Shown in pieces: positions 1 through 36,495 of a stretch of DNA of 36,495 nucleotides. The position numbers and the translations under genes were made by a program. The DNA is from Microcaldota archaeon. GTDB taxonomy: Archaea; Micrarchaeota; Micrarchaeia; Anstonellales; Anstonellaceae. Position 1 is the stretch's first letter. The number at the start of each line of letters is the position of its first letter. A model generated the notes under the pieces. The model did no database searches, was not told where the DNA came from, and saw nothing but the letters and a program-made list of their open reading frames with translations. The DNA lies in assembly GCA_018304295.1 (NCBI GenBank), contig JAGVWK010000003.1, forward strand, positions 1 through 36,495, read 5' to 3'.

Positions 1-247
1 TGCGGTCCTTATCGGGGTGCCGCTTTACTCCAATGCTGCCGGCACGATACCGATAGTGCAGGCGCTCATGGGAAAAGGCATGGCGCTTGGCACTGCGCTT
101 GCGTTCATGATGAGCATCACCGCGCTCTCCCTGCCTGAAATGGTCATTTTGAGGAGGGTGCTGAAACCGAAGCTCATTGCAATATTTGCAGGCATACTTG
201 CAATTTCCTTTATTATTGTGGGGCTGCTCTTCAATGCGGTTTTTTAG
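1..247 (+). CDS. Permease C-terminal fragment (ArsP/YraQ, DUF318-like), truncated by window start
   Basis: GVPLYSNAAGTIPIVQALMGKGMALGTALAFMMSITALSLPEMVILRRVLKPK resembles the C-terminal half of YraQ-like permeases; hydrophobic; open to the left edge. Confidence 0.75.
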   Translation, partial: AVLIGVPLYSNAAGTIPIVQALMGKGMALGTALAFMMSITALSLPEMVILRRVLKPKLIAIFAGILAISFIIVGLLFNAVF

Positions 248-327
248 TGCCGGGAAATAAGATGCGCATTTGTGCAAAAAAGAATGGAAGGAATAAAAAC
301 GCGCCCGTATATAGATAACACTCAATT

Positions 328-353
328 GCAGGGGTAGCAAAGCTTGGTCAAAT
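328..353 (+). pseudogene. tRNA-Leu 5' fragment (26 nt identical to start of tRNA-Leu CAG)
   Basis: GCAGGGGTAGCAAAGCTTGGTCAAAT at 328-353 repeats exactly at 453-478; no T-arm or acceptor 3' strand follows the first copy. Confidence 0.7.
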
Positions 354-452
354 ACCTAAACCGCGGAGGGGGACACCCCCTCCCCAGTTTTAGGTTTAAT
401 CCTGACCCTCCCCCGCTTGCTTTTATTTGTTTATGAACTAAAGTTATGTAAA

Positions 453-668
453 GCAGGGGTAGCAAAGCTTGGTCAAATGCGCAGGACTCAGAGAACCCTT
501 TTGCTCGCTCCAGATGGGTACGCTCGCAACAAGCTTTTTCGCTTCGGCGAAAAAGATGCGCCTTTTTGCCTTCAGGCAAAAAGTGCGAAGCGTTCACGGA
601 AAAATGGCAAGAGGGTTTCGGTAATCCTGTCGGTTAGCCGTTCGAGGGTTCAAATCCCTTCCCCTGCA
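453..668 (+). tRNA. tRNA-Leu(CAG) with an intron at 37/38 (about 493-623, 131 nt)
   Basis: Acceptor GCAGGGG/CCCCTGC, anticodon stem CAGGA/TCCTG, loop CTCAGA^A, T-arm GAGGG-TTCAAAT-CCCTT, long variable arm; oligo-T follows. Confidence 0.93.
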
Positions 669-791
669 TTTTTGCTTGCAAAAATGCGGCGCCTTGGCTT
701 AAGGCCAAGTGTCGCCTGCACTTACCTTTTGCCTGAGTGCGGTCCTTTTTTGAGCACTGAGCTATGCCCTATTCCCTGATGGCAAGCATCA

Positions 792-1349
792 CTATTTCCC
801 TTTGGCTGATGCAATGTATTCCTCGCCAAGCTTTTGCACGAACCAATCCGCCAGCTTTTCGAATTTTTGGGTGTTTTGCGCATACTGGAGCTCCTTCACA
901 TAGGGGATGGTGTCCCTGACATTTATGTTGACTGGTGGATACCCGTTGCGCATGAGGATAAGGTTGGTCAGCAGCCTTGCGACCCTCCAGTTGCCATCCC
1001 CGAACGGATGCACCTCTATGAATTTTAAGTGCGTGATTGCCGCAAGCTCTATCGGATGGAGCCTTCTTTTGTTTTTGGCATACCATCCGAGGAATTCCCC
1101 GAATTTTCCAACGACTTCCTTTTCTGACGGCGGCATCCAGTTCGCTCCCTCTATCCTAACTGGATAGTTTCTTATCCTGCCTCCCTCAGAGTCATCTATA
1201 TTTGCCATCATCATCTTGTGGAGATTGAGTATGAGGCGTTTTGAGACATCAGAATAGTTTTCAGGAGTAAAAACGATTTTGGATGCGTGCTCAAAATTAA
1301 ACAAAAGACTGAATTTGAAAATTTTGTGCAATTTTTTCAGGCGAGCCAC
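792..1349 (-). CDS. Fic/DOC family protein (motif variant HPFGDGNWR)
   Basis: HPFGDGNWRVARLLTNLILMRNGYPP is the Fic core; upstream RIRNYPVRIEGANWMPPSE is typical of Fic domains. Confidence 0.88.
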   Translation of the reverse strand: MARLKKLHKIFKFSLLFNFEHASKIVFTPENYSDVSKRLILNLHKMMMANIDDSEGGRIRNYPVRIEGANWMPPSEKEVVGKFGEFLGWYAKNKRRLHPIELAAITHLKFIEVHPFGDGNWRVARLLTNLILMRNGYPPVNINVRDTIPYVKELQYAQNTQKFEKLADWFVQKLGEEYIASAKGK

Positions 1350-1364
1350 ATAAATTTTAAGCTC

Positions 1365-2363
1365 TTACTTTGCAGGGGCTTCAAGGACGCGCGGCCCTTC
1401 CCCCACGCCGCACGTGAAAAGCTTTTGCACGCCAGCAACTTTGCTAAGCGCGTTTTTAACTTCCGCAGCATGCGCTTTTGTAGTGTACACGTGCGCGTTT
1501 GGGCCTGCGTCAAAAGTGTAGCCGCACACGTTTTCCCCATGCGTTTTGTTAAGGGATTCCACTGCGCGCACTATTTCGCGAGAAACATTGTTCATGTAGC
1601 GCAGGGGCGGCTTTGTGTCAGCCATGCATGCGTGCATGCTGGCGCTTTCCTCCATTGCGATTGCAAAGAAAGAATGCGCGTCCCTTTTTTTTATCGCCTT
1701 CTCCATTCTTGCTGTGCGCTCAGGCAGCTCTGCAAGCCTTTTTTTGAAAAGCGCGCTTGTTTGCACTGTGAGTTGCATCCCCTCCGCGGAGCCGACGGCC
1801 TTTTCGCCCGCATCAACAACTGCGGCAATATTGAGCAGCCCCTCCCAGTGCGAGGCGGGTGCAAGCTGCACGGCGTATGAGTCAAGCCCGTTCTTTTGTT
1901 CCCCGGCGTTCCATTGCACAAAGCCGCCAAGCACACTCCTGCATGCGGAGCCTGAGGAAACGCGCGCAAGGCGCGAGAGAGCGTCGGGCCCAAGATGCAG
2001 CGCAAGGGCCGCGTCTGCCGCCACCGCAAGGGCGGCAAAGCCGGAGGCGGACGAGGCAAAGCCAGCCTTTGTCGGGAAAAAGTTTTCGCTTTGCACCCTG
2101 CATTTTTCGCCTGCGCACGCAAGCTTTCGCACTTGATTTATTATCTTGAGCACGCGCGTGTGCCCATCCCCGCCCAGCTCCTTTCCGTTAAGGAATGCAC
2201 TGTCTTTTTTGAAATCCCCAAATTCCACGCGCGTGCGCGTGCGCAGGGAGAAATCCATTGTAACTGAGATGCTGCTGTTGAGCGGAAGCACAAGGGCGCT
2301 ATCGCGCATGCCCCAGTATTTTATCACGGCGATGTTGGGAGTTGCCTCTGCGATTGCGTGCAT
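1365..2363 (-). CDS. Mevalonate diphosphate/phosphate decarboxylase family (GHMP superfamily)
   Basis: ATPNIAVIKYWGMRDSALVLPLNSSISVTM and TKAGFASSASGFAALAVAA motifs. Confidence 0.9.
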   Translation of the reverse strand: MHAIAEATPNIAVIKYWGMRDSALVLPLNSSISVTMDFSLRTRTRVEFGDFKKDSAFLNGKELGGDGHTRVLKIINQVRKLACAGEKCRVQSENFFPTKAGFASSASGFAALAVAADAALALHLGPDALSRLARVSSGSACRSVLGGFVQWNAGEQKNGLDSYAVQLAPASHWEGLLNIAAVVDAGEKAVGSAEGMQLTVQTSALFKKRLAELPERTARMEKAIKKRDAHSFFAIAMEESASMHACMADTKPPLRYMNNVSREIVRAVESLNKTHGENVCGYTFDAGPNAHVYTTKAHAAEVKNALSKVAGVQKLFTCGVGEGPRVLEAPAK

Positions 2364-2381
2364 GGAACCAACTTTGCAAAT

Positions 2382-3134
2382 TCAGTTTATCCTTGTGCAA
2401 ACTGCATTTTTGCCAAGCAGCACGTTGCGCACCACGTGTGGCTTGCTGCCGTTTGCAATAAAGGCGGGTTTTTTTGCCTTGAGAAGCTCAAGGAGCTTTC
2501 CGCGCATCCCGCCGGTTACGTCCGCATGGTTGGAGTTTCCAACATGCATGAGGATGCTGGGCGCATTTTTACTGTTTATTTCGCGCACAAGGGCCTTGCC
2601 TGCGTAAATGCCATCAACGTTTGTGAAGAGCACGAGGCGGCGGGCTTTTTTTGCAAGCGCGCTTATTATTGCGTCGCCTGAGAGCACGCAGCCGCCGAGC
2701 GCATCATCAATTACAACGTCCCCGTAGAGCACCGGAGTTATGCCAAGGGAAAGAAGAGAATCAATTGCATCAGTGCAAAACTCGGTAATTTTTTTGTTTT
2801 TCGTTCTCACTATTGCAAGCGGCGGGATGCTTGCGCACGGGACGCCTGCGCGCATGAGTTCGGATGCGACGAGTGCTGAAAGCTTCTGCACGCTTTGGTG
2901 CGTCTTTGCAAATCCTTGCGCCTGCAAAGGGGTGCGAACGCCATTGCGTATTTTGTATTTGAGAACGTGCGGATGCCCAAAAGACCCTGCCCCGTGCACT
3001 ATTATGAGCGGCTCGCGTGATTTTTTGCGCGCGTATGCTATCTCTTTGCAAAGCGCGCGAAGTGCCGGACTGTTCGCCTTTTCAAATCCGCCCTTGCGCG
3101 TTATCACGCTGCCGCCAAGCTTTACTATTTGCAT
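2382..3134 (-). CDS. Isopentenyl phosphate kinase (amino-acid kinase fold)
   Basis: MQIVKLGGSVITRK, IIVHGAGSFGHPHVLKY, LFTNVDGIY, DVTGGMRGKLLELL; the ORF extends to 3212 but internal ATG at 3134 fits the family start. Confidence 0.9.
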   Translation of the reverse strand: MQIVKLGGSVITRKGGFEKANSPALRALCKEIAYARKKSREPLIIVHGAGSFGHPHVLKYKIRNGVRTPLQAQGFAKTHQSVQKLSALVASELMRAGVPCASIPPLAIVRTKNKKITEFCTDAIDSLLSLGITPVLYGDVVIDDALGGCVLSGDAIISALAKKARRLVLFTNVDGIYAGKALVREINSKNAPSILMHVGNSNHADVTGGMRGKLLELLKAKKPAFIANGSKPHVVRNVLLGKNAVCTRIN

Positions 3135-3169
3135 AAATGAATCTGGGGCAGGAAACAATAAAAAGAAAA

Positions 3170-3337
3170 TGGGGCCACCGTGATTTTCAACAGAGGTTTC
3201 AAAGCCCGACACCTTTGATTTCGAAGAGGGGGTGAAACCTCAGGGGGACTTTCGGTAAGCATTGGTTCCCCCTAGGTGTTTGAACACGGACCGCCGCGTC
3301 CCGAACGCGGAAGCATACCAGGTTAGCACATGGCCCC
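3170..3337 (-). tRNA. tRNA-Pro(CGG) with a 95-nt intron in the T-loop (3184-3278, position 59/60)
   Basis: Acceptor GGGGCCA/TGGCCCC-A, anticodon arm CCGCG-TTCGGGA-CGCGG, T-stem CCGTG/CACGG; T-loop TTCAAA^T interrupted; BHB central helix TTCA:TGAA with 3-nt bulges AAC and AAT. Confidence 0.92.
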
Positions 3338-3476
3338 GATAAAGTGAGGTTATATGCCACAAAGAGGTTTAAATTCGTGCGTTTTTTTACTTGCGCGCGC
3401 AGCCCCCGACGGCAAAAAAGGCAAGGATTTAAAAAACTCTCCCTTAAGATGGATATAACAGTTATGAAGAGGTGAT

Positions 3477-3755
3477 TTGATGAAAACCGTAAAATATGAA
3501 GTAACGTATAGGGAGCAGGCAAGCAGGCTTGAGCTTGTGGTGCGCTGGGTATGGTCCATTCCTTCGTTCGTAGTGTTGGCATTGCTTGGGATATTGTCCG
3601 CCATAGCGGCGTTTTTGCAGTTCTTCCACGTGCTCATATTAGGCAAGAGGAACAGGACGCTTTATGACTGGACGCTCATGTACGTTGCGTATTATGTCAA
3701 ATGGGCAAGCTATTTTTACCTCACTGACGAGCGCAGCCCAATAATGCCGGGATAA
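3477..3755 (+). CDS. DUF4389-like small membrane protein
   Basis: RLELVVRWVWSIPSFVVLALLGILSAIAAFLQFFHVLILGKRNRTLYDW ... LTDERSPIMPG pattern. Confidence 0.75.
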   Translation: MMKTVKYEVTYREQASRLELVVRWVWSIPSFVVLALLGILSAIAAFLQFFHVLILGKRNRTLYDWTLMYVAYYVKWASYFYLTDERSPIMPG

Positions 3756-3761
3756 GTTCTC

Positions 3762-3919
3762 CTTTCTTTTTTGTTTCTTTTTTCATTGGCTTGTTTTTTC
3801 TTTTTTCTTCCTGTTTTCTTTGCATTTTCGTTCTTTTTCTTTTGCCTTCTTTTTATTTTTTCTTCCTGTTTTTGCGTTTTGATTTCTTTTTGTTTCTTTT
3901 TTCATTGGCTTGCTTTTTT
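3762..3919. repeat. Polypyrimidine tract with direct repeat TTTGTTTCTTTTTTCATTGGCTTG
   Basis: Near-identical copies at about 3762-3801 and 3882-3919; TTTTTTCTTCCTGTTTT also repeats between them. Confidence 0.85.
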
Positions 3920-3975
3920 GGCGGGCTTCCGGAAATCTGCGGAACATTAATAAGTTTGAGATTGGACAGCAAACC

Positions 3976-5811
3976 ATGCGGGGCATGCGCGATGAACTTT
4001 ATTCTGCGGTTGCAAAATTGGTAGCGCAGGCAGCGGGCTGCGCGCAGGAAGAGGCGCTTACAAGCCTTGAGAAGCCAAGGGGGCAGTTCGGGGATGTAAG
4101 CTCAAAGATTGCGTTTGAAATCGCAAAAAGGGAAAAGAAAAACCCCGTGCAAATCGCGGCAGGCATTTGCGCAAAAATCGGAAAGCATGAATGGGTGGAA
4201 AAAGCGGCTGCAGCCGGGCCGTACCTAAACGTGCTGCTTTCGGATGCATTTTATGCGCAGCTTGCGCAGGGGATGGCGCAGGAAGGGGTGGCATTCGGCA
4301 GGGGAAGCGCAAAAAAAGGCAAAGTGCTCATTGAATTTCCTTCCGTGAACCCAAACAAGCCTTGGCACATCGGGCACTTGCGCAACGCGCTTTTGGGGGA
4401 CAGTGTTGCAAGGATGCTTTCTTTTGCAGGTGAAAACGTTGAGAGGCAGGATTATATTGATGATTTGGGGCTGCAGGTTGCGCAGTCAGTGTACGGCTTT
4501 TTGGAGTTCGGGGAGGAAGACTGGAAGAAATTTGACCACATGCTGGGGGAGCAATACGTGAAGGTTGCGAAAATGGTGGAAGATGCGGAAGTGGAGGAGA
4601 AGGTGCGCGCGCTGCTAAAGGAACTTGAGGGAGGGAAGTCCGCGCGCTGCGCGCAGGCAAGGCACATGGTGGAGCGCTGCGTTCTTGCGCAATATGAAAC
4701 CGCATACAAATTCGGCATTTTCCATGACGTGCTTGTTTTTGAGTCTGATATTATGCGCGAAATTTTCAGCGAGGGGCTTGCGCTGCTGCGCACAAACAGC
4801 GCGATAGTGCAGGAGGAGGGCGGGAAAAACTCCAGATGCCTTGTTGCAAAAATGCAGGGGGAGGAGTTTGAGGGCATGAAGTCGCCGGACAAGGTGCTCA
4901 TAAGAAGCGACGGCACTGCCACATATACCGGAAAAGACGTGATATTCCAGTTGTGGAAATTCGGGAAACTGGGAAGCAAATTCAAATATGCGCATTTTGC
5001 AAAACAGCCAAATGGAAAGGAGTGCTACAAGACAAGCGGCGAGGGAAGTGAAATGCATTTTGGCGGGGCGCAAAAAGTCATCAACGTAATTGGAATGGAA
5101 CAGGCTTACCCGCAGAAAGTGATTGCGGAAATATTCAGGCTCATGGGATTTGCGCAGGAGGCGGAAAATTCCGTGCACCTCTCTTATGAGCACGTGGGGC
5201 TTGCTGGGGGGAAATTCTCAGGAAGGGAGGGCAGCTGGAAGGGATTTACCGCGGATGAGCTTTTTGAAGAAGGGGAGAGGAGGGCTGCGGAAAAGATAAA
5301 TGGTGAAATGGAAGGGGAGGAAAAGAGGAAGATTGCGGCTGCGGTTGCTGCGGGCGCAATACGCTTTGCGCTTGTGGGGGTGAGCCCGCAGAAAAAAATA
5401 GTGTTTGACTGGGACAAGGCGCTTTCCTTGGAAGGGGACAGCGCCCCGTATGTAATGTATGCGCACGCAAGGTGCGCAAGGATACTTGAGAAGGCAAAAG
5501 GAGTTGCGGAAAAAGAATGGGATGTCGCGAATTACTCTTACAACAAGGAGGAGAAGGAACTTCTCAAGATGGCAATGGAGCTGCCGTTTGTTGCGCAAAA
5601 GGCGAGTGCTGAATGCCAGCCGCACGTATTGTGCGACTACCTTGTGGGGCTTGCCAGCATGCTGAACAAATTTTACAATTCTTCCCCGGTGCTTGCTGCT
5701 GATGTGCCAAAAGAGGCAAGGCAAGCAAGGCTGCAAATAGTAAAGGCTGCAAAAATTGCGCTTGCATGCGGGCTTGGGGCAATCGGAATAGAAGCGATTG
5801 AAAGGATGTAA
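3976..5811 (+). CDS. argS: Arginyl-tRNA synthetase
   Basis: PSVNPNKPWHIGHLRNALLGDSVARMLSFAG (HIGH motif), VLIRSDGTATYTGKDVIFQLWKFG, C-terminal DALR-type domain; start by homology (ATG 3976). Confidence 0.95.
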   Translation: MRGMRDELYSAVAKLVAQAAGCAQEEALTSLEKPRGQFGDVSSKIAFEIAKREKKNPVQIAAGICAKIGKHEWVEKAAAAGPYLNVLLSDAFYAQLAQGMAQEGVAFGRGSAKKGKVLIEFPSVNPNKPWHIGHLRNALLGDSVARMLSFAGENVERQDYIDDLGLQVAQSVYGFLEFGEEDWKKFDHMLGEQYVKVAKMVEDAEVEEKVRALLKELEGGKSARCAQARHMVERCVLAQYETAYKFGIFHDVLVFESDIMREIFSEGLALLRTNSAIVQEEGGKNSRCLVAKMQGEEFEGMKSPDKVLIRSDGTATYTGKDVIFQLWKFGKLGSKFKYAHFAKQPNGKECYKTSGEGSEMHFGGAQKVINVIGMEQAYPQKVIAEIFRLMGFAQEAENSVHLSYEHVGLAGGKFSGREGSWKGFTADELFEEGERRAAEKINGEMEGEEKRKIAAAVAAGAIRFALVGVSPQKKIVFDWDKALSLEGDSAPYVMYAHARCARILEKAKGVAEKEWDVANYSYNKEEKELLKMAMELPFVAQKASAECQPHVLCDYLVGLASMLNKFYNSSPVLAADVPKEARQARLQIVKAAKIALACGLGAIGIEAIERM

Positions 5812-5817
5812 GTTTGC

Positions 5818-7902
5818 TCAGCGGTTTTTGCGCTTTTTTACCTTAAGGGATTTTTTGTGGGCGTGCGGCTTGCCGTTTTGCACGCCCGCAACGTCCTTTA
5901 TTATTTCTTTTTTCTTGTCACAGGGTTCAAGCACAAGCGCGAGAACCTCGTCTATACTGCGCACGGGGTGAATTTTTATTTGCCCGCGCATTTTCTCAGG
6001 CAGGAATATGTCTTCGGCGTTGCTTGAGGGCACTATTATCTCTTTTATGCCCGCCTCTATTGCGGCTTCGGTTTTGGCTGTTACGCCCCCTACTGGAAGC
6101 ACTTCGCCGCGCACCGAGAGCGAGCCTGTCATTGCAAAGTCCTGGCGCACGCGCACGCCTTCCATTGCGGAGAGGACTGCAACTGCAATGGAAATGGATG
6201 CGGAATCGCCCTCCACGCCCTCATATGTCTGCAAAAATTGCACGTGCACGTCGTACTGGGAAACGTCCTTGCCCATGTGCTTCTTTATTATTGCGGACAC
6301 GTTCTCAACAGCCTCCTTTGCGATTGTGCCAAGCTTGCCGGTTGCAATGAGCTTGCCCTCGCTTTTTGAGGAGGCAGGGGTAACTTCCGCAACTATGGGC
6401 ATCACAAGCCCCGAAGATGTGCCCTCGCCAAGCACTGCAAGGCCGTTCACCTTCCCTGTTGCGTATCCCTCTGTTGAGAATACGCGGTAATCCTTGCGGT
6501 TCTCAACGTACTTTGAGCTTAGCTGGTGCTCAAGGGGCTGCGAAAGCGAGCGCGCCTTGTGCACGTGCTCCATGTCAATGTATTTTGCGCCTTCCTCGCG
6601 CGCAACGTCCCCTGCCGCGCGCACAAGGCCGCCAAGCTCGCGCAAATTGAGCGTAAGGCGTTTTTTCCTTCCTGCCTTGCGCCTTGCCTCGTTTATTATC
6701 CCGATTACCGCATCGCGGGTGAAGTGGGGTATTTTGCGGTCCTTGGTAACTTCCTGCGCAATAAACTGCACGAGCTTGTCCTCATTCTCGGGCGTGTCGG
6801 GCATTGTGTCGTCCATGTAGACCTCGTAGCCGTTGCCCCTTATGCGCGAGCGCAGCGCGGGGTGCATGCGCGGCATGTCCACCATATTGCCTGCTGCCAC
6901 AAGCACGAAATCGCAGGGCACGGGCTCTGTTTTCACTATTGCACCAGAGCTCATCTCGGACTGCCCGGTAATTGGGTATTTTTTCTCCTGCATGGCAGTG
7001 AGAAGCTCCTGCTGGGAGTGCATCTTGAGGGCTGCTATCTCGTCTATGAAAAGCACACCCTTGTTTGCGCGGTGTATTGCGCCGCTTTCAACGCGAAGGT
7101 GCGCGGGCGTTCCAAGCCCGCCGGATTGCAGCGGGTCGTGCTTCACGTCCCCAAGAAGAGCCCCTGCGCGCGAGCCTGAGGCGTCCATGAAGGGGGCTGT
7201 TTTCCTGCCGGTATTGTCCACTATGAGCTTGGGCTCGTTTGTGTCAGTGAAGCCCATGCGCCGCCCTACGGTATTTGTGAAGCGCCACAAAAGGAAAAAC
7301 ACGCCTGCGCCAAGTATCGCGGCAAGCACGAACCACTTGTTGTCATTGTTAAAGGAATTTGTTGCGTAAAGGAAAATTATCACGCCCATTATGAGAAGCA
7401 GGAAAAGCAGCCCGCTTGAGGCACCGCCCATTGCAGGCGCGCTGCGCATTTTGCCGCTGTCTATTGTGAGCCTGCCAAGCCCCGGCTCGGTTTCCTCCTT
7501 TTTCTCAGGGAGCGGGGACTGCGAGTCCTGCTCCTTTTTCTGCGGGCGCAGGGCTGAAGTGAGCTTTTTTATCTCTTCAAAGCGGCTGTAAAGCTCGCGA
7601 AGGTATGGGCTTTTCTTTATTTCATCCTGCGATGGGTAGGTCTTTAGCACCTTCACAAAAGGGCGGTTCTCGTCGCGCTCGTTGGGATATACGAGAACGT
7701 CCTCCATGTCGGTTGCAGGCATAAGCTCTGCCATTGCCTGTGCAAGCATGCTCTTTCCTATTCCCGGTGGGCCTATCATGAGCACGTTGCGCTTCTGCGA
7801 GGCTGCCTTTTTCACTATCCGCGTTGCGGCCTCCTGCCCTATCACTTGGTCTATGAGCTTTTTTGGCACAGGTATCTCTTCTGTTGTTTTGAAATCGCGC
7901 AT
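5818..7902 (-). CDS. lonB: Archaeal LonB-type membrane-anchored ATP-dependent protease
   Basis: Walker [10 protein letters not shown], two TM segments ([33 protein letters not shown]), Lon protease domain [18 protein letters not shown]; start at [23 protein letters not shown]. Confidence 0.95.
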
Positions 7903-8014
7903 AAGAACCGCCTGAAAAATATAATGTGGAAAACGCGCCCTAGCTTTAAAAAGATAGTTGGCATGGGAAGGCGGATGCACAAATATAATATTTGTTGCCT
8001 TGCACAAGGAGGGC

Positions 8015-9232
8015 ATGCAACTGATAGTGATGCTCCTTGACATGGATTATTTTTTTGCGCAGGTGGAGGAGAGGGAAAACCCGCTTCTTGCAGGCAAGCC
8101 CCTCATGGTGTGCATATTCTCAGGAAGGGGGGAGCTTGGGGGCGTTGTGAGTACGTGCAATTATGCTGCGCGCGCACTTGGAGTGCATTCTGGAATGCCC
8201 ATTGCGTTTGCAAAGAAAAAGGCGCCCGAGGGGGCATTCCTTAAGGCGGATTTTGAAAAATACAATAAGGCGTCCGAAGCGGTAATGGGCATTGTTGGCG
8301 CGCACGCAAAAACCGTGGAGCAGGCAAGCATTGATGAGGCGTATGCGGACATTACGCAGGAGTGTAATGGAGATTTTAAAAAAGCTGCGAAAATTGCGCA
8401 GGAAATAAAAAAGGAAATTTTGAAGCAGGAAAAGCTCACCTGCTCCGTTGGGATTGGGGAAAACAAGCTCATTGCAAAAATGGCTGCCGGGGAGAAAAAG
8501 CCTGACGGGCTGACGGTGGTGAAGCAGGGGGAGGCGGCGGCTTTCCTTGGCCCCATGCCCGTTGGAAAGCTTTTTGGGGTGGGGAAAAAAACCGAAGAAA
8601 AACTGCATGCGCTTGGGATAAAAACGATAGGGGAGCTTGCAAAAAAAGAGGAAGGGTTGCTTAAGGAAAATTTTGGCAATTCGTTCGGGCACTACCTCTT
8701 TGAGGCTTCAAAAGGGGTTGACGAGGAGGAGGTCAGGGAACGCGAAGAGCCAGCACAGGTTTCAAAGGTTGCAAGCTTTCCGGAAGATACAAACAATAGA
8801 GAGGAAATTGCCAAAATGGTTGCAACGCTTGCGCAGGGGGTGCATGAAAAGCTGTGCGAGGGCGGGCTGGAATTCCGCCAAGTAACGTTCATTGGGATAC
8901 TTGAGGGGCTGCAAACGCACACAAAAAGCAAAACGCAGGAGAAGCACTCGCAGTCCGGCGAACTCTTGAAATCCGTTGCGCAGGAACTTGCGGCCGGCTT
9001 TGGGTTGGGCGGGAAAAAGATGCGCAGAGCCGGAGTGCGCGTTGGGATGCTGCAAAAAAAGCAGGAAGGCGTGGAGGAAGAAGGCGGGAAAAAGAAGGGA
9101 AAGGTTGCGCAAGGGGAAGCAAAAAAGCAGGCACAAAAGAAAAAGGCGCAGGGGAATGCCCGGGAAACAAAGGCAAAAACGCAAAAAGGCGCGGATGCGG
9201 CGGGCGGGCAGAAAAGCCTCTCTGACTTCTAG
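8015..9232 (+). CDS. dinB: DNA polymerase IV (Y-family) with Lys/Ala-rich tail ending QKSLSDF
   Basis: [55 protein letters not shown]. Confidence 0.95.
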
Positions 9233-9288
9233 CGCAGGGGTTAAGTTAAAAAAGGGAGCAAGAGTAGGGGTTGCATCGGGTGGTATTG

Positions 9289-10437
9289 ATGAAATATGCG
9301 CTTTTGCTTGCGCTTGTATTTGGATTGTTTTTCGCGTTTGGATGCGTGCAGAACATGCCTGCGCAGCAGGACAATGGCGCGCAGGCGCAGCAGCCGCAGG
9401 AAAAGCCGCCCGTGCCGGTGCCTTGCGCAAGTGCCATAGGGGTTGAGGCAAAAGACAATTGCTTTATGGGGATTGCAAAGAGCACCATGAATGCAAGCAT
9501 GTGCGCAAGGATTTATTCCGCCCAGTTAGTTGATGAGTGCCTCAATGCCACCATGCAGAACATTGCGTGCAGCGGTTTTTTGCTTTCTTCGGGAAGGGAT
9601 GCCTGTTATTATGAGGCTGCAAAAGCCGCAAACAGCACTGCGCAGTGCGCCCTTATCTCATCTTTGCAAATGCGCCAGCAGTGCATAAGCGAACTCTCCC
9701 CCCCATGCGAGCTGGAAACAAATGCGGCTGCAAAAGGGAGATGCCTTGCTTACCTTAAAAATGATTTTTCCTACTGCACAAACGACGAATGCAGGTATTC
9801 GTTCGCGCTTGAGAAAAGCGCTTATCCTGCGTGCCTTGAGCTTGCGGAAGGCGCGCAAAAATATGCGTGCTTTGCAATAGTGCTTGAAGACAGCGGAAAA
9901 TGCGACCAGGCACCGCAATTGCCAACCAAGGATTTGTGCACGCAAATGGTTGCGCTGCACACGGACAATATACAAACATGCAACCGCGCAACATTGGGAA
10001 GCGAATACCGCAACGGGTGCTATGCGCTATTTGCAATAAAGGAGAGCAATTACACCCTGTGCTCCCTTGCAAGCCCCGAGACTGCGCGGGATGCGTGCTA
10101 CGCGGACTTTGCAAAAAGCACAGGCATCTTTGGGGCGTGCGCAAATGTTGTGAATTCGCTCAACAAAGAGGCATGCTACCTCTTTGCTGCGCGGGAAAAC
10201 TCAAACCCGCTTGCATGCGAGGGGATGCTGTATGAAAGGTCGCAGACGGATTGCTATGCGAACGTTATATTTGCTGGAAAAAGGATTCCGCTTGAATATT
10301 GCGAAGAGATAAGGATTGGGACGTGGAAGGACAAATGCTTTGAAACAATGGCTCCCTTTTATGCGGACAGGGCAATATGCGAAAAAATATCCGGAAGCGA
10401 CTCAAAGGCCTCGTGCGTTGCATCCTTTGAGGAGTAG
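9289..10437 (+). CDS. Predicted secreted lipoprotein with Cys-pair repeats
   Basis: Signal/lipobox MKYALLLALVFGLFFAFGC; more than 25 regularly spaced cysteines. Confidence 0.8.
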   Translation: MKYALLLALVFGLFFAFGCVQNMPAQQDNGAQAQQPQEKPPVPVPCASAIGVEAKDNCFMGIAKSTMNASMCARIYSAQLVDECLNATMQNIACSGFLLSSGRDACYYEAAKAANSTAQCALISSLQMRQQCISELSPPCELETNAAAKGRCLAYLKNDFSYCTNDECRYSFALEKSAYPACLELAEGAQKYACFAIVLEDSGKCDQAPQLPTKDLCTQMVALHTDNIQTCNRATLGSEYRNGCYALFAIKESNYTLCSLASPETARDACYADFAKSTGIFGACANVVNSLNKEACYLFAARENSNPLACEGMLYERSQTDCYANVIFAGKRIPLEYCEEIRIGTWKDKCFETMAPFYADRAICEKISGSDSKASCVASFEE

Positions 10438-10549
10438 GGAAAAACAAAAGCAGGGGAAGCATCCTTGGAATAATGGTAGGATCTGGCTCCCTCCGGTAGG
10501 CATTTCGGCCGTGAAAGGTTAATATAACCCGGCATTTAAAAACGGTTTT

Positions 10550-11191
10550 GTGTTTATTTTCATTGACGAATCCGGCACAACTGACGAGAAAAACAGGCAG
10601 AAGTATCTTGTGGTTTCCTTCGTGCTGCTCAAAAACCGTGCATTCGCAGACGAACTCATATTTGAAATCAGGGACGCCTGCAAGAAGAAAGGCAAGCCGA
10701 TAACCAAAAAAGAGCTGAAATACCATGACTTGGAGCCTTTCCAGCATGAGATAGCAGTGCAGGTGATAAATTCCAAATATCGGAATTTTTATGTATGCTT
10801 CTTTGATGTGGACAAGGCAAACAGGACAATGGTAACGGGCGAATATGAACAGCTTATCCAGATGAAAAGCATACATCTTGTTCTCTCCACGCTTGACAAA
10901 AACGAATTGAAAAAGCAAGGGAGCGTGAAAGTTCTGATGGATAAAAAGCTCACAAATGAGTTCCAGAGTGCAATTGAGAACGAATTCCAAAAGCACATAG
11001 GCACAAAAAAAGGCATAAGCGTTGAGGCTGTTACTTCGTCAAAGGAAAGAGGGATACAGCTTGCGGATTTGATAGCAGGGGCGTTCAGGGCAAAGCTGAT
11101 GAAAAAATCGGGCCTATTTGAAGCAGAGCACGCGCGGGTTTTCCAGATAAGCGCAAATGATGCCGAGCACTTCAAGACAGAAAAAGCATGA
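10550..11191 (+). CDS. DUF3800 domain protein (GTG start)
   Basis: N-terminal MFIFIDESGTTDEKN..YLVVSFVLL and C-terminal GIQLADLIAGAFRAKL are DUF3800 signatures. Confidence 0.85.
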   Translation: MFIFIDESGTTDEKNRQKYLVVSFVLLKNRAFADELIFEIRDACKKKGKPITKKELKYHDLEPFQHEIAVQVINSKYRNFYVCFFDVDKANRTMVTGEYEQLIQMKSIHLVLSTLDKNELKKQGSVKVLMDKKLTNEFQSAIENEFQKHIGTKKGISVEAVTSSKERGIQLADLIAGAFRAKLMKKSGLFEAEHARVFQISANDAEHFKTEKA

Positions 11192-11194
11192 GTA

Positions 11195-11265
11195 TAGTGC
11201 TACCCCGCCTATTTCGTACGACGCATCAAGCGGCGATCAAACCTACTCGCGGGATCGGCGCACTA
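11195..11265 (-). ncRNA. Candidate small structured RNA
   Basis: Nested complementary ends TAGTGC/GCACTA and CCCGC/GCGGG; minus-strand TATA-like TATATAAA (plus 11288-11295) about 30 nt upstream. Confidence 0.3.
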
Positions 11266-11391
11266 CGTAAGAGTAACGTGCCAGTTCTTTATATACCTAT
11301 GTCTGTTTATGTGAGCGCCAAGAAAAAGCAGGAAAAGCGCAGGCACATCCGATGCGCTTATTCGCCTTGCGGCTTCTTTTCGTTCTTTATT

Positions 11392-12222
11392 TCAATGCCC
11401 TCGTCTTTTTTCTTCTTTTTGCGGCTCTTGTGCTGCTTCTTCTTTTTGCTCTTGTGCTGCTGCTTCTTTTGCAGTTTCGGGAGTGGAAGAAGCCTCTTCT
11501 GCTGAAGCCCCTGCAGCGGGTTGCGTTGTTTCCGCTGCCTGCGCATTGCCCCCCGGTGCGGCTGCGCCCGCGGCGGCTTGTGCTGCTGCTTTTGCTGCCG
11601 CAATTTCAGCCTCTGTTTTCTCGGGAGTTTCAAATTCCTCTATTGTTGCCTTGAACTCGTCATAAGAGGATATTTTGCCGCAAGCCATTGACATCTCGCG
11701 GGCAAGAAGGTAGAAAATGAGCGCAAGCGAGCGGCGCCCCTTATTGTTGCAGGGAATCACCCAGTCAAGGTAGGAGGTGTAGTTGTCCGTGTCGCACAGC
11801 CCGATTGTGCAGATGCCCATTTTCCCTGCCTCAAGCACTGCTTGGCGCTCCCCTTTGGGGTCGCACGTAAAAAGCAGCTTTGGCTCGGTAAAGTCGTCGC
11901 GGTGCACGTTTGTGAAGGTGCCGGGCACTATCCTCCCCGGAAGAAGCCGTGCGCCGCTTATTTGCGCGAATTTGGAGGCTGCGTTGCTTGAGTATGTGCG
12001 CGATGCCACCACTATTATGTCCTTTGGGTCAAAGGAAGCAAGCATTTTACCCGCCATCCTTATGCGTTCGTCAACCTTGCGTAAGTCAAGCACAAAAAGC
12101 CCGTCGTTGCGGGCTCGGTATATGAAGCGGTTCATGTCAACCACTTTCAGCTTTGTGCCGATGTGTATGCCCGCTTCAAGGTACTTTTCCTGCCTTATCA
12201 GCATGCTTTCTTTTTCGCTCAT
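11392..12222 (-). CDS. rpsB: Ribosomal protein uS2 with long Ala/Glu/Gln-rich C-terminal extension
   Basis: YLEAGIHIGTKLKVVDMNRFIYRARNDGLFVLDLRKVDERI; start MSEKESM at 12222 preceded by GGTGAAAC. Confidence 0.95.
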   Translation of the reverse strand: MSEKESMLIRQEKYLEAGIHIGTKLKVVDMNRFIYRARNDGLFVLDLRKVDERIRMAGKMLASFDPKDIIVVASRTYSSNAASKFAQISGARLLPGRIVPGTFTNVHRDDFTEPKLLFTCDPKGERQAVLEAGKMGICTIGLCDTDNYTSYLDWVIPCNNKGRRSLALIFYLLAREMSMACGKISSYDEFKATIEEFETPEKTEAEIAAAKAAAQAAAGAAAPGGNAQAAETTQPAAGASAEEASSTPETAKEAAAQEQKEEAAQEPQKEEKRRGH

Positions 12223-12236
12223 TGTTTCACCTTTTT

Positions 12237-12424
12237 GGGAGTCCCGCAGGCAATTTCCGTGAACGCTTTTTCGTGCGTGCCCATTGAGCGGACGCGAACG
12301 TCCGCGAGACAAGCAACCGAGGAAACCCCAAGGTTTCCAAGGCGCCTGACCGCGAGGTCAGCCGCGCCGAAGGTTGCTGCGTCTGGAGCACGAAAAAGGG
12401 TTCTGCCACTTTCGGGAAGCACCC
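12237..12424 (-). ncRNA. Candidate structured RNA or rpsB leader sharing a core with two tRNA introns
   Basis: Closing stem GGG(TGCT)TCCCG/CGGGA(CT)CCC, several strong hairpins (GCGGACG-TTCG-CGTCCGC, GGAAACC-TTGG-GGTTTCC, CTGACC-TCGC-GGTCAG), and the shared elements GAACCCTTTT, GCTCCAGA, ATGGGNACGC, GCGTTCACGGAAA. Confidence 0.6.
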
Positions 12425-12435
12425 GTTAATAAAAA

Positions 12436-12539
12436 TGGGGTCACCGTGATTTGAAGTTCCGAGAAGCATCTTTGAAATGCTCCTTCACGGATCGCCGCCA
12501 CCCCAAGGCGGTAGGTTAGCCAGGTTGCCCCATGACCCC
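12436..12539 (-). tRNA. tRNA-Pro(GGG) with a 30-nt intron in the T-arm (12456-12485, position 53/54)
   Basis: Acceptor GGGGTCA/TGACCCC-A, anticodon arm CCGCC-TTGGGGT-GGCGG, T-stem CCGTG/CACGG with loop TTCAAAT after removing the insert; BHB central helix TCCG:CGGA, bulges TGA and ACT, 8-bp intron helix. Confidence 0.92.
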
Positions 12540-12568
12540 GTAAGCTAAAGCGCACCTTAAAGCACGCG

Positions 12569-12766
12569 CTAAAGCTTCCCGTATTTCACTACTTTGTCCA
12601 TTACCTCCACGTGGGAGAGGAACATGCGCCTGCAGCAGTAGCGGTCAAGCTCCAAATCGGAGAGGACCTCTGCAGGGTTTTCGCCCCCTTTCACGCGTTT
12701 TTCATACTGCGCGTAAAACTGCCCTATTACTGCGCCGCAGGTAAAACAGCGTACAGGAAAATACAT
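12569..12766 (-). CDS. rpoN: RNA polymerase subunit N (Rpb10)
   Basis: MYFPVRCFTCGAVIGQ...LDRYCCRRMFLSHVEVMDKVVKY. Confidence 0.97.
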   Translation of the reverse strand: MYFPVRCFTCGAVIGQFYAQYEKRVKGGENPAEVLSDLELDRYCCRRMFLSHVEVMDKVVKYGKL

Positions 12767-12781
12767 ATTGCCACCCCGTGT

Positions 12782-13222
12782 TTATCTGTAAGATTTTTGG
12801 AAGCGCGCGCGGGCTTTTGGGCCCTTGTATTTCTTTGGCTCCACCCTGCGCGAATCTTCCAGAAGTATAAAGCGGTCCCTTTTCATTATCGTGGATTTGA
12901 GTTCTGGGTCGTCCGTGTATTTTACAAGCGCGCGCGCAAGTGCTGTGCGCGCAGCCTGCGCCTGGCCCATGGTGCCGCCGCCGTATGCATAAACCTCAAC
13001 GTCAACCTGCGATGCGACGGACGGGGCAAGCGTGAGCGGCTCGCCTATTATCTGGCGCACGAACGGATCTGCAATGGAAGTGAGGAGCATCTTGTTGAAG
13101 CGCACCCTGCCCTTTCCTTTTCGTATTGTGGCGCGCGCAACGCTTTTTTTTCTTTTTCCCCTTACCACTATTGAGCCGCCTTTCTTTGCGTGCTTTGCAG
13201 TGGGTTTTTTCTTTGCAACCAT
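12782..13222 (-). CDS. rpsI: Ribosomal protein uS9
   Basis: RGKRKKSVARATIRKGKGRVRFN ... YAYGGGTMGQAQAARTALARAL ... PKARARFQKSYR. Confidence 0.96.
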   Translation of the reverse strand: MVAKKKPTAKHAKKGGSIVVRGKRKKSVARATIRKGKGRVRFNKMLLTSIADPFVRQIIGEPLTLAPSVASQVDVEVYAYGGGTMGQAQAARTALARALVKYTDDPELKSTIMKRDRFILLEDSRRVEPKKYKGPKARARFQKSYR

Positions 13223-13252
13223 AAGTTCACCAACCATTCTTGTTATTTTTCA

Positions 13253-13672
13253 TCATCTATATTGGTATCCGAGAGCCTCTGAGAGCTGCAATACGCTGAA
13301 GGACTGCCCAAGCTCTTTTTTTGCGCCTTCCATCTTTGTGATTTTTTCGTTTATTGTTGCCGGAGCGCCTATTTGCACGTGCAGCCTTTTGTATGCGTCC
13401 CTGCCGCGCTGCGAGTCCCATGGAAGCATGCCACGCAGCATGCGCCTTACAAGCAGGTTGGGCACGCGCGGCCAGTGCGGCGAGTGCGCAGGGGTGCGCT
13501 TGTCAGTCTGCGAGCGGTGCGAAATAAGCTTTGCCTTTTGCACTGCAAGCGAGCCTGAAATGCGCATTTTCTCGCAATTGTAAAGCAGCACGCTTTCGCC
13601 TGCCAGCAGCGCCTTTGAAATTTTTGTGCCGGTCCTTCCAAGTACCGCGTTTTCCCCGTCAATATAAATCAT
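13253..13672 (-). CDS. rplM: Ribosomal protein uL13
   Basis: MIYIDGENAVLGRTGTKISKALLAGESVLLYNCEKMRISG; LVRRMLRGMLPWDSQRGRDAYKRL. Confidence 0.95.
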   Translation of the reverse strand: MIYIDGENAVLGRTGTKISKALLAGESVLLYNCEKMRISGSLAVQKAKLISHRSQTDKRTPAHSPHWPRVPNLLVRRMLRGMLPWDSQRGRDAYKRLHVQIGAPATINEKITKMEGAKKELGQSFSVLQLSEALGYQYR

Positions 13673-13706
13673 TCTCTCACCTATTCCATCATCTGTTTGA
13701 CATCAG

Positions 13707-14030
13707 CTACTTTATCAGCATTATACCAGTGCCTTTTGGGTTTTCCTTGCGAAGCTGCGAAACTCCCATTACCTTGCAGCCCGCCTTTTTCAAAAGCGCG
13801 CTTGCGGATGAGGAGAACTTCTCGCATGCTATTGTAAGCTTGTGCTTCATTTGGCCGTTTCCAAGCAGCTTGTCAGTTACAAGCACCACGTCGCCTTCCT
13901 TTGTAAGGGAAGAGAGGCGGGAAAGGTTGAGCCCTTTCTTGCTTCTGCGCGGCTTTTGCAACAGCGCAAATGCGCGCATCCAGAATGCGCTATGGGAAGT
14001 CTTTGTTTCTTTTGATTTCTTTTCTTGCAT
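13707..14030 (-). CDS. rpl18e: Ribosomal protein eL18
   Basis: VNLSRLSSL-type core, GDVVLVTDKLLGNGQMKHKLTIACEKFSSSA. Confidence 0.9.
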   Translation of the reverse strand: MQEKKSKETKTSHSAFWMRAFALLQKPRRSKKGLNLSRLSSLTKEGDVVLVTDKLLGNGQMKHKLTIACEKFSSSASALLKKAGCKVMGVSQLRKENPKGTGIMLIK

Positions 14031-14080
14031 ATTACCACCATTTCTGCTTGCAGGACAGCGTCGGAAACTGAAAACTTCAA

Positions 14081-14165
14081 TGTGGGGGAAGGGATTCGAA
14101 CCCTCGAAGACCTAAGTCACTAGCCCCTCAAGCTAGCGCATTTGACCAGGCTCTGCCACCCCCAC
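14081..14165 (-). tRNA. tRNA-Leu(GAG), no intron
   Basis: GTGGGGG/CCCCCAC acceptor, CTAGC-TTGAGGG-GCTAG anticodon arm, long variable arm, T-arm GAGGG-TTCGAAT-CCCTT. Confidence 0.96.
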
Positions 14166-14194
14166 TCGTTTCACATATTTTCATTTGATGCATT

Positions 14195-14803
14195 TTATTT
14201 GCCGCTCTTTTTGCCCTCCAGTTTTATGCCCTCCAGCGCAGCCTCAAACTCTTCGCAGCGCTCCTCTGCAAGGGTTGCGGCAGCAAGCAAAAGTGCGCGC
14301 GGCTCAAGCTGCATGAAAGATTCAAGGGTGAAGTTATAGGAGTCATTGCTTATTTCGTAGCCGCACAGGCCTGTCTGGAACTTTGCGTGCGCCCTGCCTT
14401 CCCCCATGCGCGCCTTTGCCTCAAGGCGCAGGGACTGGCCTTCCAGAAGCTTTGCTATTGGGATTTCGTCGTAGCCGGGAGCAACTTTTATTTTTGCGTC
14501 CATGCTTTTGAGGTCCCCCGAATATACTGTACATGGGCCGCGCACGTCAAGGGAAAAAAGCACTTCGTCTTCCCTTGAGTACCCGCTTGCCATTTTAAGC
14601 GGCACCAATCCAAAGCGGTTGGAGATGTATTCGTCAAAAAGGGAGGATGTGTTTTCGTAAACCATCACTGAATCTATGGCAAAAACAGGCACATGCGACA
14701 TGCAATAGCGGCGCAGCACGTTTGCAAATGAAACGGGCGCCCCGCTAAGGGAAAAACGCATCTTGTTCCCGCTCTCGCGCTCCACTTCTAATTTCATTGC
14801 CAT
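14195..14803 (-). CDS. rpoD: RNA polymerase subunit D
   Basis: FANVLRRYCMSHVPVFAIDSVMVYENTSSLFDEYISNRFGLVPLK. Confidence 0.97.
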   Translation of the reverse strand: MAMKLEVERESGNKMRFSLSGAPVSFANVLRRYCMSHVPVFAIDSVMVYENTSSLFDEYISNRFGLVPLKMASGYSREDEVLFSLDVRGPCTVYSGDLKSMDAKIKVAPGYDEIPIAKLLEGQSLRLEAKARMGEGRAHAKFQTGLCGYEISNDSYNFTLESFMQLEPRALLLAAATLAEERCEEFEAALEGIKLEGKKSGK

Positions 14804-14815
14804 ATTATCGCCTCT

Positions 14816-15553
14816 TTATACTCTCCTTCCGCGCCGTCCGCCTGGCCTTTTGGTGGTGTCCGTTGGGGTCGGGGTTACGTCTTCTATTTTGCCCACGCGC
14901 ACGCCCATCCTTGCGACAGTGCGCACAACTGACTGGGCGCCTGAGCCGTGCCCGCCGGGGGCGCGTATGCGTATGTGCAAGCCTGTTATTCCGCGGTTCT
15001 TTGCGCCTTCAACCGCCCGTATTGCGGCCTGCATTGCTGCATAGGGCTTGCCTTCCTCCCTGTCGGCTTTCACTATCATGCCGCCGGACGCCTTTGCAAT
15101 CGTTTCCGCGCCGGAGATGTCGGTTATTGTGATGAGCGTGTCGTTCTTTGAGGAGTATACGTGCGCAATCGCCCATTTGAGAGGGCCGCGCTTGTAAAAT
15201 GGCACTGATGCTGCCGGAGTTGCGGCAGCAGGCGCAGTTGCCGGGGCAGCTGCGCCCGGTGTTGCCGGCGTGGCTTGCGGGCTTGCTTGCCCTCCAGCCG
15301 CAGGTTGCGCCTGCGTGTTCTCTGCCGGCTGCCCTGTTTTTTCGTGAACGTTTTCAGCAGTATTCTTTTGGCCTGCTTTCTCATGCGGCTTTTCGTGCGC
15401 CTTTTTTGCCGCAGCCTTATGCTCTGCTTTCTCATGCGTTGTTGCGGGCTGCTCTGTGTTTGCCGCTTCATGGGTTTTTGCAGGCTCTGTTTTTTCGTGC
15501 GCCGTTTCAGCCGCGTTTTTTTGCGCGTGTTCTTGTATTTGTTTTTCGCTCAT
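14816..15553 (-). CDS. rpsK: Ribosomal protein uS11 with about 115-residue HEK/Ala-rich N-terminal extension
   Basis: [34 protein letters not shown] ... [12 protein letters not shown]...[12 protein letters not shown]-terminal repeats HEK. Confidence 0.94.
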
Positions 15554-15563
15554 CAATATCACC

Positions 15564-16130
15564 TTATGCCGCAGCCGAAGGCGCCGGGGCAGCAGAGGGC
15601 TCCTCTTTGGGAGCCTGTGCCTTGCGCTTTGGCTCTTCAACCGGGACTGAGACGTCTATTGCCTTGTAATATGAAACAGTCGGCTCATCGTTAACGCTCA
15701 CCGTGTAGCTAGGGACAGTTACTTTCCTGCCGTTTATGCAGATAAAGCCGTGTGTTATGAGCTGGCGGGACTGGCGCATTGTGCGCGCAAGAGAGCGGCG
15801 CACCACTTTTGTTTGCAGCCTTCTCTCAAGGAAATCGCGCACGCCAAGCGTAAGGATATCCTCTACTGTTGCTTCGGGATTTGTTATTACGCCAAGCCTT
15901 GAAAGCTTTGAGAGCACCTGCGTGCTTTCCTCCTTGCCTTTTTCTCCCATGGAGAGCAGCCTTCGCGCTTCGCGGCGCACTTTTTTCAGTTCCTTCAGCG
16001 CCACCCAAAGCTCCCTTGTGTTGCGCAGGCCGTACTCGCGCTTGAGAGCGCTTTCCGTTGAAATCCTCTCCGCATCAAGCACCTTTCTTGGTGTCTCGTG
16101 CTTTTTTTTCAGCTTTCTTGGGTCACCCAT
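15564..16130 (-). CDS. rpsD: Ribosomal protein uS4
   Basis: [24 protein letters not shown]4 domain [26 protein letters not shown]. Confidence 0.96.
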
Positions 16131-16147
16131 TAAAATCACCTAAAAAA

Positions 16148-16915
16148 TTACTTTTTCTCCGAAGGCTTTGCGCCCGCTGCTGGCTTGGGGGCTGCTGAAG
16201 GGGCTGCTGCCTTTGGAGCTGCCCCTGCTGCCGGCTTTGCGCCTGCTGCTGCAATTGGCTTTGCGCCTGCTGCCGGCGGTGCGCCTGCTGCCTGCGCGGC
16301 TGCCCCGGTGGTTGCGCCTGCGGCGGCGCCAGCCTTTGCCATAATGCTTTTGCGCAGCACTCCCACGGTCATTCCTGTTCTGCCTGAGGTGCGGGTGCGC
16401 TGGCCGCGCACTTTTTGCCCGTATGCGTGGCGGTAGCCGCGCCACGTGTAAATGTCCTTCTGGAAGCCGATGTCCTGCTGCACGCGGTAAACCAAATCAG
16501 TCCCTATAAGGTGGGAATCCTCGCCAGTTTCCATATCGTGCCTGCGGTTAAGCATGAATTTGGGCACCCCGAACTCTGCAGGGTGGGAGAGAATATACTC
16601 AAGCCTGCTCATCTGCTTTTCATCCAGCTCCCCTATCATTGTTGCCGGCTGCACGCCAAGCTCCTTTGTTGCAATTGCGGATACGACCTTTCCGAGGTTA
16701 ATGCCAATGCCTTTTACACGCATCACGGAATTTGCAAGGGAGTTTTGCCCCTTTATGTCCTTGCCTGCAAGGCGCACTATGCCGCGTATTTCCTTCCCGT
16801 CCGCGCCAGTTATCACCTGCGCTGTAGCCTGCTGCATCGGCCTTTTTGCAGGGATGTTTTTTTTGTCATCGCGTTCTTGCGCGGATGAATATTTCTTGCC
16901 TGTTTTTTCCATCAT
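16148..16915 (-). CDS. rpsM: Ribosomal protein uS13 with Ala/Pro/Lys-rich C-terminal extension
   Basis: RGIVRLAGKDIKGQNSLANSVMRVKGIGINLGKVVS ... WRGYRHAYGQKVRGQRTRTSGRTG. Confidence 0.95.
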   Translation of the reverse strand: MMEKTGKKYSSAQERDDKKNIPAKRPMQQATAQVITGADGKEIRGIVRLAGKDIKGQNSLANSVMRVKGIGINLGKVVSAIATKELGVQPATMIGELDEKQMSRLEYILSHPAEFGVPKFMLNRRHDMETGEDSHLIGTDLVYRVQQDIGFQKDIYTWRGYRHAYGQKVRGQRTRTSGRTGMTVGVLRKSIMAKAGAAAGATTGAAAQAAGAPPAAGAKPIAAAGAKPAAGAAPKAAAPSAAPKPAAGAKPSEKK

Positions 16916-16946
16916 ATCACCGTGATTTTTTTGAACGTAATGGGGA

Positions 16947-17270
16947 CGCCGGGAATGGGATTTTCACCAACGGGCTGCAGCCAAATCTTCGGATGCGAAG
17001 AGGGGTTGAAGCCCTTAAGGGGAATTTCGGAAATGCTTATGTTCCCCTTATGGGGTTTGAACCCATACGGCCTTGCGACCACACGCTTTCTGGACATTTT
17101 TCCCTTTGTCTTCCGTTGACGTTTTCCGTCAACGCTTCGCACTTTTTGCCCGGAGGCAAAAAGGCGCATCTTTTTCGCCGAAGCGAAAAAGCTTGTTGAG
17201 CGCGTTCCCATCTGGAGCGCTCAAAAGGGTTGTTCCAGGCGTGCGCACTACCAGATTATGCGACCCCGGC
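16947..17270 (-). tRNA. tRNA-Ser(GGA) with two introns (17088-17232 at 37/38; 16961-17055 at T-loop 59/60)
   Basis: Acceptor GCCGGGG/TCCCGGC-G, D-arm GCATAATCTGGTAGTGC, anticodon arm CACGC-CTGGAA^A-GCGTG, variable arm GGTCGCAAGGCC, T-arm ATGGG-TTCAAA^T-CCCAT; BHB central helices CTGG:CCAG and TTCA:TGAA. Confidence 0.92.
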
Positions 17271-17293
17271 ACGCCGCCATTACGCATGACATG

Positions 17294-18253
17294 TTACCGT
17301 GTTGCCCATCCTTTTGGGTATGTTCCCCTTTGCATGCACACGCGCACGGGCCTGCCTGCAAGCCCTTGGCGCATCCCTGCGATTGCAGTGGCGTCTTCAA
17401 GGGAATCGCATATTGCGACCAATTCGCCTTTTTGGCTGAACGCCGCAAACTGTGTTCCCTTCTTTATCTTTTCGTCTAGGGAGCATATTCCTTTTATGCT
17501 CAGGGGTGCGCCTGCGCACACCGCCTCTATTGCAGAATCCTTTATGAACATTTTTGGGAGCGTTATGAGCTCCTCGGGGCTTTTTAGCAGGCTGCGCAAC
17601 GCAGCCTCTTCGTGGCGGTTCCAATGCAGCCATGCAGCGTCTGAAAGCCTCTGCAAATTGACCGCCATTTCCTCCTGTATCGTGCCGACTTCGCCGCGTC
17701 GAAGCTCAAGCATATTGGCTCCGCCACATTTTTTTCCCACGTCGGAACAAAGGGTTCGTATGTATGTCCCTGCCTCGCATCCTACGCTAAAAAGCACGTC
17801 GGTACCTTTTATTTGGTGCACATCAATATAATAAATGTTTCTCTTGCGCGCAACCTTCCTCACGGCAGAAAGCTTTGGGGGCGTCTGCGTTATTTCACCC
17901 ACAAATGATGCGAGCAGGCTCTTTATATACTCTTCGCCGTGAAGCTTTTTAAAGCGCATCAGGCACACGTAATCCTTCCTGCTGCCGGAAAGATAGTGCA
18001 ACATAGGGGTTGCGCGGTTTATTCCCACCACAAGCACTCCGGAAACCTGCGGGTCAAGCGTCCCTGCATGGCCGCTTTTTTGCGCGTGCAGCAACCTCTT
18101 GACAATTGCGCTTACCTCGTGCGAGGTTGGGCCCTGCGGCTTGTCTATTATCACGATGCTGCATGCGAGCATTTGCTCCATTGTGCGCTTTGAAGGGAAA
18201 GTGCCGTATTTCTCATCCGTTTCGCAGTCCGCCAGCTTTAGCACGCCCGCCAC
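17294..18253 (-). CDS. cbf5: tRNA/rRNA pseudouridine synthase Cbf5/TruB (H/ACA catalytic subunit)
   Basis: CETDEKYGTFPSKRTMEQMLACSIVIIDKPQGPTSHEV, GHAGTLDPQVSGVLVVGINRAT; likely GTG start directly after the eL14 stop. Confidence 0.94.
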   Translation of the reverse strand: MAGVLKLADCETDEKYGTFPSKRTMEQMLACSIVIIDKPQGPTSHEVSAIVKRLLHAQKSGHAGTLDPQVSGVLVVGINRATPMLHYLSGSRKDYVCLMRFKKLHGEEYIKSLLASFVGEITQTPPKLSAVRKVARKRNIYYIDVHQIKGTDVLFSVGCEAGTYIRTLCSDVGKKCGGANMLELRRGEVGTIQEEMAVNLQRLSDAAWLHWNRHEEAALRSLLKSPEELITLPKMFIKDSAIEAVCAGAPLSIKGICSLDEKIKKGTQFAAFSQKGELVAICDSLEDATAIAGMRQGLAGRPVRVCMQRGTYPKGWATR

Positions 18254-18254
18254 C

Positions 18255-18440
18255 CTATACCGAAGCCACGTCGTTTGTGGGCTCAAGGTGGCGGACTGAT
18301 GAGCGCCTCTTTTTGTTGCCTATTGAGATTTCAGCAAAATTGCCCTCAAGCATTTTTGTCACTATTGCCTTCTTGCCTGCGTCGCGGCCCATTGTAACCA
18401 CGCAAATCCTTCCGGGTTTCATTGCAACCATCCAAATCAC
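18255..18440 (-). CDS. rpl14e: Ribosomal protein eL14
   Basis: MKPGRICVVTMGRDAGKKAIVTKMLEGNFAEISIGNKKRRSSVRHLEPT. Confidence 0.9.
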   Translation of the reverse strand: MIWMVAMKPGRICVVTMGRDAGKKAIVTKMLEGNFAEISIGNKKRRSSVRHLEPTNDVASV

Positions 18441-18994
18441 CTTTTGTTTTTCCCTTGCTTTTTTCCTTTTGCCGCGCCTTTTTCCATTGCAGCATCAATT
18501 ATTTTTTGCGCAACCTGCTGCGCGCTTAGACTTTCCACGTCAATCTGCAGGTCAAAATCATCGTGAGCTGTTATATCTATCCCGTAGACTTTCTTGTAGC
18601 GGGCAACATTGCCTTCATCGCGCTTTCTTATGTGCATAAGCGCTTCTTGCGTGCTTATTTTTTCCCTTGCAGCCAAGCGCTTTGCGCGCACGGCCTCAGC
18701 GGCATAAAGCCATACTCGCAAGTCCGCATTTTCCACAATCCATGGGCCAAGCCACGTTGTAATCACGCAATGGCCATCGTTTGCCTGCCTGCGAAGCTCT
18801 AAATCAAACTTCCTGTCTATTTCGCCGTCCTTGCTTTGGGCAGCCCTTTCCTGAAATTCCATGAGGGTTATGCCCTCTGCCTTTGCCAAATCCTTGAAAG
18901 TCGGGCTTACAAGGCGCATTCCAAGTTTCTCTGCAACGTATTCGCCTGCGGCGTTTTTGCCGCTTGCGCAAAAGCCAGAGATGCAGATTATCAT
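18437..18994 (-). CDS. cmk: Cytidylate kinase (archaeal type)
   Basis: MIICISGFCASGKNAAGEYVAEKLGMRLVS, genomic position between eL34 and eL14. Confidence 0.9.
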   Translation of the reverse strand: MIICISGFCASGKNAAGEYVAEKLGMRLVSPTFKDLAKAEGITLMEFQERAAQSKDGEIDRKFDLELRRQANDGHCVITTWLGPWIVENADLRVWLYAAEAVRAKRLAAREKISTQEALMHIRKRDEGNVARYKKVYGIDITAHDDFDLQIDVESLSAQQVAQKIIDAAMEKGAAKGKKQGKNKR

Positions 18995-19018
18995 TCGTTC
19001 ACGTATTTTGTTTTGGAG

Positions 19019-19342
19019 TTATTTTTGAAGCAGCGGCTTCACGTATGGCAGCAGGAGTATTTCAACCTCGGTTTGCTGCATTGAGCCGTCCTTTATCCTC
19101 TGCGAGAATATTATTGCCTTTTTTGCGCACAAATGGCACAGGTTGCCCCCGTATATGCGCGAGGGGTGGCGGCTGCTTTTTGCAAGCGACGGGAGCGAAT
19201 GCGTTGCGTGCAATTTTCCCTTGCACACTGCGCACGAATGCTTCTTTCCCTTAACGCGCCTCTTGTAAATGGTTGTTGTCCCCTGCGGGGTGCGCCTCTT
19301 CACCTTGCGCACTGAATTTGACCTGTTTTTTGGAGATGCCAT
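19019..19342 (-). CDS. rpl34e: Ribosomal protein eL34
   Basis: RSNSVRKVKRRTPQGTTTIYKRRVKGKKHSCAVCKGKLHA. Confidence 0.94.
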   Translation of the reverse strand: MASPKNRSNSVRKVKRRTPQGTTTIYKRRVKGKKHSCAVCKGKLHATHSLPSLAKSSRHPSRIYGGNLCHLCAKKAIIFSQRIKDGSMQQTEVEILLLPYVKPLLQK

Positions 19343-19416
19343 AAAAATACCTCTCTGTAAGGCGGAAGATTCCGGCTTAAAAAGCTGAATTTTATCTCAA
19401 TGAATGTTTAAAAGGC

Positions 19417-20337
19417 TTATTGCGCCGGCGGGTTTTGCTCTGGCGGGTTTTGCTCCGGGGGCTTTCCTTTCCCAAAAGCAAGCGAAGGCAATTTCACGTT
19501 CGCCTTTTTCAGCGCGCCCCTAAAGATGGAAATCAGTATGCTGAAGACAAAAGAGGCGAGGATGAAAAAGCCGGTTGCGCCAACAAGCCTTTGTATGTTA
19601 AGAATCGGCAGCGCAAATGGCAAATCAACAAAGTAGAAAGTGCCATTATTTACCGTTGCGCTTGCTGCATCAACTTGCTCGCTCACTTTTGCGTGCAGGG
19701 AAACGGCTTGCCCAAGGGAGTATTCCTGCCTGTCTGCGTAGGGGGAAATTGAAACTGCCTTTGTGCCAAGCACCATTTCCAGTATCCCGTGCTGCTTTGA
19801 AACAAGGTAAACGTCAGACGGCTTGCCGCCCTGCACGTAGAGAGCTGTTGAGTTTTGCGCAACTGAGCCGTTGTTTATGAAAGCCTCTGCGGACACCACC
19901 CATGCGCCCTTTTGGGTGCTGTTGAGGATAAAGCAGCCGGAGTATATGAGATCGTTTGCAACTGCATCGCAGTGCGCAAGCAGCCCGTCGTCATATAGCG
20001 CAACCTTGAAGTCGTCAGAAGTGTAGGGCTCAATCGCCGTAAGGAGCATTATGAGAGGTATGAAAAGCCCGAGAGTGATGGGCAGCATGCGCATCTGAAG
20101 CGACATCATTTCGCTAAGCATGGGACCCTGTTTTTTCATTAGTTCGTCCATTTCCTTTGTGTCTTTGCGCTTTGAGGCCTCGCCGATTTTTTTGGAAATT
20201 GCGTTAAGCTCCTTGTTTATTTCCATGAGCCGCTCAGATTTGCCGAATTTTTTTTGCAGGAATGTGGAAAGCAAAACGTATGCGAGCGCCGCCAGCATGA
20301 GGAATATTGTAAATGAGTTCTGGTCAAAAATTTCCAT
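19417..20337 (-). CDS. DUF106 (EMC3/Oxa1-superfamily-like) membrane protein with large insert
   Basis: N-terminal TM, coiled coil KKFGKSERLMEINKELNAISKKIGEASKRKDTKEMDELMKKQGPMLSEMMSLQMRM, further TMs; locus between adk and eL34. Confidence 0.85.
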   Translation of the reverse strand: MEIFDQNSFTIFLMLAALAYVLLSTFLQKKFGKSERLMEINKELNAISKKIGEASKRKDTKEMDELMKKQGPMLSEMMSLQMRMLPITLGLFIPLIMLLTAIEPYTSDDFKVALYDDGLLAHCDAVANDLIYSGCFILNSTQKGAWVVSAEAFINNGSVAQNSTALYVQGGKPSDVYLVSKQHGILEMVLGTKAVSISPYADRQEYSLGQAVSLHAKVSEQVDAASATVNNGTFYFVDLPFALPILNIQRLVGATGFFILASFVFSILISIFRGALKKANVKLPSLAFGKGKPPEQNPPEQNPPAQ

Positions 20338-20352
20338 GTGTGCACCTGAAAA

Positions 20353-20912
20353 TCAAAGCAATGACGAGAGCCTTGCGCAAGCATCTGCAAGCGAGCCGTC
20401 GCGGTTGAGTATTATGCACGCGGGCGCGCCCGCGTGAATGCGGAGTAGGAAGCCAAAAACGCGCGGTTTATTGCCTCGTGCTCAAGCAGCCCCTCCACGT
20501 CAAGCTCGCGCACGCGCCCTGCCGCCTGCATGTCCTTGCGCCGCCGTTCCAGTATTTCGTCCGCAGGGGCGCTTATGAGCACAAGCACTTCAACGTCAAG
20601 CCCTGAGAGAAGCGAAAAGGGCAGCCCCGGAAGGTAGCCGCGCGGGGTGTTTATTGAGCAGTGCGTGTCAAGCAGTATGCCGCCCTTTTGCGCTGAAAGC
20701 TTTTTTGCCACAAGGGATTGCATGCGCCGTTGCTTTTTTGTGTCAAGCCTGCGTATTTCGTCCCGATGGGATATGCCGAACTCCTTCTGGGCTATTTCAA
20801 ACATCAAATCCCCATAGTTGAGGATTGCCCTGCCCTTTGTATCGGCGCTTTTGAGCACTGTTGATTTTCCGGCGCCCGGAACGCCCATTATTATTGCCAT
20901 TCCCATGTGCAC
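20353..20912 (-). pseudogene. adk: Adenylate kinase (archaeal AdkA-like) with an apparent frameshift near 20417-20440
   Basis: MGMAIIMGVPGAGKSTVL...LLEHEAINRAFLASYSAFT in frame to 20412; the expected C-terminus APACIILNRDGSLADACARLSSLL* continues in another frame to a TGA at 20353-20355. Confidence 0.8.
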
Positions 20913-20943
20913 ACCGTTTTGCTGATTTCTAATTTACGAACGC

Positions 20944-22431
20944 CTAATTCCCAAACAATTTTGAAAGCACGGGCATTGAGTCAAATGCGTTGCGCGCCTC
21001 CAAATCCTCGTAGAATTTGTGCAGTATGCCCACTGTGAGCAAAATTCCCGTGCCCGTGCCAAGCGCGCCGGTCATGTCCGCAAGCGCAGCCAGAAGCCCG
21101 ACAAATGCGCTGCCCAGTATTGTGATGGTGGGTATGTACCTTTCAAGTATGCGCTCTATTATGCGCGGGTCGCGCCTAAAGCCCGGTATCTGCAGCCCTG
21201 AATTGTCAAGCTGCGTTGCAACGTCGCGAGCGCTCATGTTTGCGGTTTCCACCCAGAATTTCCCAAAGAGAACGCAAAGCACCATCATGAATATTACGTA
21301 GGTTATCACGTGCACGTATTCAGGGATGCCAAAAAGCGGGGTTTTGGAGGTTGCAAGAAGGTTCATGTACGCGCCAAAATTGGAGTTTGCAGGGTGGTAT
21401 ATCGGGGAGATGAAATAGAGCAGCCCGTCATACATCCTGCCGCCGGAGGAAAAGCCCACCAGCTGCACAAGGTCAACCCCTCCAGAGCACACGCCTTCAG
21501 CCTCAAGCAAGTCGCCCCCTATGCACATGTGCTTTCCCTCAAGCGCAGGCGCCATGAAAGACAGGTTCAGCATGAGTGCGGAAGCTAATATAACTGGGAT
21601 GTTGGACACGTAGAGAAACTTTATCGGGAAGCGGCTTCCAAGGCCGCGCGCCCTTTCAAACGCCAAGGGTATTTCCACTTTTATGCCTTCCGCATATACC
21701 ACAACAAGGAACACGACGGCGGTGAAAAACAGGGGAAGAAGGACTATGAGCGCGCTTGGAAGCGCCTCCGCCCCTCCGCCAAGAAGCGCATCCACAACGC
21801 CGTTTTGGCCCGTGAGCAGGTTTATTGTGCCGCCCACAACCGAGAGGGAAACTCCTGCCGCAATGAAAAGTGAGATGCCGCTGCCTATTCCGTATTTTGA
21901 AACTATTTCATCTAGGTAAAGCAGTATGAGCGAGCCCAGCGCAATTTGCAGTATCACGATTGCCTGCATTGCGACAAGGCTGCCAAAAAACGGCGGTTCT
22001 AAAAGAAATCCTCCTGCATTGTTGTTTGCGCTGCTTGCGAGTATGTAAATTGCAGCCTCAACAAAGCACAATGCTATTGCAAGGAGCTTTTGCGCGCCCT
22101 GAAATGTGGCCTTTTCCTCGGGATTGCTCATGTCAACTTTTATTATTTTCGCGCCGGCAAAAAGCTGCAGGAAAATGCTTGCAAGCACTATTGGGCCTAT
22201 GCCGGTTGTGAGAAGCGAGCCCATCCTGCTTGCAGTTACCACCTGCAAAAAGTCAATGGAGGCAAAGCGCGCAGGGTTTACCCCGACTGCAGGGATATTG
22301 TACATTATGAAGAATGCAAGAAGCGCCACAAGCACCCAGATGAGCCGCTCCTGTATGCGCGGCTGGTATTGCGGGGCTTTTATTTCAGGGAGGAAACGAA
22401 GCGCGGGTTTTAGGAAATCAAGCGTGCCCAT
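20944..22431 (-). CDS. secY: Preprotein translocase SecY
   Basis: MGTLDFLKPALRFLPEIKAPQYQPRIQERLIWVLVAL, about 10 TM segments. Confidence 0.97.
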   Translation of the reverse strand: MGTLDFLKPALRFLPEIKAPQYQPRIQERLIWVLVALLAFFIMYNIPAVGVNPARFASIDFLQVVTASRMGSLLTTGIGPIVLASIFLQLFAGAKIIKVDMSNPEEKATFQGAQKLLAIALCFVEAAIYILASSANNNAGGFLLEPPFFGSLVAMQAIVILQIALGSLILLYLDEIVSKYGIGSGISLFIAAGVSLSVVGGTINLLTGQNGVVDALLGGGAEALPSALIVLLPLFFTAVVFLVVVYAEGIKVEIPLAFERARGLGSRFPIKFLYVSNIPVILASALMLNLSFMAPALEGKHMCIGGDLLEAEGVCSGGVDLVQLVGFSSGGRMYDGLLYFISPIYHPANSNFGAYMNLLATSKTPLFGIPEYVHVITYVIFMMVLCVLFGKFWVETANMSARDVATQLDNSGLQIPGFRRDPRIIERILERYIPTITILGSAFVGLLAALADMTGALGTGTGILLTVGILHKFYEDLEARNAFDSMPVLSKLFGN

Positions 22432-22524
22432 TTGGTTTCACCAACTATTGGCTTTTTAATAGGAAAAAGCCAGCCAATTACAGGCGGGAACTTTATAAAG
22501 CTAAGGATGGGTTGGAAAATGCGC

Positions 22525-22980
22525 TTACTGCGTTTTTTCCTTTTCCTGCAAAGCCTCTTGTGCAGGCGCGATGCTTTCCGCCTTGCCGCCCGCCTTTTCT
22601 ATTTTCTCCTTTGCCCCTGCCGCAAAGGAAATTGCGCGCACGTGAACTGCGTGGGAAAGCTTCCCGCTTCCAAGGACTTTTCCGGCAAACTCAAAAAAGA
22701 GTTTTCCGTCCTTTGATGCAAGCTTGCCTGCAAGCGCCTTTTGCTCAAGCTCAAAAACGTTTAGGCATTTGAGGTGCTTTGCATTGGGCATTGTAAAGCC
22801 GCCGCGTATGAGGAAATCAGGCTCCTTGCTTGTGATGTAGGTCATGCGGTGCTTGCCCATGCCCGCTCTTCCCCAGCCTCCCTTGTTGCCCTTGCCCCTG
22901 TTGTTTTTGGCATTTCCTTTTCCGTATGAGCCGCTGCCGAGGAACTTTCTCCTTCTTTTTTGTTTTCTTTTTTCAACCAT
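22525..22980 (-). CDS. rplO: Ribosomal protein uL15
   Basis: RKFLGSGSYGKGNAKNNRGKGNKGGWGRAGMGKHR. Confidence 0.95.
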   Translation of the reverse strand: MVEKRKQKRRRKFLGSGSYGKGNAKNNRGKGNKGGWGRAGMGKHRMTYITSKEPDFLIRGGFTMPNAKHLKCLNVFELEQKALAGKLASKDGKLFFEFAGKVLGSGKLSHAVHVRAISFAAGAKEKIEKAGGKAESIAPAQEALQEKEKTQ

Positions 22981-23004
22981 GATGGCACCTTTTATGCGTG
23001 CAGT

Positions 23005-23454
23005 TTATGCGCGCAGCATTGATTTGAGAAGCTTGTCCATGTCGGGCCGTTTTCCAAGAGCCCCCTTGGGGTACATGAATTTTGTCTCATCATACCCGCC
23101 CGCCGGAGGCGAGAGGAAAAATGGCTTTGAAATTCCAAGCCCTGCAATTTCCGACGGGTTTGCGTGCACTTTTGCAGCCAGAGCCTGCACTTGCGTTTCG
23201 CCCATTGCCTTGAGGCTGCCTTTTTCGCCCCTGCCGCGCTTGTAAAGCAATGCTGCGACTATTTCCATTGAAACTTCGCCGTATGCGACGTGTTCGCGCA
23301 CCACCTGCAACATCCCCATGTTTTGGGGAGTGTCTGCGACAAGGGTGCAGCTGTTCACTCTCGTGAGCTTAAGGCACTCCATTGTTTTGCGCACTTGCGG
23401 CGGGTTGGAAAACAGCCCGCGCACGCGGACCACTGCGATGCATTTCATAAGCAT
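23005..23454 (-). CDS. rpmD: Ribosomal protein uL30
   Basis: MKCIAVVRVRGLFSNPPQVRKTMECLKLTRVNSCTLVADTPQNMGMLQVVREHVAYGEV. Confidence 0.95.
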   Translation of the reverse strand: MLMKCIAVVRVRGLFSNPPQVRKTMECLKLTRVNSCTLVADTPQNMGMLQVVREHVAYGEVSMEIVAALLYKRGRGEKGSLKAMGETQVQALAAKVHANPSEIAGLGISKPFFLSPPAGGYDETKFMYPKGALGKRPDMDKLLKSMLRA

Positions 23455-23487
23455 AACCTCCAGTTATCATTGCATTATCATAGCCAT

Positions 23488-24231
23488 TTAAGCGCTGGCT
23501 TCTGCGGATGCGCCCTCTGCGACTGCTTCGCTTGCGGCTTCTGGCTTCATTGCCGTGCTTTTGAGCTTTGCGCTCCATGAGCCCTCAAAGCGCATTGTGT
23601 TAAGGCTGGAAAGCGCGCTTGCGACTGCCATTGCATTGTTGTATATTGTCTCCGTGTGGCCGCGTGAAAAGCTCCATACGTCCTTTACGCCTGCGAAAGT
23701 GAGCACTTTTTTCACTATTTTGTTTGCGGCGATGCCAAGGCCGCGCGGGGCTGGATTGAGCGTTACTTCCACTGAGCCTTTCTTGCCCACTACCCTTATC
23801 GGGATTGAGTGCGCCGTCTTGCAGCCGCATTCCCACGAGCCGCAGCCAAGGGGCACGCACACTATGTTCCTTTTCGCGTCCTTTACCGCGGATTCTATGG
23901 CGGGCTTTACTTCCTCGCTTTTTCCGCTGCCTATGCCAAAATGCCCGTTCTTGTCCCCGACAAGCACGATTGCGCGAAACTGCATTTTCCTGCCGCAGTC
24001 CGTCATGCGCTGCGTGCTTGAAACTTCAAGGGTCTCTTCCTGCAGGCCCGGAAGCAAAAAATCCGATATCTCGGACTCAAGTATTGTGCCGCCTGCGGAG
24101 TAAATTTCCTCTATTGAGAAAATCTGCTTGTTTTTTACCTTTACGCCAATTGAGCTTTTGGGCACCCATGCGGACAGCATCTCTTCCTTGCTGGGCCCAT
24201 CGTTGCGCCTTTGTCTTAGTCTACCTTGCAA
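23488..24231 (-). CDS. rpsE: Ribosomal protein uS5 (probable TTG start)
   Basis: RMTDCGRKMQFRAIVLVGDKNGHFGIGSGKSEEVKPAIESAVKDAKRN; TTG follows GGTGATAC right after uL18 stop. Confidence 0.94.
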   Translation of the reverse strand: MQGRLRQRRNDGPSKEEMLSAWVPKSSIGVKVKNKQIFSIEEIYSAGGTILESEISDFLLPGLQEETLEVSSTQRMTDCGRKMQFRAIVLVGDKNGHFGIGSGKSEEVKPAIESAVKDAKRNIVCVPLGCGSWECGCKTAHSIPIRVVGKKGSVEVTLNPAPRGLGIAANKIVKKVLTFAGVKDVWSFSRGHTETIYNNAMAVASALSSLNTMRFEGSWSAKLKSTAMKPEAASEAVAEGASAEASA

Positions 24232-24235
24232 AGTA

Positions 24236-24805
24236 TCACCATTTTGCTTCCAGTATTTTCTGCTTTGAGGCTGCAAACGCCTCCTCTATTTTCTTTGGGT
24301 CAAAATTTTCCCGCGCATATGCTGCAAACTGCGTGCCGCTTGAGGAGGCCGCGTATTTTGCAATGTGTGCGCCCGATATGCGGGATGCGTCAATCATTTT
24401 GCCGTCGTAATTTGCCTTCAGGCCCGCATCAAGGGCGCCTTGAAGGGCTGCGAACACTATTGCGCCCTTTGAAGGAGTTGCAATCCCCACGTCAAGCACA
24501 AAGCCGCTTATTTTCTTTGTTGCCGCAAGCTTGCCGGCAAAAAGGCCGGTAAGATATGCGCTCGGGGTGTTCCTTCTTGCGCCCCAGCCAAACTTGGAAA
24601 GCTGCTGGGATTTTGCACATGCAAGCACGCTGTCCCCTGTTGGGGAAAATGCAATGAATTGCACAAGCACCCCCCTGCGGGACTTGCGCACCACCATGCG
24701 GGGCAGGGTGCTTTTTACAAGCCCCAGCCTGCGGCTGTAGTTTGTAAGCCCAAGCCTTCTGCGCCTGAATGCCACTTTGTATGCCGGTCCTGTTGCTTTT
24801 GACAT
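24236..24805 (-). CDS. rplR: Ribosomal protein uL18
   Basis: AFRRRRLGLTNYSRRLGLVKSTLPRMVVRKSRRGVLVQFI. Confidence 0.95.
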   Translation of the reverse strand: MSKATGPAYKVAFRRRRLGLTNYSRRLGLVKSTLPRMVVRKSRRGVLVQFIAFSPTGDSVLACAKSQQLSKFGWGARRNTPSAYLTGLFAGKLAATKKISGFVLDVGIATPSKGAIVFAALQGALDAGLKANYDGKMIDASRISGAHIAKYAASSSGTQFAAYARENFDPKKIEEAFAASKQKILEAKW

Positions 24806-24876
24806 ATTTACACCATTCCTGTTTTACGCCAGTCATGTTTTACGCCAGTCGTGTTTACTTCCGTTTGCGCTGTTTA

Positions 24877-25377
24877 TCATGCGGTTTCGCTTTGCTTTGC
24901 AGCCTTGGTGTTTTGGGGTTTTTCATCCTCTATGTCCCCAAGCTTGTTTTCCTTTATGTATGCAAGCATGTTTGCAATGCCGCGGAATGCGCGACCCTTT
25001 ATCATAAGGTAGAGCTTGCGCGCATCTGCGCTGCCCACCCTTCCTTCATCCTTTAGCCTTGAAAGCACTGCGCGCAGCGAGCGCACGCGCACCATCCAGC
25101 TCTCTTTTGCATTTTCACGGCCGAACTTTGTGCCCCGGCGGCTTCCCATGCCGCGCCTGCGGCCTTTTTTCTTTTGCGCCGCGCGCTTGCGCGAGCGGCC
25201 CTTTCCCACGCCGGTTTTGGCAAGCACTATTATGGTGCCATCCTCTATAAGGCTGCGCGTGTCTTCGCGCGTGAGCGCGTCTTTTACTTTTGAAAGCTGT
25301 GCAGGGTCAAACTTTATGCGGCTCTCGCCCACTGAAAGAATGCCTGCTGCCATCCTTCTTATTGTTTTTACTCCCAT
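24877..25377 (-). CDS. rpl19e: Ribosomal protein eL19
   Basis: RRMAAGILSVGESRIKFDP ... GKGRSRKRAAQKKKGRRRGMGSRRGTK. Confidence 0.95.
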   Translation of the reverse strand: MGVKTIRRMAAGILSVGESRIKFDPAQLSKVKDALTREDTRSLIEDGTIIVLAKTGVGKGRSRKRAAQKKKGRRRGMGSRRGTKFGRENAKESWMVRVRSLRAVLSRLKDEGRVGSADARKLYLMIKGRAFRGIANMLAYIKENKLGDIEDEKPQNTKAAKQSETA

Positions 25378-25388
25378 AAGATCACTTT

Positions 25389-25736
25389 TTACTTGTTAAG
25401 CACGTGAAGCGACAATTCAGCCGCTTTTTTTACTATGAGCGCACGCTTTTTTACGCCCACGCCCGAAGCCATGCGCACCAGCACGTTCTTTGCGCCCTCA
25501 AGCTGCGATGCGTTGTGCACGAGAATCTCGGGCAGCCCCAAGGGGTGCAGATGCCGCGTGGCTTTTGCATTGCGGTGCCCGATTGAGGGGGAGGCTCCCA
25601 TGTATTTTAGCTTGAGGCGTTTCTTGTTGTCAATGCCACGGCACGTGCGCCAAGAGCGGCCAATCCTTTCGCGGGACTTGCGACCGTAATTTGGCCTTAG
25701 GAACTTCGGGTGCTTTTTCTTTTTTATTTCTGCCAT
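25389..25736 (-). CDS. rpl32e: Ribosomal protein eL32
   Basis: KFLRPNYGRKSRERIGRSWRTCRGIDNKKRLKLKYMGASPSIGH. Confidence 0.95.
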   Translation of the reverse strand: MAEIKKKKHPKFLRPNYGRKSRERIGRSWRTCRGIDNKKRLKLKYMGASPSIGHRNAKATRHLHPLGLPEILVHNASQLEGAKNVLVRMASGVGVKKRALIVKKAAELSLHVLNK

Positions 25737-25751
25737 GATATCGCCAACCAG

Positions 25752-26237
25752 TTATTCTGATATGGGGTATATGCCGTCCTGAAACACGCGGCTGTCGCGC
25801 CCCACTATTTTTGTTGCGCTGCGTATGTTCGCAATCGTCTGCCCCACGTGCTCCTTTGAGCAGCCGCTCACCGTAACTTCCTGACCCTTGACCTCTATTT
25901 TGGTGCTGCCAACTATTTTGGCGTTGCGCGGCTGCTTTTCACCAAGGAAATTCTTTATTATGAGCTTGGGGCCCTTTATTTCAAGGGACATGGGAAAGTG
26001 CGCGAATATTATTTTCAGCTTGTGGGAATATCCTTCGCTTGCGCCCTTTACCATGTTGCGCATGTGCGCAAGGGAAGTATTTTGCAGGTTCAGCGGGCCG
26101 CTTGCAGAAAGCGTATCGCCCTCGTGCACAAGCTTTACGCTTTTTGGGAACGTATACGTAACTTCGCCCTTGGGTCCCTTTACTGAAAGCACTGAGCCTT
26201 CAAGCTTTGCTGTGAGCCCCTGCGGTATTTTTATCAT
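25752..26237 (-). CDS. rplF: Ribosomal protein uL6
   Basis: MIKIPQGLTAKLEGSVLSVKGPKGEVTYTF. Confidence 0.95.
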   Translation of the reverse strand: MIKIPQGLTAKLEGSVLSVKGPKGEVTYTFPKSVKLVHEGDTLSASGPLNLQNTSLAHMRNMVKGASEGYSHKLKIIFAHFPMSLEIKGPKLIIKNFLGEKQPRNAKIVGSTKIEVKGQEVTVSGCSKEHVGQTIANIRSATKIVGRDSRVFQDGIYPISE

Positions 26238-26274
26238 GCCAATCACTTTTTTTCATTCTGTTGTTTTCATTCCG

Positions 26275-26661
26275 TTAGTATACGAACGCGAGTAATCTTC
26301 CGCCAAGCCCTTTTTGCTTTGCCTCTTCGTTTGACATCAGGCCCGAAGAGGTGGAGACTATCAGTATGCCAAAGCCCACGCCGGGAATGTATTTTTGCTC
26401 CCACTCGTTCCACTGCGTGCCCTTTATCGGGTAGCGCGGCTTTATTGCGCCGCACTTGTTTACCTTGCCTAGGAGCTTTATGCGGAACTGCCCGCTTTTG
26501 CCGTCGTCAACGAACTCAAAGTCGCCGATAAAGCCGCGCGCCTGCAGTATTTTCAGGGTTTCGCGCACGAGCTTGCTTGGGTGCACCTCGCAAGTGGGCT
26601 TCCCAAAGTGCTCATGGGTTTTTATCGTGTTGAGTGCGTCTGCGAGCAAATCATTTGCCAT
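26275..26661 (-). CDS. rpsH: Ribosomal protein uS8
   Basis: MANDLLADALNTIKTHEHFGK ... GFGILIVSTSSGLMSNEEAKQKGLGGRLLAFVY. Confidence 0.95.
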   Translation of the reverse strand: MANDLLADALNTIKTHEHFGKPTCEVHPSKLVRETLKILQARGFIGDFEFVDDGKSGQFRIKLLGKVNKCGAIKPRYPIKGTQWNEWEQKYIPGVGFGILIVSTSSGLMSNEEAKQKGLGGRLLAFVY

Positions 26662-26673
26662 AGTTTCACCATT

Positions 26674-26853
26674 CTAGAATTTCCGGAAGCCGACGTTCTC
26701 GGCTACCTCCCTAAAGCACCTGCGGCAGGTTTGCAGCCCGAAGCTGCGAATCATGCCGCGCGCATTGCCGCAGAAGCGGCATTTGCGCTTGCCTTTGCCC
26801 TTTTGGCGGAACTCAAGGGAGAGGGTTTTTTGCTTTGTTTTCTTTTCTGCCAA
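26674..26853 (-). CDS. rpsN: Ribosomal protein uS14 (TTG start; absent from ORF track)
   Basis: Manual translation: (M)AEKKTKQKTLSLEFRQKGKGKRKCRFCGNARGMIRSFGLQTCRRCFREVAENVGFRKF*, zinc-binding CxxC...CxxC, between uL5 and uS8; GGTGATAT upstream. Confidence 0.93.
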   Translation of the reverse strand: MAEKKTKQKTLSLEFRQKGKGKRKCRFCGNARGMIRSFGLQTCRRCFREVAENVGFRKF

Positions 26854-26871
26854 TATATCACCATATCACAT

Positions 26872-27378
26872 TTACACTACGTTTATGCCAAGCTGCGTGC
26901 GCGCAAACTCCATGCCGTCCTCTTTTGTGAGAAGGTGCGCCTTCCCTATTTTCGCGCACGCGCGCCTTCTTTGTGCCACGCGGTAGCCGCGCCTTTTGAG
27001 GGTAACGCACACGTCAAACCCTATTATGCCGATTTGCGGGTCGTACTTTACCCCCGGCATGTCAATGTACTCAGGAACCCCGAATGAAAAATTCCCGCGC
27101 GCGTCAAAGCACTTGGAGGGGAGCGTGCCCGCCTTTACCAAAAGGGCTTTTTTGAGAAGCTCTAAGGCTGCCTTTCCCCGCAGTGTGGTTTTTGCGCCGA
27201 TTGGATCCCCTTTCTTTATCTTGAAGACGGGGTTGCGCACGCGCGCCGCTGTTTCAATTGCCTTTGTGCCGCTTATGCGCGAAAGCAGAAGCTTTGCGTT
27301 TTCAAGGTCCGCCCCTGCATGGCCCACGCCTATGTTGAGCGTTACCTTGTCAACCACTGGTTCTTTCATTTTCATCAT
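26872..27378 (-). CDS. rplE: Ribosomal protein uL5
   Basis: KVTLNIGVGHAGADLENAKLLLSRISGTKAIETAARVRNP. Confidence 0.95.
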   Translation of the reverse strand: MMKMKEPVVDKVTLNIGVGHAGADLENAKLLLSRISGTKAIETAARVRNPVFKIKKGDPIGAKTTLRGKAALELLKKALLVKAGTLPSKCFDARGNFSFGVPEYIDMPGVKYDPQIGIIGFDVCVTLKRRGYRVAQRRRACAKIGKAHLLTKEDGMEFARTQLGINVV

Positions 27379-27385
27379 AAACACC

Positions 27386-28084
27386 CTAATTGAATGAATC
27401 ATCCACTGCGAAAAGGTATTTCGCAACCGTTACAAAGCTCTCCTGCGTCCCCTTGAGCTTTGCTTCCGCGTCCATGCTGCCTTTCCTTTCTATGAGCCCT
27501 TCAAACTGCGCTATCTCGCCGGCATGCTTGCCCGAAGTTATCAGGCAGCGCGCGCCGCTCTTGAGCTTTATTACCTGCGACATTTTCGCCCCGTCATCAA
27601 GCACCGCCGTGTCGCCGACTTTGATGTCGTTGTCCGCAAGCATGTTGCGCCCGTTGTGGAACGTTATGCACGTTTTGCCGCCGCTGATGGTGCTTTTGCC
27701 CACCACCTTTAGGAAATGCTTCTTTGCGTTTTCTGCGGATATTTCAACAGGCTGCAGTTTTCTTGCGCGTATTGTCATTCTGTAGCTTTTCCCCTCCAGT
27801 GGCAGGCTTACAACGTCCATCAGCCCGATTGGGAACTTTGCTTCCGTGCGCGCGATTGAATTCACGAGAACGCGCTTTGCGCGCAGCACTTTTTTGCACT
27901 CGCGCAGGTCGGAAACCACCTTGAGCACGTCGCGCAGAAGAACTCCCAAAGTTATGCTTGCGCCCTTTGGGTGCGGGCCCGGAGAGGGTGCGAGAAGCCA
28001 TCTGTTTTCCTTCTTTCCCTTTATTGCAAGGGAATTTGGCGCCCTTATGCGCAGATAGTGCGGTGAGCCTCCTTTTTTTGCCAT
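27386..28084 (-). CDS. rps4e: Ribosomal protein eS4
   Basis: MAKKGGSPHYLRIRAPNSLAIKGKKENRWLLAPSPGPHPKGASITLGVLLRDVL. Confidence 0.96.
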   Translation of the reverse strand: MAKKGGSPHYLRIRAPNSLAIKGKKENRWLLAPSPGPHPKGASITLGVLLRDVLKVVSDLRECKKVLRAKRVLVNSIARTEAKFPIGLMDVVSLPLEGKSYRMTIRARKLQPVEISAENAKKHFLKVVGKSTISGGKTCITFHNGRNMLADNDIKVGDTAVLDDGAKMSQVIKLKSGARCLITSGKHAGEIAQFEGLIERKGSMDAEAKLKGTQESFVTVAKYLFAVDDSFN

Positions 28085-28117
28085 ATTATCATCCCATTTC
28101 TAATCGTGTTTTCATTT

Positions 28118-28486
28118 CTAAGCCTGTTTTTTGCGCAAATTCGCGCGCTTTCCTTTTGCAAAGTCCCCGTCTATTATTTCCACGCTGGAAGGTGAAACCG
28201 CCCGCGGCTTTTCAACCCCTTTGGCGGTTTTTGAAACAACGCCCTCAACGTAAATGCGGCACCTTGAGCAGTCCACGCGCGTAACCGCGCCCGTGTGCTT
28301 CTTTTTGTCGCCGCTGCGAAGGCGGACCTTGTCGCCCTTGCGCACAAGCGTGCTGCGGCAGATTATGCCAAGCTTTGCGCGAAGCTCTTTTGAAATGTGC
28401 ACGTGCAGGAACTTCCTGCGAAGGTGCATGGGGGCAAGCGCCCGGAACTTTCGCTGCTTTCTTGGCTGGCCGCTTTTTGTCATCAT
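28118..28486 (-). CDS. rplX: Ribosomal protein uL24
   Basis: KQRKFRALAPMHLRRKFLHVHISKELRAKLG ... RKGDKVRLRSGDKKKHTGAVTRVD. Confidence 0.94.
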   Translation of the reverse strand: MMTKSGQPRKQRKFRALAPMHLRRKFLHVHISKELRAKLGIICRSTLVRKGDKVRLRSGDKKKHTGAVTRVDCSRCRIYVEGVVSKTAKGVEKPRAVSPSSVEIIDGDFAKGKRANLRKKQA

Positions 28487-28496
28487 AATAATCAAC

Positions 28497-28895
28497 TCAT
28501 ACCACTGCTGCCGCGATTGCCGCAACCTTTGGGAAGCGGTCCGCAACCTCGCGGCTTATTGCGCCTTTTATTTCGGTTCCGACAGGCAACCCCTGATCGT
28601 CTATTATCACTACCGCGTTGTCCTCAAACTGTATGCGCATGCCGTTTGCGCGGCGGAATTCCTTTCTCTGGCGCACCACGACCGCCTTGAGGATTTTCTT
28701 TTTCATTGCAAGCGAGCCTTTTTTCACCGCAACCGTCACGATGTCGCCCACGCCCACCTTTGGGTACATGCTGCGCACCGCGTGCGCGCCTTTTGTGCCT
28801 ATTATCTGCACTATCTTTGCGCCGGAGTTGTCATTGCACAGTATTGTTGAGCCGGTGCAGAGGCCTTTTGTTACGCTTGAGCCTAATCCTTTCAT
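28497..28895 (-). CDS. rplN: Ribosomal protein uL14
   Basis: VTKGLCTGSTILCNDNSGAKIVQIIGTKG ... VGDIVTVAVKKG. Confidence 0.96.
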   Translation of the reverse strand: MKGLGSSVTKGLCTGSTILCNDNSGAKIVQIIGTKGAHAVRSMYPKVGVGDIVTVAVKKGSLAMKKKILKAVVVRQRKEFRRANGMRIQFEDNAVVIIDDQGLPVGTEIKGAISREVADRFPKVAAIAAAVV

Positions 28896-28909
28896 TTTTT
28901 ACACCCATT

Positions 28910-29305
28910 TTATTCCGCATGCTGCGTTGCGGCTGCCTTGGCTGCCCTGCCTGCCGCGCGAGCGCGCCTTTCCTGCTGCATTTTCTCGCGCGCTTCCAAT
29001 TCCTCGTGCTTTTCGCGCACGATTGTTGCGCCCCTTGTGAGAACTGCTGTTACTATCCATGCCTTTGTCTTTGAGATTTTCCTGCACTGCGCGATGCGCA
29101 CCAGATCGCCCATTTTGGCATTTATCTCAGGCGGGTTGTGCGCGGGTATGCGGGACTTGCTGCGCGCGTAGCGCTTGTATTTTGGTATGTATTGGACAAG
29201 GTCCTGCGCGATTATCACTGTGAGCTTTCCCTTGTCGCTCACCACCACTCCTTCTTTTACAAAGCCGCGCGTTGAGACAGGCTTGTTGTTTGCGATTAAT
29301 GCCAT
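28910..29305 (-). CDS. rpsQ: Ribosomal protein uS17
   Basis: RGFVKEGVVVSDKGKLTVIIAQDLVQYIPKYKRYARSKSRIPAHNPPEINAKMGDLVRIAQCRKISKTKAWIV. Confidence 0.94.
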   Translation of the reverse strand: MALIANNKPVSTRGFVKEGVVVSDKGKLTVIIAQDLVQYIPKYKRYARSKSRIPAHNPPEINAKMGDLVRIAQCRKISKTKAWIVTAVLTRGATIVREKHEELEAREKMQQERRARAAGRAAKAAATQHAE

Positions 29306-29390
29306 TCCATATCACCATTGCCAGTATCGTCATTTTCATTCCATGCGTTTTCAGTTCGGGGTTTTCAGTCCTTTTTCAGTTCATGCGTTT

Positions 29391-29687
29391 TCAGCGCCTT
29401 TTTGCATTTTTGAAGGGCTTCATGCGCGCCTTTTTTGTGCGGTCTTCGCTCCTAAAGGCGATTTGCGCGCCCTCCACTTTTGTTTTCCTTCCTTCATACG
29501 TGAATACAAACGTGCATCCCTTTTTGGGGATGCGCACCTGCCTGCCCTGCGTTTCCAGCACCAGCGTGTTTTTCGTCTCGTCCACCACCATGCCTGACAA
29601 GCCCACAAACGGATTGCTTTGCGAGCTTGCGACTTTCGCATTCGTTCCCAGCAGCTCATGCAATGCAAGGTTTTGCGCGCAGCGCAT
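29391..29687 (-). CDS. rnp1: RNase P protein component 1 (Rpp29/Pop4)
   Basis: ELLGTNAKVASSQSNPFVGLSGMVVDETKNTLVLETQGRQVRIPKKGCTFVF between uS17 and aIF1; start approximate. Confidence 0.85.
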   Translation of the reverse strand: MRCAQNLALHELLGTNAKVASSQSNPFVGLSGMVVDETKNTLVLETQGRQVRIPKKGCTFVFTYEGRKTKVEGAQIAFRSEDRTKKARMKPFKNAKRR

Positions 29688-29698
29688 TTTCAACGCCC

Positions 29699-30016
29699 CT
29701 ATTGCAGGCCTTGCAGGACTGCAATGCTGGATTGCGTGTATCCCATTGATACCAACAGCGGCATTACCTTGGACTTGTGGTCTCCCTGCAGCACTATGAG
29801 GCCGTTTTTGGCGGTTCCGCCGCACGCAAGCTTTGTTTTCAGCTCCCGCGCGGTTTCCTCTATTTTGTCCGTCGTGATGCCTTCAACGATTGTTACAAGC
29901 TTCTTGAACTTCTTCTTTGTGGCATATACGCGTATTGTCTGCACTTCCTCTTTCTCTAGGATGTCGCAGGCGCATATTTCCTTCATGAGTCCGCATTTTG
30001 GGCAAATTTCAGGCAA
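29699..30016 (-). CDS. Translation initiation factor SUI1/aIF1
   Basis: MPEICPKCGLMKEICACDILEKEE...KKKFKKLVTIVEGI...ELKTKLACGGTAKNGLIVLQGDH. Confidence 0.93.
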   Translation of the reverse strand: MPEICPKCGLMKEICACDILEKEEVQTIRVYATKKKFKKLVTIVEGITTDKIEETARELKTKLACGGTAKNGLIVLQGDHKSKVMPLLVSMGYTQSSIAVLQGLQ

Positions 30017-30317
30017 CGTTTTTCACCTCTGGTATGTTTTCCTTCTTTGCTGCTGGGGCGCTAGGTGGCGCGCTTTTTTGCACTGCGCCCTTGGATACTG
30101 TTATCCTGCCCTCCTTGCTTTCCTTTCTTTCATGCATTATTGTGAGCATGCGCGCTATTGTGCGGCGAAGCTCCCCTATTTTCCCCGGATTGCTCGTCCT
30201 TCCGCCGTTTTTCACAAGGCCGCGTTCGTAGTTGAGCTCGGATACGAACGTATCCATCTTGGCTGAAAGCTGCGCATCCGCAGTTTCGCGCATTTCCTTT
30301 TTTTTCATTATTGCCAT
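30009..30317 (-). CDS. rpmC: Ribosomal protein uL29 with Ala/Pro/Lys-rich tail
   Basis: MAIMKKKEMRETADAQLSAKMDTFVSELNYERGLVKNGGRTSNPGKIGELRRTIARMLTIMHER. Confidence 0.9.
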   Translation of the reverse strand: MAIMKKKEMRETADAQLSAKMDTFVSELNYERGLVKNGGRTSNPGKIGELRRTIARMLTIMHERKESKEGRITVSKGAVQKSAPPSAPAAKKENIPEVKNVA

Positions 30318-30333
30318 CAATATCACTTTGGGA

Positions 30334-31071
30334 TTATCTTTTGGGCGGGTGCGGCCTTCTTTGCGGGCCTGCTGCAAGCGCCTTGCGCTCTTCCTCCTTT
30401 GCCTCGTCCCCTTCGCGCCTCTGCTCAACGTATTCCACGCTTTCGGCAGCCGCGATTATCTTTGGAATCTCTATTTTCTTTACCTTGCCCTTTTTGTCAG
30501 GGAACACGGTGTTTGGCGCGACTATGCGCACAAGCACGCCGATTGCGCCTGACTTTGGATATGCGGTAACGTGATTCTCAAGCACAAGCCTTGCTGGCTC
30601 TCCTGCCTTTGGTATGTAGCCTGCAAACACGCGGAACGACTTTGAGCGGCCTCCCTTGGCGGCTATTTTGCCGCTTGCGATTATCTCCGCGCCAAGCGCG
30701 CCGTTCTCCATTATTTCACGCAGCAGTGAATGCAATATCGGGCGTATTTTCTTGCCCATCTCAATGAAGCGGCACGCCTTCTTTGCCATAAGGCGGGGCT
30801 CAAGGGAGGGGTTGCTCACTTCGGATGCGGATATCTGCGGGTCCTTTATGCCGAATTCCGTTGCGATTGCCTCCGTGAGGTCGCGTATGCTCTTTCCCTT
30901 TTTCCCTATCACTTTGCCCGGGTTCATCACTTCAACGTTTATGCGCGTCACCATCGGGGTGCGCTGTATGAGCACGCGGGAAAAGCCTGCGCGGTCAAGC
31001 TCGGCTTCAAGAAACGCTGACACCTTGTGGCGGCTTATTGCGTCTTCAATGAACTTCTTCTCTATTCCCAT
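30334..31071 (-). CDS. rpsC: Ribosomal protein uS3
   Basis: MGIEKKFIEDAISRHKVSAFLEAELDRAGFSRVLIQRTPMVTRI, KH domain GKVIGKKGKSI. Confidence 0.96.
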   Translation of the reverse strand: MGIEKKFIEDAISRHKVSAFLEAELDRAGFSRVLIQRTPMVTRINVEVMNPGKVIGKKGKSIRDLTEAIATEFGIKDPQISASEVSNPSLEPRLMAKKACRFIEMGKKIRPILHSLLREIMENGALGAEIIASGKIAAKGGRSKSFRVFAGYIPKAGEPARLVLENHVTAYPKSGAIGVLVRIVAPNTVFPDKKGKVKKIEIPKIIAAAESVEYVEQRREGDEAKEEERKALAAGPQRRPHPPKR

Positions 31072-31082
31072 TGTATCACTTT

Positions 31083-31871
31083 TTACTGAGATTTTTGAAT
31101 GTCCGGCTTGTTTGCAGTTTCTGTTTTTGCAGTTTGCGCTTTTGGAGCATCATTGGGTGATGTTTGGGCGCTTGTTGCTTTTTCGGTTTGCGCATTTGCC
31201 TGTTTTGCAGTTGCAGGTGTTTGCGCTTTTTGGGTTTCATTTGCTGCAGTTGTTTGCGCCTGCGCGGGCGCGTTAGGCGTTGTTGCCTTTTCCGCCTGCG
31301 CATTTGCTGGCTTTTCCGCTTGCGCTTTTTGCGTTTGCGCAACTGCTGGTTTCTGCTCCTTCTTTGGCTTTTGCGCCTTTGCAGCCGGCGCTTTTTGCGC
31401 ATTGCCCTTGGAGCGGGGCTTTGACCAGTCCGGAATGGAAATTTCCTCAAGCACGACCTGCGCGTGCGCGGTTTCGTAGTCCATGCGCATGCGCTTTCCC
31501 TTGGGGGACATGCGCGGTATGACATCGCCCTTGTTTGCGGCAGCGTGCGTTACTTTCACGTTTGCGATTCCTTTTGCATTTGCGTTCGCGTATGCGCTTT
31601 GCAGAAGCTTAAGCATTATGCCTGCCGCTTTTTTGGGGTAGCCGCCCTTCCCTCCGCCCAGCTCCTTGCGGTGCCCCATGCCAGCGTTGTGCGTGCGGTA
31701 GCGGATTGCCTTTTCCCCTTGCGCGGCGGATGCAAGGAAATCAATTGCGCTTGCGGCGTTGCGCCCGCGTATTGAGTCGCATACCGCGCACAGGTCCTTG
31801 TAGGAGGCGTTCACGCCCCTCACGTATGCGCGTGCGAACCTTTTGTTGTTTTTTGGAGTGTACGAATACAT
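31083..31871 (-). CDS. rplV: Ribosomal protein uL22 with long Ala/Gln/Thr-rich C-terminal extension
   Basis: RFARAYVRGVNASYKDLCAVCDSIRGRNAASAIDFL ... GKRMRMDYETAHAQVVLEE; tail AQTQKAQAEKPANAQ... Confidence 0.94.
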   Translation of the reverse strand: MYSYTPKNNKRFARAYVRGVNASYKDLCAVCDSIRGRNAASAIDFLASAAQGEKAIRYRTHNAGMGHRKELGGGKGGYPKKAAGIMLKLLQSAYANANAKGIANVKVTHAAANKGDVIPRMSPKGKRMRMDYETAHAQVVLEEISIPDWSKPRSKGNAQKAPAAKAQKPKKEQKPAVAQTQKAQAEKPANAQAEKATTPNAPAQAQTTAANETQKAQTPATAKQANAQTEKATSAQTSPNDAPKAQTAKTETANKPDIQKSQ

Positions 31872-31880
31872 AAATCCCAC

Positions 31881-32282
31881 TTATTTGAGCGGTATGAACT
31901 TTGAGCCGCGCGTTGCGCCTACTCCCGGCCCTGAGTGCAGCACCCTTGAGGTCGTGTGCGCAAAGTCGCCAAGCCGGCAGCCTATCTTGTCAACGGTTAT
32001 CAGCACGTTCTTGAATTCCTTGCCGTTGTGCACCGCAAACGTAAGCCCCACCCAAGCGGGAAGCACGACCGCGTCGCGCACGTGCGTCCTTATCACCTTG
32101 GCGGGGTTTGCCTTTTTTATTGCAGCCACTTTTTTCATGAACTTCTTGAACGTGATGGACTTTGAGCCTGCGCGCATCACGCTCCTGCGCGCGCGGGAAG
32201 TGAGCAGCGCGAACGCATCCTCGTGCGTAAGAGACTCAAGGTCTGCCTTTTGTTTTCCGCGTATTTTTTCTATTCTTGCCAT
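31881..32282 (-). CDS. rpsS: Ribosomal protein uS19
   Basis: VIRTHVRDAVVLPAWVGLTFAVHNGKEF ... MIGCRLGDFAHT-like, GPGVGATRGSKFIPLK. Confidence 0.95.
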   Translation of the reverse strand: MARIEKIRGKQKADLESLTHEDAFALLTSRARRSVMRAGSKSITFKKFMKKVAAIKKANPAKVIRTHVRDAVVLPAWVGLTFAVHNGKEFKNVLITVDKIGCRLGDFAHTTSRVLHSGPGVGATRGSKFIPLK

Positions 32283-32304
32283 TTATACCACTTCATTGCA
32301 AATC

Positions 32305-33045
32305 TCATTGCGAGTCCGTGCGCGTCTTGCGCCTTCCTGTTGAGCGTGCTGCTATGTGCCCGACTTTCCTGCCCGGCGGCGCTCCCCTTCCTATTGTGCT
32401 GCTGCGCCCCTTGTGGTGCTGCTTTCCGCCAAACGGATGGGTGTATGCGCACATCTTCACGCCGCGGTTAACCGGCCAGCGGCGGTTTTGCGCATGCTTC
32501 TTGTAGAAGTTTGCGCCTGCCTTCATGAGCGGCTTTTCAAGCCTGCCACCGCCGCACACCACGCCAAATTGCGCCCTGCACATTGCAGGAAGGGACACGA
32601 CTTTTTTTGACGGGAGCTTTACATAAACGTAATCCTTTTCGCGCGAAACAATTGTTGCGTATGCCCCGGGCGCGCGCACGAGCTTTCCGCCGTCCCCCGG
32701 CTGCAGTTCTATATTGAACACCATTGAGCCGTCGGGCATGCGCACAAGGGGATATACGCCTCCCAGTGAGTAATCCGCTTCCATCCCAAGCCCCACCCAC
32801 GAGCCAACATGCGCGCCCTCAGGAGCAAGAAGAATTATGCGCTCCCCGTTTGCAAGCGCAACTTCCATCAAAAGCGCGCCGCGCGCAGGGTCGTCAACAA
32901 AGCCTAAAACCTGCCCGCGTATGCCGGACTGCTTTTCCACGGCATCGTACTTGCGGTATTCAAGGTTCGCATAGTAGCGGTGCGAAGGAGCCCTGTATGC
33001 GCCGCTGCCCTTGCCGCGCCTCTGTTGTTTCAGCAACTTTCCCAT
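32305..33045 (-). CDS. rplB: Ribosomal protein uL2
   Basis: MGKLLKQQRRGKGSGAYRAPSHRY ... NRRWPVNRGVKMCAYTHPFGGKQHHKGRSST. Confidence 0.97.
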   Translation of the reverse strand: MGKLLKQQRRGKGSGAYRAPSHRYYANLEYRKYDAVEKQSGIRGQVLGFVDDPARGALLMEVALANGERIILLAPEGAHVGSWVGLGMEADYSLGGVYPLVRMPDGSMVFNIELQPGDGGKLVRAPGAYATIVSREKDYVYVKLPSKKVVSLPAMCRAQFGVVCGGGRLEKPLMKAGANFYKKHAQNRRWPVNRGVKMCAYTHPFGGKQHHKGRSSTIGRGAPPGRKVGHIAARSTGRRKTRTDSQ

Positions 33046-33055
33046 TTTTTCACCA

Positions 33056-33304
33056 TTATACAATCTTGAGCTTGGCTGCAAGGTCATCCGCCTTGAAGCC
33101 TTTTTTCAGCTTTACAAATGCGCGCTTTTGCCCCTTTGGGGTTATGTGCGTCGTAACTTTCTCAACCTTTACGGCAAAGCGCTTTTCAACGTCGTCCTTT
33201 ATTGATTTTTTGGTTGAGCTTTTCTCCACTACGAATATGAGCTTGTTCTCAAGCTCAATCATGCCGACTGCCTTTTCCGTTGTTATTGGGTAGAGTATTG
33301 CCAT
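33056..33304 (-). CDS. rplW: Ribosomal protein uL23
   Basis: MAILYPITTEKAVGMIELENKLIFVVEKSSTKKSIKDDVEKRFAVKVEKVTT. Confidence 0.95.
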   Translation of the reverse strand: MAILYPITTEKAVGMIELENKLIFVVEKSSTKKSIKDDVEKRFAVKVEKVTTHITPKGQKRAFVKLKKGFKADDLAAKLKIV

Positions 33305-33309
33305 TGTAA

Positions 33310-34104
33310 TCACTGCATCTTGGCTATTTCTTCTATTGCGCCCTCTGTGAAAACAGTGAGCCTGCCTGCGTGCGTGCCCGGCGCAAGAAGGCAGCAGCGC
33401 AATTTTTGCGTGCTAACCGCATCCACGCCGCAGATGTTGCGCGACGCTTTTAGTATTTTGCTTCCCTTTGGGGCTACAAGAAGCACTGAGCAAGGGGTGC
33501 GAACGCCGCCCCTGCGGGTTCCGCCCAATCCCGTGCGCACTTTGCGCCTGGTGGCACGGTTTAGGTCTTCTTGCATTCCCAGCATGGAAAAGAGGCTTGC
33601 GATTTGCTTTGTTTTTGAAAGCTCCTCACATTTTCTCTCAAGCACTGGCGGGACTGAAAGCGTGTCTGCAAACTTGTGGCCCCTTTTTTGCACAAGCACC
33701 TTTTGCGCGCTTGCAGAAAGCGCGCACAGGAGCGCCTTTGCATATTCCTTCTTGTTCACTGCCTCGTATAGGCGTTTTTCAACATGCGGCGGGTGTGCGC
33801 GGCGACCCTTTACTGAGGAGGGGATGCGCCTTACCTTTCCAAAGCGCCCTTTTGCAAGCACTTCGCGGGGAAGCATTGCGATGCCGTGGTTCTTTGCAGA
33901 GCCGAAATCCTCCTTGCGCCCCTTGTATTTTGCGGACGTTTCCATTCCTGCCCATACGTAGCTTCCCTTTGGCTGGTATTGGGAGCTGTAATCTGAAAGC
34001 ACTGCACGGTAAATGAGCTGCTCGTTCACCGCCTGCTCAAATTGCGCAGGAAGCGTAAGCTCGCGCAAGGGCTTTGCATCCATTGAATATATCTGTGTTT
34101 TCAT
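33310..34104 (-). CDS. rplD: Ribosomal protein uL4
   Basis: GSYVWAGMETSAKYKGRKEDFGSAKNHGIAMLPREVLAKGRFGKVRRIPSSVKGRRAHPPHVEKRLYEAVNKKE. Confidence 0.95.
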   Translation of the reverse strand: MKTQIYSMDAKPLRELTLPAQFEQAVNEQLIYRAVLSDYSSQYQPKGSYVWAGMETSAKYKGRKEDFGSAKNHGIAMLPREVLAKGRFGKVRRIPSSVKGRRAHPPHVEKRLYEAVNKKEYAKALLCALSASAQKVLVQKRGHKFADTLSVPPVLERKCEELSKTKQIASLFSMLGMQEDLNRATRRKVRTGLGGTRRGGVRTPCSVLLVAPKGSKILKASRNICGVDAVSTQKLRCCLLAPGTHAGRLTVFTEGAIEEIAKMQ

Positions 34105-34108
34105 AATC

Positions 34109-35062
34109 TCACTGTTTGGATTCTATTGAAACATACCTTATGTCAGGCGCTTTCGGGGCTGCATCCATGCGCACTGCCTTCCTTAAGCGTATCAGCCGCT
34201 TTGCCGGGCCGCCAACAGAGCCCGCAAGCATTATGTAGTCGTTTGAAACAACTCCGTAATGCAAAAAGCCGCCCTTTGGGGTTACTTCGTTTCCTGCGCC
34301 GATTTTCATTATGCGCTTGTTAAGCTCTGTGCGGTGGTGGTAGCCCATCTGCCCTGCCATCGGTGCGGAGTATTGCACGTATCCGGGGTGCCAAGGGCCC
34401 AATGTGCCTGCGTGGCGCACCTTGCCGGTTGCCTTTCTCCTTTGCTTGTGAACGCCGTGGCGCTTTACAACGCCCTGCCAGCCTTTCCCTGTTGTAACTG
34501 AAATGCTGTCAACGTATTCGCCAACCTTGAAAATGTCCGCGGCTTTCACTTCCTTTCCAAGAAGGGTTAATGCGAACTCAAGGGCTTCCTTTGCGTCCTT
34601 GCCCCCGACCGCTATTTCCATGCGCTCGGGGCGCTTTTTCCCTATGCCTGTTTTTTGCGGCTGCGCGTATACAAGTATAAAAATGGAATCAGGGGAGGAA
34701 GATAAAAGCGAAGTTGCATCAGAAGAAGAGATTTTCTTTATGCCCAGCGGGGCGAGCAGTTTTGCGTCCGTGCACAGCACATCAGAGAGGGGGTTTCCGC
34801 CCTTGTATGCGCGCACGCCATAAGCGCACATTGGCGGCACTTCAAGAATTGTTACCGGGGAGGAAACTTCCACTCCCTTGTTCGGGCACTCCCTGTCCTC
34901 TATATATGTAATGTGAGTCATGCCTGCCTTGTAGCCTGCAACACCAAGCAGCCTTTTTTCGCTGCTCTTGGGCCAAGCGTTTATGCTGGGCATCTGCGAA
35001 ATCGCGCGCTTGCGCGGCTTGAAGGCGAGCGAGCCTCTCCTGTGTGAATGCCTCTTTGACAT
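34109..35062 (-). CDS. rplC: Ribosomal protein uL3
   Basis: RRGSLAFKPRKRAISQMPSINAWP ... GKGWQGVVKRHGVHKQRRKATGKVRHAGTLGPWHP. Confidence 0.97.
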   Translation of the reverse strand: MSKRHSHRRGSLAFKPRKRAISQMPSINAWPKSSEKRLLGVAGYKAGMTHITYIEDRECPNKGVEVSSPVTILEVPPMCAYGVRAYKGGNPLSDVLCTDAKLLAPLGIKKISSSDATSLLSSSPDSIFILVYAQPQKTGIGKKRPERMEIAVGGKDAKEALEFALTLLGKEVKAADIFKVGEYVDSISVTTGKGWQGVVKRHGVHKQRRKATGKVRHAGTLGPWHPGYVQYSAPMAGQMGYHHRTELNKRIMKIGAGNEVTPKGGFLHYGVVSNDYIMLAGSVGGPAKRLIRLRKAVRMDAAPKAPDIRYVSIESKQ

Positions 35063-35141
35063 CGGTCATCTCCTCTGAGCGTTAAGCACAAAATATTCAC
35101 GTGCAAATGATTTCCGCCGCATGCGATTGGCGCAAGTGTGG

Positions 35142-35177
35142 AAGTGTCATCTTACAGTTAAGTAAGAAGTGGCACTT
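35142..35177. promoter_or_regulatory. Inverted repeat between uL3 gene and transposase
   Basis: AAGTGTCATCTTAC-AGTTAA-GTAAGA(AG)TGGCACTT, 14-bp stem with one wobble and a 2-nt bulge. Confidence 0.6.
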
Positions 35178-35261
35178 ATTTAGGGAACAACTGTTTAAAA
35201 GGCTTTTGGCGGCTGCGGCTGCAGTAGTTCCGAACATCTTTTGAGACAGAATAATAAAGCC

Positions 35262-35317
35262 GCCCCTGAAAATAGGTTTGCTTAGTGGTTTGGCGACCAA
35301 CTAAGCAACTCAGGGGC
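35262..35317. promoter_or_regulatory. Large hairpin immediately upstream of transposase ATG
   Basis: Outer GCCCCTGA/TCAGGGGC plus inner TTGCTTAGTGGT/ACC(A)ACTAAGCAA; ends 8 nt before ATG 35325. Confidence 0.65.
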
Positions 35318-35324
35318 GAGTAAT

Positions 35325-36485
35325 ATGGAGAACTGCAAGCAGAATAAAATACCTGCTGCCTTGATGGAGCAGGCAAGGAAACTAACGGCGTATGACCTGT
35401 TGAAGATTGGAAAAAATGCCGTTTATGGGGTGGCAGGAATACTCCAGACTGCGATTGAGGCAGCGGTAGCCGCCTCATCCATTGAGGCAACTGCAAAGGC
35501 TGCTGATGCAGACACTGTTTTCTATCATTTGGGAAAGCTCTCTGTTGAAGATACAGAAAGGATGCTCAAACAGCATGTTGGCAGGTCAGTGGAGCTTCTC
35601 AAAAGGAGGTTTGGCGGCAGGAAATATGCTGTTGCCATTGATTATACTGATGAGATGTTTTATGGAAACAAAAAGACAGAGGGAGTGGTTGGAACAAAGC
35701 GCAAGGGCAGCACCAATTATGCATTCCAATATCTCACTGTGAACATCGTTGTTGAAAACTGCCGCTTCTTCCTTTTTTCATATCCGATTTTTAAGAGGGG
35801 CGACAATTGGCGACATATAGAGAAGACGCTTGACATTCTGGAGGAGTTTGGGGTTAATGCGTATGTGCTGCTTCTTGACAGGGAATTCAACAACGGCATG
35901 ACGCTCAAGCTACTTGATGGGAGAGAATACGATTTCATAACTCCCTCAGATCAGGATAGCAAATTCATAAGATGGAAAGAAACAGCCAAAAAATTCCCTG
36001 CAATTTCAAGATGTTGGAAGGTGGCTGACGCAGAAACAACCCTCATAATGCTGCAAGAAGGAGAGCACGTTTATGGCTACCTCACAAACATTGAAGAGGA
36101 GTTTTATCGGGATGATGCATACATTTTGTCTTGGCTTTATTCCAAGAGATGGGGAATTGAGACTGCACACAGAGTGGAAGATGGATTCAGGATACACACC
36201 ACGACGAAAAATTGGATTGTGAGGTATTTCTTCTTCGTAATTTCCATCCTCATTTACAATCTGTGGGTCTGGGTAAATCTCAATTTCTGTCTCGTTGGGA
36301 AATTGAGGATTACTGTAGCCAAATTGAAGCGCATTCTGCTTTGCGCATTTGAGGAATTTTGGTTATGGCTGCGTTCCCCCCAAAGATGGTTCTCCATGCC
36401 CAGCCTGCAAAATGAAGGGAGAGGTTATTTTGCATGTTTTGGCAGGCTGCGCCTGCCAATTGGCAGCGCAACCGCGCTGCGCTGA
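35325..36485 (+). mobile_element. DDE transposase, ISH3/IS4-like
   Basis: VAIDYTDEMFYG, FLFSYPIFKRG, VLLLDREFNNG, YSKRWGIETAHRVEDGFRI...RYFFFVISILIYNLWVWVN. Confidence 0.88.
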
Positions 36486-36495
36486 CACGGGAGAA

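Follow-up and report, generated by a model that had tools for sequence, protein, structure and literature searches.

The origin and spread of archaeal tRNA introns are an open question. The Rickettsia palindromic elements resemble the element described here in being short palindromes that insert into RNA genes as well as, in frame, into protein genes. The leaders of ribosomal-protein genes, among them the bacterial S2 leader, are structured, covarying RNAs placed directly upstream of the start codon. According to the passage of PMC4090602 that cites Fujishima 2010, transposition of introns from tRNA to tRNA is known in Thermoproteales; intron gain with the involvement of a mobile element has been proposed for Caldiarchaeum (PMC3293823), and the group I introns reported from Micrarchaeota lie in rRNA genes (PMC6125680). 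Excerpts of two further papers (PMC4478555 and PMC2800124) describe mitochondrial GC clusters and repetitive hairpin elements as very short, non-coding, hairpin-forming mobile DNA.

Directly upstream of rpsB, the gene for ribosomal protein S2, the window (the whole 36,495-nt stretch of DNA that was analysed) carries two nested objects on its minus strand at 12424-12237, namely, a copy of a palindromic element and the rpsB leader within which it lies (Table 1). With a probability of about 0.78, we read this region as a conserved S2 leader hairpin in whose apical loop a miniature mobile palindrome, found widely across Micrarchaeota, has been inserted. The first-pass annotation had described four blocks here, AGAACCCTTTTT (12404-12393), GCTCCAGA (12389-12382), ATGGGCACGC (12284-12275) and GCGTTCACGGAAA (12266-12254), and these are indeed found on the minus strand, in the order it gave; taken singly they are slightly above chance, but as a set they are not a chance occurrence. 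Its statement that the same blocks occur in the introns of a tRNA-Leu and a tRNA-Ser gene is borne out, the Leu and Ser cores sharing 93% identity across 110 nt (E=1e-41), as is its placement of the extra hairpins: in the rpsB-proximal copy they sit within the CCAGA/ATGGG loop, and in the Leu and Ser introns they follow the stem. A further copy in the same genome, L003, has both hairpin insertions, in the loop and after the stem; it matches the rpsB-proximal copy closely through the hairpins that they share, which indicates that the two parted recently. Covariance model R1 matches the 3' part of the rpsB-proximal copy at 18.8 bits, and the region as a whole folds well beyond shuffled sequences (z=-5.2). 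The start codon of rpsB follows about 15 nt downstream of the leader, and the tRNA-Pro gene on its other side, which ARAGORN missed, has a homolog preceding rpsB in relatives. In agreement with the earlier impression that no RNase P, SRP or riboswitch is involved, an Rfam search gave no match between 12200 and 12560 up to E=10, a tRNA elsewhere being the only match in the window; neither the element nor the S2 leader is present in Rfam.

Table 1. Features of the rpsB locus and copies of the element in the window and in the rest of its genome
Feature	Position	Strand	Basis or remark
Element copy in tRNA-Leu(CAG) intron	493..602	+	tRNA 453-668, intron ~493-620
rpsB, ribosomal protein S2	11392..12222	-	Pfam PF00318 E=3.5e-22
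rpsB leader 3' arm GCCTGCGGGACTCCC	12237..12251	-	CM R2 match; covariation in 15 leaders
Mobile palindromic element copy, 150 nt	12254..12403	-	Long variant; hairpins inserted in CCAGA/ATGGG loop; N=G12403, N'=C
rpsB leader 5' arm GGGTGCTTCCCGAAAGTGGC	12405..12424	-	CM R2 match; covariation in 15 leaders
tRNA-Pro(TGG) with T-loop intron, directly upstream of leader	12436..12539	-	Sequence; homologues in relatives
Element copy in tRNA-Ser(GGA) intron	17123..17232	-	tRNA ~17270-16947
L003 copy	Between tRNA and Rpp21-like gene		Own genome
L006 copy	Start of 2-oxoacid:ferredoxin oxidoreductase-like gene		Own genome
L010 copy	Inside open frame		Own genome; product matches Pfam DNA_alkylation

The element follows the formula N-AACCC-TTTT[hairpin]AAAA-GCGTT-N'-ACGGAAA and has a minimal length of 33-52 nt. 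In the family of the host, the minimal unit is 52 nt (N AACCC TTTTGCTCGC TCC AGAT GGG CAC GCTCGCAAAA GCGTT N' ACGGAAA); in other families it goes down to 33-42 nt (e.g., TAACCCTTTTGTTGCGACAAAAGCGTTAACGGAAA), and the longer variants differ by hairpins only. The compensatory pairs that had been pointed out between the first few copies hold in a larger set, since the outermost pair is Watson-Crick in 25/25 distinct minimal copies and takes all four forms (C-G in 11, G-C in 8, U-A in 4 and A-U in 2, with no mismatch). In the same copies the second pair is A-U in 21 and G-C in 4, and the inner stem covaries too; all rows have a C-C mismatch at column 5/41. Two-sided changes occupy 49 cells, whereas shuffles give 18.1 and slid controls no more than 13. 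The complementarity of N and N' is broken by a few long copies (L093 and L099), and L092 contains N. The idea that N is always copied from the target flank does not hold generally, as orthologous tRNA-Gln and tRNA-Gly sites have different N; at L301, N falls within a direct repeat that ends exactly at N. G-U pairs are found in 0/344 paired cells of the main stem of the element and in 14/158 of those of the rpsB leader and, at variable pairs only, in 0/146 versus 14/147 (Fisher p=9e-5, with sequences that are not independent of each other). From this absence of G-U pairs we infer that the palindrome is kept up at the DNA level, e.g., by copying of the hairpin, and the comparison of the two pairing patterns suggests DNA-level upkeep of the element as opposed to RNA-level selection on the leader.

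A search with the core pattern over 84,980 species retrieved 16 stretches in six genomes, four of them titled Micrarchaeota and two being the family members G001 and G006, with no match beyond Micrarchaeota; the same pattern had 0 matches in the viral collection, in which no viral carrier was found. The covariance model recovers the element in 19/84 genomes of the order and in 30/295 of the Micrarchaeota genomes sampled, with up to at least 13 matches per genome where few candidates were scored in each. The genome of the window (G000, 1.05 Mb in 49 contigs) has further copies, matching down to E=1e-31, in the genes for tRNA-Tyr, Asp, Cys, Gly, Gln and two tRNA-Glu, in addition to Leu and Ser, and, beyond tRNAs, at L003, L006, L010 and rpsB. 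Overall, tRNA genes account for the majority of copies, which sit at the canonical intron position 37/38 or within the T loop and run in the sense direction. About 20 copies lie outside tRNA introns; they occur in either orientation, in leaders as well as at gene starts, stop codons and the 3' ends of tRNAs, and those at L062, L064 and L090 run antisense to genes. At L010 (412-1200, plus strand), the reading frame stays open through the element, which follows the third codon of a DNA alkylation repair gene and is in frame with it, and the protein may gain about 35 residues as a result. Another copy lies within the 23S rRNA gene of G163 (L316, 143-213, minus strand). In G251 the element forms four tandem copies with a 50-bp unit (L312, 246-436, minus strand), and in G111 two neighbouring elements each adjoin copies of one 49-bp segment, reflecting nested or serial insertion (L303, 125-350, minus strand).

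Orthologous sites with and without the element are available for several of these loci. In G001, from the same genus, the rpsB leader and the orthologs of L010 and L003 all lack it, G000 lacks it at the L062 and L071 sites of G001, and none of the other rpsB leaders of the family contains it. Direct repeats of 14-49 bp flank five of the roughly 20 free loci: those at the oxidoreductase-gene locus measure 21 bp in G000 and 49 bp in G001, and others measure 14 bp at L062, 16 bp at L069 and, in G111, 33 bp at L301 and 49 bp at L303. None were found at the remaining free loci or at the 14 tRNA copies checked. With its many copies, homologous across genera, and its presence or absence at orthologous sites, the element is a mobile miniature palindrome, and one that may act as a bulge-helix-bulge (BHB) tRNA intron; at single tRNA sites, loss through precise deletion instead of gain may account for the difference. 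The empty sites also decide against treating the rpsB-proximal element as a cis-regulatory RNA of that gene, the reading ascribed to the first-pass annotation. Its position in the 5' leader and the stability of the predicted fold would agree with such a role, but it is contradicted by the rpsB leaders of the family that do without the element, and near-identical cores sit in tRNAs and in an ORF, making this role very improbable. What stands of the proposed novel structured RNA class is its homology to the tRNA-intron core, its structure and covariation and its lack of an Rfam family; its membership of the rpsB mRNA does not, the element being scattered and variable in copy number.

The imperfect hairpin with a conserved mismatch (C5/C41) adjoining a conserved tail, ACGGAAA, is reminiscent of REP sequences and raises the possibility of an origin from a larger autonomous transposon, such as an IS200/IS605 or RAYT-like one, with the repeats as its relics. 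We consider this quite unlikely: G001, G006 and G018 have no Y1 transposases yet 6-9 copies each, and no longer common parent is seen, the longer variants differing by hairpins alone. Our search yielded no mobiliser: Y1 transposases did not track the element across genomes, and a RAYT was rejected for want of any correlation with the element or of an association like that seen for REP. Near the end of the window, a 386-aa ORF (35325-36485, plus strand) looks transposase-like by eye and has no Pfam match.

Several copies in tRNA genes can be compared with relatives. The tRNA-Leu(CAG) gene of G001 is syntenic, with identical exons and no intron, and the tRNA-Ser(GGA) ortholog in G001 also has the element intron, which is missing from the tRNA-Ser of G013. 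Together with intronless genes for tRNA-Asp (G001), Glu (G007 and G016) and Cys (G002), these orthologs or isoacceptors show that the spliced forms of the Leu, Asp, Glu, Cys and Ser tRNAs equal their intronless relatives, i.e., the tRNA copies, and these alone, occupy an intron position from which their removal would leave the tRNA intact. The 5' strand of the intron, (N)AACCCTTTTGC, can pair either with the element's own GCAAAAGCGTTN' or with a second strand, GCAAAAGGGTTN'', located downstream. In minimum free energy folds, the Gln (G013) and Cys (G008) pre-introns take the second strand, giving a BHB-like junction with TCC/GGA and ACGC/GCGT pairs inside, and in the Leu, Glu and Asp pre-introns the junctions are relaxed or less clear. 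Such a fold would account for the conservation of TCC and ACGGAAA. Free copies end at ACGGAAA and have neither the second strand nor the 3' half of the intron. With about 20 copies outside tRNA introns, the element is not confined to introns in the manner of BHB tRNA introns.

Seen from the tRNA side, the element might be primarily an RNA, i.e., a family of tRNA introns spread by reverse splicing or reverse transcription of the excised intron, with the non-tRNA copies as mis-insertions. Such an origin would fit the preponderance of sense-oriented tRNA introns, the two mutually exclusive conserved pairings (one of them BHB competent), the RNA-like apical insertions with UUCG loops and the copy inside the 23S gene, but not the main stem devoid of G-U pairs, the free copies that stop short of the 3' half of the intron, those that are antisense to genes or the long flanking direct repeats, which are unexpected from reverse splicing. 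We regard it as unlikely and favour the DNA-level mobile palindrome. An RNA function could nonetheless lie behind the conservation of the TCC, ACGC/GCGT and ACGGAAA blocks, the restriction of the tRNA copies to the sense orientation and the two alternative pairings. The possibility that the non-tRNA copies splice as mRNA introns was dismissed, no BHB being visible by eye at the oxidoreductase locus. A group I intron was likewise dismissed: GTTCACGG resembles an R element by eye, no group I catalytic core was recognised by Rfam in the window, the intron ends too soon, and the minimal copies measure 33-52 nt.

A second repeat family occupies the T-loop introns of tRNA-Pro, Ser and others, with CCTAGGGGGAAC...GTTCCGAAAGTCCCCCTGAGG...CACCCCCTCTTCGAAACCGAAGA in common and 77-83% likeness over 75-170 nt. 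It is found in the window at 3337-3166, 17062-16986 and 12539-12436 (all minus strand) and elsewhere at L004 (412-338), L208 (91-218) and L152 (615-534). At 303-420 (plus strand), a partial tRNA-Leu copy adjoins the real gene, with a 28-nt exact match to the 5' part of tRNA-Leu (326-353) followed by a different insert.

The novel conserved structured RNA at this locus is the S2 leader around the insertion, a part other than the one that the first-pass annotation described, even though its endpoints, 12424 and 12237, coincide with the then unrecognised outer stem of that leader. In the family, nearly all of the rpsB genes examined are preceded by the leader hairpin, and the leaders of relatives have in common UYCGARAGURGC ... 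GYYUGCGRR between variable complementary arms. A covariance model built from ten leaders (R2) matches the G000 leader at 12428-12231 (minus strand) with 24 bits despite its 153-nt insert, and also recovers those of G014, G002, G017 and G015, all outside the model; the leader of G005 aligns by eye without being recovered by the model, and some family genomes yielded no rpsB. Among 15 members, 88.8% of cells are paired, with no unpaired cell in the middle helix where both sides have letters, and two-sided change is seen at 10/12 pairs in an alignment fitted to the structure of the model; the original MAFFT alignment of ten sequences agrees with this, at 9/12 pairs. Two-sided cells number 35 in the 15 members, against 11.1 in shuffles and at most 15 in slid controls. 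A conserved, covarying structure upstream of rpsB is thus what is found, as in an S2 leader. The model did not find it in the other families searched, so it is known from one Micrarchaeota family. As to mimicry of the S2 site of 16S rRNA, the leader shows short degenerate matches only to the 16S rRNA of G013, where its 3' motif GYGYYUGCG also occurs. By its likeness to other ribosomal-protein leaders, it probably binds S2, and autoregulation of rpsB by S2 may be inferred on the same analogy. As the insertion leaves the three helices of the leader intact, it is probably close to neutral.

On the basis of these observations, we envisage a non-autonomous hairpin that would be copied into new sites at the DNA level, would sometimes duplicate 14-49 bp of the target and would tend to survive where it is tolerated. 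In tRNA genes, the 5' strand would pair with a copy of its partner further downstream (AAAAGGGTTN), giving a BHB intron removable by the tRNA splicing endonuclease, and such copies would persist because they splice; those in leaders and at gene ends would do so by folding into compact side hairpins. The copy at rpsB would be a passenger in the loop of the S2 leader, and the surrounding leader may bind free S2 and repress rpsB translation.

In the open-licence literature, we found no paper on the element. Set against the Thermoproteales introns, as the cited account presents them, it is a defined short palindromic unit that also lies outside tRNAs, in leaders, the 23S gene, gene ends and an ORF, in some cases with long direct repeats. 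Unlike the Rickettsia palindromic elements, from which to our knowledge it differs in sequence, it is archaeal, forms introns and is seen inserted in frame into an ORF once (L010). It is like the mitochondrial GC clusters, as the excerpts on them portray these, in being short, non-coding mobile hairpins, although the genomes differ; we know of no BHB intron role for the latter. With REP/RAYT elements it shares an imperfect hairpin, a conserved mismatch and an adjacent conserved short motif, but it has no associated Y1 transposase. The leader, in turn, resembles the bacterial S2 leader and other leaders of ribosomal-protein genes in being structured, covarying and just 5' of the start codon, and differs from them in being archaeal, without an Rfam match and found in a single Micrarchaeota family only.

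The leader is a candidate archaeal S2 autoregulatory RNA absent from Rfam, a role suggested by other leaders of this kind. Because a single short element with a clear formula occurs both in free form and as an intron of tRNA genes, and close relatives lack the intron, intron gain becomes datable and testable. More tentatively, and with somewhat less than even confidence, the element may represent an undescribed class of mobile hairpins from which tRNA and rRNA introns keep arising in an archaeal phylum: the insertion of the hairpin would itself supply a spliceable BHB intron, so that intron gain could be traced to a defined element, and the changing yet complementary terminal pair would reflect a step of pairing between element and target.
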